64,000 bases of DNA from Promethearchaeia archaeon. Lineage in GTDB: Archaea; Asgardarchaeota; Lokiarchaeia; Sigyniarchaeales; SOKP01. A program made the translations under genes and the position numbers. Location: positions 94,904 through 158,903 of the forward strand of contig JAHQWG010000025.1 of the NCBI GenBank assembly GCA_029856045.1, written 5' to 3'. The notes under the pieces were generated by a model, which was not told the origin of the DNA, did not search any database, and worked only from the letters and a program-made list of their open reading frames with translations. This document shows positions 1 to 64,000 of this stretch, piece by piece (position 1 is the stretch's first letter; every line of letters starts with the position of its first letter).

Positions 1-498
1 GATGCTGATGGTGGGCATGCAATGCCGATGGGTCCATGCGAATTATGTGATTATGTTGGATTGGATACTATGCATCATGTAATGGAATATTATGCAGAAA
101 CACTTTCACCCAATTTTAAACCAGGAAAAGTTATCTCAGAACTAGTTGAGTCAGGAAATCTAGGTGCTAAAACTGGTAAAGGCTTTTATGATTGGTCTGG
201 AGGAAGACCAAAAATTGACAAATCGCAAAAAGCAGGATTATTTGACCTTCAAACTATGATGGCTATTATGTTAAACGAAGGTTGTAGGATTTTAGAGGAA
301 GGTGTAGCTTCTGGATTTAAAATCATTGATGAAGCAAACATGGCAGGTATGAATACACCTGGACCTTTTGGTGCTGGTAAAAAGAATTTCGAAGCATGGT
401 CAAAATTATTGGATGAAATAGCAGACAAGACGGGAAAGGAATATTTAAGGCCTTGTGAACTTATGAAGTCAGGTGGCTTCGTGAAAATGCGAAAATAA
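1..498 (+). CDS. 3-hydroxyacyl-CoA dehydrogenase, C-terminal part (cut by window start)
   Basis: Frame 1 is open from base 1, so the ORF-track Met at 22 is internal; the first residues DADGGHAM align with DADAGNLV of the third paralogue. What is visible is the substrate-binding C-terminal 3HCDH domain (GPCELCDYVGLDT, then KTGKGFYDW) followed by a second 3HCDH-like segment with MLNEGCRILEEG, ending SGGFVKMRK like its two neighbours. The family oxidises (S)-3-hydroxyacyl-CoA to 3-ketoacyl-CoA with NAD+ in beta-oxidation-type pathways. The Rossmann domain and catalytic His lie outside the window. It is the first of three tandem same-strand paralogues. A T-rich run follows the stop. Confidence 0.9.
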   Translation, partial: DADGGHAMPMGPCELCDYVGLDTMHHVMEYYAETLSPNFKPGKVISELVESGNLGAKTGKGFYDWSGGRPKIDKSQKAGLFDLQTMMAIMLNEGCRILEEGVASGFKIIDEANMAGMNTPGPFGAGKKNFEAWSKLLDEIADKTGKEYLRPCELMKSGGFVKMRK

Positions 499-528
499 AT
501 TATTAAAAAAATATTAAAATTTTTATTC

Positions 529-542
529 ACTTCTTTTTTTTC
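529..542 (+). terminator. T-rich termination region after HAD paralogue 1
   Basis: A run of about ten T residues (ttcttttttttc) lies 30-45 bases past the stop codon and before the next HAD gene. Archaeal transcription commonly ends at such U-tracts without a hairpin. Whether it separates the transcripts is inferred only. Confidence 0.35.
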
Positions 543-592
543 TAATTAAACATTATTCTTATTAAATAAATATTGGAAATTGTATACAAATT

Positions 593-1783
593 ATGGTCGA
601 TATTAGCAATATTAAGACATTTGTAATAATTGGCGTTGGTACTATGGGTCGAGAAATTGCACAAGTAGCCCTCATGGCTGGCTTTGATAATGTTATATTG
701 AACGATATTGAAGAGGATGTAATGAATAGAGCTGAAGTATATATTATCAATGGACTTAAGAGGCTTGAAGCAAAAAATAAATTAGGTGAAGGAGTTAGTA
801 CCGAAATGATCATGGCAAAATTAGTAAAAGAAGCGGATTTAGTAAAGGCAGTGTCAAATGCAGATTTCGTAGTTGAAGCAGTTCCTGAAATTATGAAGAT
901 AAAACAAGAAGTATTTGAGAAATTGGGTAAATTTGCACCCGAGCACGCAATTTTAGCATCAAATTCATCAACAATGAGCATAACAAAAATAGCTGAACAG
1001 TCAGGGAGACCTGAAAAGGTAATAGGTATGCACTTTTTTATTCCTATCGTGGTTCTTAGGCTAATTGAATTAATTAAAGGAGAAAAAACATCTCAAGAAA
1101 CGATGGATATTAGTTATATGGTTGGAATGAAATTGCCAGCCCTTAAGGGTAAAAGATTTATAATTCAAATTGAAAAAGAAAGCCCAGGCTTTATCGTAAA
1201 TAGATTAACAATAGGAGGAAATATGTATTTAAATTGTGTTATTGATAATGCATTCGAGAAAGGAATTCCATGGGAAGATGTTGATGCAGACACCGGAGAT
1301 TTAACACAATGGGGACCTTTAGTAAAACTCGATTTTCTCGGCTTAGATGTAATATATCATTGTCAAAAATATTTTGAGGAGGCTCTCTCTCCAGATTTTA
1401 ACCCGGGAAAAGTCCTTACAAAGTTAGTCAAAGAGGGTAATTTAGGAAGCAAAACTGGAAGGGGTTTTTATGAATGGACAGCAGATGGAAAACCTAAATT
1501 AAAAAAGGGAAAAAAAGCAGGGCTTTTTGATCTTGAAACTTATATGGCTGTTCAATTAAATGAAGGTTGTAGATTATTAGAAGAAGGAATCGTTTCTGGT
1601 TATAAAATAATTGATGATACAATGCTAGCAGGTATGGATATGCCAGGTCCATTTAGTGCTGGAAAAAGAAATTATAAAAAATGGGCTGAATTGTTAGAAC
1701 TATTAGCAAACAAGACAGGAAAAGAATATTTTAGACCTTGTACTCTGATGAAATCGGGTGGTTTTATTAAGATGCGAAAATGA
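593..1783 (+). CDS. 3-hydroxyacyl-CoA dehydrogenase (HAD paralogue 2)
   Basis: 396 residues, longer than the usual ~280-residue short-chain enzyme because a second C-terminal 3HCDH-like domain is appended. Visible: Rossmann motif IGVGTMG near residue 14, NSSTM, catalytic-His region GMHFF, the Glu region ELIKGE, and FIVNRL, which carries the family's conserved Asn. The residue after HFF is Ile where most family members have Asn, so substrate range may differ. Expected to oxidise 3-hydroxyacyl-CoA with NAD+ in the cytosol. The ATG at 593 (MVDISNIK) is a clean start without an obvious SD, so the transcript may be leaderless. It lies between two paralogues of the same length and end (FIKMRK). Confidence 0.93.
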   Translation: MVDISNIKTFVIIGVGTMGREIAQVALMAGFDNVILNDIEEDVMNRAEVYIINGLKRLEAKNKLGEGVSTEMIMAKLVKEADLVKAVSNADFVVEAVPEIMKIKQEVFEKLGKFAPEHAILASNSSTMSITKIAEQSGRPEKVIGMHFFIPIVVLRLIELIKGEKTSQETMDISYMVGMKLPALKGKRFIIQIEKESPGFIVNRLTIGGNMYLNCVIDNAFEKGIPWEDVDADTGDLTQWGPLVKLDFLGLDVIYHCQKYFEEALSPDFNPGKVLTKLVKEGNLGSKTGRGFYEWTADGKPKLKKGKKAGLFDLETYMAVQLNEGCRLLEEGIVSGYKIIDDTMLAGMDMPGPFSAGKRNYKKWAELLELLANKTGKEYFRPCTLMKSGGFIKMRK

Positions 1784-1882
1784 AAAGATTAAATAATTGC
1801 AAAAACATAATCAATTTTATTTGAATAGTTTAATTTAACGATTTTTAATAAAGAAAAGATCTTTAGCTAGAGGGGACAAAAG

Positions 1883-3070
1883 ATAGTAGATATTAGCAAT
1901 ATTAAAAATATTGTTGTGGTTGGAGCTGGTATTATGGGTCTCGGTATCACTCAATCTGCATTATGGGGTGGTTTTGAGAAGGTTGTCTTGAATGATATCA
2001 AAAAGGAATTTATTGATAACGGAATTAAAAAGATTGAAGAGGGGTTGAGAAAATCCGAATCTAAAGGAAAATTAGGGGAAGGGATTACTACTGATGCACT
2101 TATGCCAAATCTGATTAAAGAAGTGGATCTCGTAAAAGCTATTGCAGACGCTGATTTTATATTTGAAGTAGTTACTGAGGATTTGAAAATTAAACAAGAA
2201 GTATATAAAAAATTAGGAGAAAATTCTCCTGAACATACTATTTTCGCATCAAATACCTCAACTATAAAAATTACAGAATTGGGAGAAGCTTCAAATCGCC
2301 CTGAACAAGTAATAGGGATGCACTTTTTCCTACCTCCATATCGTCAAAGAGGGATAGAAATAATGAAAGGTGAAAAAACTTCTGATGAAACTATGGAAAT
2401 TGGTGTGGCTGTTGGCCAAAAATTACCATGTCTTGATGGGAAAAGAGTGATTGCTCAACTTGAAAAAGAAAGTCCAGGATTTATTGTAAATAGGCTACTT
2501 TTATCCGCCCAAATTTATTTTAATTGGATTCTTGATCAAACAGAAGAAAATAAGATTTCATTGGAACAAATTGATGCAGATGCAGGTAATTTAGTGTTAA
2601 TTGGTCCATGTGAATTATCTGATTATCTAGGATTAGACACTTTTTATAATAGTATGAAATCATTTGAAACAATACTTTCTCCAGATTTTGCTCCTGGAGA
2701 AGTTCTCACAAAATTGGTCTCAGAGGGACATTTTGGTAAAAAAACCGGGAAAGGCTTCTATGATTGGATTGAAGGAAAACCCAAAATAGATAAATCAAAA
2801 AAGGCAGGATTTTTTAATCCAGAAGTGATGATGGCTATTCAATTAAATGAGGGGTGTAGGCTTTTAGAAGAGGGAGTCGTTAAGGGATACAAGATTATTG
2901 ATGATATTATGTTAAGTGGTACTGGCATGCCTGGTCCATTCGGCGCTGGTAAAAGAAATTATGAAAAATGGTCTAATATGTTAAATAAATTAGCAACCCA
3001 GATTGGAAAAGAATATCTTAGACCTTGTAAATTATTAAAATCTGGAAATTTCATTGAAATGAGAAAATGA
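1883..3070 (+). CDS. 3-hydroxyacyl-CoA dehydrogenase (HAD paralogue 3), probable ATA start
   Basis: Same two-domain layout as paralogue 2: VGAGIMG Rossmann motif, NTSTIK, GMHFF, FIVNRL, KTGKGFYDW, ending FIEMRK. The ORF track begins at GTG 1916, inside the first beta-strand, deleting VDISNIKNI. Aligning with paralogue 2 (ATG GTC GAT ATT AGC) puts the start at ATA 1883 (ATA GTA GAT ATT AGC), giving 395 residues against 396. A strong SD (GAGGGG) sits 7 nt before that ATA, and the frame is closed by TAG at 1868, with no ATG/GTG/TTG before 1916. Either AUA is used as start or a G-to-A change has damaged the gene. The post-HFF residues (LPPYRQRG) differ from paralogue 2, suggesting another acyl-chain preference. 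Confidence 0.88.
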   Translation: MVDISNIKNIVVVGAGIMGLGITQSALWGGFEKVVLNDIKKEFIDNGIKKIEEGLRKSESKGKLGEGITTDALMPNLIKEVDLVKAIADADFIFEVVTEDLKIKQEVYKKLGENSPEHTIFASNTSTIKITELGEASNRPEQVIGMHFFLPPYRQRGIEIMKGEKTSDETMEIGVAVGQKLPCLDGKRVIAQLEKESPGFIVNRLLLSAQIYFNWILDQTEENKISLEQIDADAGNLVLIGPCELSDYLGLDTFYNSMKSFETILSPDFAPGEVLTKLVSEGHFGKKTGKGFYDWIEGKPKIDKSKKAGFFNPEVMMAIQLNEGCRLLEEGVVKGYKIIDDIMLSGTGMPGPFGAGKRNYEKWSNMLNKLATQIGKEYLRPCKLLKSGNFIEMRK

Positions 3071-3119
3071 GTAGCTAGAGAATCCAAATTATTTAGAGAG
3101 AAATTTCTAATGGAATTTA

Positions 3120-4193
3120 TTATTCTATTGCTGTAATATCTCCCTCTTGTAGTATAACTCTAATTTTTTCAGCGTCTTTGAGAAATTCATTTCCTAAACT
3201 ATCATCACCCAATTCAACGCATAAATCTGCAATTTTTTCACAATATTCTAAAGCTTCTTCAAACCTTGAGTTTGAAAGTGCTGTTTCTGTCTTTTCTAGC
3301 ATAACATCTCTTTCGAATAATGGTCTTAATAAAGGACTTACATCTCCACTTATTTCTAAGATATCTGCAATTATATTAATCATTTTTTCTCTATTATTTG
3401 GATCAATGGCAACCATCTTGTAGGTTTTTGTACCTAAAATTTTTTCAATTTCTGCAACGGGAAGTGCTCCTGGTAAATCTTGCTTATTACCAATTATAGC
3501 TGCATGAGTATTTGGTGCCTCATTTTTAATTAAGTCAAGAAAAAATCTACTTTTCTCCACATTTTCTATAGTAGAATCTGTAATTATCAGAACCCCATCA
3601 CTTCCTCTGATGAATTTATTCCATAAAAAGCTGAATTGTTCTTGGCCGGCAAAATCCCATAGTAGAAACTGCAATTTCCCAATTTTAATTGTTGATACCT
3701 CTCCAGAGATAGTGGGTATATGTTCCGTTGGGATTTCTTCGGATCTAATTAACCTTGTAGTTGTAGTTTTTCCAACACCAGAAAATCCGACTAGAGAGAT
3801 TTTTGGTTTTAAATTACGGTGTATTGCATCTAATGTTGGGTCAAATAAATTAAAAGTACTAGTATCAAATTGACCAGAAGTCATTATATCAGAGAAAAAA
3901 GTAAGAAATTCTTCTTTACATTTCAAAATCTGGCTTTCCAAGTTTTCAAATGATAGGGATAAACTACTTAAAAAGATTACTATTAATTTTAATTCTTTAG
4001 ATGTTGTATAACATACTCTTGACTTATAATAATCGAAATAATTAGTTTTATCAGTGGATCCTTTAAAAGCTTCTTTATTTATTTGATCTAATAAACTATT
4101 AAAGAGCTCTTGAGTGACTGTTTTTCCAAAATTGCGAAAGTATAATAAATTATTATCTTTATAGACATAAACTTGTCTTAAAATAAAAAACAC
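3120..4193 (-). CDS. Arf/Ras-superfamily GTPase with N-terminal longin-like domain and C-terminal TPR-like helices
   Basis: 357 residues. About 1-115 look like a longin/SNARE-like alpha-beta domain (VYVYKDNNLLYFRNFG), shared with the GTPase at 32361-33245. The G domain follows: G1 GFSGVGKTTTT near 136, G3 WDFAGQEQF, G4 GNKQDL. The usual G5 SAK is replaced by MVAID, as in the paralogue (MVAIN). The final ~70 residues (ALSNSRFEEALEYCEKIADLC) resemble a TPR hairpin. Start is GTG 4193; ATT 4184 would align better with the paralogue's N-terminus but is weaker evidence. GTPases with fused longin or roadblock domains are typical of Asgard archaea, where they are proposed ancestors of membrane-trafficking regulators. 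Its partner is unknown. Confidence 0.85.
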   Translation of the reverse strand: MFFILRQVYVYKDNNLLYFRNFGKTVTQELFNSLLDQINKEAFKGSTDKTNYFDYYKSRVCYTTSKELKLIVIFLSSLSLSFENLESQILKCKEEFLTFFSDIMTSGQFDTSTFNLFDPTLDAIHRNLKPKISLVGFSGVGKTTTTRLIRSEEIPTEHIPTISGEVSTIKIGKLQFLLWDFAGQEQFSFLWNKFIRGSDGVLIITDSTIENVEKSRFFLDLIKNEAPNTHAAIIGNKQDLPGALPVAEIEKILGTKTYKMVAIDPNNREKMINIIADILEISGDVSPLLRPLFERDVMLEKTETALSNSRFEEALEYCEKIADLCVELGDDSLGNEFLKDAEKIRVILQEGDITAIE

Positions 4194-4375
4194 CCTATTG
4201 ATATTAATAAGCTTATTAATGCAAATTTTTGCTTTCTTTATCTCATAATGAAAAATTTTAAATTTAAATTTATTTAATAAGGATTTTAATATATTATCCC
4301 TTCAATTAAAATTAATATAAATAGAGGTTTCAAGTTTCGAAATCATTAAAAAAGATCTTAAAAGGAAGATGAATT

Positions 4376-6118
4376 TTGAGTGAAAAAGTATCACATGGTA
4401 AGATTTGGAATTTTAAATACACTAAGCATGTTCTTTTTTTGTATTTAATTTTTTCAATATCATTGTTTCTTTTAGAATTCTTTTTAACTAACCAAGTTGG
4501 TTGGAGTTTCTTTATCACTTATGCGGGCATTTTCTATATTGCGCCTTATACCAAGCACGGTATTGAAGACCTCTTTGATCAATTTCATATAAAAAATAAA
4601 TTCAGAAACGTATTGGTTCCTTGGATTCTATTTTTTCTTATATTTGTCTATTGCGCATTATTTTTTATATCAGGCCTTATACCTTTTACTATTTACGCAA
4701 TCTATATAACTGCTATTGTAATTGTTTTTAATATTTTATTAACCATTAATTCACTTATCAGAATAGTTGCAGTTGGGTTTCATAGGAGAAAAATTGATAT
4801 ATTCCCTATAAATAGAGTTGAATTTGCTGCAATGGAACATTTAAAAAATGGAAATCTAAGTTTCTCTGAATTAAAAAATAAAATAAAAGGAATATTTAAT
4901 ATTTTTATTCAAAATGTTTATTTTGATGATGAAACAGCAGCTTCTTCCATATATCTTTTGTGTGGTCTCCGTTTAGCTGACAGTAATGAAAAAAATGTCT
5001 CTTTAAACGAAAAAGGAAAAAAAAGTGTGAAAATTTGGGAAGATACTTTAAAGAATCAATTGGAAAGATTTAATAAAATTCTCAACAGCAACGCCGTGCT
5101 AATACGGTCTTTTATTGGGTTATTTCTCATTAGTTTGTTTAAGATTTTTTTTGGGTTATTCAATTCTGACTCGTTGTTTGCAGAAGGTTTTGAAAATTTT
5201 CTTGATTGTGTAGCAGTTATTTTAATTGGAATTGGTATTAAATTTAAGAAAGAAAAATCTGTAAATATCATATTAGTCAGTTTGATGACATTTACTGGAA
5301 TTTCTATTTTGATTAGTTCAATTGGATCACTTTTTAATCCTGAACCAATATCAGCTTCAATTATTATTATTATAATTTCGATTATTTCCATTTTTTTTAA
5401 CACTTATTTACGCACATTAAAAAATTTTGTAGGGAAGAAAAATCGAAATTCTTCACTAGTAGCGAGTGCAATCGATAGTAGAGTGAATATTATGATTTCT
5501 ATTGGTATTATTGTAGGTACTTTATTTTCTGACCTTGGAGCAAATTTAGATCCTCCTTTTACTCTTTTTTATTATTTGGATCCAATTATTGCAATTATTG
5601 TCTGCTTTTTAATTTTTAAGGAGGTTGTTGAAATTATTAAAGAATTTATTACAGGTGAAGAGGAAGAGATAGAATTTGAGAGTTTTCAAATGAAATATGA
5701 AGAAATTTTTGAAGAATATATTGTTAAATGGATTCTCTCCGTTTATAATGATGATCCAGAGATAAAACTAACTATCAGACAACTAAATGAATATTTTCAA
5801 AAATCTTTGAAAAAAGGTGAAGAAATTTATACAGAATTTTCCCACTTTGGTCTATATCTCTTTAAAGAAAAGGGAATACATTTTATTATTACAAAACTAA
5901 TTAAAAATGATCTATTAAATCAATCAGTTGAAAATTATCTCACTTTAACTGAAAAAGGAGTATTTTTATATGAAAATTTCTACTCTGGGGAATTATTAGA
6001 AGATGTTCAGGATCCTTTTGATTTCTTTTTTGATGACCATAGTGATACAGCTAAGGTAAAATATCGAAAAAAAAAAGTCATAGAAAATTTTGAAACCGTT
6101 AAAAAAGGAAAAAAATAA
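4376..6118 (+). CDS. Membrane protein: TM segments + winged helix + CDF-transporter-like domain + second winged helix
   Basis: 580 residues, TTG start with SD AAGGAAG about 9 nt upstream (MSEKVSH). Order: four hydrophobic segments (about 18-145); a cytosolic winged-helix-like region (MEHLKNGNLSFSELKNKI, about 153-225); six hydrophobic segments whose pattern matches cation diffusion facilitators (LFAEGFENFLDCVAVILIG and SLVASAIDSRVNIMISIG, then YLDPIIAIIVC); then a C-terminal helical/winged-helix region (about 440-580). In CDFs the TM2 and TM5 metal ligands are D/HxxxD; here they read ENFLD and DSRVN, so the canonical Zn site is not intact. It may be a divergent metal transporter or a membrane sensor. 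No known family covers the whole protein as far as I can tell. Confidence 0.6.
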   Translation: MSEKVSHGKIWNFKYTKHVLFLYLIFSISLFLLEFFLTNQVGWSFFITYAGIFYIAPYTKHGIEDLFDQFHIKNKFRNVLVPWILFFLIFVYCALFFISGLIPFTIYAIYITAIVIVFNILLTINSLIRIVAVGFHRRKIDIFPINRVEFAAMEHLKNGNLSFSELKNKIKGIFNIFIQNVYFDDETAASSIYLLCGLRLADSNEKNVSLNEKGKKSVKIWEDTLKNQLERFNKILNSNAVLIRSFIGLFLISLFKIFFGLFNSDSLFAEGFENFLDCVAVILIGIGIKFKKEKSVNIILVSLMTFTGISILISSIGSLFNPEPISASIIIIIISIISIFFNTYLRTLKNFVGKKNRNSSLVASAIDSRVNIMISIGIIVGTLFSDLGANLDPPFTLFYYLDPIIAIIVCFLIFKEVVEIIKEFITGEEEEIEFESFQMKYEEIFEEYIVKWILSVYNDDPEIKLTIRQLNEYFQKSLKKGEEIYTEFSHFGLYLFKEKGIHFIITKLIKNDLLNQSVENYLTLTEKGVFLYENFYSGELLEDVQDPFDFFFDDHSDTAKVKYRKKKVIENFETVKKGKK

Positions 6119-6135
6119 AAAAATTGAAAAATATT

Positions 6136-7071
6136 CTACATTTTTACTAATTGTCCAATTGAATCCATCATAGTCTGTTGTTTAGGTAGTCCTTTCATTA
6201 ATTCGGATTGTACTCTTTCGACTAATTGTTGTGGAGTCCATACTTGATTATTATTTTCAATTTTATTAACAGTATGCCATCCTCTGAAAACATAAACTTT
6301 ATCTCCTACTACCCTAAAAACTTCTCCAGTAATTTTTTTTGCAGCATCAGATGCTAAAAAGACGACCATAGGTGCAACATTACGAGGATTAAAAATATCA
6401 AAGCCAGTTTCATCCATTTTTTTCATAATAGGAGCAGTTTGCGGAGTTGCCTCTACTGTTAATCGTGTTCGAGCCACTGGAACAATACAATTAACGGTTG
6501 AATATTTTCTTAATTCACCAGCTAGGATAATTGTCATTGCAGCAATTCCCGCTTTTGCAGCGCCATAATTTGATTGTCCTAAATTACCTAATAACCCAGC
6601 ATCACTTGCAGTATTAATAATTCGCCCTTGAAAATTTGGATTAGTTTTTCCTGTTTGTCTGTAATATGCTGATGTATGACGACACATATTAAAAGTCCCT
6701 TTTAAATGAACAGCAATTACTGCATCAAATTCTGCTTCAGTCATATTGAAAATCATACGATCTCTAAGTATTCCTGCATTATTTATAACTATGTCTAGAC
6801 CTCCTAATTCATCAATAGCTTGTTTTATCATTCCTCCTGTTTTCTGAAAATCAGTTACGGAATCATAATTAGCAACAGCATTGACTCCAAGAGCTTTTAC
6901 TTCTTTCACAACATCATCAGCAACTTTACCTTCCCCTGATCCATCAGTAGAAGCACCCAAATCATTTATTAACAAATTACATCCTTCTTTTGCCATAAGT
7001 AATGCTTCTTCACGACCTAAACCTCTTCCAGCACCAGTTATAATTGCAACCTTTCCATCTAACATTCCCAT
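6136..7071 (-). CDS. Short-chain dehydrogenase/reductase (multifunctional beta-oxidation (3R)-hydroxyacyl-CoA dehydrogenase-like)
   Basis: 311 residues. NAD(P)-binding TGAGRGLG at about 13-20, NNAG near 97, catalytic Ser in NTASDAG, and YGAAKAG giving the YxxxK pair. The sequence style (DGKVAIITGAGRGLGREEALLMAKEG, NDLG, SGEGKVADDVV) is that of the dehydrogenase domain of peroxisomal multifunctional enzyme type 2, so a 3-hydroxyacyl-CoA substrate is likely, fitting the HAD genes nearby. It carries about 60 extra C-terminal residues (NNQVWTPQQLVERVQSELM) past the SDR core. ATG start; a TATA element sits about 25 bp upstream. Convergent with the CDF-like gene. Confidence 0.9.
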   Translation of the reverse strand: MGMLDGKVAIITGAGRGLGREEALLMAKEGCNLLINDLGASTDGSGEGKVADDVVKEVKALGVNAVANYDSVTDFQKTGGMIKQAIDELGGLDIVINNAGILRDRMIFNMTEAEFDAVIAVHLKGTFNMCRHTSAYYRQTGKTNPNFQGRIINTASDAGLLGNLGQSNYGAAKAGIAAMTIILAGELRKYSTVNCIVPVARTRLTVEATPQTAPIMKKMDETGFDIFNPRNVAPMVVFLASDAAKKITGEVFRVVGDKVYVFRGWHTVNKIENNNQVWTPQQLVERVQSELMKGLPKQQTMMDSIGQLVKM

Positions 7072-7093
7072 ATTTCTATATCACTCTTATTAA

Positions 7094-7105
7094 GTATTTA
7101 AAAAC
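7094..7105 (-). promoter_or_regulatory. TATA box of the SDR gene
   Basis: Reading the minus strand, GTTTTTAAATAC lies about 24-33 bp before the ATG. An archaeal TATA box at this distance implies transcription starting at or just before the start codon, i.e. a leaderless or nearly leaderless mRNA. Confidence 0.5.
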
Positions 7106-7206
7106 TCTTTTTTGTTATATTTAAACAATTTGATGGAAATTATTTATTTCTTATCAAACGGTTTAATATTTTTTAAAAAATCGAATAAAATTTACAAATT
7201 AAAAAC

Positions 7207-7989
7207 TCATAAAATCTCTTTATTTGCTTTTTTAATCCCGAAGATTAATTCCTTATTCTTCTCTATATAATTATGACCAAAACCCTTAATCTTATTAAGA
7301 GGTCCCTCAATTCCTTTTGGATTGCCGGTTCTGGTATATATAATAAATGACTGTTTAATTGCTTTTAGAACATTATATGGAGTTTTGAAATGATCAATCA
7401 ATTGAACTGCTTTTTTTGGACCAGTATCAAAAAGTCCTTCAATAATAAAAGACATTCTTTCTTCAATAGATAAACCTTTGGGCGCTTTTCGAGAGATAAT
7501 TGGTGCTTTATCTTCTATTTGTTCCCTTATTGCAATTCTTTCAATCACGATTGCAGTATCATCAATATTTCTGGTTGGGATTACACTGATTCCTAGCTTA
7601 TATGAAACATATGCTAATGCACCATAAATTGAGCTTATTTTCATTCCAGTATTATCAAAAACCTCGTCATTTAAGCCTTCAATTATAAGAATTGGTGTGG
7701 AATATGTATCTTTTAACCGTAAAAGTTGCTCAAACAAGCGATTATCCATAATTGATACCACAAAATCAAAACCAGTCTTACGTTCTATGGCAATTTCATT
7801 AGTGATAATAATATCTGCAACATCTAATTGCTTAGTTTGGAGTAATATTTGATCCTTCTTTTTAGAAAATATATCTATCAATTTCCTTTCGCGATTATCT
7901 AAAATAATTTGGAGGAGATTATTTGAAGCCAATTTAATACACCTTGAAAAAATAAATGATTTTTGATTTAAATAAGCAATGACTGACAA
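7207..7989 (-). CDS. xpf: ERCC4/XPF-family structure-specific endonuclease
   Basis: 260 residues, the size of the short helicase-less archaeal XPF. The nuclease domain shows DNRER near residue 32, DVADIIITNEIAIERK (the GDxnERKxxxD signature with Val-Ala in place of Gly) and FDFVVSIMDNRLFEQLLRL. A helix-hairpin-helix region follows (LFDTGPKKAVQLIDHF, then LNKIKGFGHNYIEK). Such enzymes cut branched DNA at ss/ds junctions in repair and fork processing, usually with PCNA; I see no clear PIP box at the C-terminus. Start is TTG 7989, with residues 1-25 not obviously conserved, so the true start may be later. It lies 12 bp downstream of the acyltransferase-like gene and may be cotranscribed. Confidence 0.85.
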   Translation of the reverse strand: MSVIAYLNQKSFIFSRCIKLASNNLLQIILDNRERKLIDIFSKKKDQILLQTKQLDVADIIITNEIAIERKTGFDFVVSIMDNRLFEQLLRLKDTYSTPILIIEGLNDEVFDNTGMKISSIYGALAYVSYKLGISVIPTRNIDDTAIVIERIAIREQIEDKAPIISRKAPKGLSIEERMSFIIEGLFDTGPKKAVQLIDHFKTPYNVLKAIKQSFIIYTRTGNPKGIEGPLNKIKGFGHNYIEKNKELIFGIKKANKEIL

Positions 7990-8001
7990 AATTTTTTTAT
8001 T

Positions 8002-8820
8002 CTATTCGATGGAACCTTTAAATTCAACTCGTTCTCCCGTGTCAACTATTCTTCTAACTCTTTGTACATTTACTTCACGCATTTCTGTATTATTTTTAAA
8101 TTTTCGAGCAGGTTGGCCAATATAAGTCCAGTCTTTTTCTAACCTTTGTCCTATATTAGTCATTGCCCAAACACCAAGAACAGAACCCTTTTCCATAACA
8201 GTTCCAGGAGAAACAACCGCATAACCTCCTATTATGCAATGATCTCCAATTATTACCTTTTTAAGAAGCATATAATCTCCAATAACATTACTAGAAAGAA
8301 TTATAGCACCCTGTCCAACCATAATATTTTTTCCAAATTCTATAAACTCACTATCTACCCATCCATCAAATAAAGTGGATTTAAAATCAGCCTTCATTCC
8401 ACAAATCTTAAACGCGAGGTTTGTGATCCATGGGACCGGGAAAGAATTCCATACATAAAAAATAAATTTTTTAATAGTTGCACGAAAGCAATAGTAAAAA
8501 TAATCTTTATCCTTTAGATCAATTTTGAAGATTCCTTCTTTTGGTTTATGGATTAAATCTAGAAGAATTAAAAGAAGTTTTCCTACTCCTAAATTAATAA
8601 GCAAAAAACAAAAATACCAAGCTAAAATATCGATTGGTAATCTAATAATCATAAGGTTAAAAACTGTACTTCTCAAAACGTTACTATAGAAAGTAAAAAA
8701 AAGATATATTGTGGGAGAAAGGGCAATAAAAATCAAAAAAACATAAATTATACTAAATCTTTTCGCGATCGGAGGGCTTGTTGTAATAGGAACCTCGTCA
8801 GAATTGTAATTAATCTCCAA
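8002..8820 (-). CDS. Membrane-anchored left-handed beta-helix (hexapeptide) acyltransferase-like protein
   Basis: 272 residues. Two hydrophobic segments (about 24-50 and 65-88), a conserved amphipathic stretch (LIHKPKEGIFK), then hexapeptide-repeat sequence (VIGDYMLLKKVIIGDHCIIGGYAVVSPGTVMEKG). The LbH fold typically carries acetyl/acyltransferases, but no acceptor can be named. The protein matches one module of the upstream 8810-10486 gene, with which it overlaps by 11 bp, so the two are translationally coupled and probably act together, perhaps on envelope lipids or polysaccharide. Similar membrane-plus-LbH layouts occur at the end of some NRPS-like proteins. Confidence 0.75.
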   Translation of the reverse strand: MEINYNSDEVPITTSPPIAKRFSIIYVFLIFIALSPTIYLFFTFYSNVLRSTVFNLMIIRLPIDILAWYFCFLLINLGVGKLLLILLDLIHKPKEGIFKIDLKDKDYFYYCFRATIKKFIFYVWNSFPVPWITNLAFKICGMKADFKSTLFDGWVDSEFIEFGKNIMVGQGAIILSSNVIGDYMLLKKVIIGDHCIIGGYAVVSPGTVMEKGSVLGVWAMTNIGQRLEKDWTYIGQPARKFKNNTEMREVNVQRVRRIVDTGERVEFKGSIE

Positions 8821-10486
8821 TATCTATTCCTCCTAAATATTTTTTTAATTCTTCTTTAGTAATTCTTTTTAATGGAAAACCAGCATAATAACCATTATCA
8901 CCTAATTTATCTAATTTTACAGTAGCACTCATGGGTAATAATGTGGAATATTCGCCAATCTCTGTTCCTGGGAAACCTCCACAGTAGACAGATAATACGG
9001 AATTATTACCAATTTTTACTCCGAAAAATGTTATATTTTCCTCTCCGAAAAAACCATCAACAAGATGATTGGTTAGATAACAAAATTGACCAAAATAACA
9101 ATTTTCCCCAGTATTTAAAAACTCCTTAGTAATAAATTGGTCTTCGAAAGTTGTTCTTTTTCCTATTTTATTAGCACCTATAAAATTTAACGCCAAATTA
9201 GTTAGCCAAGGAAATGGACTTTTTGAAAATGCTAATGTTGGATATTTTAATAGGAAGGAACGATGATGATAGAAATTTAATTCTCTTGACTCAAAATTCC
9301 TATCTAATACTCCTTGTCTTGAGGGAGAAAGTTTCTCACTCCACTTATATAATAATTTTGTGAATAATGCCACAAAAAATAGATGCAATAAATACAAGCC
9401 CATAAGAACAAGTGGCGTAATTAATAATAAAAATTGTGAGAATAAATTTGTAAAATTAATGCACCCAAAAGGTGTGCTAAAAAGATAAGGTATCAAAACT
9501 TCGTACAGAAAGATAAAAAATGGAATTGCAGGAATTAAAAATGACCCGCCAACATTTAAAATAATAACTGGAATGTAAATATGGAATTGTACTCTAACAT
9601 GGGGTTTATCTTCTTTCTTTAAATTATTGGTTTGTTGTCGAATATTTGATTTATCATAAATTGATGTTTCTACATGAACATTTTGATATATCTCTTTACT
9701 ATCGCTTTTTTCAAATAATATTACCTTAAGATTATCAATTTTTTCATTAACGTTATAATCCCCAATTTTTATTGCTGGAGTTCCTTTATAAACACAGCCA
9801 GATTCTAAGACTTGATTTATATGGGTTGAAGATACCGCATTTAAAATGGTACCCTTACCAAATTTTGTTCCAGGCGCAACCAAGGAATGAGCACCAATTA
9901 TTGAATCATCTTCAATGATTGTTTTTTGAATAATCAAATAATTATCAATAATTATCGCACCCATTACGACACTTCCTACACCAACAATCACATTTTTCCC
10001 AAATTCAATGAATTCGCAATCAATCCATCCTTCAAACATGTAGTTACCTGAATTTGTTTTTACACCAAACACTTTAAATAAAAGGTTATCCAAATATGGC
10101 ATAGGAAAGTTATGAGTTATCCAAACAGGCCATTTTTTAATAAGCCCTCTTAGACACCAATAGATATAATCTTTATCATCTTTACTTCTTTTAAACACAC
10201 CTTCTTTTGGCTTGTGAATTAAATTAACAACTAAAAGAAATATTTTTGCGATAAATATTGATGAGAAAACTATAATTAAATAACAAAATAAGAGTTCTAA
10301 TGGAAAGAGAAGGTAAAAAATAATAGTTATGGGATTTGCAAAATTACTCAAAAAAATCCAAAAACTAATTAAAGCCGGGTAAAAGCTTAGAGTTATAATA
10401 CTTAAATGAATTAGCACAAATCTTTTCTTATATGGTAAAATATTTGAAGTAAATGGTCCAACTCTTAGTGAAGCCGGGATTGAGAT
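8810..10486 (-). CDS. Double-module membrane hexapeptide acyltransferase-like protein (start upstream of ORF-track start)
   Basis: Two copies of the module in the neighbouring gene: TM pair, LIHKPKEGVFKR, first LbH (about 90-240), linker, second TM pair (about 300-375 in the ORF-track numbering), second LbH (TFEDQFITKEFLNTGENCYFGQF). The ORF track starts at GTG 10417, but the in-frame sequence before it (LPYKKRFVLIHLSI) aligns with PPIAKRFSIIYVFLI of the sister protein. The frame is open back to TAA 10487-10489 and contains no ATG, GTG or TTG, so the real start is probably a rarer codon; ATC at 10484-10486 (ATC TCA ATC, about 7 nt after AAGTGA) is the best placed. With it the protein is 558 residues. 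Overlaps the downstream paralogue by 11 bp. Confidence 0.72.
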   Translation of the reverse strand: MSIPASLRVGPFTSNILPYKKRFVLIHLSIITLSFYPALISFWIFLSNFANPITIIFYLLFPLELLFCYLIIVFSSIFIAKIFLLVVNLIHKPKEGVFKRSKDDKDYIYWCLRGLIKKWPVWITHNFPMPYLDNLLFKVFGVKTNSGNYMFEGWIDCEFIEFGKNVIVGVGSVVMGAIIIDNYLIIQKTIIEDDSIIGAHSLVAPGTKFGKGTILNAVSSTHINQVLESGCVYKGTPAIKIGDYNVNEKIDNLKVILFEKSDSKEIYQNVHVETSIYDKSNIRQQTNNLKKEDKPHVRVQFHIYIPVIILNVGGSFLIPAIPFFIFLYEVLIPYLFSTPFGCINFTNLFSQFLLLITPLVLMGLYLLHLFFVALFTKLLYKWSEKLSPSRQGVLDRNFESRELNFYHHRSFLLKYPTLAFSKSPFPWLTNLALNFIGANKIGKRTTFEDQFITKEFLNTGENCYFGQFCYLTNHLVDGFFGEENITFFGVKIGNNSVLSVYCGGFPGTEIGEYSTLLPMSATVKLDKLGDNGYYAGFPLKRITKEELKKYLGGIDIGD

Positions 10487-10617
10487 TTATTTTTCACTTC
10501 TTCTTATTTGCAAAATTATTGGATAAATTATATAATCATTATAATATGTTTAAAATTTATTAATCTTCCTTAAATTCATATTTGAATTGAATAAAACGCT
10601 ATAATGGTTAGAAATTA

Positions 10618-12162
10618 TTAAAGATCTATGCAATTAAAGCATAAATCCATAGAATGAACGATTAAAGGAAAATCCTTTAGATCACAATTAGGCAAAATAA
10701 AATTTTTTAAAGCAAAAAAATTATTCATAGAGGGAGTTTGTATAGAAACACTTCCTAAATTATCCTTTCCTGGACGATCTGAAGTCTTTAAGATATAGAC
10801 CAATTCTCCTTGAGGAGCTTCTACAACAGAAATTCCAATTTCATCAGCATATAATTTGATATTTGCCAGATCAATAACCTCAATTTTTTCAGTATTATTT
10901 TTTAGATAATCTATAGCCCCTTTAATAATAGAAACAGAATTTTTTAATTCCCATAACCTAACCTGAATGCGAGAATAAGCATCTCCTCCATTAAATGTTA
11001 CAACTTCCCATTTGCCGATTATATCTTCATCTAGATAGGAATTATATGGAGAGAAATAGCGAACATCGTAGATCTGACCCGCTGCTCGAATATTTGGTCC
11101 AATAATTCCTGATTCTGGAACATTCTCTTCTATTAATGTACCTAAATCCTTAAATCGTTTTTTAAGATTAGAATTATAGATTCTGTTATGCAAAATTTCA
11201 AATAATGATGAGTCAATTTCCTCGATAGCTTCTCGCAAATCCTCTAATGAATGCCAGGATATATCTTTCACATATCCTATATAATTTAATTCTTCAAAAT
11301 ATCTTGTGCCTAATTCTTTTTCTAAAAAACTAAGAAAATCCAGAACTTTATTAAGAAGATTATGATATTCCTTAAAATTATAGGTTAAATACATTAAATT
11401 TACAAACCAAAATATGTGATTTATTATTCTCTCTATTTCACAATAAATGGTTCGAATCATTTTAACCCGATTTGATACTGAAACATTAATTATCGATTCC
11501 ATTGCTAAAGAATAAGCTAAACTGTGATGGAATGAGCTAGTTGAGCATATTTTTTCTATAAGTTGTAGATTTTCTTTACCCCAATTCTTATATTTCAACA
11601 ATGGGATAATTCCTCTATATAGCCAACCTGTTTTAAAATTTACAGACTTTATAATATTTTTGTCTAAATTAAAATAAAAATAGTTATCTGTAAGGTGAAT
11701 TCTATTAAAAACACCTTGAGAAAGAATATTTTTTGCAGAATGTGCTGGGAATAATTTAATTGGAAGATTAGGCAAAATTTCTTCAAGTTCTTCTTTAAAA
11801 TATAAAAATTTGATCCCATATCTTTTAGATATTTCATCTTCATAACTTTCTACCTGAGGATAAGCAACCCTCACTGAGTCAATTTCGTTGGAATCTTTAT
11901 CCACTTCAGTAAATACAAAGAGATATTGATTATCTGGAATATATTCGTTAAAATATTCATAAATTACTTCATATTTATTTTTAAAATCATTTATTAGTAT
12001 ATTTTTTAAATTAACCGATTTTTCACCGAAAAAAAATGCAATATCTCTAACACGGGATTTATTAATATAAAAAACATTTTCAAAATTACGAGTAGGTTGG
12101 TCTTTTAACTCATTCCCAAGATAATTTTTAAATTCTTTTAATAAATTAGTGTAAATTTGCAT
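10618..12162 (-). CDS. Orphan group 4 [NiFe]-hydrogenase / complex I 49-kDa-like large subunit with degenerate metal site
   Basis: 514 residues, laid out like HycE/HyfG: an N-terminal 30-kDa (NuoC-like) domain with VESYEDEISKRYGI, then the large-subunit domain. The Ni-site motifs are altered. The usual HRGxE is YRGII (Glu lost); the first CxxC is EKICSTSSFHH (second Cys is Ser); the C-terminal CxxC survives as SMDLCFNCIDL and the protein ends three residues later. Three of four Ni ligands remain, so hydrogenase activity is doubtful. No small subunit, ferredoxin or membrane subunits flank it here. It may serve a complex encoded elsewhere or have a new role. ATG start with a TATA box 28 bp upstream. 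Confidence 0.78.
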   Translation of the reverse strand: MQIYTNLLKEFKNYLGNELKDQPTRNFENVFYINKSRVRDIAFFFGEKSVNLKNILINDFKNKYEVIYEYFNEYIPDNQYLFVFTEVDKDSNEIDSVRVAYPQVESYEDEISKRYGIKFLYFKEELEEILPNLPIKLFPAHSAKNILSQGVFNRIHLTDNYFYFNLDKNIIKSVNFKTGWLYRGIIPLLKYKNWGKENLQLIEKICSTSSFHHSLAYSLAMESIINVSVSNRVKMIRTIYCEIERIINHIFWFVNLMYLTYNFKEYHNLLNKVLDFLSFLEKELGTRYFEELNYIGYVKDISWHSLEDLREAIEEIDSSLFEILHNRIYNSNLKKRFKDLGTLIEENVPESGIIGPNIRAAGQIYDVRYFSPYNSYLDEDIIGKWEVVTFNGGDAYSRIQVRLWELKNSVSIIKGAIDYLKNNTEKIEVIDLANIKLYADEIGISVVEAPQGELVYILKTSDRPGKDNLGSVSIQTPSMNNFFALKNFILPNCDLKDFPLIVHSMDLCFNCIDL

Positions 12163-12190
12163 TATTTTCTAATAACTATTTATTTTTCCA

Positions 12191-12200
12191 TATTTAAATA
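12191..12200 (-). promoter_or_regulatory. TATA box of the hydrogenase-like gene
   Basis: On the minus strand TATTTAAATA lies 28-38 bp before the ATG at 12162, the normal archaeal TATA position for a nearly leaderless transcript. Confidence 0.5.
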
Positions 12201-12323
12201 GTTTTGAATGATTTTTATTTTCTAAGGGAATATTAGAATTTTTGAAATTTAGTAATACTCATCCCTCTCAATAAAGTAGGAAAAAAAGTGAAAAAAAATT
12301 GAATTTCATATTTTTTAAAAAAT

Positions 12324-12467
12324 TTATCGGCACTGCTCGTGGTGATTTCGGTCTTTTTTAAATTTTCTCGTTAAGACCACAGCAATTGCTGAAGCTGAGA
12401 TTAAAAGAATTAAAAGATCATCATAATTAATAATTGGACTGGGGCATTGATTTAAATCAATATAAAG
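12324..12467 (-). pseudogene. Remnant: C-terminal membrane anchor of a surface protein
   Basis: Minus-strand frame just past the subtilase stop: 47 sense codons ending in TAA (12324-12326), with TGA upstream (12468-12470) and no start codon outside the membrane segment. Translation contains CPSPIINYDDLLILLISASA followed by a hydrophobic run and a charged tail (TRKFKKDRNHHEQCR). This Pro-x-x-x-Tyr, hydrophobic helix, Lys/Arg tail layout is what archaeal secreted proteins carry as a C-terminal anchor. It is too short and lacks a start, so it is best read as the surviving 3' end of a deleted or frameshifted surface-protein gene. Confidence 0.5.
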
Positions 12468-13774
12468 TCAAGGAATCTTATTAAATAGAAAAGGATAAGA
12501 GAAATTATTATGAAACCAACAGATAAATAAATTGCCTTTTTTACGAGTATGGAGTATGGAATGGGTTTTTCCTCGTACAAACCTAATAATTTGAAAATTT
12601 GCACAATATCGATAAACCCAATATCATTCACGGAATTTTGCTTTGACATGAAAGTTTCTGATTTATTAAAAAGTGCTAAGATCTCAGTTCTTGATATTCG
12701 GGGTTTTGCCTCCTTTATTAGGGCAATTATCCCTGCGCATAATGTTGCCGAAATTGAAGTTCCTGATATCTCATAAGTATCAATTCCTTTAACTGGAACT
12801 GTAATTTTCGAGCTGGGAAAATATACTTCTGGTTTATAATTATTCATATCAATTAAATCCTTTCCGCTGAAGTAGGTGATTTTCCCTTCTTTAGATATTG
12901 CACCTACAGTAATAACACTCTTTGAGGCTCCAGGGCTCCCTATTGTATTTGATTCAGGTCCAAAATTACCCGCAGAAGCAATGATGATAATGTTCAAATT
13001 ATTAAATAAAATATCACAAGATTTGGATAAAATATCATTTCCATTAGATGATGGATTTAAAGTGGAACTGCATATTAGAAGGATATCGAATTTAATATCA
13101 TTTTCCAAGATATGATCAAATGCTTTTAAAAAATCAGAGAAATAAGCAACTCCCGCATTGTTAAATATTTTAAAATCAATTATTTTGATATCGGGGCATA
13201 ATCCAATAAATCCTTCACCAAATTCACTTGATTTATTCTTTAAAATATGTGTTAATAACGTTGCATGGAAATTTTCATCGGATGTTTCTTCATTAGTGAA
13301 ATTAATTTGATCAATTGAAGAATAATCAAGGGATTCGAAATTTTTACCTATTCCTGAATCTAAAAGTGCAATTGAAACATTTTTCCCAGTGAAAGGGAGC
13401 AAGGAATTTTTAAATCTCTTAATATTTAATAATTCAGAGACTTTATTCATTGATTGATAAAGTCGTTGATTTTCTTCTATACATTCTATAAGCTCATCTT
13501 CCGATAAATCAAAAATTATTTTCGGGTCAATTTCCATTAATAATGAGGGGATTATTTTAAAAGTTGATATAATTTCCAGATTTTTATGATTCTGAATGAA
13601 TTTTTTTCGATCAGAATCATTTTTAAAGGAGATTATTGTTTTAATTTTAGATTCTCTAGATAATATCAACTGATCTAATGTACTTTTCCCAATTTTTTCT
13701 TCGATTTCCTTAGAAATTGTTGGTTTGAGTTTTATTTTTTCAAGAAAAGAAGGATGTATTTTGTCAACATTCAT
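12452..13774 (-). CDS. Subtilisin-family (S8) serine protease with C-terminal membrane anchor
   Basis: 440 residues. N-terminal ~100 residues resemble an I9-type inhibitory propeptide (KTIISFKNDSDRKKFIQNH). Catalytic triad: Asp in ALLDSGIG (about 140), His in ENFHATLLTHIL (about 170, the usual HGT altered to HAT), Ser in SGTSISATLCAG (about 340, the usual Pro after SxS-A missing). The oxyanion Asn is in ASAGNFGPESN. A single hydrophobic helix (YLSVGFIIISLILFYLI) at the extreme C-terminus gives a tail anchor; no N-terminal signal peptide is visible. If so, the catalytic domain would face the cytoplasm, unusual for subtilases. Only ~20 bp separate it from the downstream aldolase-family gene's far end; both are on the minus strand. 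Confidence 0.85.
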   Translation of the reverse strand: MNVDKIHPSFLEKIKLKPTISKEIEEKIGKSTLDQLILSRESKIKTIISFKNDSDRKKFIQNHKNLEIISTFKIIPSLLMEIDPKIIFDLSEDELIECIEENQRLYQSMNKVSELLNIKRFKNSLLPFTGKNVSIALLDSGIGKNFESLDYSSIDQINFTNEETSDENFHATLLTHILKNKSSEFGEGFIGLCPDIKIIDFKIFNNAGVAYFSDFLKAFDHILENDIKFDILLICSSTLNPSSNGNDILSKSCDILFNNLNIIIIASAGNFGPESNTIGSPGASKSVITVGAISKEGKITYFSGKDLIDMNNYKPEVYFPSSKITVPVKGIDTYEISGTSISATLCAGIIALIKEAKPRISRTEILALFNKSETFMSKQNSVNDIGFIDIVQIFKLLGLYEEKPIPYSILVKKAIYLSVGFIIISLILFYLIRFLDFILI

Positions 13775-13794
13775 TTTTAAACATACAGAAGGTT

Positions 13795-14610
13795 TTAAAT
13801 TTTAAATTTGAGTTCTTTAATAATTTCTTCCACAGTATAATTGTGATGCACTATTAGAGAGATTGCGTTTACCATTTTGGTTGGATCCTCTGCTTGAAAT
13901 ACATTTCGACCCATTGCTACTCCAGATCCTCCAGCCTGAATGGATTCATATATCATATAAAATACATCAATTTCTGTATTCATTTTAGGTCCTCCTGCAA
14001 TAATTACCGGAACTGGGCAACCCTTAACAATTTCATGAAATGAATCAATATCACCAGTATAATTTGTTTTCACAATATCCGCACCGAGTTCACCACCTAC
14101 TCTAACAGCAATATTTACCACTTCGGGATTATGCTCATCTGTGATTTTCTTACCTCTTGAATACATCATAGCAAGTAAAGGCATACCCCACTCTCTTGCA
14201 CTCTCAATAGCTTTATGAGCGTCTTGAAGCATTTCAGGTTCATCATTTGCTCCAATATTAATGTGAATTGATACGCCATCAGCTCCCATTTTTAAAGCTC
14301 TTTCTACGCTACTCACTAACACTTTTCTATTTGGATCAGGAGATAAACTGGTACCTCCGCTTAAATGAATTATAAGTCCAATATCTATTCCAGATTGTCT
14401 ATGTCCAGCACCAACCATTCCAGTATGCTCAATAACTGCATTTGCTCCACCAATAGCAACACTATCAACCATAGCTGCCATATCTTCAAGACCTTTTATG
14501 GTTCCTTCAGACATTCCATGGTCCATTGGGATAATAATAGTTCTTTTTGTTTTTCTATCAAAAATTCTTTCGAATCTAATTTTTTTACCGATATCCATAA
14601 TTTTTTCCAA
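13795..14610 (-). CDS. 2-amino-3,7-dideoxy-D-threo-hept-6-ulosonate synthase (DeoC/FbaB-type aldolase)
   Basis: 271 residues with extensive similarity to the Methanocaldococcus MJ0400 family: [64 protein letters not shown], and the Schiff-base lysine in [16 protein letters not shown]. The enzyme joins a 6-deoxy-5-ketofructose phosphate donor to aspartate semialdehyde, beginning the archaeal route to 3-dehydroquinate and aromatic amino acids. No shikimate partner is in the window. The ORF track starts at TTG 14610, but ATG 14598 ([13 protein letters not shown]) fits relatives better. Class I fructose-bisphosphate aldolase is the main alternative. Confidence 0.85.
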
Positions 14611-14683
14611 ATTTTTATTTAAATAATGAATTTATTAGTATAAAAAATAATACATCTATAAATTTAAATGAAATTTATAATTT

Positions 14684-16246
14684 TTACCATGGAACTCTTA
14701 TATAAGTATTTCGCGGAATATTAGATTTATTAGGATAATCTAGATTATGATGAATCCCTCTACTTTCTTTACGAGAAATGGCACTAACGATAATTATCTT
14801 TGCGACTGTTGCCAAATTTCTCAGTTCCACGAGATCACTTGAAATTTTGAAATCCCAATAATATTGATTTATTTCATCCAAGAGCACATTAATTCTTTTT
14901 TTAGCTCGTTGTAATCTTTTATCTGTTCTTACAATACCAACATAATTCCACATAAATCTTCTAATTTCATCCCAATTTTGTGAAATGACTACGGCTTCCG
15001 TCGAATCAACTGCATTTCCAGATTCCCATTGAGGAAAACTCTCATTTTTTACAGAATTCATTTTATCCTTTAAAAATTCAGAACAATTATGTGCAAAAGT
15101 CAAACTTTCTAAAATAGAATTACTTGCCAGCCTATTAGCTCCATGTAAACCGGTGTATGATACTTCTCCTATTGCGAACAAGTTTTTAATATCACTTTGT
15201 CCGTTGAGGTCTACCTTTACACCTCCACAACAATAATGAGCAGCTGGAACAACTGGAATTGGTTCTTTTGTTATATCAATATCAAACTTTAAACATTGCT
15301 CATAAACTCCCGGAAAATGTTCTTTTATGAATCCTGGTTCTTTTACTGATGCAATATCCAAATATACATAATCATCACCAGATTTTTTTAATTCTGCATC
15401 AATTGCTCTTGAGACAATATCTCTAGGTGCCAATTCTTTTAATTTATGATACCTTTCCATAAATGTTTTTCCACTTTTATCTTTTAATATTGCACCTTCT
15501 CCTCTCAATGCTTCAGTTATCAAAAATGATTTTGCAAAGGGATGATATAAACAAGTTGGGTGAAATTGAACGAACTCCATATTGGCAATTGTGGCTCCAA
15601 CTCGATATGCCATAGCCACTCCATCACCAGAAGCAACATCAGGATTCGAAGTATATACATATATTTTTCCAACACCACCAGTTGCTAAAATCGTAAATTT
15701 AGCAGAGATACTATAAATCTCACTATTTTTTTTGTCTAAAACATAAGCTCCTAAGCACACACGATCTTTTCCAAATAAATTTATTACAATATTGTGTTCC
15801 CTTATTTCAATATTATCTAATTCTTTTACTTTAGAAATCATTGCATTTTGAACAGCTTTACCAGTTAAATCATTTACATGAAATATTCTGCGTCTTGAAT
15901 GCCCACCTTCCTGACCTAGTTCATAAAAGCCATTTTTTTCCTTTGTAAAATCAATCCCCCAATTAATTAATTCTTGCAATCTTTCGGGAGCTTGAGTTAT
16001 TACATTTCTAACAACTGTTTTATCACATAAATCATCCCCAGCAATAATTGTATCATTTATATGAGACTCAAAACTATCATTTTTATCCCAAACACATGCG
16101 ATACCTCCTTGGGCATAGAAAGTGTTAGTTTCAGATATGCTTTCCTTTGATAATATTAAGACAGACCCAAATTTGGATAGTTTAATTGCACTTGCTAAAC
16201 CAGAAACTCCTGTTCCTATGATTAAAAAGTCAGTTTTCATATTCAA
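14684..16246 (-). CDS. nadB: L-aspartate oxidase
   Basis: 520 residues, FAD-binding succinate dehydrogenase/fumarate reductase flavoprotein family. FAD motif IGTGVSGLASAIKL near residue 8; SETNTFYAQGGIA; QEGGHSRRRIFH; FVQFHPTCLYHP; LITEALRGEGAIL; PAAHYCCGGVKVD; GEVSYTGLHGANRLASNSILE; C-terminal SRKESRGIHHNLDYP typical of NadB rather than SdhA. It oxidises L-aspartate to iminoaspartate for quinolinate and NAD synthesis, with fumarate or another acceptor under anoxia. No nadA or nadC adjacent. TTG 16246 has GAGGA about 7 nt upstream; ATG 16240 is the alternative. Confidence 0.93.
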   Translation of the reverse strand: MNMKTDFLIIGTGVSGLASAIKLSKFGSVLILSKESISETNTFYAQGGIACVWDKNDSFESHINDTIIAGDDLCDKTVVRNVITQAPERLQELINWGIDFTKEKNGFYELGQEGGHSRRRIFHVNDLTGKAVQNAMISKVKELDNIEIREHNIVINLFGKDRVCLGAYVLDKKNSEIYSISAKFTILATGGVGKIYVYTSNPDVASGDGVAMAYRVGATIANMEFVQFHPTCLYHPFAKSFLITEALRGEGAILKDKSGKTFMERYHKLKELAPRDIVSRAIDAELKKSGDDYVYLDIASVKEPGFIKEHFPGVYEQCLKFDIDITKEPIPVVPAAHYCCGGVKVDLNGQSDIKNLFAIGEVSYTGLHGANRLASNSILESLTFAHNCSEFLKDKMNSVKNESFPQWESGNAVDSTEAVVISQNWDEIRRFMWNYVGIVRTDKRLQRAKKRINVLLDEINQYYWDFKISSDLVELRNLATVAKIIIVSAISRKESRGIHHNLDYPNKSNIPRNTYIRVPW

Positions 16247-16497
16247 TGAATTATCCTCAGTTCAATAAACAAAAGAAATTATACGATTATTAAATACATC
16301 AATTTTTTCTAAAATAATATTTTAACTATTTAATAATTATTTGAATTAAAAAAGTTAATAGAAAAGACTTTCCAAATTATTAAATTAGAAAAAAATTTTT
16401 ATTTTTTAATCAAAGAAAACTTAAAAATTTTGAATCTTGTTATTTTAATATGTGTTTTAAAACTATTTGGTGAATTTTAATAAAAAAAATTAAAAAA

Positions 16498-16977
16498 GTG
16501 TTATTTTTATGTTATGGAAACACATGCCGATCACCAGCAGCAGAATATTTAGCTAAAAATTTAGCGGAAAATAAATATGAAAAGGATTTGTTTGATGTGG
16601 AATTTGTATCTGCTGGTCTTACTAAAACTTTTGGATATGCTCAACCAGAAACAGTCAGATTTGCTAAATCTAGAGGGATAAATATGTCAAACTTCATACC
16701 GCAATTAATCGATTATTATCTTCTAGAATTAAATGATTTAATTTTAACTATGGAGCAAAAACAAGTGAATAAAATCCTTCAACATTTTCCAAAAATTCCA
16801 AATCTAAAAGCGAAAGTTTTTACTCTAAAGGGATTTGCAGGTGAAACTAAAGATGTTGATATCCCTGATCCTTATATGACAACTACCGAGTATTATAATA
16901 AGACCTTAGAGGAAATTGAGAAATTTGTAGAATTAAGTTTAAAAAAAATTATTGAATTGAATAAAAATTACACTTAA
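16498..16977 (+). CDS. Low-molecular-weight protein-tyrosine-phosphatase-like protein
   Basis: 159 residues. P-loop LCYGNTCRSPAAEYLA matches the family CX5R-S signature directly at the N-terminus, and the general-acid Asp is in DIPDPYMTT (about 125). LTMEQKQVNKIL and the C-terminal TLEEIEKFVE also fit. It would dephosphorylate phosphotyrosine or a small arsenate/phosphate ester. With the GTG 16498 start no residues precede the first strand, whereas relatives usually have a few (e.g. MKKVLFVC); in-frame upstream codons ATA/ATT AAA AAA would supply IKK, but no ATG exists before the TGA at 16471. Confidence 0.85.
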   Translation: MLFLCYGNTCRSPAAEYLAKNLAENKYEKDLFDVEFVSAGLTKTFGYAQPETVRFAKSRGINMSNFIPQLIDYYLLELNDLILTMEQKQVNKILQHFPKIPNLKAKVFTLKGFAGETKDVDIPDPYMTTTEYYNKTLEEIEKFVELSLKKIIELNKNYT

Positions 16978-17111
16978 ATGATTAATTTCTTTTTTTAAAC
17001 AAATCCAATTATATCTTTTTTTTAAAAATTTATTTCAAAACTTTTAAATAGTTCCTTTATTCTTATTGTTTTGAATATTCTTTTAAGAATATCGTAAATT
17101 GAGAGTTTAAA

Positions 17112-17891
17112 GTGATTATTATGGAATTAGATATATGGATGGTTTTATGGCCTATAGTTATAGTTATTGCTGTAATTATTGGAATCTGGTTTTTAGCGGG
17201 GATTAAAGTAATATTGGAATATGAGCGGTTAGTTATATTTCGTTTAGGAAAATACAAACGAACTATTGGTCCAGGAGTAGTATATGTTTTACCAATCGTT
17301 GAATCTTCAAGAAAGGTTGATTTGAGGATTGTAACTCAAGATATTCCTAGACAGGAAATTATAACAAGAGATAATATTCCCGTTTTAGCTAATACTGTTG
17401 TTTATTTTAAAGTGGAAAGACCAGAGGATGCGGTAATAAAGATTGAGAATTATACCTATGCTGTGCGGCAATACACACAGGCTGCTCTCAGAGATGTCGT
17501 TGGTAATATGGAATTAGATGGTGTATTAACGGAACGAGATAAGGTTGCACTTGATATTAGAGAGATTGTTGATTCGGAAACAAATGAATGGGGGATTGAT
17601 ATCAAAAGTATTAAAATACAGGAGATAGAATTACCAGCAGAGATGAAACGAGCCATGGCTAAACAAGCAGAAGCTGAACGTGATAAACGTGCAGTAATTA
17701 TTACTTCAGAAGGAGAACTTATGGCTGCAGAAAATTTGCAAAAAGCTGCTGCGCTTATGGCATCTGAACCGGGTGCTCTACAACTTAGGACGTTACAAAC
17801 TATTAGGGATATTTCTCAAGACCCATCTGAAAAAATTGTTATTTTTATGCCAAGTGGTATTGAAAAGCTAATCCGGAAATTTACAGATTGA
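17112..17891 (+). CDS. Stomatin/prohibitin (SPFH/band 7) protein
   Basis: 259 residues. One N-terminal membrane helix (MVLWPIVIVIAVIIGIWFLAG) then the SPFH core: ILEYERLVIFRLGKY, GPGVVYVLPIV, VDLRIVTQDIPRQEIITRDNIPV, AALRDVVGNMELDGVLTERD, and a C-terminal coiled region (MAKQAEAERDKRAVIITSEGE). Slipins form membrane-bound oligomeric scaffolds; many bacterial and archaeal ones pair with an NfeD protein, absent here. The track start is GTG 17112; ATG 17121 is equally plausible. The next gene begins about 13 bp after the stop, so the two are probably cotranscribed, which is an unusual pairing. Confidence 0.92.
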   Translation: MIIMELDIWMVLWPIVIVIAVIIGIWFLAGIKVILEYERLVIFRLGKYKRTIGPGVVYVLPIVESSRKVDLRIVTQDIPRQEIITRDNIPVLANTVVYFKVERPEDAVIKIENYTYAVRQYTQAALRDVVGNMELDGVLTERDKVALDIREIVDSETNEWGIDIKSIKIQEIELPAEMKRAMAKQAEAERDKRAVIITSEGELMAAENLQKAAALMASEPGALQLRTLQTIRDISQDPSEKIVIFMPSGIEKLIRKFTD

Positions 17892-17904
17892 GGGGGATTT
17901 TTCA

Positions 17905-18582
17905 CTGAGCAGAAGTTTGGTTCCTAATAGGAGATATATTCAAATAGCATTCAATCATACTACTTATGAAGTTTGGAGAATATTACCGCAAATACCTCAA
18001 GACCCAAGGATAATAATTGAAGCGGGAACACCATTTTGTAAACGAGAAGGAATGGATGGTGTTGGATTAATACGAAGTAAGTGGAGGGGAATTTTGGTAG
18101 CAGATTTAAAAGTAACTGATGGAGCAAGGGAAGAAGTTATGTTTGCTTATCAAGCTGGAGCCAATGCGGTAACTGCAGCAGGAACTGCCCCAACTGAAAC
18201 TTTGGATTTTTTCATGAAAATATGTGCCAAATATAATGTCTATTCAATGGTAGATATGTTAAACGTTGATAATCCTCTTAGAAAACTCCTACCTTTAAAA
18301 AACAAACCAGATTTTGTAGTTATCCATAAGGGACGAGACGAAGAAGTTAATCCAAGAAAGATAATTCGATATAAGGATATTAATAAAGTTTGTTCAAAAT
18401 TTGGCGTGTTCATATCAGTTGCCGGAGGTTTGGACCAAGACAGTGTCCGTACAGCCTATTTTAATGGTGCTGATGTTGCGATCCTAAATATTGTCGAACA
18501 AGATGATGAAAATAAGGGAATATTTGAAAACGCTAACTTTAGGGTATTGATTCCGAAGATATTAAACGAAATAGGAGCATAA
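17905..18582 (+). CDS. OMPDC-superfamily (3-hexulose-6-phosphate synthase-like) protein, probable CTG start
   Basis: About 225 residues, one TIM barrel. Signature VADLKVTDG gives the DxKxxD metal/catalytic motif of HPS/KGPDC enzymes; GANAVTAAGTAPTETL, VVIHKGRDEE and FISVAGGLDQDSV match later strands. HPS joins ribulose-5-phosphate and formaldehyde, or in archaea runs backwards to make pentose phosphate; OMP decarboxylase or another HUMPS activity is possible. The ORF track uses TTG 17917, 20 nt from the strong SD GAGGGGG; CTG 17905 lies 8 nt from it and gives MSRSLVPNRR. No ATG or GTG is available. Confidence 0.78.
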   Translation: MSRSLVPNRRYIQIAFNHTTYEVWRILPQIPQDPRIIIEAGTPFCKREGMDGVGLIRSKWRGILVADLKVTDGAREEVMFAYQAGANAVTAAGTAPTETLDFFMKICAKYNVYSMVDMLNVDNPLRKLLPLKNKPDFVVIHKGRDEEVNPRKIIRYKDINKVCSKFGVFISVAGGLDQDSVRTAYFNGADVAILNIVEQDDENKGIFENANFRVLIPKILNEIGA

Positions 18583-18594
18583 ATTTAATTAATA

Positions 18595-18616
18595 TTATTT
18601 TTTCTCTTTTTTTTTA
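18595..18616 (+). terminator. T-rich termination region
   Basis: Two T runs (tattttttctc then ttttttttt) follow the HPS-like gene by about 15 bases. They fit an archaeal oligo-U terminator closing the stomatin operon. Confidence 0.4.
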
Positions 18617-18753
18617 TAAGTATTTTGAATTTAGATTAAGTTAAACTTATATATTCAATTCAATATTATTAATTCCAATTAAGAAATTTGAAATGATCTA
18701 AAATTTATAAAATAAAACATCAATGAGTGGTCTATTAGGATCACTCAAAAAAA

Positions 18754-20811
18754 GTGAAAAGAATGTTAAAATTAAAAGTAAAAAAAGTTGTAATGTTTAA
18801 ACATGGTGTTTCCTATTATATTCTCGGAGGAAATTTAAAGGGCTCTGGCAAATTTGAATTGGAATTTAAAACAGATGAGATGAATGATATATTAAAATCT
18901 CTGTTTGTATTAGATACCAGTCAAAAAGGATACATTTCTTCTATAAGTTTTGATGCAGCTTTAGAAACTTCACAATTACTAAGTCAAATTTCATTAAATG
19001 TCCCTGATGACGATTCTTTTTCTTCAGTTTTAACGCAGATTAAGGGAGCAAAGATAAATTTTACTATTGGAACTGCTAAAAAGATGAGCGGTACGGTTAT
19101 GGGCATTGAATATAGAGAAAAATTCATAAAAGAAGAGAAAATAGAAGAACCACTTTTAATCACTTTAAATGAGAATAACACAATCTCTAAAATCCCATTT
19201 TCCGAGATAAGCTCATTTGAAATATTAAATGAAGATCTCCAGAAAGATCTAAAGTTTTTTTTAGACACTGTAATTGCAGGAAAAAAGAAGGATACAAAAT
19301 ATATCGTTATTAATTGTGAATCTGGAGGGCAAGATGAAGTAAAGAGATCAATTGTTGTAAGCTATCTTCAAGAGAGTCCAATTTGGAAAACCACATATAG
19401 ATTAATTATGAGTAAAAAACAAGCTTTAGAAAAGAAATGCTTACTCTCAGGTTGGTGTATCGTGGAGAACGTTACAAACATGGACTGGGAGGAAATTGAA
19501 TTATCATTAGTTGCTGGAATGCCTGTATCATTCAAATATGATTTTTATCACCCAATTTTTATTCAGAGACCGGTAATTACTCCACCAAAAGTATTAAGTG
19601 CAAAACCTATTGAAATAGAAGAGGGCATGGAAATGGAGGAGTATGATAAATATAAAATGGAGGCAACATATGAGATAAAAGAAGCAGAAGCAGCTCCTCC
19701 TGCTCCAATGGCAATGGCAACAGCAGGAGCGAAAAAGTCAAGAAAAGCTGCGATTGGTGGAGGATTTGGTGCTATGGCTGATGAGGCGCTTCTAGATAAA
19801 GTTAGAACCCAAACATCTGTTCAAACAAAAGACCTGGGAGAGCTTTTTGAATACAATATATCAAAACCTGTATCTCTTAAAAGGAAGCATAGTGCCTTAG
19901 TACCAATTGTAAGTGAAGAAATAATAGCAAAAAAAATTCTACTTTACAATAAAAATGAAAATGATAAAAATCCAAATGCATGCCTTGAAATTACAAATAA
20001 TACAAATTTAACCCTGGAACGAGGACCTGTAACAATCATTTACGACAATAACCTCGCTGGGGAAGCAATTATTCCATTTTTGAACAAAACCGATACAAGA
20101 TTATTAAACTATGCAATCGAACAAGCTGTGCTTATTGATCACGAGCAGAAGTCAGAAAGTAAAAGAGTCCATAAAATTAGTTTCTCAGGACACTATTGTT
20201 ATGAATATTATTATACCAATCTAACTACAACATACAAAATTAAGAATAAAACTGATGAAGTGAAAGAATTATATCTTGATCATCCAAAACAATCAGGGTA
20301 TAAAATATTAGAAAGTCCTGAAGAGCCTGAAGAAACTCCAAATTATTGGCGTTTTAAATTGAATATAGAACCAAAGGATGCAGTTTCATTTACTATTAAA
20401 GAACAGAGAGAGAATTCTTCTAGTTATTATTTATGGAATTGGACCAAAGAAGATATCTTTAAACGAGTAGAATTTTATATTAAACAAAAGTTCATTAATG
20501 AGAAACTTGAAACCCAATTGATGGAGATAGCAGAATTGATTGGAAAGGTGAATGATTTAAAGAATAAAAAAGAAAACTTAATCAATGAAAAAGATCAAAT
20601 GGAAAATGAACAACAAAGAATTAGAGATAATATTTCAGTATTAGGGCAAACTTCTCAAGAAAACGTCTTGAAAGAAAAATATGTTAAAAAATTGACAGAC
20701 CAAGAGAACAAATTCGAAAAAATATCTTCCGAAATAAAAGCAATGGATAAAGAACTTGAAAGTTTAAATGAAACTATTTCTAAAAAAATGGATAAACTTA
20801 GAGTTAGTTAA
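18754..20811 (+). CDS. DUF4139-like protein with C-terminal coiled coil
   Basis: 685 residues. The middle part reads like DUF4139/mucoidy-inhibitor-A-like proteins: VVSYLQESPIWKTTYRL, LSGWCIVENVTNMDWEEIELSLVAGMPVSF, and later NLTLERGPVTIIYDNNLAGEA. The N-terminal ~240 residues are beta-rich (VKKVVMFKHGVSYY); an Ala/Pro-rich flexible linker (EAEAAPPAPMAMATAG) interrupts the domain near 310-330; residues ~590-685 form a Lys/Glu-rich coiled coil. No signal peptide or TM, so probably cytosolic. The molecular function of the family is not established. ATG 18763 behind AAGTGA is a likelier start than GTG 18754. Followed by a long T-rich gap. Confidence 0.7.
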   Translation: MKRMLKLKVKKVVMFKHGVSYYILGGNLKGSGKFELEFKTDEMNDILKSLFVLDTSQKGYISSISFDAALETSQLLSQISLNVPDDDSFSSVLTQIKGAKINFTIGTAKKMSGTVMGIEYREKFIKEEKIEEPLLITLNENNTISKIPFSEISSFEILNEDLQKDLKFFLDTVIAGKKKDTKYIVINCESGGQDEVKRSIVVSYLQESPIWKTTYRLIMSKKQALEKKCLLSGWCIVENVTNMDWEEIELSLVAGMPVSFKYDFYHPIFIQRPVITPPKVLSAKPIEIEEGMEMEEYDKYKMEATYEIKEAEAAPPAPMAMATAGAKKSRKAAIGGGFGAMADEALLDKVRTQTSVQTKDLGELFEYNISKPVSLKRKHSALVPIVSEEIIAKKILLYNKNENDKNPNACLEITNNTNLTLERGPVTIIYDNNLAGEAIIPFLNKTDTRLLNYAIEQAVLIDHEQKSESKRVHKISFSGHYCYEYYYTNLTTTYKIKNKTDEVKELYLDHPKQSGYKILESPEEPEETPNYWRFKLNIEPKDAVSFTIKEQRENSSSYYLWNWTKEDIFKRVEFYIKQKFINEKLETQLMEIAELIGKVNDLKNKKENLINEKDQMENEQQRIRDNISVLGQTSQENVLKEKYVKKLTDQENKFEKISSEIKAMDKELESLNETISKKMDKLRVS

Positions 20812-21009
20812 AAAACAAAAAAAATCTCATAAAAAATATCCTTTTTCTTAATTTTTTTCTTTTAGAAAATTCTTTGAAATTAGATGAATGATAAAATACT
20901 TTAAAAATTAAAGAAATCTCTTATAAAATTTTTATACTATTTTTATAATATATCTTCATAGCAATTTTTTGAAAAAAAAATCTAATTATTATTATTTGGG
21001 TGAACAAAA

Positions 21010-23271
21010 ATATCAACTGAAACTAATAGTGAAATTAAAAAGATTAAGGCTGAAAAAAAGCTAAAGGAATCTAAAATAAAAAAGGAAAAAAAGAAATCTA
21101 AAATAAAAAGCGAGAAACAAAAAGAGAGAGAGGAAGTAGAAAAAAAAGAACATTCTTTAAGGGCCATTGCATTAGATACTGGCGGAACAATGAGTGATTC
21201 TTTTGTAATTGACGAAGAAGGAACATTTATAATAGGAAAGGCAATTACTACTCCAGAGGATGAGTCTGAAGGGATATTAAATTCAATTAAGGATGCTTTA
21301 GGTTATTGGGATACGACTTTAGAAGATTCAGGAGGATCTGTAGAAGCCTTAGTATATTCTGGAACAACAATGATAAATAGGCTTTTAGAGAGAAAGGGAA
21401 ACAGTAATATTGGAATTATAGTTAATGCAGGTTTTGAGGATCTCCCCAGATTAGGAAGAGCTCTTCAATGTTGGATATGGCTCGACTATGGAGGACGCCT
21501 CCATGCGAGGGAACACGAACACCCCAAACCACTAGTACCAAGGAAACAAATTAAAGGTGTCCGCGGACGAATCAATTTCTGGGGAGAGGAGCTGATTCCA
21601 CTTTATAAAGATGAAGTTAGAGTAGCCATAGAAGAATTACTCGAAATGGGGGTGGATAGTATTTGTGTTTGCCTACTTTGTTCCTACATGAATCCAGCTC
21701 ATGAAAAACGTGTGAAAAGGATTGCAGAACGGCTAATGAAGGAAAAAGATAAGAAGATTCCTATAATCTTATCATGCGAGCATAATCCTGTTAGAGGTGA
21801 AACTCCTAGACTAAATGCTCTTATCATTGAACAGTATGCTGCAGAACCATCAAGAAAATTGTTAGTAAAAATTGCCGAAACTTTTCAAGAGAAACAAGTT
21901 CCCGCGCCTCTTAGAATCTTAACAACTTATGGAGGTACAATCTCCCCATATCACAAACAACTCATTACAACCCTAGTATCCGGTCCTATTGGTGGAATGA
22001 TAGGATGCAAATTCATAGCCAAGGAATATGGAATAAAGAACTTAGTATCCTCAGATGTAGGGGGTACCAGTTTCGATGTAGGTCTTATAATGGAAAATTA
22101 CGTTCCTACCAAATGGGAGAGTTCTGTTGGAAAATTCATTTTAAACATACCCATGATAGGTTTAAACTCAATAGGTGCAGGTACTGGCATGTATGTGAGA
22201 TATAATAAAGTTTCAGGAAGATTAGAATTTGGACCTGAAAGTGCAGGATATCGTATCGGAGTATGTAATGAGCCATCTGGAGTTGAAACAGTCACAATGA
22301 CGGATTGTAGTTTAATTTTGGGATATCTCAATCCAGACTATTTTCTCGGAGGAAATATTCCATTAGACAAGAAGCGAGCATATAAATATATCAAAGAACA
22401 GTTGGCAGACCCTTTTGGTGTAGACCCAGAAAGAACTGCACGAGGTGCACTTGATTTAATAGAGATTAACATGAAAAATCATCTTAATGGAATGATTCAA
22501 GGTCTTGGTTTCAGACCAGAGAACTATACCCTCATCTCCTTCGGAGGGGCTGGGCCACTCCATGTGGCAGGATATGCTAGGGAGTTAAAGTTTCAAGATA
22601 TTATGATACCAGAATGGGCAGCTGCGTTCTCAGCGTATGGTTGTGCATGTGCCGAACATTCTTACAGACATGAAAAGTCTGTGGATTTATTGATACCTCC
22701 TGATGGGAGTATGAATGAAATTGTATCTATGATGCTCAACGCTACGTGGAGTGAATTAAAAAAGGATATAATAAAAGAGTTTGAAAAAGAGGATAGAGAT
22801 CCTAGTGAAATGGAATTTATTCCCTCAGTTCGAATACAATATTTTGGTATGTTTGATGATTTAGAAGTAACATCTACATCTGATAATCTTAAAGCCGAAG
22901 ATGTGTGGAAACTGGCAAGAAGTTATGATGATCTTTTCGATCAAATATTTCGAAGAGGTACAAAAAGTCCTAATCTTGGATATCATATAACCAAGGCGGT
23001 GGCAACAGGGATTATTCCAGTTCCTAAGCCCAAATTGCCGGATTATAAGTTGAGTGGGAAGGATCCGTACAAAGGAGCAAATAAAGGAAAGAGAAAAATA
23101 TTCTGGGAAGCTGATTGGCATAATGCTTCACTTTGGGAGATGAATTTACTTAATCCTGGAAATTTAATAGATGGTCCCGCAGTTATCGAGGCTCCGGCAA
23201 CCACTTTACTGGTTCCGCCGGGTTTTAAAGTTTTTCTTGATAAACATAGAATTTTTCATATGGAGGTGTAA
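21010..23271 (+). CDS. acxA: Acetone carboxylase-like beta subunit (HyuA/oxoprolinase family), with Lys-rich extension and probable ATA start
   Basis: ATP-binding hydantoinase A-type subunit: RAIALDTGGTMSDSFVIDEEG is the N-terminal ASKHA phosphate-binding strand, and GKAITTPEDESEGILNS, YSGTTMINRLLERKG, DVGGTSFDVG, ISFGGAGPLH follow. Together with the next two genes the set matches acetone carboxylase, which turns acetone, bicarbonate and ATP into acetoacetate. The ORF track's ATG 21190 lies inside DTGGTM and cannot be the start. The frame is open back to TGA 21001 and contains no ATG, GTG or TTG; ATA 21010 (ATA TCA ACT GAA), 7 nt after GGGTGA, gives 753 residues. Residues 1-55 form a Lys/Glu-rich extension I do not know from relatives. 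An indel in the A5 run at 21005-21010 (making GTG 21000 the start) is the alternative. Confidence 0.85.
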   Translation: MSTETNSEIKKIKAEKKLKESKIKKEKKKSKIKSEKQKEREEVEKKEHSLRAIALDTGGTMSDSFVIDEEGTFIIGKAITTPEDESEGILNSIKDALGYWDTTLEDSGGSVEALVYSGTTMINRLLERKGNSNIGIIVNAGFEDLPRLGRALQCWIWLDYGGRLHAREHEHPKPLVPRKQIKGVRGRINFWGEELIPLYKDEVRVAIEELLEMGVDSICVCLLCSYMNPAHEKRVKRIAERLMKEKDKKIPIILSCEHNPVRGETPRLNALIIEQYAAEPSRKLLVKIAETFQEKQVPAPLRILTTYGGTISPYHKQLITTLVSGPIGGMIGCKFIAKEYGIKNLVSSDVGGTSFDVGLIMENYVPTKWESSVGKFILNIPMIGLNSIGAGTGMYVRYNKVSGRLEFGPESAGYRIGVCNEPSGVETVTMTDCSLILGYLNPDYFLGGNIPLDKKRAYKYIKEQLADPFGVDPERTARGALDLIEINMKNHLNGMIQGLGFRPENYTLISFGGAGPLHVAGYARELKFQDIMIPEWAAAFSAYGCACAEHSYRHEKSVDLLIPPDGSMNEIVSMMLNATWSELKKDIIKEFEKEDRDPSEMEFIPSVRIQYFGMFDDLEVTSTSDNLKAEDVWKLARSYDDLFDQIFRRGTKSPNLGYHITKAVATGIIPVPKPKLPDYKLSGKDPYKGANKGKRKIFWEADWHNASLWEMNLLNPGNLIDGPAVIEAPATTLLVPPGFKVFLDKHRIFHMEV

Positions 23272-23275
23272 AGAA

Positions 23276-25492
23276 ATGAATAATAAACCAATTGGATGGA
23301 ATGGAAAAACACTTATGAAAATGCTTGAAGAAAGCGAGAAATATATAAAGGAAACAAAATCATATTATGGAATAGATAAACTAAAGTTAAAGGAAGAAGA
23401 CCCTTTTGAATATGAACGAGCATTTGCAAGTCTTAGAGGTGCATTAGTTTCTGCAAGAGAAACTGCATTACATGTTGCCGCTTCACCCATTGTTAAAGAG
23501 ATTGGTGAGCTCTGCTTTGCTTTATATACTCCAGAAGGTGATTCTATTGTTGTTTCAACTGGTATCTTGGTTCATGTCCACACAATGAGCGAAGCCGTAA
23601 AATTTATGGTAAAAGAGGATTATGAACAAGACCCCGGAATCAACCCAGGTGATATTTTTCTAAATAATGACCCCGAATGCGGAAATGTGCATACAACAGA
23701 TGTCCAGACTCTAATTCCGATATTCTGGAAGGAAGAATTGATTGGCTGGGCGGGAGGTGTAACTCATCAAATCGATTCTGGAGGTATTACTCCAGGTCAT
23801 GATTTAGTTGCAGCTATTCAACGTTTTGATGATGGGGTTTATTACACTTGTCGAAAGATCGGATCGAATGATAAAATATGGAAAGATCACATGATAAATG
23901 CTCGAAGATCAGTTAGAACTCCATTTTATTGGGAGTTGGACGAAAAATGTAGATTAGCGGGAGATTTAATGATTCGAGATGCGGTTCTAGAGTTTATAGA
24001 GAGAGAAGGAATTGAATACTATAAACAATTTATAAGAGAGGTAATAGAGGAGGGAAGAAGGATTTTTCAAGAACGTGTGAAAGAACGACTGATACCTGGG
24101 AGGTATAGAGCTGCAGCTTTCTTTGATATACCTATGAAGGAAGAAGCTTGGCAACCTAGGGCAAAAATAGATAAGGTCAGCAACCAACCATTAGAAATAA
24201 TAATTAAGAATGATGGAAAAATGTCACTTTCATTTGATGGAGCAAGTGGTCCTGGAGCAAATCCTATGAACTGTGCAAAAGGAGCAATGGAAGGAGGTCA
24301 ATGGGTTCTCTTAACGCAGGTTTTAATATATGGAGATAAAGTGAATGATGGGGCATATTTTGCTGTAGAGACAGATTACCCGCTAGGAACATGGTGTAAT
24401 CCAGGAGATTCTTCTTTATCATATCAGAGTCCTTGGGGTAATTTAATTCCTGCATATACGGGAATGATGAAGTGTCTATCTTATGGACTATTCTCGCGTG
24501 GATATAGAGAAGAAATCGTTCCAGGGTATGGGTTTACCGGAGATGCAATTCAAGGTGGAGGAATTTATTCTGCTGGGCCGCTTAAAGGGGAAAGGTGGTC
24601 ATTATCAACATTTGAGATTAGCGGTCAAGGCTTGGGAGCAAGTGGTGTTAGAGATGGACTGGATTGGGGATATGCAATGTGGAATCCAGAAGCTGACCTT
24701 GGAGATGTTGAAACATGGGAACTATTCCAAGGAGGAATTCCTTATTTATCAAGAAGAGTTAAACCAAATACTGCAGGTCATGGAAAATATCGAGGTGGAG
24801 CAAATTATGAAGGAGTGGCAATGATTGCAAATTCAAAAGAAGTGGACTTTTTTGGAGCTAGGGATGGTTATTGTTTTCATGGATCTGGTGGTATGCACGG
24901 GGGTTATCCTCATGCAACTGGATATCGACTTTATGCCAAAAAGACAAATATTCAGGAGATTATACAAAATCAAAAAGAATATCCATTAGGAGATCCAGAT
25001 CCTAGTAATGGTGAATTTGAGAAATTACTAGAGGGAGATATTGTGAGAAAGAAATACTGCACAATCTATCCTATCATCTTGGAGAATAACGATATTATTT
25101 ATTATGCATTAAGTGGAGGTCCAGGATACGGTGATCCTCTAGAGAGAAAGGTGGAGAGTGTAAAACAAGACCTTAATAATGGAATTTACACAAATGATTT
25201 AGTCTATAATATTTATGGTGTAGTAGCAGAATATGATGAAGAAATGGGAGAGTGGGTAATCGACAAAATGGGCACAGACATACGTCGAGAAGAAATTAGA
25301 GCGGAACGAAAAGATAAATCCTTGACATTTGATGATTATTGGGAACAAGAACGGTGGAAAATTACGGAAGATATGCTGAGTGAACCAGTAAAACTAATGT
25401 ATTCTGAAAGTTTAAATTTATCTCCAAAATGGGCAAAGGAATTCCTAGAATTTTGGAGATTACCCGAGGATTTCCAACTGGAGGTGAAATAA
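23276..25492 (+). CDS. acxB: Acetone carboxylase-like alpha subunit (HyuB/oxoprolinase family)
   Basis: 738 residues from ATG 23276, 4 bp after acxA stop and behind a perfect GGAGGTG; the ORF-track Met at 23171 is inside acxA. Family features: RGALVSARETALHVAASP, ILVHVHTMSEAVK, DPGINPGDIFLNNDPECGNVHTTD, GWAGGVTHQIDSGG, SFDGASGPGANPMNCAKGA, HGSGGMHGGYPHATGYRL. As I recall the acetone carboxylase structure, Mn is held by a His, an Asp three residues later and a His 25 residues after the first; here HTTD and the His of VTHQ have exactly that spacing. This supports acetone (or a related ketone such as acetophenone) carboxylase over hydantoinase or 5-oxoprolinase. Confidence 0.9.
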   Translation: MNNKPIGWNGKTLMKMLEESEKYIKETKSYYGIDKLKLKEEDPFEYERAFASLRGALVSARETALHVAASPIVKEIGELCFALYTPEGDSIVVSTGILVHVHTMSEAVKFMVKEDYEQDPGINPGDIFLNNDPECGNVHTTDVQTLIPIFWKEELIGWAGGVTHQIDSGGITPGHDLVAAIQRFDDGVYYTCRKIGSNDKIWKDHMINARRSVRTPFYWELDEKCRLAGDLMIRDAVLEFIEREGIEYYKQFIREVIEEGRRIFQERVKERLIPGRYRAAAFFDIPMKEEAWQPRAKIDKVSNQPLEIIIKNDGKMSLSFDGASGPGANPMNCAKGAMEGGQWVLLTQVLIYGDKVNDGAYFAVETDYPLGTWCNPGDSSLSYQSPWGNLIPAYTGMMKCLSYGLFSRGYREEIVPGYGFTGDAIQGGGIYSAGPLKGERWSLSTFEISGQGLGASGVRDGLDWGYAMWNPEADLGDVETWELFQGGIPYLSRRVKPNTAGHGKYRGGANYEGVAMIANSKEVDFFGARDGYCFHGSGGMHGGYPHATGYRLYAKKTNIQEIIQNQKEYPLGDPDPSNGEFEKLLEGDIVRKKYCTIYPIILENNDIIYYALSGGPGYGDPLERKVESVKQDLNNGIYTNDLVYNIYGVVAEYDEEMGEWVIDKMGTDIRREEIRAERKDKSLTFDDYWEQERWKITEDMLSEPVKLMYSESLNLSPKWAKEFLEFWRLPEDFQLEVK

Positions 25493-25493
25493 A

Positions 25494-25988
25494 ATGGTAA
25501 AATACGATAAAAAGACACTTGAAAGGATGATTAATGGAGATTTGACTTGGGAGGAATTAAAACCAATAATAAGTGGTACAAAGGATCCTGATAGATTTGA
25601 TAAAATTATTGAGATTTTACAAGAAAAAGTCTCTTGGGATGAGAAAATCATCTTACCAATTCATGAACATTTATATATCGTCTCAAAGGATGATAAAAGA
25701 ATAGTAAAATGTGATTGCGGATATGAGTATGGAGATTATAAAGAGAACTGGAAAAAGAAATGTAGAATAAATGTGAGAGATACAGCTGAAGAGCTTGAAG
25801 AATTTTATCCAAAATATATGGCTAGTGACCCAGATTGGATGGAACTTAGAGAATATTTCTGTCCTGGTTGTTTTACACTGCTAGATACGGAAGCTGTACC
25901 TCCAGGATATCCTACAATTTTTAATTTTCTGCCCGATATTGATGCATTCTACAAAGAGTGGCTTGGAAGAAAAGCTCCAGATAGATAG
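25494..25988 (+). CDS. acxC: Acetone carboxylase-like gamma subunit
   Basis: 164 residues, ATG two bases after the alpha-subunit stop with its own GGAGGTG, so the three genes form one tightly coupled operon. Cysteine pairs CDCGYEYG (about 73) and FCPGCFTLL (about 121) look like a zinc site; ENWKKKCRINVRDTAEELEEFYPKY and FLPDIDAFYKEWLG are typical of the acetone carboxylase gamma subunit. Gamma subunits are not found with hydantoinases or oxoprolinases, so its presence is the strongest argument for the ketone-carboxylase assignment. A T-run about 90 bases downstream may end the transcript. Confidence 0.85.
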   Translation: MVKYDKKTLERMINGDLTWEELKPIISGTKDPDRFDKIIEILQEKVSWDEKIILPIHEHLYIVSKDDKRIVKCDCGYEYGDYKENWKKKCRINVRDTAEELEEFYPKYMASDPDWMELREYFCPGCFTLLDTEAVPPGYPTIFNFLPDIDAFYKEWLGRKAPDR

Positions 25989-26071
25989 TAAGAGTTCCTA
26001 ATTGATAATTTAAAAATATGACACAATGAAATCAGTGTTAAATGAATAATTTTAACAAAATTTTTTCAAAC

Positions 26072-26084
26072 CTTTTTTTTTTAT
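26072..26084 (+). terminator. T-rich termination region after the acetone carboxylase operon
   Basis: A run of ten T residues followed by tatttc lies about 85 bases past the acxC stop and before the peptidase gene. Read as an archaeal U-tract terminator. Confidence 0.35.
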
Positions 26085-26145
26085 TTCAATTTGATAAATT
26101 GAAAAAATAAAATAATAAATTTCATGGAAGTTGAATATTTTCATA

Positions 26146-27432
26146 ATGAGTGAAATAAACACCAATATAATTAAGAATATAAATAAGGACCAAATACTTA
26201 AGGACGCTTATGATTTAAGTTTTCCGCGTAGGATTGGGAGCGAAGGAAATCTAAAAGCAAGAGAGCTTTTAGTTTCAAAGATTACAGAACTAGAATATAA
26301 ACCACATTTTCAGAATTTTACGTATTCCTATTTATTTCGTTCATTTATTTTTAATATCATACGAATTATATACATTTTAGGAATTATGGGGCTGTTAATT
26401 TTGTATTTTCCTTTCACACAAGATAGAATCATCTGGATTTTAATTCCCGGAACATTAATTATTGTTTTATTAGTAATTGAATTTTCATATCACCAAGAAA
26501 TAAGTCAATTCGCTATAATGAATTGGGAGAAATTAAAACCTAAACAAAAAAAGCTAATTAGAAATGGAAAAAATATATTTGCAATTAAGTCAAATGAATC
26601 CAGATTAATTTTTTCTGATGAATTAAACGAATTTCAATTGAATTTAGAGAGAAAAAGCGAATATAAACGACATTTAATAATTTTAAGTGCTCATTATGAT
26701 TCAATAAACGTTTCATTTGGACCCTTTTTAATAATATTTACTTCAATTTTAAATACCATAGGCATATTGATAATTGGATTTTTTCCAATCGTGCTTTTGA
26801 TTCTGTCAGGGATCTGGTACTATATATTTACGGTAATTTATCTTATATTCTGCTCTTTGACTTTATTATCATCATTTATTAGACTGTTTAGAAAATTACA
26901 AAATTTTTCTGATGGAGCAATAGATAACGCAAGTGGAGTTTCTACGGTATTAGGTGTTGCTCGGGCTCTAAAAGAAATAGATTTACCAAATGTAGATATA
27001 ATATTTTCCTTTTGGGACGCTGAAGAGGAAGGACTTGTAGGAAGTTTATCATTTGTAGAAAAACACCTTCAAAAATTAATTAATTTATATGGTATTGAAA
27101 ATATTCATGTAATTTCGTATGATGGGTGCGGTTCAAAAGGTCAAATCAGTTTTGGAAGATCTTTTGGCTTTCCCAGGGTAATAAAACATGATAAGGGAAT
27201 AGTCAATAAATTAAAAGCAAGTGCGGAATCATTGGAGATACCTACAAAGACATCATGGTTCTACTATCCTCCGTCGGATCATGCTTGTTTTGGAATAAGA
27301 AATATAGACTCAGTCTGGTTTTATTCATTCGCCGCAGTATCAAATACTGTAAAAGATAAAAAAGAGTTATTAGTAGGAAAGACATTGGTAAATTCTGTTA
27401 AGATTACATTACAATATTTATCAAATTTTTAA
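26146..27432 (+). CDS. Membrane-bound M28-family metallopeptidase
   Basis: 428 residues from ATG 26146 (MSEINTN); the track's TTG 26131 is 15 bases earlier. M28 zinc ligands are intact: SAHYDS, DNASGVS, WDAEEEGLVGS (catalytic and bridging Glu), SYDGCG, PSDHACF. Two hydrophobic pairs (about 70-110 and 190-240) interrupt the N-terminal half, so the catalytic domain is membrane-tethered and split by the second pair between the first His and the Asp. Aminopeptidase activity is expected; which side of the membrane it faces is unclear. Followed by a convergent acyl-CoA dehydrogenase. Confidence 0.85.
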   Translation: MSEINTNIIKNINKDQILKDAYDLSFPRRIGSEGNLKARELLVSKITELEYKPHFQNFTYSYLFRSFIFNIIRIIYILGIMGLLILYFPFTQDRIIWILIPGTLIIVLLVIEFSYHQEISQFAIMNWEKLKPKQKKLIRNGKNIFAIKSNESRLIFSDELNEFQLNLERKSEYKRHLIILSAHYDSINVSFGPFLIIFTSILNTIGILIIGFFPIVLLILSGIWYYIFTVIYLIFCSLTLLSSFIRLFRKLQNFSDGAIDNASGVSTVLGVARALKEIDLPNVDIIFSFWDAEEEGLVGSLSFVEKHLQKLINLYGIENIHVISYDGCGSKGQISFGRSFGFPRVIKHDKGIVNKLKASAESLEIPTKTSWFYYPPSDHACFGIRNIDSVWFYSFAAVSNTVKDKKELLVGKTLVNSVKITLQYLSNF

Positions 27433-27536
27433 TGTATTATCAAATTTCCTATAATTTAAAATTGAGTGATTATCTTTAAAGTAATTATTTAAAAAAAAAA
27501 TTAGAGGAAATTAAAAAAATTCTATTCTATTTTAAA

Positions 27537-28790
27537 TTATAAGAGAGATCTAAACATTCTTCGGATTGAATTCTGCACAATAAGCATTTGTACATTCCTT
27601 GTACCTCCAATAACTTCCTCCACTTTTGAGGCATCTAATGCCTCATCTAGTAGAGTGTTATCAGTAAGAGAAATTCCACCCATATGATTTTGAATCTCGT
27701 AGCAAACCTCGTGAGAGAGTTTACATCCGTAATATTTAATTTGCGATGATAAAGAAGCCATCCATTTTTCGATTTCTTTGCTTGGTTTTTCAGCAAAAAG
27801 AATTTTATCATCATATATTGATGCAATTTGAAAAGCCATCATTGTGGCTGCTGTGACTTTAGTAAGTAAATCAGCAAGCGGAAATCCAATACCTTGATAT
27901 CCAATTATGTCTTTATTAAATTGCTTTCTCAAATTGGAATAAATAAGTCCATGAATAAGTCCATTCCAACAGATACCTAATGTACTTCCTACAATACTTA
28001 TCCTTTCGGGAATTAAACCGTCAAATAGATAATTATATCCCTTTCCATCATCTCCTAATATGTATGGATATGGAACCTTAACATCTTCAAGAATACTATG
28101 AGCTATATGCACTCTTGGAACGGCATTTATACGTAATCTTTCAGTTCTAATGCCAAATTCTTTTTTAAACATTGCTTGGACCATAGTACCCCTCGGATCT
28201 TTCATATTATACACCCCATATCCAACAAAGTAGTCAGCTTTAGGACCATTCGTAGTGAAAATCTTCTCTCCGTTAAATATAACCCCATCAGCAGCTTTCT
28301 CGCAAGTTGTTAGCAGATTAACTGCATCTGAACCTCTTTCTGGTTCCGTAATTAAAATACAACCAATGCCATTTCCCTCCATTAAATCTGCTTGAACTTT
28401 AGAGATCTCGCTTGTCTCGCCGTGCTGGAATGTTGGGTTCCCACAGAGTATTCCACTGGCTAAACGTGCAAGGTCCAGTTGTGGATCACAGATGCTTAAA
28501 ATTGTAGCTAATAAAACTTCATATTTCATTCCATAAGGGATAAAATCTTTATATTTATTCATTCGTTGGATAAAACCTCGTTCTCCAAGTTTTGGAAATA
28601 ATACATAGACATCTTTTTCTCTATCAATTGTAGGGGCTAATTCAAGGCAAAAATCTTCGACTTCTTTGACAAATGCCAGTTCTTCTTCGTTTAATAATGG
28701 AAAGATATTTTGATTCAAAATCTTATAAAAATTACCCAATTCCAATTTTTCTAAAATTTCATCCTTGATAATTTTTTCTTGTATTTTCAT
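27537..28790 (-). CDS. Acyl-CoA dehydrogenase family protein
   Basis: 417 residues, FAD-dependent acyl-CoA dehydrogenase fold. ILITEPERGSDAVNLLTTCEKAADGVIFNGEKIFTTNGPKAD is the flavin/substrate-binding middle domain; ERISIVGSTLGICWNGL starts the helical domain; SLTDNTLLDEALDASKVEEVIGGTRNVQMLIVQNSI is the C-terminal FAD-binding signature. Oxidises an acyl-CoA to the trans-2-enoyl-CoA and passes electrons to an ETF. The catalytic Glu common in short-chain members is not obvious in EEVIGGTRNVQ, so the base may be elsewhere. Fits the HAD and SDR genes of the window. No ETF genes are adjacent. Confidence 0.92.
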   Translation of the reverse strand: MKIQEKIIKDEILEKLELGNFYKILNQNIFPLLNEEELAFVKEVEDFCLELAPTIDREKDVYVLFPKLGERGFIQRMNKYKDFIPYGMKYEVLLATILSICDPQLDLARLASGILCGNPTFQHGETSEISKVQADLMEGNGIGCILITEPERGSDAVNLLTTCEKAADGVIFNGEKIFTTNGPKADYFVGYGVYNMKDPRGTMVQAMFKKEFGIRTERLRINAVPRVHIAHSILEDVKVPYPYILGDDGKGYNYLFDGLIPERISIVGSTLGICWNGLIHGLIYSNLRKQFNKDIIGYQGIGFPLADLLTKVTAATMMAFQIASIYDDKILFAEKPSKEIEKWMASLSSQIKYYGCKLSHEVCYEIQNHMGGISLTDNTLLDEALDASKVEEVIGGTRNVQMLIVQNSIRRMFRSLL

Positions 28791-28989
28791 ATTTAATTCA
28801 GTTTAAATATTCATTTTAAAGTCTAATATCCATTAAAAACGAAACATATTTTATTAATTTATAACATAGTGAGTATCAAAATTTTAAATATAATAACTAA
28901 AATCTACAATTAATAAGAAATAATTTATAACTAAGAAATAAAATTATTATTTTAATAGAATTAAAAAAAAGGAACAAATCTATAGAAAA

Positions 28990-30585
28990 ATGTCTACCTT
29001 TCTCATTGTATTCATCATTTCCTGCGGTTTATTAACGTTTTTCTTATTATTGACGTTTTTCTATTATCAACAAATACAAAAAATGCAACTAACTGAAGAA
29101 CTTGAGAAAAAAGAAAAATCTTTAGAAACTATACTTGAGAGATATGCCCTTAAAGAAAAGAAAAATGTTATGATGGAAAAATTGGCTCAAATTTCTCAAA
29201 TAATTGCTGAAACTGAAAGTGAAATTGCCATAAAAACATCTCAAAGAACAAAACTTGCTGAAGAGTCTTTTAAGGAAAAAAGTTCTGAAGTAGAAATCAT
29301 TCAGCAAGCAGATGTAAAATATCGGACTTTTTCTCAAGATTTATCGTCTGCAATGCCTATTTCTGAAGAAGAAAGGCAAAGGGACTTAACAGATTTGAAA
29401 AATGCAATCGAAATATTAGAAAGTTTGGATGAAACAAAATATTTAAAAGATCAAAAAACAGTTGATGTTGCAAAAGGTTTATTTTTTGATAAGATGTCTC
29501 AAAAAATTAATTCTATAATAAATGAATTAAATTTAAGAGATTATAAAGTAATACCTGACGAAAGATTGGTATTTCATTCTTTAAAAAGTATCCCACAACT
29601 AAAGAATGAAGATTTTGAACCACTCTTAAATATAATGAAAGAAACGGGATTTTTTAATGATTTCATTGAAGTCAATCCAAAGTTGAGTTTAATTATTTTT
29701 CAAAAAGAAAAATTAATCTTTAATCAATCTGAAAAGGTTCTTCTCGCATTTGCATATGCAGAAGATTATTTAACTCCTCAAAAATTAATGGAACTTACTG
29801 AATGGAATAATGCGTTTGCTATGAAGGTGATAAATTCATTAAAAGAAAAAGGACTTTTAACAATATTTGATGAGAACATAAAAATTGACGGTTTTGGAAA
29901 TGTAGATGAGCGGAAAAAATGGAATGAATTCATAGAAGATCAAATTAAAGAAGAAAAAGAAGAATTTGAACGAAAAAGACACCGCCAAAAAGAGAGAGAA
30001 AATGAATTTAAAGAAAAAATACGTTTAAAACAACAAAAAATAAAAAAAATTGAAGACCAGAGATTAAAAGATATAGGTGATTTAAAGATTGCTATGGAAA
30101 AGCTGGAGGAAATAGCTTATTTCGATTCTAAACCGTCGTCGGAAGAAATCACTAGAGAACAAATTTCGGAAAAAATACTTGAATATTATGAGCAAAATTT
30201 AATCTTAAATGGAGGATTAGTGCAATTTTCAAAAATTTTTGAACATATAAAAGAAGATTATCCGAAGATAAATGTTAAAAAGATTTTAGACGTACTACAT
30301 AAATTCCAAGAAATGCAAATGATTAAAGATTCTTTTATGTTAGGCAGAGCTAGGATATACCTGTTTCAAGAAATGGAATTTAATGATAAAGATAAAGAGT
30401 TTTTATTATTAAATATAAATAAAAAACCCATGACAAAAGAAGAATTTTTAAAAGCACTAAAATGGGATGAGGAGAATTTATTAAAAATTATGAAAAAACT
30501 TCAGGGATATAATATTTTAAGAATTGAAGAAAATAAAATAATAATTCCTGGAATTAAACAAAAAAATATAACAGATGAAGAATAG
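28990..30585 (+). CDS. Membrane-anchored coiled-coil protein with two internally duplicated helical/winged-helix units
   Basis: 531 residues, not recognised. One N-terminal TM helix (FLIVFIISCGLLTFFLLLTFFYY), a coiled coil (about 35-100), then unit A: IEILESLDETKYLKDQK ... winged-helix-like LLAFAYAEDYLTPQKLMELTEWNNAFAMKVINSLKEKGLL (about 255-305). A second very charged coiled coil (about 315-365) precedes unit B: MEKLEEIAYFDSKPSSEE ... FLLLNINKKPMTKEEFLKALKWDEENLLKIMKKLQGYNIL (about 470-520). The two units repeat in order and length. Tandem winged helices on a membrane-linked coiled coil invite comparison with ESCRT-II-like proteins, but this is a guess. Confidence 0.55.
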   Translation: MSTFLIVFIISCGLLTFFLLLTFFYYQQIQKMQLTEELEKKEKSLETILERYALKEKKNVMMEKLAQISQIIAETESEIAIKTSQRTKLAEESFKEKSSEVEIIQQADVKYRTFSQDLSSAMPISEEERQRDLTDLKNAIEILESLDETKYLKDQKTVDVAKGLFFDKMSQKINSIINELNLRDYKVIPDERLVFHSLKSIPQLKNEDFEPLLNIMKETGFFNDFIEVNPKLSLIIFQKEKLIFNQSEKVLLAFAYAEDYLTPQKLMELTEWNNAFAMKVINSLKEKGLLTIFDENIKIDGFGNVDERKKWNEFIEDQIKEEKEEFERKRHRQKERENEFKEKIRLKQQKIKKIEDQRLKDIGDLKIAMEKLEEIAYFDSKPSSEEITREQISEKILEYYEQNLILNGGLVQFSKIFEHIKEDYPKINVKKILDVLHKFQEMQMIKDSFMLGRARIYLFQEMEFNDKDKEFLLLNINKKPMTKEEFLKALKWDEENLLKIMKKLQGYNILRIEENKIIIPGIKQKNITDEE

Positions 30586-30586
30586 T

Positions 30587-32323
30587 CTAAGAGAATTTTT
30601 CTTTCACAAATTCCATTACTTTAATTATTTCTTCCAAGTGTGTCTCTCTTTTCCCAAAAATATAAAACCTGACATCAGGACCTGTTCCCGAAGGTCTGAA
30701 ATATAGAATAGAATCCTCACTTTTGAGTTGATAAGTATCAATCTTATTATTATTATCAGATAAACTTCTGATTTGATATTCTTTATTATCTAATTTTAAG
30801 GATTTTCCGTCATACTTCTCAAAATTTTTCATTATTTTGATTTTCTCCACATCAACAGCGGGAATTGTTCTGTTTATTCCCTTTATTGTCCAATCAATTG
30901 CATCGGAAATTCTATATCCTCTGACTATCAACTCAGAAAGTATGATTAGAGCTGGAACGGGGTATTTATCTGCAATTATGGGAAAAGGTGTTTCAAAATC
31001 ATATTCTTCCGTGTTATTTTTTTTGGTAACTTTTAATATGTTGAATGTATGACCCCCACTTTCCTCCCACGCTGCAACTATTAAGTTCTCATCAATAATT
31101 TCTTTATTCTTAACAATTTTGCTTATGGTGTCTTTGAGTGGGGTTGAATTATTAATTTTTACAAATTTATCATTATTTTCTACATATAATATTCCTGTAT
31201 CAATTTTTGATTGATCTACTTCAACCCCAAACAAGAAATATAAAATAACACCTAAATGTTTATATCCTACACCTGTCAAAATATTTAGAATTGAAGTATG
31301 GTCACCCCTATAATCGCTTGGAATTGTTCTTATGTTAATTATTTTGCATGAGAATTCCTTTGCAAGAATATTATGCATAGCAGTATAAAGCTCGTTTGGT
31401 ATATAAAGATTATATCCATCATCCTCCTTTAAAAAGAATGCAAGTCGATCTCTATCAGCGTCTAATAATATCGCAATTTTTGAATCAACAGATTCCATCG
31501 TTTGAATTAACTTTTCTCTTCTTAATTCCTTAATTGGATTAGGCGGGTTGATAGTTTCGTCTATTAAGGTAATGTTAGCTCCATATTCTTTATAAAGATT
31601 CACAATACCCCTTGCCTTACCTAAATATGGCCATATAACAATTTTCGCATTTTTTAAGGCTTGAATTTCAATAATTTTAGAAATTAAATCTTTAATATAC
31701 TCATTATTTTTCTGTTCTGCACCAATTCTATTTTCTTTAAATTTTCTCTTAAATTTTATCTCATTTAAGGAAAGCGCTATGCTAGAAATTTGCTTCATTA
31801 AATCGCCCGAAATAGGAATTGGATATTTCATATAAACTTTAAGTCCATTCCAATCTAATGGATTGTGGGATGCAGTAATCATTAAAGCTAGATTTATATC
31901 TTCATATAATGCAACTGATGCACTAGCATAAGGACTAGACATCAAGGAATTCCCATTACCATCTTTCTGAAAGAAAATTTCAAAACCATCTTGAGCAAAT
32001 AATTGAGCACAGAGTTTTACTAAATAATTACTACTCGGACGACAATCGGAAACAATTAATATTTTCGGATTTTCTTCTATAAAATCTTCTTGAAATTTGA
32101 TACTGATCGCTTTAGCAACGCGAAGATAGAGAAATAATTTTTGATTAGTTAAAAGATATGTTCCTGAAGGTTCTATTGAATCAAAAAGTTTAATTCTTAA
32201 ACCTGAGGTTGGGGGAACAATGGGATCAACAATTTTTTGCTCCTCTTCATTCAAATCAGGTAATCTTATTAAATTGTAATCTTCAAATTCCTCGAAGTTT
32301 AATTTTTCAATTTTAAATTCCAT
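30587..32323 (-). CDS. Phosphohexomutase (phosphoglucomutase/phosphomannomutase family)
   Basis: 578 residues, longer than the ~455-residue archaeal PGM/PMM. Phosphoserine loop TASHNPLDWNGLKVY (about 154), Mg loop DADRDRLAFF (about 290), sugar loop WEESGGHTF (about 425), phosphate loop RPSGTGPDVRFYIFG (about 545), where the usual Glu of SGTEP is Gly. Interconverts hexose 1- and 6-phosphates for glycogen, cell-surface sugars or N-glycans. ATG start; ends one base after the convergent coiled-coil gene. Confidence 0.9.
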   Translation of the reverse strand: MEFKIEKLNFEEFEDYNLIRLPDLNEEEQKIVDPIVPPTSGLRIKLFDSIEPSGTYLLTNQKLFLYLRVAKAISIKFQEDFIEENPKILIVSDCRPSSNYLVKLCAQLFAQDGFEIFFQKDGNGNSLMSSPYASASVALYEDINLALMITASHNPLDWNGLKVYMKYPIPISGDLMKQISSIALSLNEIKFKRKFKENRIGAEQKNNEYIKDLISKIIEIQALKNAKIVIWPYLGKARGIVNLYKEYGANITLIDETINPPNPIKELRREKLIQTMESVDSKIAILLDADRDRLAFFLKEDDGYNLYIPNELYTAMHNILAKEFSCKIINIRTIPSDYRGDHTSILNILTGVGYKHLGVILYFLFGVEVDQSKIDTGILYVENNDKFVKINNSTPLKDTISKIVKNKEIIDENLIVAAWEESGGHTFNILKVTKKNNTEEYDFETPFPIIADKYPVPALIILSELIVRGYRISDAIDWTIKGINRTIPAVDVEKIKIMKNFEKYDGKSLKLDNKEYQIRSLSDNNNKIDTYQLKSEDSILYFRPSGTGPDVRFYIFGKRETHLEEIIKVMEFVKEKFS

Positions 32324-32360
32324 ATTTACTACACAACCCTTTTATTAAAATTAGAAATTT

Positions 32361-33245
32361 TTATTTTATATGTTTTTTTTCTATTGTTTCGATTGCATTT
32401 CTTAAAATTTCATGAATTTTTTCCCGATATACAAGATTGATTGCAACCATGCCAAAAGTTTTTATTTGCCTTTTATCAGTAGAGAGTAATTTCTCACAAA
32501 ATTCAGGAGTTAATCTGTTGTCTAAATCTTGCTTATTTGCTATCCCGATAACAAATTCATCTTCATAATATTTATCCAAAATGTCATGTATTATTTGTTT
32601 TGAACCCGATACATTCTCATAAGTGGAATCAGTTACTAATAAAGCAATTTCTGTACCTGAAAGTAAGCTTGTCCATAGACTCTGAAAATTTTTTTGGCCC
32701 GCAAAATCCCAGAAAACAACTTCTCTTTTACCTCCAAACCCATCAAAAGTTGTAATATCAGCAGTCATTGTAGGTACATATTCTAAATTAATATCTTTCC
32801 CACAAATTAAATGAAGAAGTGTTGTTTTCCCAACCCCTCCAAATCCAATGATTGAAATTTTTATCGCACCAAGAACAATTTTATCAAGTTCTTCGTTAAA
32901 TTTCTTAAATATTGAACGATTGCCTGCCCATTTATTATCTTTAATAATATTTTCGAATTTTTCTATGAATTTTTCGGCAATATTATTTAATTTGTTGGTT
33001 ATTTCTTTATCTTCATCTTCTTTATCTGCACAAACGACAAATATTATGTCTTTAATAGAGATATAGAAGTATTTATTATCTCCAGTCTCAGTAGATTTTA
33101 TTTCTGATTGACTAATTTCTTGCATAAAACTTGAAAATGCACTTAAAAAACCAGCCAATAAATCTTTATCAACCTCCGAGACACCATAATTGCGGAATAG
33201 CAAAGATTTTCCATTATTGGTCAGGATGTTAACGTATTGAATCAA
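32361..33245 (-). CDS. Arf/Ras-superfamily GTPase with N-terminal longin-like domain
   Basis: 294 residues. Residues 1-110 form a longin-like alpha-beta domain (YVNILTNNGKSLLFRNYG) resembling that of the GTPase at 3120-4193. G domain: G1 GFGGVGKTTLLHL near 135, G3 WDFAGQKNF, G4 ANKQDL, and again MVAIN in place of the SAK loop. It lacks the C-terminal TPR-like extension of its paralogue. TTG start (TTG ATT CAA TAC), because the frame is closed by TAG five codons before. Probably a cytosolic switch on a membrane or a Ragulator-like scaffold. Located 37 bp downstream-facing from the phosphohexomutase start. Confidence 0.85.
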   Translation of the reverse strand: MIQYVNILTNNGKSLLFRNYGVSEVDKDLLAGFLSAFSSFMQEISQSEIKSTETGDNKYFYISIKDIIFVVCADKEDEDKEITNKLNNIAEKFIEKFENIIKDNKWAGNRSIFKKFNEELDKIVLGAIKISIIGFGGVGKTTLLHLICGKDINLEYVPTMTADITTFDGFGGKREVVFWDFAGQKNFQSLWTSLLSGTEIALLVTDSTYENVSGSKQIIHDILDKYYEDEFVIGIANKQDLDNRLTPEFCEKLLSTDKRQIKTFGMVAINLVYREKIHEILRNAIETIEKKHIK

Positions 33246-33382
33246 TTTTTTTGCATACTATGGAGTATTTTTTCAATTATTAATATGAATATATAAGTAA
33301 TAAAATAAATAATTCTTTAAATAAATTTAAAATAAATATCCATCTTCAAAGTATCATAGAGTTAAATTTATGATAAAAAATA

Positions 33383-33949
33383 ATGACTAATAATAACTCA
33401 TCAGATAAAATAGACCCACTTGAAGAGAAAATCGGATCATTCTCGGAAATACTTCAAAACTTTGGTTTAAACCTCATACAAAATATTGGAAAAATTACTC
33501 ATTCAATTCATATATTAACTGATAAAATTGATGATCTTTTAAAAACAACTCTAGATATAAAGGGACTTATTCCACAACTGAATAAAATTATTGAAAAACA
33601 AGATGCAATTGAAAGTGAAATTGATCTCTTAAAATCAGTAATCTCACAAGGAATAATTGCTCAAAAATCAACTGAAATTGAAAGAGATGAAACTACAACA
33701 TTCAAATCAAATAATGCTAAGGAGATCTTTGATAATTTAAAAACGGCAGTTATGAGTACAAATGATTTAGAGAAAATTAAAGCTCTCTTAGAGGAAACAA
33801 AAGAATCGATCTTTGAAATTACAGGAGGTCATAGAACTTTGTATGAAATTTCAAGAACTATTGCTGATTTAAAAAACTTTAAAGAATTTAATGAATCTTT
33901 AGAAAAAATGCTTCTTGATAAGATTGATTTCTGGATTATAAAATTTTAA
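33383..33949 (+). CDS. Coiled-coil protein of unknown function
   Basis: 188 residues, no recognisable domain. Mostly helical with long heptad-like stretches (IGKITHSIHILTDKIDDLLKTTLDIKGLIPQLNKII) and a C-terminal helical part (LEKIKALLEETKESIFEITGGHRTLYEISRTIADLKNF). No signal or membrane segment. It sits between two GTPase genes and 190 bp before the Rab-like GTPase on the same strand, so it could be an effector or scaffold, which is only guilt by association. Confidence 0.6.
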   Translation: MTNNNSSDKIDPLEEKIGSFSEILQNFGLNLIQNIGKITHSIHILTDKIDDLLKTTLDIKGLIPQLNKIIEKQDAIESEIDLLKSVISQGIIAQKSTEIERDETTTFKSNNAKEIFDNLKTAVMSTNDLEKIKALLEETKESIFEITGGHRTLYEISRTIADLKNFKEFNESLEKMLLDKIDFWIIKF

Positions 33950-34139
33950 AATCCCCCAAACCATTTGCATTCTTTTTAAAAAAAAAGGATTCTTAAAAAC
34001 TAAAATATTCTATGTAATTTAAAAAATTTCATGGTTTTTTGGAGCTTTTTTATCTTAATTATGATTAAATATTTTAAAGTGAAATTTTTTTTTCTACTAA
34101 ATAACTGGTTAAAATCTTAAAATTATAAAGTGCAAACAA

Positions 34140-34718
34140 ATGTCAGAAGATTCAAATAATGAAAAACTACACTTCTATAGACCAGATACGGAGTATATTT
34201 ATAAGATAATCGTTATTGGGGATCCTACTGTAGGAAAGACTAGCCTCTTAAACAATTTTATTAAAAAAAGATTTACAAAAACATACATTCCAACGGTTGG
34301 CGTAAATATCTTAAAGTACATCCTCCAGTTTGAAACAAAGGAAGGGAAGAAAACTGAAGTCAACCTAATGTTCTGGGATATCGCTGGGCAACCTCAGTTC
34401 TACATGGTCCACAAACCATATTATCAAGGTGCAAACGGAATTATTCTTGTGTTTGACATTACCAGAAGCAGTACTTTTTCAAATGTTAACAATTGGTACA
34501 ATGAAGCTGTTAAATTTGGTCTTTCTTCAGTACCAAGAATAATTGTTGGGAATAAGATTGATTTAAAAGATGATAGGAAGATTATTGTTCCAATGTCAGA
34601 GCATCTTTCTAAAAAGTTAAATGCTCCATATTTCGAAACATCCGCAAAAACAGGGGTTAATGTTCCTATTATTTTCCATAAAATTACCGAATTAATTTAT
34701 TATAAGAAAAATGAATAA
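34140..34718 (+). CDS. Rab/Ras-like small GTPase
   Basis: 192 residues, a single G domain with every motif: G1 GDPTVGKTSLL (about 30), switch-I Thr in YIPTVGVN, G3 WDIAGQPQF, G4 GNKIDL, G5 ETSAK. Gln of the G3 AGQ is present, so intrinsic hydrolysis should be intact. There is no C-terminal Cys for prenylation (ends YYKKNE), so membrane binding must come from elsewhere. The abundance of such GTPases is a hallmark of Asgard genomes. ATG start, with T-rich DNA after the stop. Confidence 0.93.
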   Translation: MSEDSNNEKLHFYRPDTEYIYKIIVIGDPTVGKTSLLNNFIKKRFTKTYIPTVGVNILKYILQFETKEGKKTEVNLMFWDIAGQPQFYMVHKPYYQGANGIILVFDITRSSTFSNVNNWYNEAVKFGLSSVPRIIVGNKIDLKDDRKIIVPMSEHLSKKLNAPYFETSAKTGVNVPIIFHKITELIYYKKNE

Positions 34719-34836
34719 AAATCAATAGATTAAAACTCTTTTTTTCAATTTAATTTACTTTTTTTTAAGAAAGAATTTTTTTTTAATTGCATAGGAAATC
34801 AAGGTCAAGAAGAAAAGTTCAAGATAAAACGAAAAA

Positions 34837-34881
34837 AATTTTACGATTTTATTTATATAGGAGTTTTAACCTCGTAAAATT
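34837..34881. repeat. Inverted repeat, 10-bp arms
   Basis: AATTTTACGA (34837-34846) and TCGTAAAATT (34872-34881) are perfect reverse complements separated by 25 bp. Could form an RNA stem or bind a dimeric regulator in front of the small gene at 35094. Confidence 0.6.
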
Positions 34882-34944
34882 ATAAAGGATCTGAATTAAA
34901 AGGAGAAAAATTAGTTGCGATGAATACGAATTTTAATCATATCC

Positions 34945-34965
34945 ATATATTACATTGTAATATAT
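34945..34965. repeat. Palindromic hairpin, 9-bp arms and 3-nt loop
   Basis: ATATATTAC, loop ATT, GTAATATAT: a perfect 21-bp near-palindrome about 130 bp upstream of the gene at 35094. It looks like an operator or a stable RNA stem; long perfect palindromes are rarer than chance AT matches would suggest, but a chance origin is possible. Confidence 0.55.
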
Positions 34966-35093
34966 AAACGATTACTGCTATAATATTCAGATCATATTCA
35001 AGGGATTATTCAGCTGATATTGAAAAGATCTCGAGAATATAGTATTGGATAATATAAATATTAAAATAAATTTAAGAGGTTGTGTGTGAAGAA

Positions 35094-35378
35094 ATGAGTA
35101 TGTTTAGATCTTACTTGCTGAAGCAAAACTTTTGGGCAAAAAAGGGAAAGGAAAGGACAGTATATATGAAACATGATATAAATATTGGTGGAATATATGC
35201 TTACCTCGTGAATCATGGAGTTAAATTGATTGTTAAAGGGAAAGATTATTTTTTTGATAATTTTGATAATTTGGAAGTTTTTCTAAACCGTTTAACAACC
35301 AATTCTAATAACGATGATTTTTCGAGAGTTCTTAAGAGAAGAAACATGCAAAAGGCTCTTAGAACTTTAGCAATTTAA
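35094..35378 (+). CDS. Small basic protein of unknown function
   Basis: 94 residues from ATG 35094 (MSMFRSYLL), chosen because GTGA lies 6 nt before it; the track's GTG 35082 would add MCEE. Strongly basic and aromatic at the ends (RSYLLKQNFWAKKGKERTVY; SRVLKRRNMQKALRTL), with a middle alpha-beta stretch (GVKLIVKGKDYFFDNFDNLEVFLNRL). No known family recognised; nucleic-acid or membrane binding is conceivable from charge alone. Preceded by the inverted repeats described above. Confidence 0.6.
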   Translation: MSMFRSYLLKQNFWAKKGKERTVYMKHDINIGGIYAYLVNHGVKLIVKGKDYFFDNFDNLEVFLNRLTTNSNNDDFSRVLKRRNMQKALRTLAI

Positions 35379-35559
35379 TTAAATAATAAATAAATTTATT
35401 CTCCCTTTTTTTAACAAAAATTAATTTAAATTAAACATTCAGTTGGAATTAAATCGATTTAAATATTCCATATTGTTGATTTAAAAACAATAAATTTTAT
35501 GATTTCTTATTGAAGTATATTAAAATCTAAGAAAAAATATCTTAGATTAACAAAAGATT

Positions 35560-36072
35560 GTGAGGATCTTGAATATTTCCGAAAAATTTGATGAAAAAGC
35601 AATATTAAAAAGAATAGAAAGTCTCTTAAAGAAATTAAAAGAGAAAGGATTAAAGTTGAGTATAGCAGAGTCAGCTACTGGGGGTTATCTTTCTCATATG
35701 ATAACAAATATATCTGGTTCATCAGAAATATTTGAGCGTGGAGTTATATCATATAGTGATAAATCTAAGAGTGAAATATTGGGTGTAGATCCAAAAATGA
35801 TAAAAAAGTTCGGTGCAGTTAGTGATATTGTTGCAAAGCAGATGGCAGAAGGTATCCGAAGAATTGCCAACTCAGAAATAGGCATAGGAACAACAGGTAT
35901 AGCTGGCCCTACAGGGGGGACGGAATTAAAACCGGTTGGGTTAGTATATATTTCATACTCTTTAAAAGATCAAATAATTGTGGATAAACATAATTTTAAG
36001 ACTAGTCGGATTAAATTTAAGCAAAAGGTTTTAGAAGCTGTTATTACTAAACTAGAATCCATAATTTTATGA
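35560..36072 (+). CDS. pncC: CinA C-terminal-type nicotinamide-nucleotide amidohydrolase
   Basis: 170 residues, the stand-alone amidase domain. LSIAESATGGYLSHMITNISGSSEIFERGVISYS, then GAVSDIVAKQMAEG and IGIGTTGIAGPTGGTELKPVGLVYIS are the family signatures. It deamidates NMN to nicotinic acid mononucleotide, recycling pyridine nucleotides and thus linked to NadB in this window. The track start is GTG 35560; TTG 35569 is possible. A partial copy of its last ~20 codons lies 0.7 kb downstream. Confidence 0.88.
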   Translation: MRILNISEKFDEKAILKRIESLLKKLKEKGLKLSIAESATGGYLSHMITNISGSSEIFERGVISYSDKSKSEILGVDPKMIKKFGAVSDIVAKQMAEGIRRIANSEIGIGTTGIAGPTGGTELKPVGLVYISYSLKDQIIVDKHNFKTSRIKFKQKVLEAVITKLESIIL

Positions 36073-36241
36073 TTGAATTTCTTCTAAATTAGACATATTT
36101 AAATTAAGCAATTAAAATTTAATAACTATTTTTACAATGTTTATCCTCAATGTAATTTTAATAAACACGGGAAAATTTATAAAAAAGAGAACTAAAGAGT
36201 AATATGACAAAAAGAAGAAAAAAGTTAATGAGGAATAATCA

Positions 36242-36727
36242 ATGGAGACCTTTCGAACAAAAACAGACATAATTGTAACTCTACTGGGGATGTTTCAATG
36301 TCTGACACTTCTTCTTCCTATGGGATTTTATGCGATTGAACCACCACCAAGTTATGTTGACACTTTGTGGGGATTCCTTGAAGCATCAACATATATCAGC
36401 TTTATCATTGGAGTATTACTCCTTTTTCGCTACCAAATCCAAACCCATTTACATTTGAAAGCGAATATAATGATCATTCTCTCAGGAATAATAACCGTCT
36501 TGACATTTTTTATGGGATCTTTTCTGTATCCACTTACACAAACTTTAATTGAGGGATTTCATCAAGTTATTACTAATTCTGGAATAATAACTTATCTTGA
36601 TGTGGAAATTGGGGGAATATTCAAATATTTCTCATTTGGTGTGGGGTTTCTTTACCTTGGGTTAGGGGTAAAGCAGTATAATCGTGATCGCTTAGAAACC
36701 CTAGACTCAAAAATAACATCTTCTTGA
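36242..36727 (+). CDS. Four-helix membrane protein of unknown function
   Basis: 161 residues with four hydrophobic segments: IIVTLLGMFQCLTLLLPMGFY, LWGFLEASTYISFIIGVLLLF, IMIILSGIITVLTFFMGSFL, and GIFKYFSFGVGFLYLGLGV. Short loops and a charged C-terminus (KQYNRDRLETLD). ATG with GAGGA about 9 nt upstream. No family recognised. It lies exactly between intact pncC and the stray pncC 3' fragment, suggesting it came in with, or was bracketed by, a duplication. Confidence 0.65.
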   Translation: METFRTKTDIIVTLLGMFQCLTLLLPMGFYAIEPPPSYVDTLWGFLEASTYISFIIGVLLLFRYQIQTHLHLKANIMIILSGIITVLTFFMGSFLYPLTQTLIEGFHQVITNSGIITYLDVEIGGIFKYFSFGVGFLYLGLGVKQYNRDRLETLDSKITSS

Positions 36728-36747
36728 AATCTTTCATTTAATCTAAC

Positions 36748-36825
36748 CGGATTAAATTTAAGCAAAAGGTTTTAGAGGTTGTTGTTATTCGATTAGAATC
36801 TATTGTTCAAGAGGAACTGAAATAA
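36748..36825 (+). pseudogene. Fragment of a second pncC/cinA 3' end
   Basis: CGG ATT AAA TTT AAG CAA AAG GTT TTA GA is identical over 29 bases to the 3' end of pncC (from 36008), and the match continues at codon level: RIKFKQKVLEVVVIRLESIV here against RIKFKQKVLEAVITKLESII, then EELK and TAA. A stop lies just upstream, so only about 25 codons survive. Substitutions preserve amino-acid character, so the copy diverged while still coding and was then mostly deleted. Confidence 0.7.
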
Positions 36826-36831
36826 GAATTA

Positions 36832-37938
36832 TTAAAATTCTCTATTTATACTAAAATCTAATAATTCCATAAAAAATTTCTTAGATTTTTTATTTAATTC
36901 TGGATAAATTTTCTTTAAAGATTCCTTGGCTTGAGAAATTAGATTTAAACCAAATTGTTGAGCGATTTTTAAGGCGTTTGTTTCATTAATAATCTTCAAA
37001 ACTTCCTCAATTTCATTTTTATTTAAATCAGGTTTCCCATATAATTCATTTATAATTTTTTGTTGGTCTTCTGTTGTATTCTGGATTGCAATAATATATG
37101 GAAATTTTTTCTCGCCATGAATTAAATCTTTCTCTAGGTCTAAAATATCGTCTCTTATAGAATGAATTTGACCTAATTTTAACATAAAATCTGATAATGG
37201 ATTAATCTGATAATTCAAATTACCTTTTGCGAGAATTGCACCAATTTTTGCCGATTTTTCAAATAAGCTTGCAGTTTTTAGCTCTGCGATATTTAAATAT
37301 TGTTCTAAAGTCATAGTGATTTTATTCCAAAACATATATTCTTCAATAATTAGCCCCTTATTGATTGAATTGAACGCTTCATTATACTCAGCAAGTGCCT
37401 TGAATTTTAATTCATTCTCAAATTTTGATTTAAAAATAATCTGGGAACCTAAAAAATAGGTAATATTCCCTCCTAAAATTGCCATAGTATCTCCGAATTC
37501 TCGAGCAGATTCTTCTTTATTCGGAAAGTCTTTATCAGTATATGTTTCTAATAGTTGGTTTGCCCACCTAATATGAAAAGAAGGAAATCCTCTTCGTGTT
37601 ATATCTTTGTCAATAAGATCATCATGGATAAGTTTTGCATTATGGAGAAGCTCAACAGATAGTGCAACAGATATAATATCATCTGCCATTTCTTCTATAT
37701 AGTGAGGATTTGCAATTCCTAAAAATGATGCAATTAAAATTATAGGATGTAGTCTTTTTGGTTTATTATTTGGGGGTAATAAATAATCTTTTACTCTTTT
37801 AATGAAATCATATAGTAATGTGTTTTGAATTGATTCAGATTTTGATATCTCTATTAAATATTTTTCTAATTCTAAATCAACTTTATTTTTTTCTTCTTTA
37901 AAATATTGTTCTAGAAAATTTTTAGGTTTATTCATCAT
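36832..37938 (-). CDS. Isoprenyl (geranylgeranyl-type) diphosphate synthase
   Basis: 368 residues, class I trans-prenyltransferase. First Asp-rich motif in LIHDDLIDKDITRRG (about 105), second in IRDDILDLEKD (about 255). The residue five before the first motif is Ala rather than aromatic, which by the usual rule favours C20 or longer products, as needed for archaeal membrane lipids. Somewhat longer than the ~330-residue norm, with an N-terminal helical extension. ATG start with another ATG just beside it (MMNKPKN). Confidence 0.9.
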   Translation of the reverse strand: MMNKPKNFLEQYFKEEKNKVDLELEKYLIEISKSESIQNTLLYDFIKRVKDYLLPPNNKPKRLHPIILIASFLGIANPHYIEEMADDIISVALSVELLHNAKLIHDDLIDKDITRRGFPSFHIRWANQLLETYTDKDFPNKEESAREFGDTMAILGGNITYFLGSQIIFKSKFENELKFKALAEYNEAFNSINKGLIIEEYMFWNKITMTLEQYLNIAELKTASLFEKSAKIGAILAKGNLNYQINPLSDFMLKLGQIHSIRDDILDLEKDLIHGEKKFPYIIAIQNTTEDQQKIINELYGKPDLNKNEIEEVLKIINETNALKIAQQFGLNLISQAKESLKKIYPELNKKSKKFFMELLDFSINREF

Positions 37939-38122
37939 TCCATCATAATCTTGTTATTGATTAATAAAAATTCATAAATTTATTTATTTCCTCCTACCTT
38001 GAAGAATTATTTTTTATAGATTTTGAGTTATTTATCAAAAATTAAAATGGAATTACTTTTTTATTGAAATGATATTTTAATTAAATAATAATTAATTTAT
38101 ATTCTATTTTTAATAAGAGAAG

Positions 38123-38641
38123 ATGGTTGATAATATGAAATTGGGAGTTATTTCTGATTCACATGATAATTTGGACAAGATCAAAAAAGCAATAAATATT
38201 TTGAATAAAGAAAATATAGATTTCTTGATACACTGTGGGGATATCATCTCTCCTTTTATTTCAACAGTTTTTGAAGGGTTAGATGAAAAAATAAAAAATG
38301 GAAATTTTTACGGAGTTTTTGGTAATAATGATGGAGATCTATTATATTTAACAGAAAGGCTAGGAAAGATTTGCAAACTCAGTGGTTATGAAGCAATTTT
38401 AGAATTAGCTGGGAAAAAAATATATGTTTCTCATGGTCCAGATCCTTTAGTTATTAAAAGTTTAGCAAAATCTGGTGAATTTGATATTATTTGTACAGGA
38501 CATACTCACGATCATAATATCAAAAAAATAAATAATACGCTAGTTATAAATCCAGGAGAATTATGTGGATATTTGACTGGAAAAGCCACATTTGTTATCG
38601 TGGATTTAGAGACAATGGATGCCCGATTAATAGAAATATAG
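38123..38641 (+). CDS. YfcE/MJ0936-type metallophosphodiesterase
   Basis: 172 residues. All calcineurin-like metal motifs: DSHDN, HCGDI, GNNDG, VSHGPDP, GHTHDH. Single-domain phosphodiesterase acting on a small phosphodiester substrate, two-metal dependent (Mn/Ni in studied members). Start may be ATG 38138 (MKLGVISDSHDN), matching relatives better than ATG 38123, which adds MVDN. Monocistronic, convergent with the CaiB-family gene. Confidence 0.92.
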   Translation: MVDNMKLGVISDSHDNLDKIKKAINILNKENIDFLIHCGDIISPFISTVFEGLDEKIKNGNFYGVFGNNDGDLLYLTERLGKICKLSGYEAILELAGKKIYVSHGPDPLVIKSLAKSGEFDIICTGHTHDHNIKKINNTLVINPGELCGYLTGKATFVIVDLETMDARLIEI

Positions 38642-38662
38642 TTTTAAAAAAAAATTCGAGTT

Positions 38663-39865
38663 TTAGATTAGTCCATTTATTTTGAAATTACGTATCTCTT
38701 CCTCAGAATAATTTAATGTTTTAAGAACTTCCTTTGTATGTTGTCCTACTTTAGGAGATAAACTTCTTATTTTCAGGGGTGTTCTGGATAATTTTATTGG
38801 AGAAGATATATTTTTAATTTTTCCTAATTTTGGATGGTCTAATTCGACCACCATTTTACGAGCTATAATCTGAGGGTCATTACATGCTTCAGCAAAATTT
38901 TTCACGGGCATAATACACGTATCATATTTTTTAAAATGTTCTAACCATTCTTCTTGAGTTTTTGTTAGGAATTTTTCTTGGATTTTTTTAAATACTTCTT
39001 CTTTTTCCAGACCTTGAGGGAATTGTTTCAGTTTTAAATCAGATAATCCCAATCCTTCACATAATTCATTCCAAAACTTCATTTCAATTGCTCCTATAGA
39101 TAAATATTTATTATCTTTAGTTTTATATACTGAATAAAATGGAAAATCACCCTGTATTGGGGATATGGTTGTTAAATCTTGAGAAAAATGATATGCTGCT
39201 GGCATTGGCATAAAAGAAAAGACACAATCTAACATCGAAATATCAAGATATTGACCTTTTTTTTCTGAATTATTTGCTCTTTCAATGATTGCTGATAAGA
39301 TACTTATAGTAGATATTAAACCTCCTCCAATATCTGCAGCTTGAACTCCTGGAACCATTGGTTTTCTTTCTTGATTAGACTGATTTTCGATTTTTCTTTC
39401 TTTATTTAAATCTAAGATACCACAAATGCTAATATAATTTAAATCATGGCCCGCAATTTGTTCATAAGGACCATTCTGACCATAACCAGTTAATGAACAA
39501 TATATGATTGATGGATTAATTGAAGATAAAGTATCATAATCAATTTTTAATTTATTTGTGACCTTTGGTCGAAAAGTTTCTAAAATAACATCTGCCTGTT
39601 TTACTAATTCATAGAAGATTTCCTTTGCTTTTTCCTTTTTCAAATTAAGAGTTATCGATTTTTTATTACGCATTAATATAGAATTGAAAGCACTTTCCCG
39701 GTATCTTCCTTTTTGATGAAATGGAGGAGGGTTTGAATATGCATAATTAGGGTCTTCAACACGGATAACTTCCGCTCCTAGATCAGCTAAAATCATAGTA
39801 CAATAAGGTCCAGGAAGCATTCTAGCAAGGTCTAGAACCCTAATCCCATCTAATGGTAAATCCAT
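38663..39865 (-). CDS. Class III CoA-transferase (CaiB/BaiF), alpha-methylacyl-CoA racemase-like
   Basis: 400 residues. N-terminus LPLDGIRVLDLARMLPGPYCTMILADLGAEVIRVED is family-defining; SLNPSIIYC-like SINPSIIYCSLTGYGQNGPY and AGHDLNYISICGIL follow. The His-Asp pair of GHDLNY is where AMACR has its catalytic acid/base, so racemisation of 2-methylacyl-CoA is favoured over CoA transfer. This would serve branched or isoprenoid-chain breakdown and fits the beta-oxidation genes here. ATG start (MDLPLDG). Confidence 0.88.
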   Translation of the reverse strand: MDLPLDGIRVLDLARMLPGPYCTMILADLGAEVIRVEDPNYAYSNPPPFHQKGRYRESAFNSILMRNKKSITLNLKKEKAKEIFYELVKQADVILETFRPKVTNKLKIDYDTLSSINPSIIYCSLTGYGQNGPYEQIAGHDLNYISICGILDLNKERKIENQSNQERKPMVPGVQAADIGGGLISTISILSAIIERANNSEKKGQYLDISMLDCVFSFMPMPAAYHFSQDLTTISPIQGDFPFYSVYKTKDNKYLSIGAIEMKFWNELCEGLGLSDLKLKQFPQGLEKEEVFKKIQEKFLTKTQEEWLEHFKKYDTCIMPVKNFAEACNDPQIIARKMVVELDHPKLGKIKNISSPIKLSRTPLKIRSLSPKVGQHTKEVLKTLNYSEEEIRNFKINGLI

Positions 39866-40018
39866 AATAATTAATATTTAAAATTTATAATTTTTATGTT
39901 TTCTCAATTTATGAGAAGGTAATTTTATTGAAATATTTAATATTTAAAAAAAGTTCATTAATTAAAATGAGATAATTATCCAAGAGATTAGCTAAAGAAG
40001 TTTAAATATCTTGAAAAT

Positions 40019-40996
40019 TTATAGTAGAATCACGATTACTCCTGCAATTGTCAATATAACACCTAAAAACCCTTTTTTTGAAATTTTTTCGCCATTAATT
40101 AAATAATCTAGTGGAAGTGCGAATAAAGGACTTGCACTTGCTAATATGGCTATAAAAGTAGCTCCAGCTGTACGAACAGCTTCAGTATATAAAAAAGCAC
40201 CTAATGATGTGCCTATAATAGAACCAATTATTAACCACCACCACATTTGGTTAGACTTATTTTTACGATGGGATGATTCAATATTGGTCTGAATATGCTC
40301 CTCTCTCCATATCATTAAAGCTAAAATTAAAAAACTAAATGGAAATCGGATTACATTTCCAATAATCGAACTATATGCCTCTATTTGTAGGATACTGTCA
40401 ATTTCATTCAGAGCGTAATCAATTAATACGGCACCAATTGCCCAACCTAATGATGCTATTAAACCAAAAATAATTACTGGTGAAAATGTTTGTGATTTGA
40501 TTTCAAGATTACTAAAATCCTTGGAAATTGAAGATTGATCGACATTAGAAACATTAACATCCTCCAGATTAACTTTAGATTTCGCAATAATTACAACCCC
40601 AACCCCAATTAAAAGAATTGAAATAATTATCCTAATATCAAAAGGATAGTTAAGAAATATCATTGATAAAATAAATGTAAATAGCGGAAAAGTCATTGAA
40701 ATAGATAAAGCTTTTGCGGTACCCAACTCTTTTTGAGTCTTAAAGTATGAGGTATCAGCTATAACTTGACCGAAAACAAAACTTAAGATTAATATGAACC
40801 ATATAGTCCATGGGAGCAAAAAGATATGAAAAAATACTTCAAATATTAAAGCTATTATGATAAATGTTAGAGTTCCAATCCCTGTGCGAAAGAAATTTAT
40901 AAAAGAAGGAGATGCTTCATGTTCAGTTTTTCTAAATAGAATGTTAGATACTACAAAAGTAACTACAGCAAAAATTGCAAATAATTCACCAGTCAT
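40019..40996 (-). CDS. EamA-family (DMT) transporter
   Basis: 325 residues, ten hydrophobic segments in two EamA halves; the second half starts near residue 175 (VIIFGLIASLGWAIGAVLID). Typical sequences: SFINFFRTGIGTLTF, GTAKALSISMTFPLFTFIL, GAFLYTEAVRTAGATFIAILASASPLFALPLDYLINGE. A hydrophilic loop (about 143-168) joins the halves. Exports small metabolites in most studied members; substrate unknown here. ATG start (MTGELFAIFAV). Confidence 0.88.
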   Translation of the reverse strand: MTGELFAIFAVVTFVVSNILFRKTEHEASPSFINFFRTGIGTLTFIIIALIFEVFFHIFLLPWTIWFILILSFVFGQVIADTSYFKTQKELGTAKALSISMTFPLFTFILSMIFLNYPFDIRIIISILLIGVGVVIIAKSKVNLEDVNVSNVDQSSISKDFSNLEIKSQTFSPVIIFGLIASLGWAIGAVLIDYALNEIDSILQIEAYSSIIGNVIRFPFSFLILALMIWREEHIQTNIESSHRKNKSNQMWWWLIIGSIIGTSLGAFLYTEAVRTAGATFIAILASASPLFALPLDYLINGEKISKKGFLGVILTIAGVIVILL

Positions 40997-41162
40997 TAAT
41001 TTTTTTGGTTCTGGATAACTTAAATTTGTTCCTAATCGATTAATTAAATATAAGAAACTTAAAAATAGAACTGCATCTAAAATGCCTTTAAATAATTTTA
41101 TTTATAATAACAAATTTGTATTATTTTATTAGAATAAAAGTTTCTTTCATGGAAGATTTGTT

Positions 41163-42749
41163 ATGAGTAAGAAAAAAGAAGAGCCAATGAAAAATTTAAA
41201 AAATAACGAAAATGAAGATAAAGAAAAAGAAATGGAGTCCAGAAAGGAGGAAGAAGAAAGCGAAAAACCAATTGTAGTTAAAGCAGAAGCTTATAAAACG
41301 ATTATATTATATGCAAGCAGGTATGCTAACCAAGCAATACCTCCAGCTGAATGGAAAGAGATCTATGGAATTTTAATTGGGCATATTACTGATGCATTGG
41401 TTATTGTCGAAAAAGCTGAGGCTCTAACATTTGGGCATAGCACCGATGTTCAATTAGATGAAAGACATTATGGTTTTATTGAACAAATTGAAAATAAATT
41501 ATATGAAGAAAACCAAGGTCGTTTTATTGTGGGTTGGTTTCATAGTCATCCCGGTTTAGGACTATTTTATTCATATATTGATTTAATAAATCACATCGGC
41601 TTTCAAGGGAAAAATAAGGATTCTTGTGGATTAGTTTTTGATCATACTTTGTTGGGAAAAAAAAAGAGAGAAAAAGATGCTAATTCAGAACATATGATTA
41701 CTAAATATGACACTGGGTTTGAAATATATCGAATGAATAATGTAAATATGGATATCAATGATCCAGAATTTGACAATAACTATCATAAAGTAGATTATTT
41801 TATTGATGGATTAAATAAATTCTTTTTTGCGAATGTGATGACTGAGCTATCTGCTTTAGCTTCAAGTGGAAAACCATTACAATCAGCATATGGAGAAAAT
41901 GTTTCTAGTTATACACCGCAATTCACTCATTATCCAGAAAAAGTCCATGATGATTTTAATAAAGAATCAGAAGTTAAGGGTAAAAGTATTTCTCAAGAAA
42001 CTATGCCTGAATTAATCGAGATACCTTTAGAGATAGACGGAGAATTTGATGTGAAAGATATTTTTCGTGACGCCTCTGAAATTATGAAGTCAGAGAAACA
42101 TGATAACACTAAAAAATTACAAATGGCTGATGAATTATTTTTTGAGGGGAATCAAGCATTTAGACAAAAAAATTCATTTGAAGGTGTTGAAAAATATAAA
42201 AAAGGTTTGAAAATTCTTAAAGAAATAAATGAAATTGATAAGGTAATGGAAAATTTAAGTAAATTAAGTGAGAAATGTTTACATAACAACCATTATCCAT
42301 TAGCTGAACAAAATTCTGAAGAATTATTCAAGATTGCTGAATCAAATGGTTCTTTATTTTTTATGGGCGGAGCGAAATATATCATTGGATTTATTAAAAC
42401 AATAAGAAATGAAATAAAGGAAGGATTAGAAGACATTCAACAAGCTGCTATATTCTATGAAAATACTCTGGATTTTTATGGAACAGGTTTATGCAATCAA
42501 AAAATTGCAACAATTTATTCTACTCATCTAAAAGATATTGATAGGGCTTCCCTATTTTTTCTTGAAGCACTAAAAAATTTTAATAAAGCTCTTGATAAGA
42601 TACATCCATTAAGAATAACAGTTTGGGATAGTCCAAAACAAATTAAGGAAAGAATTAATAATCTTAAAGAAACTATTAAAAAAAATCTAAATCAGATAAC
42701 CGACCAAAATGTTAAAAGTAAAATTGAATCAGAACTAAAAAATTTCTAA
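41163..42749 (+). CDS. JAMM/MPN+ metalloprotease (Rpn11/CSN5-like) with C-terminal TPR region
   Basis: 528 residues. A charged Lys/Glu tail (1-40), then an MPN+ domain (about 45-230): Glu in EIYGILIGHI and GWFHSHPGLGLFYSYIDL, giving the exact JAMM spacing HxHx10D with Ser two or three before the Asp. Zn-dependent isopeptidases of this type remove ubiquitin or ubiquitin-like modifiers, and Asgard archaea are known to encode ubiquitin systems. Residues about 315-500 are helical, TPR-like (ADELFFEGNQAFRQKNSFEGVEKYKKGLKIL). No ubiquitin, E1 or E2 gene is in the window. ATG start. Confidence 0.85.
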   Translation: MSKKKEEPMKNLKNNENEDKEKEMESRKEEEESEKPIVVKAEAYKTIILYASRYANQAIPPAEWKEIYGILIGHITDALVIVEKAEALTFGHSTDVQLDERHYGFIEQIENKLYEENQGRFIVGWFHSHPGLGLFYSYIDLINHIGFQGKNKDSCGLVFDHTLLGKKKREKDANSEHMITKYDTGFEIYRMNNVNMDINDPEFDNNYHKVDYFIDGLNKFFFANVMTELSALASSGKPLQSAYGENVSSYTPQFTHYPEKVHDDFNKESEVKGKSISQETMPELIEIPLEIDGEFDVKDIFRDASEIMKSEKHDNTKKLQMADELFFEGNQAFRQKNSFEGVEKYKKGLKILKEINEIDKVMENLSKLSEKCLHNNHYPLAEQNSEELFKIAESNGSLFFMGGAKYIIGFIKTIRNEIKEGLEDIQQAAIFYENTLDFYGTGLCNQKIATIYSTHLKDIDRASLFFLEALKNFNKALDKIHPLRITVWDSPKQIKERINNLKETIKKNLNQITDQNVKSKIESELKNF

Positions 42750-42934
42750 TAATTATTTTATCAGAAATTCATTTTTCATTTAAAAAAAATTAAATTTAAT
42801 GGTTAATTGTATTAATGTAAAGTATTTCTTAATTTAAATAAACTAATTTTTTGTGATTTGAAATTCCTAGAAGAAAAGCTAAAATAAAGTTTAAGAGAAA
42901 GATCGCTTGTATCCACCTTGAACCGGCAGGAGAT

Positions 42935-43504
42935 GTGTCTAATAGCTTGCAACCACTTTGTATTTGTTCAACAAGAGAATTAGTGTTAGGTTCTCATGGC
43001 TCTTCGGGTGCATATGTATGTCAGGTATGCGAATATTATGAACCGAATTCAAATATAACAATAAATGAAGTATATAAAAAAAGCAAAAAGATGGCTGAGA
43101 AAAAAGTTCCGATAGTAAAAGAAGTAGAACTTAAAGATTTAGAAGCTGAATTATTAGAAGATATTGATTTGGATGTAAGTGAATTTGAAGAGGAGGAGGA
43201 GGTGGCGACTGAAATTAAATATAAAAAACGCTCAAAAGGAACTTCAAAAGTAAGTAAAAAAGAATTTAAAGAACTTACATCAGAGTGCCCTTATTGTGGC
43301 GAATTTTTTGAAGATCTTTCTGCTCATAAGGCCATTTGTGAATTTGCTCCTTCTGAAAGAGGGATAAAAGCATTAAGAGGAAGAAAACCCATACCTCCAA
43401 CTGAAAAACCAAAAGATGAACAGAAAGGAGAAGTGTGTCCTTATTGTGGGAAAACTTTTTTGAGATTAAGCAGGCATAAATGTAAAAAAGCTCCAAAGAA
43501 GTAA
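42935..43504 (+). CDS. Zinc-finger protein (CxC...CxxC plus two C2H2/C2HC fingers)
   Basis: 189 residues. N-terminal cysteine cluster CICSTRELV ... YVCQVCEYY; a very acidic middle (LEAELLEDIDLDVSEFEEEEEV) and basic linker; then two fingers, CPYCGEFFEDLSAHKAICEF (about 113) and CPYCGKTFLRLSRHKCKK (about 168). Eukaryote-like C2H2 spacing suggests nucleic-acid or protein binding. GTG start behind AGGAG, but spacing is only 2 nt; the frame is open 27 codons further (from 42857) with no ATG/GTG/TTG, so another early start is possible. Same strand and 185 bp after the JAMM gene. Confidence 0.7.
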   Translation: MSNSLQPLCICSTRELVLGSHGSSGAYVCQVCEYYEPNSNITINEVYKKSKKMAEKKVPIVKEVELKDLEAELLEDIDLDVSEFEEEEEVATEIKYKKRSKGTSKVSKKEFKELTSECPYCGEFFEDLSAHKAICEFAPSERGIKALRGRKPIPPTEKPKDEQKGEVCPYCGKTFLRLSRHKCKKAPKK

Positions 43505-43535
43505 AATTGCAATAGAAATCTGGATTTCTTTAAAA

Positions 43536-43544
43536 GTTTATAAG
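43536..43544 (+). promoter_or_regulatory. TATA box of the radical SAM gene
   Basis: GTTTATAAG lies 22-30 bp before the ATG at 43566, consistent with an archaeal promoter giving a very short leader. Confidence 0.45.
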
Positions 43545-43565
43545 AAATAAATTATAGAGATTAAG

Positions 43566-44486
43566 ATGCCAAATCAAGAAAGTATATATTACTGTCTTCC
43601 AGTCTTTAGACCTCCTTCAGAAGCATATTCCTTATTGATTCAGGCTACTGAAGGTTGTTCATTTCGTTGTACTTTCTGTATGTCAAATTTACGTAAGAAA
43701 TTCGTAATTAGAGACACAAAAGATATAAAGAAAGATTTGGATATTGGAAGAAAAATACATGGACTTAATGTAAAAAAGATTTTCTTCTTGGATGGAAACG
43801 CGATGGTAATGCCCACGGAAAAATTATTAGAAATAACGAAATATGCAAGAAAAATATTTCCCTTTGTAAGATGTGGTGTTTACGCTCATGCGAAAGATAT
43901 TCTTAAGAAATCGGATGAGGAATTGAGAGAATTAAATAAGGCAGGTCTGGGAATTGCCTATGTTGGATTCGAGTCTGGATCTAATAAACTACTTAAAATG
44001 ATGAATAAGCATACAACTAAGGAAGAACTAATTTCAGCGAGTAAGAAATTAATGAAATCAGGTATTACTCTTTCTGCTACATTAATATTAGGGTTAGGGG
44101 GTGATAATAAAGATTTATCTGAACTCTCTGCCATAAATTCAGCGGACTTAGTGAATAAAATCTGCCCAGATGATGACACACTTTGGTATATTGCTTGTTT
44201 GACCCTCATGGTACCTCCTGGTACTGAACTTTTTGAAAGAAAAGTGAAAAATGAATTTCACGAGATGGAAACTCTGGATATTTTAAAAGAATTATACCAA
44301 TTTATTGAAAATATTAATTTTAAGAATAATCCTAACGCAAATTGCGTTTTTCGTACTAATCACGCTTCTAATTATTTAGCTATAGGAGGTATTTTAGATC
44401 AAGATAAATTTAAAATTCTTAAAACAATAAGAATGGGTTTAGAAAATCCGAATATTTTAAGACCTGATTCCTATCGAGCATTGTGA
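43566..44486 (+). CDS. Radical SAM protein
   Basis: 306 residues. GCSFRCTFCMSN near residue 31 gives the CxxxCxxC motif for the SAM-binding [4Fe-4S] cluster; FLDGNAMVMPTEKLL, GIAYVGFESGSNKLLKMM and TLILGLGGDNKDLS are the later barrel strands, like the elongator-3/HemN/MiaB-type group. No second cluster motif or B12 domain is visible, so the reaction cannot be named. ATG start, good TATA box. A candidate 44-residue membrane peptide follows. Confidence 0.88.
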   Translation: MPNQESIYYCLPVFRPPSEAYSLLIQATEGCSFRCTFCMSNLRKKFVIRDTKDIKKDLDIGRKIHGLNVKKIFFLDGNAMVMPTEKLLEITKYARKIFPFVRCGVYAHAKDILKKSDEELRELNKAGLGIAYVGFESGSNKLLKMMNKHTTKEELISASKKLMKSGITLSATLILGLGGDNKDLSELSAINSADLVNKICPDDDTLWYIACLTLMVPPGTELFERKVKNEFHEMETLDILKELYQFIENINFKNNPNANCVFRTNHASNYLAIGGILDQDKFKILKTIRMGLENPNILRPDSYRAL

Positions 44487-44505
44487 GGTCTAGTAAGGAA
44501 AATCA

Positions 44506-44640
44506 TTGGAAAGATCAATAGTAGGATTATTAGTTTCATACTTTAGTATTACAATTTTTATAGGTTCGATTTTAGAATTTATTTATGCGTTAATATCTTC
44601 GTTTACAGAAATAATATTATCAAAATTGGGTAAAAATTAG
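44506..44640 (+). CDS. Candidate 44-residue membrane peptide
   Basis: TTG start 7 nt behind AAGGA, 20 bp after the radical SAM stop and on the same strand. Translation begins MERSIVGLLVSYFSITIFIG and continues as one long hydrophobic segment, ending LSKLGKN. Not in the ORF track because of its size. The SD, spacing and clear TM character favour a real small protein, but it is unproven and AT-rich DNA easily yields hydrophobic ORFs. Confidence 0.4.
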   Translation: MERSIVGLLVSYFSITIFIGSILEFIYALISSFTEIILSKLGKN

Positions 44641-44652
44641 TTTTTTATCTCT

Positions 44653-45393
44653 TTACTCTTCAAAAATTACAGTCTTAGTTTCTTTTATGTAAACTCTTAT
44701 CCATGAATCTTTTTCCTTAATCATTTCTTTGATAAGTTTTTCAAGTTCAAATTCATTAATTAGGCATTTTTGACTTAATTCATAAAGGGACATTATATCA
44801 GAGGAAGCCCCGATTTCATTTACTTTCTTTTTAACTAATTTAGACTGTAATTCTTTAAAAAATTCACTAAAAATTTTAAGATTATCAGATTTAGCTTTCA
44901 AAATCAAGGAAGTGGTTGTTTCAATAACATTGTTATAGTTTAAGATATCGTATATCCCTAACAGCTCATATGATTTTTTAATATAATCTAAAACAAGATT
45001 TATTCGTTGATTGATATCTTCTAGAAGCGATTTGCTTTTTTCTTTTATTATTTGATTCTTAATATTCACATATTTTTTTAATACTTCTTCTAAATTTTCA
45101 GTAGTAAGGGTTATGTAATTCATATTTAATAATTTAATTTCATAAGAATTGCGGAGTTCTAAGATTTTTTGATTTATTAATTCACTTAATTCATTAAATG
45201 TCTTTATATATGTCCCAAATCCAAAATCTTTATTTTCTCTACGTAGTGTTAAGGCAGATTGACATTTATTCAAAGCAGATAGTAAATCATTTTCTGATAA
45301 CTTTTGCTCAATAAAATTTTGATAAAAATCCAACTTTTGTTCGATATCTTTTTTACTCTTAAATTCTTTCGTTAACTCTCTGAAGTATTTCAT
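44653..45393 (-). CDS. Helical/coiled-coil protein of unknown function
   Basis: 246 residues, nearly all alpha-helical. The N-terminal 60 residues resemble a TPR-like pair (DFYQNFIEQKLSENDLLSALNKCQSALTLR), like the C-terminus of the longin GTPase at 3120. The remainder alternates charged helices (IINQKILELRNSYEIKLLN-like, LEEVLKKYVNIKNQIIKEKSKSL). No membrane segment or known motif. Such proteins are common beside Asgard GTPases, but none is adjacent. Confidence 0.55.
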   Translation of the reverse strand: MKYFRELTKEFKSKKDIEQKLDFYQNFIEQKLSENDLLSALNKCQSALTLRRENKDFGFGTYIKTFNELSELINQKILELRNSYEIKLLNMNYITLTTENLEEVLKKYVNIKNQIIKEKSKSLLEDINQRINLVLDYIKKSYELLGIYDILNYNNVIETTTSLILKAKSDNLKIFSEFFKELQSKLVKKKVNEIGASSDIMSLYELSQKCLINEFELEKLIKEMIKEKDSWIRVYIKETKTVIFEE

Positions 45394-45524
45394 AGAACCC
45401 TTACTATCTTATACTTTCTAAATTATAAAATTTTTAACCCAATTACTATATAATAAGTTAAAAATATCTCCCTTATAATACTTAATGTTTTTCTAATATA
45501 TATAATTTTTATTAATGAATCATT

Positions 45525-46166
45525 ATGTCGGGAAAAAAAATAAACATTATTGGTCTTGTTGGATCACCAAGAAAAAATCGATCTTGCGATTTCTTGATAG
45601 AAGAAGCACTGAAAGGAGCTAAAGAAATAGATGAGACTGTTGAAATTGAAAAAGTCTACTTGGTTGATTATAAATTGGAGCAATGTACAGGTTGTGATCA
45701 ATGTTTGCGGGAGCCCTATGAATGTCCATTATCTGAAAATGATGATTTTAAGAAATTAGAAGAAAAAATATTAAGTGCTGATGCAATTTTTATTGCAGCT
45801 CCATGTTATTTTGGAAGTGTATCCGGTCTAACTAAAGTATTTATTGATCGCTCAAGACCTTGGAAAATGGCAAATTATAAATTAAAAGATATAATTTTTG
45901 CACCTATGGGAGCATCGGGCTTAAGAAACGGTGGTGCTGCAGGAGTTGTATCAGATTTAATAAATTTTGCCTTTATTCAAGGTATGGTTTGTTTTGGTGC
46001 GCTAGGAAATCCTGTAATAGATGAGAATATTCCAATGACATCCTTACAAAAATATGGACGTAAAGAATTTATAAAGAAAGATGAAATTGATGAAATAGGG
46101 CAAATTGTAGCGAGAAATGTAGGTATAAGGGCTGTTAATCTATTAAAAAAATTGAAGAATAAATAA
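45525..46166 (+). CDS. Iron-sulfur flavoprotein / NADPH-dependent FMN reductase family
   Basis: 213 residues, flavodoxin fold. FMN phosphate loop GLVGSPRKNRSCDFL at about 9-22. The cysteine group CTGCDQCLREPYEC (about 54-67) matches the Isf [4Fe-4S] pattern CX2CX2CX6C, and CYFGSVSGLTKVFIDRS continues the fold. Archaeal Isf proteins carry electrons between ferredoxin and other acceptors or reduce O2/H2O2. ATG start (MSGKK). Monocistronic; converges with the small membrane operon. Confidence 0.88.
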   Translation: MSGKKINIIGLVGSPRKNRSCDFLIEEALKGAKEIDETVEIEKVYLVDYKLEQCTGCDQCLREPYECPLSENDDFKKLEEKILSADAIFIAAPCYFGSVSGLTKVFIDRSRPWKMANYKLKDIIFAPMGASGLRNGGAAGVVSDLINFAFIQGMVCFGALGNPVIDENIPMTSLQKYGRKEFIKKDEIDEIGQIVARNVGIRAVNLLKKLKNK

Positions 46167-46189
46167 AAATAAAAATTTTTTATTTTTTA

Positions 46190-46537
46190 TTAATTTTTAG
46201 AACCGCAATATGGACAAAATTCTGAATCCCCAATCGGTTTTCCACAATATTTACACTTTTTAGCAGAAACTTCCATTTCCTTCTTTTCTTTTTCTTTTAC
46301 CTCTTTTTTTTCTCCTGGCCAATGATAATTAATAATTACCCCGCTAATCAGTAAAACAACGAATATAATTATGTAAAAATTATAATCAGCTGGGATATTT
46401 TGAGGAAAGAATTGTAATAAGAATTCAATCCAGAATTTCATTACTTCCCCAATTGGAGATAAAACAGCTCTTGAGTAGTAAAATACCACTCCAATGAACT
46501 CTGCAATCATTCTCAAGATATCAACTTGTATTATCAT
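46190..46537 (-). CDS. Small membrane protein with C-terminal zinc ribbon (third gene of membrane operon)
   Basis: 115 residues. Two hydrophobic stretches (about 5-40, partly amphipathic, and IIIFVVLLISGVIINYHW), a Lys/Glu-rich linker (KKEVKEKEKKEMEV), and a C-terminal zinc ribbon (CKYCGKPIGDSEFCPYCGSKN). ATG immediately follows the upstream gene's stop (no gap), so translation is coupled. No family recognised; the ribbon would lie on the cytosolic side if the last TM runs outward-in. Confidence 0.65.
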   Translation of the reverse strand: MIIQVDILRMIAEFIGVVFYYSRAVLSPIGEVMKFWIEFLLQFFPQNIPADYNFYIIIFVVLLISGVIINYHWPGEKKEVKEKEKKEMEVSAKKCKYCGKPIGDSEFCPYCGSKN

Positions 46538-47074
46538 CTAAAGAGCACCTCCATCTTTACCAAAAGTAGATTCTGGTACAAATACCTTCTCTTCTTTCTT
46601 TTCTTTTCTTTTACCAAACTCAACTTCAATTAACTTCCAAATTTTTGCAACTATTATTAAGGTATAAGCTCCCAAATAAAGTAATACCATTCCAACAAAA
46701 TCAAGTGTTACACTTCCAAGTCCCGGAATTTGAATTCCAAATGCTGTTGCTCCACTAAATTTATAACTCCACAGGTAAAAACAGTTTGTGAATACTAATA
46801 AAATACTAAAAACTACTTTTCTTCTTGAGTCTTTTGGAGAAGACCATGTAAAAAATGCTAAACCACTAATTGTTAAACCTAATGCGACAAGCCAGAAAAT
46901 AACAACAGCTATACCTCCTTGAGCTATTTCGATGTCTAAAATTTGATCTGTTGGAGGTATTGGTATTTCCATTTTATCCACAAAATCAAAGGTTAAAGCT
47001 GGTATCAACATGGTTGTTGTCATATATATTGCCATTCCAATAAAACCTCTGAAAAGATTCTTCATTCCTCCCAT
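46538..47074 (-). CDS. Four-helix membrane protein (second gene of membrane operon)
   Basis: 178 residues. Hydrophobic segments: FIGMAIYMTTTMLIPALTF, GGIAVVIFWLVALGLTISGLAFFTW, KVVFSILLVFTNCFYLWSY, and LDFVGMVLLYLGAYTLIIVAKIW, with a charged C-terminus (RKEKKEEKVF). Begins one base after the stop of the gene before and ends directly at the next start. Function unknown. Confidence 0.65.
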   Translation of the reverse strand: MGGMKNLFRGFIGMAIYMTTTMLIPALTFDFVDKMEIPIPPTDQILDIEIAQGGIAVVIFWLVALGLTISGLAFFTWSSPKDSRRKVVFSILLVFTNCFYLWSYKFSGATAFGIQIPGLGSVTLDFVGMVLLYLGAYTLIIVAKIWKLIEVEFGKRKEKKEEKVFVPESTFGKDGGAL

Positions 47075-47075
47075 T

Positions 47076-47591
47076 TTATGGACCTCCCCATTCTATTGGT
47101 ACATTTTTTAATTCTACGCCAAAAAAAAGTAATCGATATGTATAGTAGGCAGAAATGTTAAGATTCATGGTAAAAGTTGGGGGATGAAAAATGTCAATAT
47201 CACCCGATGGAAAAGAGAAACTCTCATCAGTAGCCGTGAAGTTACCCTCAAATTCAACACCTGCTCCAATCTCTGGATAAACTTGCTCTTTTTGCATAAT
47301 AATATGTGATAGCGATACATTATAAGTCATATTAATTGCAATCCCTATCCTTAATTCATCAAGCGGAAAATAGCCCGCATTAGTTAAATTAAATGGTATT
47401 ACAAGACTCATAGGTTCACTAAAATTTAATTGTGCAGTTATGGGACCAGATGGTATTTTCACATTTTCAGAAAAATCAGAAAACACTGATACGGCGGAAA
47501 GACCACCGAATAAACCTGTAAGTGTTAAAGCAATTGTCATCACATATAAGGTAATTCGAAATGCAATTCGACATATTTTTGAGACTCCCAT
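47076..47591 (-). CDS. Membrane-anchored extracellular LEA14-like domain protein (first gene of membrane operon)
   Basis: 171 residues. One N-terminal TM/signal anchor (LYVMTIALTLTGLFGGLSAVSVF), then a beta-rich outside domain (SLVIPFNLTNAGYFPLDELRIGIAINMTYN) with several N-x-S/T sequons, recalling LEA14/CARDB-like sandwiches. The three genes 47591 to 46190 are packed with 0-1 bp gaps, share membrane character, and probably form one complex: an outside sensor domain, a four-TM core and a zinc-ribbon subunit. Confidence 0.6.
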   Translation of the reverse strand: MGVSKICRIAFRITLYVMTIALTLTGLFGGLSAVSVFSDFSENVKIPSGPITAQLNFSEPMSLVIPFNLTNAGYFPLDELRIGIAINMTYNVSLSHIIMQKEQVYPEIGAGVEFEGNFTATDESFSFPSGDIDIFHPPTFTMNLNISAYYTYRLLFFGVELKNVPIEWGGP

Positions 47592-47707
47592 AAGAATACC
47601 CTTTTATTAGAAAAAATTTTATTAGATTATACTATATAATATCTATTTTTTTTAAAAATATTATGTTATCGATATATTTTTAATTTGAGTATAATCAATT
47701 TTGAATT

Positions 47708-48970
47708 CTAATAACCTTTTGGATAAGGATCTTCTAGAATTTCTACGATTTTGAAAGTTTTTTTGGATAACACTTTAGGAAACTGTTTTCTCATTATACC
47801 CCAAAAAAAGTGCTTTGCTCTTTTCTTCTTTATTTTATTAGAGATTGGCTTTTCTCCAATAGCCATTTGTAATAATTCAATGATATGATAAACTTTCATT
47901 CTTTTTTTCATGTACAACTTCTGAACTATTGAAAGTACAGCCAAACAACCGGCACAATAAACACATATTGCATCTGCTTTTGTCTTTTTAAATTCTCTAA
48001 TATTTCTGAATCCTGATTTAATTAAATTCATCGGATGATATGCACTATCTACAGAAAAACCACCTCCAATCCCGCAACATCTCATGTTTTCTCTACAAGA
48101 ATCTATTTCGATGACTTTCACACCTATTGCATTCAGAATTTTTCTTGGTATATCCATATATCCATCACCGAACATTTTACCATAACATGATTCTTGGATT
48201 GTAACGGTCAAATCTAATTTTTCCTTGATTTGAATTTCACCACTTTCAATTCGTTCCCAAAGATATTGAATATACGATTTAATTGACTCAAATTTATAAG
48301 TTAAACCGTAATGCGGCAAAACATTCATAAAAACATTTGTTCCAGCTGTGCAAAGAACAAGTAGATTTTTAGGCTTTAAAATGTTAAACCATTTATCTAA
48401 TCTTTTAGTAACTTGTTTTAATTGATCTACATAGCCTGTGCGAAATAATGTTTCACCACAACAATATTCAAGCCGACCTCTTATATCAAGATCTTTGAAG
48501 AAACTTGCTTGAGTTAATTCAGGAAAGGTAATTATATTACAACCAGGATATGTCAATGTATCCTCAACTGGGCTTAAATCTTTCCATTTCTCTAAAATTT
48601 CTTTAGCATTTTCTGACATATGGTCAATTACATAAGTACGGAAATTTGGATAATAGGGATAATGTGTTATATAATATTTTGCTCTTTTTTTTAGTCCATT
48701 TTCTTTATATTGTTCATTCCACCGCTTAAGGATAAGACTTGCAGGATGTGCATCAGTAGGACAGAAAAAATTGCAGGTAAAGCAACTCTGGCACTTTTTT
48801 AAAACTTGTTCGGTTTCTTCACCAGCTATTAATTTTCTCATTTCATTTTTTGATTCTTCGACCGAAAATTCCATTATTGGACAATGAGTTAGACATTCAC
48901 CGCATAAATCACAAACTTCTTCGTTAAAAGGGTCAAAAAATCTATTATTTATTGGTTTTATATTAGTCAT
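47708..48970 (-). CDS. HdrD/GlpC-like iron-sulfur protein with two CCG domains
   Basis: 420 residues. N-terminal ferredoxin-type motifs CDLCGECLTHCP (about 17) and CQSCFTCNFFCP (about 59) bind two [4Fe-4S] clusters. Two cysteine-rich CCG domains follow: YPGC ... EYCCGETLF and ESCYGK ... RCCGIGGG ... CVYCAGC, the latter able to hold a noncubane or Zn centre as in heterodisulfide reductase. Likely transfers electrons to a disulfide, quinone-like or ETF partner, for example from beta-oxidation. Paralogue of the next gene upstream. ATG start; the C-terminus (about 375-420) is basic. Confidence 0.87.
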   Translation of the reverse strand: MTNIKPINNRFFDPFNEEVCDLCGECLTHCPIMEFSVEESKNEMRKLIAGEETEQVLKKCQSCFTCNFFCPTDAHPASLILKRWNEQYKENGLKKRAKYYITHYPYYPNFRTYVIDHMSENAKEILEKWKDLSPVEDTLTYPGCNIITFPELTQASFFKDLDIRGRLEYCCGETLFRTGYVDQLKQVTKRLDKWFNILKPKNLLVLCTAGTNVFMNVLPHYGLTYKFESIKSYIQYLWERIESGEIQIKEKLDLTVTIQESCYGKMFGDGYMDIPRKILNAIGVKVIEIDSCRENMRCCGIGGGFSVDSAYHPMNLIKSGFRNIREFKKTKADAICVYCAGCLAVLSIVQKLYMKKRMKVYHIIELLQMAIGEKPISNKIKKKRAKHFFWGIMRKQFPKVLSKKTFKIVEILEDPYPKGY

Positions 48971-49076
48971 CTTACTTAAGAATGATATTTTTCAAATTAT
49001 CAATGGAGATATAATTTCTAAATTATTTAAGATATTAAATTCTTTCCAGTATATTTTTTAGTTTACTTTTAAAGAT

Positions 49077-50438
49077 TTAACGGGTTTTCATTATTGGCAT
49101 TAAAATTCGAAACATTTTTGCATATAATTTTCGAACTGCAGAAATGTTAAATGAACTTCGAATCAATTTTAACATTTTATATTTTTTTGGATGGAAAGTG
49201 CTCATGGTTTTATCATATGTTATTCGCTTTATAAAGAAATTCGCTTGAAATACAGATAAAAGCAATTGATACGTATAAATGGCGATTATATCCCAAGCTC
49301 GCTTGATATGGTCGTGAGGGTAATTTATTTTTTCACCCATTGCCATTCTAACTATTTCTATTATGTGATAAACATCAATTTTTTTGCCCAAAAGTTCTCT
49401 AGAAACCCACAATATAAATATACACCCACCACAATAAGAGATTAACGCTTTCGCTCCAGTTTCTTCCGCTTGTTCATATTTTTTTTTTGCTTCAGATATA
49501 ATATTAAATACCATTGAAATATTGCCCACACTAGAAGGTCCAACTCCAAATCCGCAACATAATGAATCTTTTTTATTATTTTTCATTTCTAGAATTTTAC
49601 AACCGCATTTCTTGAGAATTTCTCTTGGTTTTTCCCAATATACCCCATCTAAAGCTTTAGAATAACAATTGTCATGAACAGTGACTGTAAGATTTAATTG
49701 ATTAGGTAATTTTATTTCATCTGCATCAAGCTTTTCAATAAGCCAATCATGAAAATTTATAAATTTTTGATCATGGCTTACTTTCATTTCTTTAGGATGT
49801 ACTTCTTTGAAAAGATAATGGACTGCATCTAAAATCGGAACCACAATATCAACACCCCACTTATCGAAATCTTTTTTAGTTCTCTCAGCGACCTCTTGGG
49901 TGACATCCAGATATCCTAATTGATAGAGATAAGCACCTCCCTCCCATTGATCAATTCTATCTATAGGTTTAAAATAATTTAATAACTTACTTCCTCCAAT
50001 TATAAAGGGAAACAAATGAGTATAATTTCCAATTAATAAAACCTTATCAGAAGGGTTGGGAATATAATTCATCCATTCATAGATCCATCGTTTTTCTTGA
50101 TTAGAGAGATAAACATTAAGGAGTTGCCAAATGTTATGTTCCTCAGTAGGACAGACAAAACGAGAGAATGGAAGTGCGCCTCTCTCTTTGTATAAATCAT
50201 TCCACCTTTCAAGGATTAATTGATATGGATTTGCTTGTTGTGGACAATAAAAATTACATGATAAACACGTAGTGCAAGTAGTAAGAACATATTTAGATTC
50301 ATTTCCCTCGATAAGATTTTTAATTTCTAATTTTGCTTCTTCGATAGGCAACTTTAAAACAGGACAGAGATGAAAACACAACCCACATAAATCACATCTA
50401 TCCACTTTAAAGCCTGAAATCCTTTTTTCTTTAATCAT
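49077..50438 (-). CDS. HdrD/GlpC-like iron-sulfur protein with degenerate first CCG domain
   Basis: 453 residues, paralogue of the downstream gene (106 bp apart). Ferredoxin motifs CDLCGLCFHLCP and CTTCLSCNFYCP are intact, and so is the second CCG domain (DNCYSKALDG ... LCCGFGVGP ... YCGGCIF). The first CCG domain has lost its cysteines: where the sister has EYCCGETLFRTGY this one has QWEGGAYLYQLGY. The pair could act as a heterodimer in which one subunit carries two special clusters and the other one. A C-terminal helical extension (about 380-453) is basic. Confidence 0.85.
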   Translation of the reverse strand: MIKEKRISGFKVDRCDLCGLCFHLCPVLKLPIEEAKLEIKNLIEGNESKYVLTTCTTCLSCNFYCPQQANPYQLILERWNDLYKERGALPFSRFVCPTEEHNIWQLLNVYLSNQEKRWIYEWMNYIPNPSDKVLLIGNYTHLFPFIIGGSKLLNYFKPIDRIDQWEGGAYLYQLGYLDVTQEVAERTKKDFDKWGVDIVVPILDAVHYLFKEVHPKEMKVSHDQKFINFHDWLIEKLDADEIKLPNQLNLTVTVHDNCYSKALDGVYWEKPREILKKCGCKILEMKNNKKDSLCCGFGVGPSSVGNISMVFNIISEAKKKYEQAEETGAKALISYCGGCIFILWVSRELLGKKIDVYHIIEIVRMAMGEKINYPHDHIKRAWDIIAIYTYQLLLSVFQANFFIKRITYDKTMSTFHPKKYKMLKLIRSSFNISAVRKLYAKMFRILMPIMKTR

Positions 50439-50601
50439 TGTATCAATTATCTCGAATTATTGATTTTTTTTAATTGATATTTATTTAAAAGAATTTTATT
50501 AAAATAGGTTTCTCTTTTATCCAAAATACAAAATAAAAATAAAAACACTAATAAATATCATTAACAAATTTTTAATTTAGATATAATAAAGGGATAATTC
50601 T

Positions 50602-52167
50602 ATGGAAAAAGTTAGAGATGAATTTGAGCCTTCTCAGGAATTTCATATGTCAAAAAGAAAAATTATCATAAACCTATTAAAACTAATTCCTAAAATGAGA
50701 AGAATTAGAAAAAAAGCTGAGAAGCTCCTATTAGAGATACAAAAACCACTATTAAAAGTTCAAGCACCAACTTTGGAAATTATTCAAAATGATTTAGAAA
50801 AAATCTGTAGTGTCCCGCATAGAAGAATAGGAACAAAAGAAGCACATGAAATTGAAAATTTTTTAGAGAGTAAATTTATTGAATTAGGACTTGAAAATGT
50901 AAAGAAAGAACCAGTTAATGTTATAAATTGGGTTGCTAAAAATTGGAAATTAAATTTATCAAATGGAAATAAAACTACAGAAATTCCATGCTTTTATGTA
51001 CTGAATACTGAATTTACTGACAAGGATGGATTGACAGCTCCTATGGTTTATGTAGGAACGGGAAGAGATAAAGACTTTAGAAATATTGACGTTAAAGATA
51101 AAATTGTAGTTGCAGATATCGAATTTCCGACCTTACCTCTTGGCAAATTACTAAGTATAGCTAAACCATATTATGTTGCTGATCCTACTAACTCAATAGA
51201 TAAGACCACTAAAATGGTTTTAACATTTGCTTTATTGAATTTCCCACCACAAGCACTAGGGGGAAAACCAAGGGAAGATTCTGTTTATTGGCGTGCAGTA
51301 AGAAGAGGTGCTTTAGGTTTAATACTCATTTTAAGAGATTATCCATCAAATGTTAATAGTCATTGGGGTCCATATGATGGTACTATGAAACCAATTCCTG
51401 CTTTATACATAGGGAAATATGATGGTATGAAAGTTCGGGAACTGGCTCAATTAAATAATTCTCAAGCAACAATAATTCTTGAGGGTCACAAGGAACCAAG
51501 CATAGCTCATAATATATGGGGAATATTACCAGGAAAATCTGAGGAGCTGATAATGATATCTAGCCATCATGATTCTGCATTTGAGGGTGCTTCCGAAGAT
51601 GGAACTGGAGTTTCAATGGTTCTAGCTCAATTAAGAGCTTGGACTAAAATTCCAAAAAATGAAAGAGTTCGCTCAATATTATTCATATTAACAGCAGGTC
51701 ACCTATATGGAGGAATAGGAGCAGAATCATTTGCAAGAAAATATAGAGATGATCTTTTAAAGAATGTGTTAGTTGATGTGAACTTAGAACATATGTGTGC
51801 AAAAGATGTTGAAGAAGATCCTGAAACTCATAATTTTAAAATAACAAAAGAACTTGCATTTGGGGCAGTATTTCTTTCTCAAAGAGTGCAATTAGTAGCT
51901 CACACAATTAAGGCATTTAAAGAGCACAAAATAGAGCGTATGATGTTAATTCCAGACAATTTTTTTGCAACACCTCCTATTGGTGAAGCAGGTCATTTTA
52001 CATCTCATAGTGATTTAAAAATTATTCATTGGATAAGGTCCCCCTATTATTTACTCACTGCAGAAGATACACTGGATAAAATTGATATGAGGAAATTAAG
52101 TTCTACTGCTCAATGTGTCTCAGATTTGATTAATTCTCTAATGGTTTTATCAAAAGAACGGTTTTAA
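50602..52167 (+). CDS. Divergent M28-family peptidase-like protein
   Basis: 521 residues, cytosolic (no signal or TM). PHRRIGTKEAHEIENFLESKFIELG is the usual M28 N-terminal helix; an inserted PA-like domain spans about 150-290; then SSHHDSAFEGASEDGTGVSMVL supplies His and Asp ligands. Where active members have DxEExGLxGS this one has LTAGHLYGGIGAES, so the catalytic/bridging Glu pair is Gly-His. NLEHM and a final His (FTSHSDLKIIHW) remain. Peptidase activity is doubtful; it could bind metal for another reaction (glutaminyl-cyclase-like) or be regulatory. Confidence 0.75.
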   Translation: MEKVRDEFEPSQEFHMSKRKIIINLLKLIPKMRRIRKKAEKLLLEIQKPLLKVQAPTLEIIQNDLEKICSVPHRRIGTKEAHEIENFLESKFIELGLENVKKEPVNVINWVAKNWKLNLSNGNKTTEIPCFYVLNTEFTDKDGLTAPMVYVGTGRDKDFRNIDVKDKIVVADIEFPTLPLGKLLSIAKPYYVADPTNSIDKTTKMVLTFALLNFPPQALGGKPREDSVYWRAVRRGALGLILILRDYPSNVNSHWGPYDGTMKPIPALYIGKYDGMKVRELAQLNNSQATIILEGHKEPSIAHNIWGILPGKSEELIMISSHHDSAFEGASEDGTGVSMVLAQLRAWTKIPKNERVRSILFILTAGHLYGGIGAESFARKYRDDLLKNVLVDVNLEHMCAKDVEEDPETHNFKITKELAFGAVFLSQRVQLVAHTIKAFKEHKIERMMLIPDNFFATPPIGEAGHFTSHSDLKIIHWIRSPYYLLTAEDTLDKIDMRKLSSTAQCVSDLINSLMVLSKERF

Positions 52168-52517
52168 TTTTAGTTCTATTTGTTCAATCTTTTTAATTAC
52201 GTTTGTAACCAGAAATCATTAATTTCCTACAATTTATACAATTAAATTATCTTTTTTTAGCGTGGTTTTAGATATACCATATAAAGATCTTTTTTCAAGA
52301 ACAAAATATCAGTTATAACAATATTTTGAAAGGCAGATTGTTAAGAATCTACATAAATTTAGAGAACAAACAATTAAAAAATCGAATTGTTATTATTTTA
52401 AAAAAGGTTCTTAATAATCTATTTATTATTTAAAAAAAGTTTTAAGAAATATTTTTAAAAATCGAAATCAATTTTATTAAAAAGATTTAAATAAAAAAAG
52501 TAGGATTTTGAAAAAAA
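52168..52517. other. Intergenic region upstream of the first Ca2+ ATPase
   Basis: 350 bp without a gene. AT-rich, with several T- and A-runs; the only supported element is the promoter at its right end (TATA at 52485). Its last ~110 bases resemble the same part of the 55356-55698 gap. Confidence 0.5.
52485..52512 (+). promoter_or_regulatory. TATA box and conserved leader of ATPase 1
   Basis: ATTTAAATAAA (52485-52495) lies about 23-33 bp before the ATG, followed by taggattttgaa at 52501-52512. The same pair stands before ATPase 2, so promoter and leader were copied with the gene or kept by selection. Confidence 0.55.
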
Positions 52518-55355
52518 ATGGAACATATTAATGCACATTATATAAGTATTGAAGAAGTAGCAAAAAGATATAGTACCTCATTAGAATCAGGTTTGACAGA
52601 AGCAGAGACCCAAGTAAGGCTTGAAAAATACGGAAGGAATGAGTTAATTAAAGAAAAAGAAAAGACTGCTTGGCAAATTTTTATAGGTCAATTTAAAAGT
52701 TTTCTTGTCTATTTGCTGGTTTTTGCAATTATTATCTCTATTATTATAGGAGTATGGGAATCCACTAGACCAGGAGCATCAGCTTTGTCATCTGAATACA
52801 TAGATGCTATAGTAATTAGTTCCATTTTAATTATCAATGCAGTATTAGGATTTTACCAAGAATACAAGGCTGAAGAATCACTTGAGAGTTTAAAAAAATT
52901 AGCACCTCATTATGCGAAAGTACAAAGGGATGGAATTGTTAAAGAAATAGGCGTTGAAGAGGTTGTTCCAGGAGATATTGTGTTAGTGGAGGAAGGAGAT
53001 AAGTTTCCCGCAGATATAAGACTTACAAAACAATTTTCACTTTATGTGGATGAGGCAATATTAACAGGAGAATCGAAACCAGTTCAGAAACAATTGGATA
53101 TTGTAGACGAAAAGATGATTTTAGCAGATAGAACCAACCTCGGGTATATGAATACGATAGTGACTAGAGGAAATGGAGAGGGCATTGTAATAGGGACAGG
53201 AATGAATACTGAAATAGGAAGAATTGCGGGGAAATTACAGGAAGAGGTAATAGAACCAAGTCCCTTTCAAAAAGAAGTAGATAAATTTGGAAAACAATTA
53301 GGAATTATTATTATAATAATATGTGTGGCAGTTTTTGTATTTGAATTCATTCTCATATTATTGACTGAAGGTTTTACAATTACTGAACAGGGGATTGAAG
53401 AAATCATAGATGCCTTTAAAATAGCAATAAGTTTAGCTGTTTCCGCGGTTCCTGAAGGATTAGTTGTAGTTATTACGGTTGTAATGAGTATAGGGATGAG
53501 GAAAATGGTGGATCGAAATGCATTAGTAAGAAAATTAACAGCTGTTGAAACATTAGGTAGAGTAAATATAATTTGTTCTGATAAAACTGGGACATTAACA
53601 AAAAATGAAATGACCGTTGTAAAAATATATTTCGATGATAAAGAGTTACCTGTTGAAGGTGTGGGATACAATACTAAAGGGAATATTCTCGAAAATGAAA
53701 AACCAATCGTTATGAATAATGATCTTAAAAGGTTTTTAGAAGTTTGTTTATTTTGCAATGATTCTCATGTTAGTATAGTTGATGAAAATACTGGAGATCT
53801 AGCAGTGGTTGGTGATCCAACTGAAATTTCTATGAAAGTTTTAGCGTTAAAAGGGAATATAGATCAATCTTTCGAAAAAATGGATGAGATCCCATTTAGT
53901 TCTGACAGAAAAATGATGACTGTAATTGGTAAAAAAGACGGAAAAATAACCGCTTACATAAAAGGAGCTCCTGATGTACTCATGAGAAACGCTTCTAAGG
54001 TGTTATTAAATGGAGAAGTAAAATCAATTGATGTTTTAAAAGATAAAATCTTAGAAAAAAATGAAGAGTTTGCAAAAAGTGCATTAAGAGTTCTTGGGGT
54101 TGCATATAAAGAATTAAATTCAGATTATGATATCAATAATGTGGAAAAGGATTATATTTATATCGGATTAGCTGGTATTATTGATCCACCAAGAGATGAA
54201 GTAATAGAAGCAATCATAGGAGCAAGAACCGCTGGAATCAGAACAATTATGATTACAGGCGATCATAAAATTACAGCTATCGCAATCGGACAGGCAATTG
54301 GTTTAACTGAATCAGATGAAGCAATTACTGGTGCAGAATTAGAACGAATTAGTGACGATGAACTTCGAGAGAAAGTTAAAACCGTAGACATTTTTGCAAG
54401 AGTTACATCAGAACATAAATTAAGAATATTAAGAAGATTAAAGGAGTTAGATATGGTTGTATCTATGACTGGTGATGGAGTTAATGACGCCCCAGCTGTA
54501 AAAGGGGCACATGTTGGTGTTGCAATGGGATTAAAAGGAACTGAAGTTACTCAAGAAGCTTCAGAAATGATATTAATTGATGATAACTATGCAACTATTG
54601 TTAATGCTATAGAAGAAGGGAGAGGAATATTTGAAACAACTAAAGGTTTCTTTCGTTACATGTTAAGCACCAATTTTGATGAGATTTTTCTAATAATAAC
54701 GGCGTATTTAGTGATGAAATTATTTGCAAATGTTTTCTTAGCTCTTCCATTAGAACCAATTCAAATTCTTTGGCTAAATATTGCAACAGATGGCATACCT
54801 GCAATGGTTCTGGGATTTACTCCTACAGATCCCGATGTGATGAAACAGAAACCGCGAAAAGGCTTTTCCTTAATGCCAGAAATAAAAGGACCAGTTCTTT
54901 TTCTTGGAATTTACACATCCATTACTGATATTGGTCTTTATTTGATTCTCTGGATATATTTAATACCTCTTTGGAGTACCATAGATCCTAATTTGGTAAA
55001 TTTTTTAACCGATCCAGTTGCACAGCAATATGCAATTGCATTATCACAAACAATAATATTTACGAACTTAGTAATCTGTGAATTAATGTTTGTATTCACG
55101 TGTACTTCTAATACAAAACCGTTTTATAAGTTTCCAAATAAGCATCTATTTTGGGCTGTCGGACTATCTCTTGGATTGCAATTGTTATTACTTTATACCC
55201 CGTTAGGTCTTGCATTTCGTATTATACCCTTAACACAATGGTATCATTGGGTTACGATTTTCCTTGGCGCATTTAGTGTTTCCGTTGTTGATGAGTTAAG
55301 AAAATATTTTATCAGACGAAAACAAAGAAAAAATCCCAATATAGAATATTATTAG
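52518..55355 (+). CDS. P-type Ca2+-transporting ATPase (type IIA, SERCA-like), copy 1
   Basis: 945 residues. Actuator TGES (LTGESKPV), phosphorylation site CSDKTGTLTKNEMTV (about 355), nucleotide domain KGAPDVL, hinge TGDGVNDAPAVKGAHVGVAMG, ten TM helices. Residues matching SERCA Ca sites are present: PEGL in M4, STNFDEIF (Asn and Glu) in M5, LNIATDGIP (Asn, Thr, Asp) in M6, and Glu in VICELMF (M8), so two-site Ca2+ transport is predicted. No regulatory C-terminal extension. Close tandem paralogue of the next gene. A Ca2+ pump beside GTPases suits an Asgard cell with regulated membrane dynamics, but this link is inference. Confidence 0.93.
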   Translation: MEHINAHYISIEEVAKRYSTSLESGLTEAETQVRLEKYGRNELIKEKEKTAWQIFIGQFKSFLVYLLVFAIIISIIIGVWESTRPGASALSSEYIDAIVISSILIINAVLGFYQEYKAEESLESLKKLAPHYAKVQRDGIVKEIGVEEVVPGDIVLVEEGDKFPADIRLTKQFSLYVDEAILTGESKPVQKQLDIVDEKMILADRTNLGYMNTIVTRGNGEGIVIGTGMNTEIGRIAGKLQEEVIEPSPFQKEVDKFGKQLGIIIIIICVAVFVFEFILILLTEGFTITEQGIEEIIDAFKIAISLAVSAVPEGLVVVITVVMSIGMRKMVDRNALVRKLTAVETLGRVNIICSDKTGTLTKNEMTVVKIYFDDKELPVEGVGYNTKGNILENEKPIVMNNDLKRFLEVCLFCNDSHVSIVDENTGDLAVVGDPTEISMKVLALKGNIDQSFEKMDEIPFSSDRKMMTVIGKKDGKITAYIKGAPDVLMRNASKVLLNGEVKSIDVLKDKILEKNEEFAKSALRVLGVAYKELNSDYDINNVEKDYIYIGLAGIIDPPRDEVIEAIIGARTAGIRTIMITGDHKITAIAIGQAIGLTESDEAITGAELERISDDELREKVKTVDIFARVTSEHKLRILRRLKELDMVVSMTGDGVNDAPAVKGAHVGVAMGLKGTEVTQEASEMILIDDNYATIVNAIEEGRGIFETTKGFFRYMLSTNFDEIFLIITAYLVMKLFANVFLALPLEPIQILWLNIATDGIPAMVLGFTPTDPDVMKQKPRKGFSLMPEIKGPVLFLGIYTSITDIGLYLILWIYLIPLWSTIDPNLVNFLTDPVAQQYAIALSQTIIFTNLVICELMFVFTCTSNTKPFYKFPNKHLFWAVGLSLGLQLLLLYTPLGLAFRIIPLTQWYHWVTIFLGAFSVSVVDELRKYFIRRKQRKNPNIEYY

Positions 55356-55698
55356 TTTTTCTCTTAATTTTTTTTTAATTAATCACAAACATTATCTATA
55401 AATGCTTAAAAACGATTTTCAAGTTCTTTTAGATTATTTAAAAAAAAACATAAATAATTTTCCCAAATCATTAGTTTTAGAGTATTTATCAATTATCTCA
55501 TTAAATTCTTTGATTTATTTTTTAATAAAGATAACTTTAAACAATAATCCCTCTAGTTTGATTGAAGTATGTAATATGAAAACTATATTTTCTTTTTAAA
55601 AAAGGTTTTAAGATATCAATTTTTATTGAATTTAGATTTTTAAATCAAAATTTATTTTTCAAGAAAATTTAAATAAAAATTTAGGATTTTGAAGAGAT
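55356..55698. other. Intergenic region between the tandem ATPases
   Basis: 343 bp. The ORF-track entry at 55402-55599 has no SD, no recognisable domain and AT-driven composition, so I do not call it. The right end repeats the promoter architecture of ATPase 1 (A-run, GGTTTTAAGA, TATA at 55667, aggattttgaa leader). Confidence 0.5.
55667..55692 (+). promoter_or_regulatory. TATA box and conserved leader of ATPase 2
   Basis: ATTTAAATAAA (55667-55677) about 22-32 bp before the ATG, then ttaggattttgaa (55681-55693), matching the elements of ATPase 1. Confidence 0.55.
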
Positions 55699-58536
55699 AT
55701 GGAGCAAATAAGTGCACATTCATCAAATATTGAAGAAGTTGTAAAGGCATTTAATAGTTCAATTGATACTGGTTTAACAGAAACAAAAGTGAGCGCAAAA
55801 CTCGAAGAGCACGGGAGAAATGAATTAATAAAAGAAAAAGGAAAGACAGCTTTAGATATATTTTTAGGCCAGTTTAAGGACTTTCTAATTTATTTATTGA
55901 TGTTTGCAATATTAATATCAGTAATAATAGGAGCATGGGAAGCATCTCGACCAGGTGCCCCAGCATGGTCTTCAGAATATACTGATGCCATAGTAATAAT
56001 TGCTATTTTAATTGTCAATGCAATTCTAGGGTTTTATCAAGAATATAAAGCAGAAAAATCTCTTGAAAGTTTAAAAAAATTAGCACCTCATTTTGCTAAA
56101 GTACGAAGAGAAGGAATAGTTAAGGAAATAAGCGTCGAAGAAGTTGTTCCTGGAGATATTGTATTAATAGAGGAAGGAGATAAGTTTCCCGCAGATATAA
56201 GACTTACGAAACAATTCTCACTTTATGTAGATGAAGCAATATTAACAGGAGAATCGCAACCGGTTAAAAAGCAATTAGACATTGTAGATAAAAAGATGAT
56301 TTTAGCAGATAGAACCAACCTTGGATATATGAATACTATAATTACAAGAGGGAATGGGGAAGGTATTGTAATAGGGACAGGAATGAATACTGAAATCGGG
56401 AAAATTGCAGGAAGATTACAAGAAGAGGTGATAGAACCAAGTCCTTTCCAAAAAGAAGTCAATCGATTCGGAAAACAGTTAGGAATAATAATAATGATAA
56501 TATGTGGTGCTGTTTTTCTAGTTGAACTGGTTCTTATAATAGCTACGGAAGGTCTGGTTTTTACAGAACAAAATATTGAGGAAATCATAAATGCATTTGA
56601 AATAGCAATAAGTTTAGCAGTTTCTGCCGTGCCTGAAGGATTAATTGTAGTGATTACTGTTGTTATGAGCATCGGAATGAGAAAAATGGCAAATCGAAAC
56701 GCACTGGTGAGGAAACTGACAGCTGTTGAAACATTGGGAAGAGTGAATGTAATATGTTCTGATAAAACTGGAACTTTGACTAAAAATGAAATGACCGTTG
56801 TAAAATTATATATAGATGATAAAGAGCTTACTGTTGAAGGTGTTGGATACAATATGAATGGTCAAATTCTCGAAGATGAAAAGCGAGTCGTTGATAATGA
56901 TGATCTTAAAAGATTTTTGGAAGTATGCACGTTTTGCAACAATTCTCATGTTAGTTTAGTTGATCAAAAAACTGGAGATCTAACAGTTGTAGGGGATCCT
57001 ACTGAAATTTCTATGAAAGTATTAGGATTAAAAGGAAATATTGATCCGTCTTTTGAGAAATTAGATGAGATTCCTTTTAATTCTGATAGAAAAATGATGA
57101 CTGTAATTGGGAAAAAAGACAGAAAAATAATTGCTTATATAAAAGGAGCACCTGATGTTCTCATGATGAATGCTTCTAAGGTTTTATTAAATAATGAAGT
57201 AAAACCAATTGATATCTTAAAAGATAAAATTTTGAAACAAAATGAAGAATTTGCAAAAAGTGCATTAAGAGTTCTTGGAGTTGCATATAAAGAATTAGAT
57301 TCGAATTATGATATTAATGAAGTGGAAAAAGACTTTACATATCTTGGGTTGGTTGGAATAATTGATCCAGCAAGAGATGAGGTAAAAGATTCAATAATAG
57401 AAGCAAGAAATGCGGGAATTAGAACAATTATGATTACGGGTGATCATAAAATTACGGCTATTGCAATCGCACATCAAATAGGTTTAACTGAATCTAGTGA
57501 AGCAATTACTGGGATAGAATTAGAGGAAATGAATGACGAAGAGCTACGAGAGAAAGTTAAAACGGTAGACATTTTTGCAAGAGTTACGTCAGAACATAAG
57601 TTAAGAATTTTAAAAAGACTAAAGGAGTTAGATATGGTTGTATCTATGACTGGTGATGGAGTTAATGACGCCCCAGCTGTAAAAGGGGCGCATGTTGGTG
57701 TTGCAATGGGAATAAAAGGAACAGAAGTTACTCAAGAAGCTTCAGAAATGATATTAATCGATGATAATTATTCAACTATTGTAAATGCAATAGAAGAAGG
57801 GAGAGGAATATTTGAAACAACTAAAGGATTCTTTCGTTACATGCTAAGTACTAATTTTGATGAGATTTTTATGATTATAACGGCCTATATTGTTATGAAA
57901 TTATTTGCAAATATATTTATAGGTCTTCCAGTTTTGCCAATACAGATTCTTTGGTTAAACATTGCAACAGATGGCATACCTGCAATGGTTCTGGGATTGA
58001 CTCCTACAGATCCCGATGTGATGAAACAGAAACCGCGAAAAGGCTATTCTTTAATAGAAGATATAAAGGGACCAGTCCTTTTTCTGGGAATCTATACTTC
58101 CATCACAGATATTAGTCTTTATTTACTTCTATGGATATGGTTAATTCCAGCTTGGAGTTTAATCGATCCTAACTTAGCAAACTATTTAATTGATCCAACA
58201 GCTCAACAATATGCAATTACATTATCGCAAACAATTGTATTTACTAATTTAGTAATTTGTGAATTAATGTTTGTATTCACATGTACTTCCAATATAATAC
58301 CGTTTTATTTGTTTCCAAATAAACATTTATTTTGGGCTGTAGGACTATCTCTTGGATTACAATTGTTATTACTTTATACCCCAATAGGTCTCGCATTTCG
58401 TGTTATCCCTTTAACACAATGGTATCATTGGGTTACGGTTTTCATTGGCGCATTTAGTGTTTCCGTTGTTGATGAGTTGAGAAAATATAAATTAAGAAGG
58501 AAACAAAGAAAAAATCTAAATTCTACAATTATCTAA
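55699..58536 (+). CDS. P-type Ca2+-transporting ATPase (type IIA, SERCA-like), copy 2
   Basis: 945 residues, the same length as copy 1 and by eye identical at roughly four of five positions, with every catalytic and Ca-site motif kept (TGES, DKTGT, PEGL, NFDE, NIATDG, GDGVNDAP). Differences cluster in the first 30 residues, the M3-M4 loop (TEGLVFTEQNIEEIINAFE), the nucleotide domain surface and the tail (KNLNSTII). DNA identity is highest in the hinge and M8-M10 regions, suggesting recent duplication or gene conversion. Retention of both intact copies implies different regulation or dosage need. Confidence 0.93.
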   Translation: MEQISAHSSNIEEVVKAFNSSIDTGLTETKVSAKLEEHGRNELIKEKGKTALDIFLGQFKDFLIYLLMFAILISVIIGAWEASRPGAPAWSSEYTDAIVIIAILIVNAILGFYQEYKAEKSLESLKKLAPHFAKVRREGIVKEISVEEVVPGDIVLIEEGDKFPADIRLTKQFSLYVDEAILTGESQPVKKQLDIVDKKMILADRTNLGYMNTIITRGNGEGIVIGTGMNTEIGKIAGRLQEEVIEPSPFQKEVNRFGKQLGIIIMIICGAVFLVELVLIIATEGLVFTEQNIEEIINAFEIAISLAVSAVPEGLIVVITVVMSIGMRKMANRNALVRKLTAVETLGRVNVICSDKTGTLTKNEMTVVKLYIDDKELTVEGVGYNMNGQILEDEKRVVDNDDLKRFLEVCTFCNNSHVSLVDQKTGDLTVVGDPTEISMKVLGLKGNIDPSFEKLDEIPFNSDRKMMTVIGKKDRKIIAYIKGAPDVLMMNASKVLLNNEVKPIDILKDKILKQNEEFAKSALRVLGVAYKELDSNYDINEVEKDFTYLGLVGIIDPARDEVKDSIIEARNAGIRTIMITGDHKITAIAIAHQIGLTESSEAITGIELEEMNDEELREKVKTVDIFARVTSEHKLRILKRLKELDMVVSMTGDGVNDAPAVKGAHVGVAMGIKGTEVTQEASEMILIDDNYSTIVNAIEEGRGIFETTKGFFRYMLSTNFDEIFMIITAYIVMKLFANIFIGLPVLPIQILWLNIATDGIPAMVLGLTPTDPDVMKQKPRKGYSLIEDIKGPVLFLGIYTSITDISLYLLLWIWLIPAWSLIDPNLANYLIDPTAQQYAITLSQTIVFTNLVICELMFVFTCTSNIIPFYLFPNKHLFWAVGLSLGLQLLLLYTPIGLAFRVIPLTQWYHWVTVFIGAFSVSVVDELRKYKLRRKQRKNLNSTII

Positions 58537-58639
58537 TAACGAGATTATTTTTTATTATAATTTATTTCAAGATAATTAAATGGGAAATTTTTGGTCTTAA
58601 ATAATAAATTGAAAATTCTAATAAACTAAATTTAGAAAT

Positions 58640-59719
58640 TCATAATAGAAATACTGGTTCTTTATCATCTGGAATTTCTTTAAAGAACATTCCAATACCT
58701 AAAATTTTAAATGTGTCTTGAACATTAATATTTTCTTTAGCAGACGTCTCTATAAAGGAGATTTTCAATTCATTAGCCTTATTTCTCCCCTCCTCAGTAG
58801 AGACTTGTCTTTCATCCTCCAAATCAATTTTATTTCCAATCAAAACAAAGGGTACATCTTTAAGATTTTTTTTTGCATCTTCATACCATTTATCGATATT
58901 ATCGAAAGTTTCTTTTCTAGAAACATCATAAACAATAAACACGGCTTGAGCATTAGTATAATATATGTGTCTGATTCGATTGAAAAATTCTTGACCTGCT
59001 AAATCATAAATTATAAATCGAATTAAGGAGTCTTTAAATCCTTGAATATAATATCTCGAAATGGTTATTGATATCCCTAATGTTGGTCTATAATCAGCTG
59101 AATATTGCTTTTTTACGAATTGAGTTACAAGAGTTGTTTTACCAACTTGGGAATCACCGAGAATAATGAGTTTGAAAAATTTTTCCTTCTTTTGTCTTTC
59201 AATCACTAGTTCATTATTACCTGTTTTTTCAGCCGTTTTTAATATTTCTTCATCAAGATACGCCCCCACTTCGAATTTTGGAATTGTAAGAGTATTAAAT
59301 TTCATATCAAATTTACCTTCTAATATTTGGGCAATTTTTTCAACGATTAAATAACAATATGGTAAAATCGAATTTATTTCCAAATCATAGGAAGTAGTAA
59401 TGAGAACAATCGCTTCTGGACCCGCTTCTAAAAAAATTAAATGAAAATCTTTTAGCTCAAATGTTATTAGACCCAACTCTCCAATATCATATTTATCATT
59501 TATCTTCTTTAACAATGGCTCAACCGTACCAGTAAATGCACCATATACTTCTTCTCTTTCCCTCTCATCCAATCCATCCCTTGGTGTCTCAACTAGAGCA
59601 TTTTTACAAATTAAAAAACCTTGACGATCATAAATCATCACGGCTTCTACTTTATCAATCGCTTTAATAAAATTTTTCATTAATTCTAAGAGCAACTTAT
59701 CTTTCGGCATTACCTTCAT
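58640..59719 (-). CDS. Roadblock/LC7 domain fused to Rab/Ras-like GTPase
   Basis: 359 residues. Residues 1-130 are roadblock/LC7-like (AIDKVEAVMIYDRQGFLICK ... DIGELGLITFELKDFHLIFLEAGPEAIVLITTS). A linker leads to a full G domain: G1 GDSQVGKTTLVTQF (about 190), switch-I YRPTLGIS, G3 YDLAGQEFF, G4 GNKIDL, G5 ETSAKE. Roadblock folds dimerise and in eukaryotes scaffold Rag/Rab-type GTPases or act as GAPs, so this fusion may be self-regulating. Asgard-specific fusions of this kind are known. ATG start (MKVMPKDKLL) with TATA about 20 bp upstream. Confidence 0.88.
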   Translation of the reverse strand: MKVMPKDKLLLELMKNFIKAIDKVEAVMIYDRQGFLICKNALVETPRDGLDEREREEVYGAFTGTVEPLLKKINDKYDIGELGLITFELKDFHLIFLEAGPEAIVLITTSYDLEINSILPYCYLIVEKIAQILEGKFDMKFNTLTIPKFEVGAYLDEEILKTAEKTGNNELVIERQKKEKFFKLIILGDSQVGKTTLVTQFVKKQYSADYRPTLGISITISRYYIQGFKDSLIRFIIYDLAGQEFFNRIRHIYYTNAQAVFIVYDVSRKETFDNIDKWYEDAKKNLKDVPFVLIGNKIDLEDERQVSTEEGRNKANELKISFIETSAKENINVQDTFKILGIGMFFKEIPDDKEPVFLL

Positions 59720-59737
59720 AAGTTTTTTCCCTAATAC

Positions 59738-59748
59738 ATTTATATAAC
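59738..59748 (-). promoter_or_regulatory. TATA box of the roadblock-GTPase gene
   Basis: Minus-strand GTTATATAAATG lies about 20-30 bp before the ATG at 59719; a typical archaeal TATA box for a short-leader transcript. Confidence 0.45.
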
Positions 59749-59951
59749 TTGATTTAATTTGGAATATTCTTAATTGGAATTAAAATTTCGAATATTTTTT
59801 TTTAACTATTGTCCTTTTGTATATAACATCTAAATTATCCAATAAAAAATTTTATTATAAAAAAATCCAAAATTTTTAAGATTTAGAATATTTATTAGAT
59901 TCAAGTTAAAAAAAATCATATCCTCAAGAAATAGAGTAAAATTGATTAATA

Positions 59952-60638
59952 ATGAGTGAAAGTTCAGAAATAATTAAAAATTATTTAAGCCAAGGTAAGA
60001 AGGTACTAACGGAATTTGAATCTAAGGAACTATTGGAAAAAATTGGAATACCAATTACAAAACAAAAATTAACTTCTGATAAGAGCGATGCTGTGAGGTT
60101 TGCCAATGAAATAGGTTATCCTGTTGTCATGAAACTCATGGCAGATGATGTTGTTCATAAGTCTGACGCTGGAGCAGTGAAACTAAATCTTCAAAATAAA
60201 GATGAGATCGAAAAAAGTTATGATGAATTAATGAGTATCCCATCAAAATCAGAAAAAAAAATTAATATACAAAAAATGGCTGATGAACCGATTACTGAAA
60301 TAATTATTGGTATGACAACAGATCCGCAATTTGGTCCAGCTCTGATGTTTGGAATAGGAGGTATTTTAGTAGAATTACTGGAAGATGTCTCATTTAGAAT
60401 TGCACCAATTGAAAAATTTGACGCAAATGAGATGATTCATGAAATAAAAGGATTTCCTTTGCTAGATGGATTCAGAGGTAAGCCAAAAGCCGACATAGAC
60501 GCGATTATTGATGCTCTATTGAAAGTATCTAATTTAGTTATTCAAAACCCCGAGATTTATGAGATGGATCTTAATCCGATTTTTATCTATCATTCTGGAT
60601 TAATTTGCGTAGATGCCCGAATTATTCTAAAAGATTAA
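59952..60638 (+). CDS. Acetate/acyl-CoA synthetase (ADP-forming) beta subunit
   Basis: 228 residues, the normal size of a stand-alone ACD beta subunit (ATP-grasp type). VLTEFESKELLEKIGIPI, GYPVVMKLMADDVVHKSDAGAVKL and DPQFGPALMFGIGGILVELLEDVSFRIAP are family signatures; ending EMDLNPIFIY. With its alpha subunit it makes ATP from acyl-CoA, releasing the acid; this is how many archaea conserve energy from peptide, fatty acid or ketone breakdown. No alpha subunit is present in the window. ATG start (MSESSEII). Confidence 0.9.
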   Translation: MSESSEIIKNYLSQGKKVLTEFESKELLEKIGIPITKQKLTSDKSDAVRFANEIGYPVVMKLMADDVVHKSDAGAVKLNLQNKDEIEKSYDELMSIPSKSEKKINIQKMADEPITEIIIGMTTDPQFGPALMFGIGGILVELLEDVSFRIAPIEKFDANEMIHEIKGFPLLDGFRGKPKADIDAIIDALLKVSNLVIQNPEIYEMDLNPIFIYHSGLICVDARIILKD

Positions 60639-60974
60639 AATTAATATCTTTCCCTTATTTTAATTCTCAATATTTTTCCCAAATTTCTTTTAAGAAACAA
60701 AATAAATCATTTTGAAAATTAGTGTAAAAAATTCGATTCTTAAACTTTTTTTCTATCAATATTAAATTCTGTAATAAAGCACTTATCTACAGAAATAGAA
60801 ACTCATATTTAAGAGAGAAAAATAAATTTATCAAATCACTTATAAGAAATAATTATTATTTAATATTTACAAAATAAAACTAAATTAATATAAACCAATA
60901 ATTTTATTTTATTTGTATATAAGAATATATAACAAATCCCCTTTAATATCGGAAAAAAGTAGCTTTCTTTGATT
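60639..60974. other. Intergenic region before the surface-protein gene
   Basis: 336 bp, strongly AT-rich, no ORF supported. A possible TATA (TTGTATATAAG, about 60914-60924) lies about 50 bp before the surface-protein ATG, implying a leader of about 25 nt. Confidence 0.45.
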
Positions 60975-63900
60975 ATGAATAAGAAAAAATGTAGAATTAT
61001 TATTCTTACTGTTATTCTTATTGGGATGATTGCATTCATTCCAAGTCTTTTATCAAATATCATAAATATCAATAACAATTCTAAAATTGATGATACTCTA
61101 ATTGATAATGATATAAAAACTAAAACTCCAACTTTATCAAAATATATTTCTACATATAATGGTTCTGGAGGGGTTTTTAATGTCACTTTACACCAATCTT
61201 TAGTAAATTATACCAAAATAGAAATAACAAATACATCTGATACAGACAATATTACTTTTTATGAAAAATGCCCTACAGATACAAATTTTAACACATCTTT
61301 TATTAATATCACAATTGAAGATATTTACGCTCCGGATAAAAATTTAATTGTGGAAGATACTCCAGAGAATAGTATATATTTAAGCAATATTGCATTTCTT
61401 ACCTCATTTAACGTATCAGGGAGTGGATTTCTAGAGAACTTCAGTTTATATTTATCAGAAATTGAGGCGGGAAATGGACTCTTAAATATTTCTTTATTCA
61501 ATTCAACATGGGATTCGGTAAATTCTCGTCCTCAACCTAATGAAAAATTGAAATTATTAGTAAATCAATTATTTATAAACGAATTTACAGGTTGGTATAA
61601 TTTCACAAGTATTGATTATTTCTTAGATTCTACAAATACTGAAAATAATACATTTTTCATTTCATGTATAGATCCAAATCAATGCACGCAATGGTTTTCT
61701 GAAGACAAAAGTGATGGATTTGATACATATGCTTATAGAGGCGAACCCCCTAGTAGTACCTATCAATCAACAAGGGATTTTACACTTAAATTGTATTTAA
61801 CACCATTGAATAATACTCCAAATCCTGAAGATATTGGTCTTAAAATTAATAATACTTATGCCAAAGGTTATTCAAATTTAAATGGATCTGGTTATTGGAA
61901 TCCTATTGGGGAATATTCAAGTAGTACGGGTAATTTAAAATTCAATATTTCAGCAGAATGGTGGGATGTTTCATGTAATATAAAAAAAGCCCAATTGAAT
62001 TATACGAAAACTAATATAACAGCCAATTCGGAGTTTATTATTTCCGAGAATAATGCTGATGTTTTTTGGAATGCAACAATAAATAAATTAGATAATGAAA
62101 TAGATGAGTTTGAAACTGGATTTGAAAATAAGTATGCGAATTTTACGATTCCATCTTCGTGGTATTTAGATCAGGTTTTTATGGGAGGGACTGAAAAGAC
62201 AAATACAACTTGGAATCGTGGAGATGGATGGCAAATTGTAAAAGCCCTCGATGGAGAGAATGGAAAGTTTTGGGGATTAAATGCAAGTTCATCCAATTTG
62301 ATATATTCAATAGAGATGCATATAGGAGGTGTTCCTAAAACTATTATTTATAGTTCCGATATTGTAAACTTTAATGCGAATTTCACTGAAGAAATTGAGA
62401 GCGGAAATATCAATTTAACTGTTTATAGTCCATTATCAATAAGTAATTTTATGAATCATACTTATTTGAATGATACTTTTTCAGTAGGTCCAGCGAAAAT
62501 AGTTAATTTAAGTGATTGGAAGGTATCAGATAACGTCACGGCTTATGGAGTCTTTCGAGTAAGAACTTTTTGGAATAATGGTACTGCTGCAGGATTTCAT
62601 AAAGCAAATCTAACGATCTTGGGCAATACGGATTTAGAATTAATTGAACCAAATCAGGATGATACGTTTTATACCAATCAAATTTTCAATATCACCTTAT
62701 ATTTTAATGATACAAATACAATTACACCAATAGATAGCGCAACTATTTATTATAACATTCCTGGTCAGGGTTGGCAATCCACAACCCAGAATAATGGAAC
62801 GGCAGGTTATTATAATATAACAATAGATTGCAGCCAGTTTAATCACGATGATTACGGACCAAAAACTGTGCAAATCACCGCAAATAAGACATATTATGAG
62901 AACCAAACCCTTGACTACAATTTTAACGTGATATGCTTAACAAGTTTAGATTTAATGGAACCCAATCAGGATGAAACTTTCTATACCAATCAGATATTTA
63001 ACATCACAATTTATTTTGAGGATATAAATAAAAATGCTGCAATTGATAGTGCAACTATTTATTATAATATTGATGGTCAGGGCTGGCAATCTACAACCCA
63101 GAATAATGGAACAGCAGGTTATTATAATATAACAACAGATTGCAGCCAGTTTAATCACGATGATTACGGACCAAAAACCGTGCAAATCACCGCAAATAAG
63201 ACATATTATGAGAACCAAACCCTTGACTACAATTTTAACGTGATATGCTTAACAAGTTTAGATTTAATGGAACCCAATCAGGATGATACTTTCTATACCA
63301 ATCAGATATTTAACATCACAATTTATTTTGAGGATATAAATAAAAATGCTGCAATTGATAGCGCAACTATTTATTATAATATTGATGGACAGGGCTGGCA
63401 ATCTACAACCCAGAATAATGGAACGGCAGGTTATTATAATATAACAACAGATTGCAGCCAGTTTAATCACGATGATTACGGACCAAAAACCGTGCAAATC
63501 ACCGCAAATAAGACATATTATGAGAACCAAACCCTTGACTACAATTTTTATGTATTCTGCTTGACGAGTTTAACGTTAATGGAACCCGTCCAGGATGATA
63601 CTTTCTATACCAATCAACAATTTAATATCACAATTTATTTTGAGGATATAAATAAAAATGCTGCAATTGATAGTGCAACTATTTATTATAATATTGATGG
63701 TCAGGGCTGGCAATCTACAACCCAGAATAATGGAACGGTGGGCTATTACTATATCACCGTAGATTGCAGTGCTTTTGGTCCCAATAGTTATGGACTAAAA
63801 ACCGTGCAAATCACGGCAAACAGGACCTATTACGAGAATCAAACTCTTGACTACAATTTTTATGTATTCTGCCTGACGAGTTTAACGTTAATGGAACCCG

Positions 63901-64000
63901 TCCAGGATGATACTTTCTATACCAATCAACAATTTAATATCACAATTTATTTTGAGGATATAAATAAAAATGCTGCAATTGATAGTGCAACTATTTATTA
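60975..64000 (+). CDS. Large secreted surface protein with tandem beta-sandwich repeats (runs off window end; missing from ORF track)
   Basis: From ATG 60975 the frame is open to the last base, over 1,000 codons. N-terminus MNKKKCRIIILTVILIGMIA is a signal peptide or signal anchor. Residues about 30-550 are Asn/Ser/Thr-rich, with dozens of N-x-S/T sequons and alternating beta-strand sequence (FNISAEWWDVSCNIKKAQLN; WQIVKALDGENGKFWGLNAS). From 62637 come 104-residue repeats (LMEPNQDETFYTNQIFNITI ...), each with two Cys and an Ig-like beta pattern. This is typical of archaeal cell-surface or adhesin-type glycoproteins. The ORF tool skipped it since no stop is in the window; the three minus-strand ORFs it lists there are shadows. 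Confidence 0.88.
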   Translation, partial: MNKKKCRIIILTVILIGMIAFIPSLLSNIININNNSKIDDTLIDNDIKTKTPTLSKYISTYNGSGGVFNVTLHQSLVNYTKIEITNTSDTDNITFYEKCPTDTNFNTSFINITIEDIYAPDKNLIVEDTPENSIYLSNIAFLTSFNVSGSGFLENFSLYLSEIEAGNGLLNISLFNSTWDSVNSRPQPNEKLKLLVNQLFINEFTGWYNFTSIDYFLDSTNTENNTFFISCIDPNQCTQWFSEDKSDGFDTYAYRGEPPSSTYQSTRDFTLKLYLTPLNNTPNPEDIGLKINNTYAKGYSNLNGSGYWNPIGEYSSSTGNLKFNISAEWWDVSCNIKKAQLNYTKTNITANSEFIISENNADVFWNATINKLDNEIDEFETGFENKYANFTIPSSWYLDQVFMGGTEKTNTTWNRGDGWQIVKALDGENGKFWGLNASSSNLIYSIEMHIGGVPKTIIYSSDIVNFNANFTEEIESGNINLTVYSPLSISNFMNHTYLNDTFSVGPAKIVNLSDWKVSDNVTAYGVFRVRTFWNNGTAAGFHKANLTILGNTDLELIEPNQDDTFYTNQIFNITLYFNDTNTITPIDSATIYYNIPGQGWQSTTQNNGTAGYYNITIDCSQFNHDDYGPKTVQITANKTYYENQTLDYNFNVICLTSLDLMEPNQDETFYTNQIFNITIYFEDINKNAAIDSATIYYNIDGQGWQSTTQNNGTAGYYNITTDCSQFNHDDYGPKTVQITANKTYYENQTLDYNFNVICLTSLDLMEPNQDDTFYTNQIFNITIYFEDINKNAAIDSATIYYNIDGQGWQSTTQNNGTAGYYNITTDCSQFNHDDYGPKTVQITANKTYYENQTLDYNFYVFCLTSLTLMEPVQDDTFYTNQQFNITIYFEDINKNAAIDSATIYYNIDGQGWQSTTQNNGTVGYYYITVDCSAFGPNSYGLKTVQITANRTYYENQTLDYNFYVFCLTSLTLMEPVQDDTFYTNQQFNITIYFEDINKNAAIDSATIY
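62637..64000 (+). repeat. Tandem 312-bp coding repeats (at least 4.4 units)
   Basis: Unit starts at 62637, 62949, 63261, 63573 and 63885, each exactly 312 bp (104 codons) apart. Units 2 and 3 are almost identical at DNA level, unit 1 is the most diverged, and units 4 and 5 share a variant opening (ACG TTA ATG GAA CCC GTC). Each unit encodes FYTNQIFNIT, DSATIYYNI, GQGWQSTTQNNGT, the DCS cysteine and the C of FNVIC. Array continues beyond the window. Confidence 0.95.

What the first reader, a model, noticed from the sequence alone, without database searches (positions are those of the whole stretch)
21001..21195. AcxA/HyuA gene must start upstream of its first ATG, and only a non-standard start (ATA) is available
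The DTGGT phosphate-binding motif is encoded just before ATG 21190, so the protein starts earlier. I read every codon back to the TGA at 21001: there is no ATG, GTG or TTG. ATA 21010 follows GGGTGA at SD distance and gives M-S-T-E. The alternative is a single-base indel in the A5 run at 21005-21010, which would connect GTG 21000.
Basis: partly seen in the sequence, partly recalled or inferred. Interest (0 to 1): 0.8.

Follow-up and report, generated by a model that had tools for sequence, protein, structure and literature searches.

The report
Lokiarchaeal genes starting at near-AUG codons
A metabolic gene of a Lokiarchaeon has no normal start codon and almost certainly begins at AUA; several unrelated genes in this group of archaea likewise begin at AUU, AUA, AUC, ACG or CUG, apparently including the gene for the factor that polices start codons, so standard gene finders misread them.

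Summary
Observation confirmed. From TGA 21001 to the DTGGT motif (GAT 21175) the acxA/hyuA frame has no ATG, GTG or TTG. Two other species of the genus, independently assembled, have the identical GGGTGA-ACAAAA-ATA-TCA stretch and no usable standard start, so the indel alternative falls. Orthologues in other genera start at ATG or TTG; several have GGTGA, exactly 6 nt, then ATG/TTG, often followed by Ser. ATA 21010 sits at that homologous place, with a Lys-rich insertion behind it.

It is not a one-off. In the same window a 3-hydroxyacyl-CoA dehydrogenase has ATA 1883 where a congener has ATG. Elsewhere in the genome a roadblock protein, two small GTPases and an ERCC4 nuclease (ATT) and a corrinoid protein (ACG) lack standard starts; orthologues of most carry ATG/TTG at the same codon. 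Roadblock: 13 of 30 genomes of the family lack any standard start, against 0 of 80 from other Asgard families. The aIF1 gene (start-codon fidelity factor) itself lacks a standard start in most lokiarchaeal genomes checked, recalling bacterial infC.

Best reading: near-cognate initiation helped by Shine-Dalgarno pairing, widespread in this lineage; an aIF1 feedback loop is inferred. All evidence is comparative; there is no proteomics.

The parts
20998..21003 (+). Shine-Dalgarno GGGTGA; its TGA is also the in-frame stop that bounds the open frame
   Evidence: identical in L035 and L036; GGTGA + 6 nt also before ATG/TTG of orthologues L015, L016, L018, L009
21010..21012 (+). proposed start codon ATA of acxA/hyuA (A subunit of an acetone-carboxylase-like enzyme)
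21010..23271 (+). acxA/hyuA coding sequence from ATA to TAA (Hydant_A_N, Hydantoinase_A, Hydant_A_C)
21013..21156 (+). genus-specific Lys/Glu-rich N-terminal insertion between MST and the domain; no indels among three species
21175..21189 (+). DTGGT phosphate-binding motif, upstream of the first ATG (21190)
23276..25492 (+). acxB/hyuB (Hydantoinase_B), ordinary ATG start behind GGAGGTG
25494..25988 (+). acetone carboxylase gamma-like subunit (Acetone_carb_G), ATG start
1883..1885 (+). ATA start codon of a 3-hydroxyacyl-CoA dehydrogenase (ORF to 3070), behind AGAGGGGA + 6 nt; the congener G004 has ATG at this codon
16480..16482 (+). likely ATA start codon of a low-molecular-weight phosphatase (ORF to 16977), behind GGTGA + 6 nt, conserved in G004 and G001; a GTG six codons later is an alternative

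Best explanation
acxA is a functional gene whose translation starts at AUA 21010. The 30S subunit is placed by pairing of 16S rRNA with GGGUGA 6 nt upstream, and the ordinary CAU initiator tRNA reads the near-cognate codon, so the protein begins Met-Ser-Thr. This is one case of a wider habit: in this lokiarchaeal lineage AUU, AUA, AUC, ACG and probably CUG replace AUG/UUG at homologous start positions, usually with a Shine-Dalgarno 6-7 nt upstream. Shown by comparison: lack of a standard start, homology of the position, conserved SD. Inferred: use of Met-tRNAi, lowered translation rate, and control by aIF1.
For: Same sequence and no usable standard start in three species. Orthologues in other genera: ATG or TTG in all, with GGTGA + 6 nt + ATG/TTG + Ser in L015, L016, L018. 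Other genes: small GTPase MPSRRGDGTLVFK, 16 ATG, 10 TTG, 4 ATT at one fixed codon; roadblock protein 16 ATT, 6 TTG, 5 ATG, 1 each ATC, ATA, ACG; corrinoid protein 4 ACG, 1 ATA, 1 ATC against 5 ATG, 2 TTG. Roadblock genomes without any standard start: 13 of 30 in the family, 0 of 80 outside it (Fisher 4.5e-9). HADH in the same window: ATA here, ATG in G004, same codon, same SD. Unbiased test in 535 long ORFs: near-cognate codons before the first standard start carry an SD at 6 nt 6.6 times as often as other codons (10/605 against 8/3143, p = 1.4e-4). The initiator-type tRNA found (A1-U72, intron) has a normal CAU anticodon (L255).
Against: No N-terminal peptide or ribosome profile. The genomes are metagenome assemblies. 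Three acxA sequences from one genus are not many independent observations. SD-led starts are a minority at ATG in this genome, and the SD enrichment alone is weak in G029 (p = 0.09) and also present in the f3 genome G068 (p = 0.03), so its phylogenetic limit is not sharp.
Confidence: 0.86

Rival explanations
1. Sequencing or assembly indel in the A5 run; the true gene starts at GTG 21000 (MNKISTET...).
For: A single missing A would join GTG 21000 to the frame.
Against: Two congeners from separate assemblies, one on a 912 kb contig of 69x coverage, have the same five A's while differing elsewhere. GTG 21000 lies inside the SD and has no SD of its own.
Confidence: 0.02
2. Programmed +1 frameshift or transcriptional slippage from GTG 21000 (GTG AAC AAA AAT ATC AAC TGA) into the acxA frame within six codons.
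For: The mini-ORF and its stop (TGA, or TAA in L036) are present in all three species.
Against: No SD for that GTG; the arrangement does not explain the other genes, where no such mini-ORF exists and ATT/ACG/ATC stand where orthologues have ATG/TTG; the stop is kept in L036 only through an E to K change.
Confidence: 0.05
3. acxA is a decaying or truncated gene that starts at ATG 21190 without the DTGGT motif.
For: ATG 21190 is the first standard start; gene callers would use it.
Against: The 5' part is conserved in three species without stops or indels, with mostly synonymous change over the gene (102 synonymous to 34 nonsynonymous codons), and DTGGT is kept in every orthologue.
Confidence: 0.03
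4. Start at another near-cognate codon of the same frame (ATT 21034, or ATT 21166 just before ALDTGG), the A-rich stretch being a leader.
For: The first 41 codons show 3 nonsynonymous and no synonymous change in three species, so coding selection there is not proven; 21166 would give a compact N-terminus.
Against: No conserved SD before 21166 (GAGAGAGAGG in the window is GATACTTTAG in the relatives); ATA 21010 alone has the family spacing GGTGA + 6 nt and Ser-2; the frame is open by chance with P = 0.007.
Confidence: 0.04

Closest known systems
Bacterial non-canonical initiation codons (AUU, AUC, AUA) discriminated by IF3, e.g. infC (AUU)
   Same: Near-cognate codon with SD, read by the ordinary initiator tRNA; the fidelity-factor gene itself uses such a codon. 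Review PMC4611024 lists AUU, AUC, AUA as rare bacterial starts not tolerated by IF3; infC from general knowledge.
   Different: Archaeal/eukaryotic-type ribosome and aIF1 instead of IF3; many unrelated genes; ACG and CTG as well.
eIF1 autoregulation through a poor-context AUG in eukaryotes (cited in PMC6237735)
   Same: Start-site quality of the e/aIF1 gene can feed back on its own level.
   Different: Here the codon itself is near-cognate; no scanning, SD instead of Kozak context; feedback is not shown.
Archaeal AUG/GUG/UUG initiation (PMC7531240)
   Same: Same machinery and SD spacing; most genes of this genome use it.
   Different: That review names only AUG, GUG and UUG for archaea, and notes that SD is not prevalent in Promethearchaeum.
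Acetone/acetophenone carboxylase A subunits (HyuA family; ApcC, AcxA)
   Same: Pfam domain order, gene order A-B-gamma.
   Different: ApcC equivalog score 361 against a cut-off of 1500, so the substrate is not settled; Lys-rich N-terminal insertion.

Membership tests
SD-led near-cognate initiation site | no standard start can supply the conserved N-terminus | tested here: met
   for acxA; for five other genes
SD-led near-cognate initiation site | codon differs from AUG at one base and occupies the homologous start position | tested here: met
   ATA 21010 aligned with ATG/TTG by SD spacing and Ser-2; HADH ATA/ATG at one codon
SD-led near-cognate initiation site | Shine-Dalgarno at working distance | tested here: met
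   GGTGA + 6 nt, same in three species
SD-led near-cognate initiation site | Met at position 1 of the protein / ribosome at the codon | not testable with these tools
   needs proteomics or toeprinting
infC-like autogenous control of aIF1 | fidelity-factor gene begins at a near-cognate codon | tested here: met
   no standard in-frame start in 10 f1 genomes, nor in f3 G067, f7 G156/G157, f28 G175/G187; in the window genus a GTG ten codons upstream leaves it open
infC-like autogenous control of aIF1 | level of the factor represses its own translation | not testable with these tools
   inference only
acetone carboxylase-like HyuA/AcxA | Hydant_A_N, Hydantoinase_A and C-terminal domain, with B and gamma genes alongside | tested here: met
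acetophenone carboxylase ApcC (equivalog) | NCBIfam cut-off 1500 bits | tested here: not met
   361 bits

The most novel reading that the evidence does not exclude
Lokiarchaeial (and some other Asgard) archaea use AUU, AUA, AUC, ACG and CUG as true start codons in at least about 1% of genes, and the aIF1 gene is among them, giving an infC-like feedback in which aIF1 activity sets its own level and co-regulates a set of near-cognate-start genes.
Probability: 0.55. Interest if true: 0.85.

Novelty: new variant of a known kind. Interest (0 to 1): 0.75.

Why it matters
Gene finders for prokaryotes allow only ATG, GTG and TTG. If near-cognate starts are common in Asgard archaea, N-termini and whole small proteins are missed or cut in the genomes used to study eukaryote origins: the roadblock gene here has no standard start for 138 codons. 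It also offers a natural set of genes for studying how an archaeal, eukaryote-like initiation machinery selects start codons, and a testable parallel between aIF1, bacterial IF3 and eukaryotic eIF1 feedback. In 36 groups of prokaryotes only 1 of 61,358 AUG starts was seen to change to AUU (PMC5622118), so the pattern here is unusual.

Tried and rejected
(1) Indel: rejected by congeners. (2) TGA readthrough from further upstream: the frame upstream of TGA 21001 has only five codons before another stop and no start. (3) Special initiator tRNA: the initiator-type tRNA found has CAU (L255); other tRNAs were not exhaustively listed, since introns hide some. (4) An RNA element overlapping the 5' region: low divergence of the first 41 codons is not exceptional, other 41-codon windows are as low, and no homologous leader was found outside the genus. 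(5) A loose SD scan with spacing 4-9 and any codon showed no signal; restricting to the stretch before the first standard start and to 6 nt did. At 6 nt GGTGA puts TGA in frame, so internal codons are a biased control, and I used only codons before the first standard start. (6) A search for the change that relaxes fidelity: aIF1 proteins were compared by eye only; nothing is claimed. (7) ERCC4 and the second GTPase: orthologue N-termini do not align firmly enough outside the genus, so they count as weaker cases.

Full report
Observation. The frame that encodes the A subunit of an acetone-carboxylase-like enzyme is open from TGA 21001-21003 and holds no ATG, GTG or TTG before D-T-G-G-T (GAT 21175); the first ATG is 21190. 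Pfam places Hydant_A_N from residue 55 of the open frame, so the gene must start upstream of that ATG. The next genes, hyuB (ATG 23276, behind GGAGGTG) and the gamma-like subunit (ATG 25494), start normally.

The sequence is right. Two congeners, G001/L035 (isolate 6H3_1) and G004/L036 (CSMAG_2237), carry 95%-identical proteins and the identical stretch TTTGGGTGAACAAAAATATCAACT. Upstream they differ by three indels and several substitutions; in the 174 nt from TGA to DTGGT there is no indel. The indel alternative is therefore rejected. Among 4,000 dinucleotide shuffles 0.7% keep the 57 codons open and 0.2% are open without a standard start.

Where the start is. Orthologues in the other genera of the same GTDB family start at ATG or TTG 7-18 codons before the domain, often as Met/Leu-Ser-Lys. 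Four have GGTGA, six nucleotides, start: L015 and L018 GGTGA-AATTTT-ATG-TCG, L016 GGTGA-AATTTA-TTG-TCC, L009 GGTGA-AAAAAT-TTG. The window has GGTGA-ACAAAA-ATA-TCA. So ATA 21010 is the homologous start codon, Ser-2 is kept, and a Lys-rich stretch of about 45 residues lies between it and the domain in this genus only.

Other genes. I sampled about 676 kb of this genome, three contigs including the window, and asked which of 535 long ORFs have no standard start for at least 35 codons: 17, several of them with domains starting upstream of the first standard start. Five were followed through the family. Small GTPase (MPSRRGDGTLVFK): codon 1 is ATG in 16 genomes, TTG in 10, ATT in 4, all four in the window genus; the fifth congener, G003, has ATG at the same codon. 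Roadblock protein: ATT 16, TTG 6, ATG 5, ATC 1, ATA 1, ACG 1; in 13 of the 30 genomes, from several genera, there is no standard start at all. The SD is AGGTGT or GGAGATGT, 6 nt upstream, in most. Corrinoid protein: ACG in four congeners, ATA in G011, ATC in G015, otherwise mostly ATG/TTG. Second GTPase: ATT in three congeners, and in G006 GGAGATGA-TATATC-CTG. ERCC4 nuclease: ATT in three congeners behind GGTGT + 6 nt. In the window itself a 3-hydroxyacyl-CoA dehydrogenase reads AGAGGGGA-CAAAAG-ATA-GTA-GAT-ATT; G004 reads the same site with ATG, and a paralogue in G004 also begins ATG-GTT-GAT-ATT-AGC-AAT-ATT-AAG. That is a single-base ATG/ATA difference between congeners.

Controls. Roadblock orthologues from 80 Asgard genomes in 20 other families all have ATG, GTG or TTG near the aligned start; 13/30 against 0/80 gives p = 4.5e-9 (relatedness ignored). 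In the 535-ORF sample, near-cognate codons before the first standard start have an SD at 6 nt in 10 of 605 cases, other codons in 8 of 3143 (p = 1.4e-4). The same test gives p = 0.09 in G029 (same family) and p = 0.03 in G068 (family f3), and the G068 sample also has ORFs that look startless, so the habit probably extends beyond the family. The pooled p for three genomes of the family is 1.7e-5.

aIF1. The SUI1/aIF1 gene was examined in 28 genomes. In ten genomes of the family the open frame before the conserved Cys-x-x-Cys motif holds no standard start; a conserved ATT (ATT AAA GAY in most) stands at the expected place. The f3 genome G067 (ATA CCA), both f7 genomes (ATA GAR) and both f28 genomes (GGAGAACGTGAAAC-CTG-TCA or similar) also lack one; f4, f15 and f19 have ATG. 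In the window genus an ATA CCT is present, but a GTG ten codons upstream leaves that case open. In the family the spacing to the best SD (GGTTGTGA) is longer than 6 nt, so this gene is less tidy than the others. In bacteria the IF3 gene starts at AUU and is repressed by IF3 (general knowledge; PMC4611024 lists AUU, AUC, AUA as starts discriminated by IF3), and aIF1 favours discrimination against non-canonical codons in Saccharolobus (cited in PMC6237735). A similar loop here is plausible and not shown.

Mechanism. Most likely the ribosome is positioned by the SD, and Met-tRNAi with its normal CAU anticodon (L255) accepts codons one base off AUG. Expected consequences, not shown: lower initiation rates and sensitivity to aIF1 level.

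Known and new. Near-cognate starts are known in bacteria, chloroplasts and eukaryotes. I found no report of AUU/AUA/ACG starts in archaea in the papers searched; the library is open-access only, so absence is weak evidence. The archaeal review PMC7531240 gives AUG, GUG and UUG.

Verdict. The larger finding is that this is a repeated, conserved feature of a lokiarchaeal lineage.

Noticed in passing
window 1871-3070: 3-hydroxyacyl-CoA dehydrogenase with ATA at the codon where congener G004 has ATG; the first standard start (GTG) lies inside the Rossmann motif.
   Followed up: yes
window 16474-16977: Low-molecular-weight phosphatase with GGTGA-ATTTTA-ATA-AAA-AAA conserved in G001 and G004; GTG six codons later is an alternative start.
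   Followed up: partly
L385-L410 (aIF1 loci): The aIF1 gene lacks a standard start in most Lokiarchaeia genomes and apparently uses CTG in family f28.
   Followed up: partly
G029:C1:81499-82062: O6-methylguanine-DNA methyltransferase-like ORF with no standard start for 161 codons; GGTGA-CAAAGT-ATA near its 5' end.
   Followed up: no
L265 onwards, f7 genome G157 (L276): Roadblock gene outside the family with an ambiguous start (GTG overlapping the SD, ATT five codons before the anchor).
   Followed up: no
window 21013-21156: Lys/Glu-rich N-terminal insertion in AcxA found only in this genus; origin and role unknown.
   Followed up: partly
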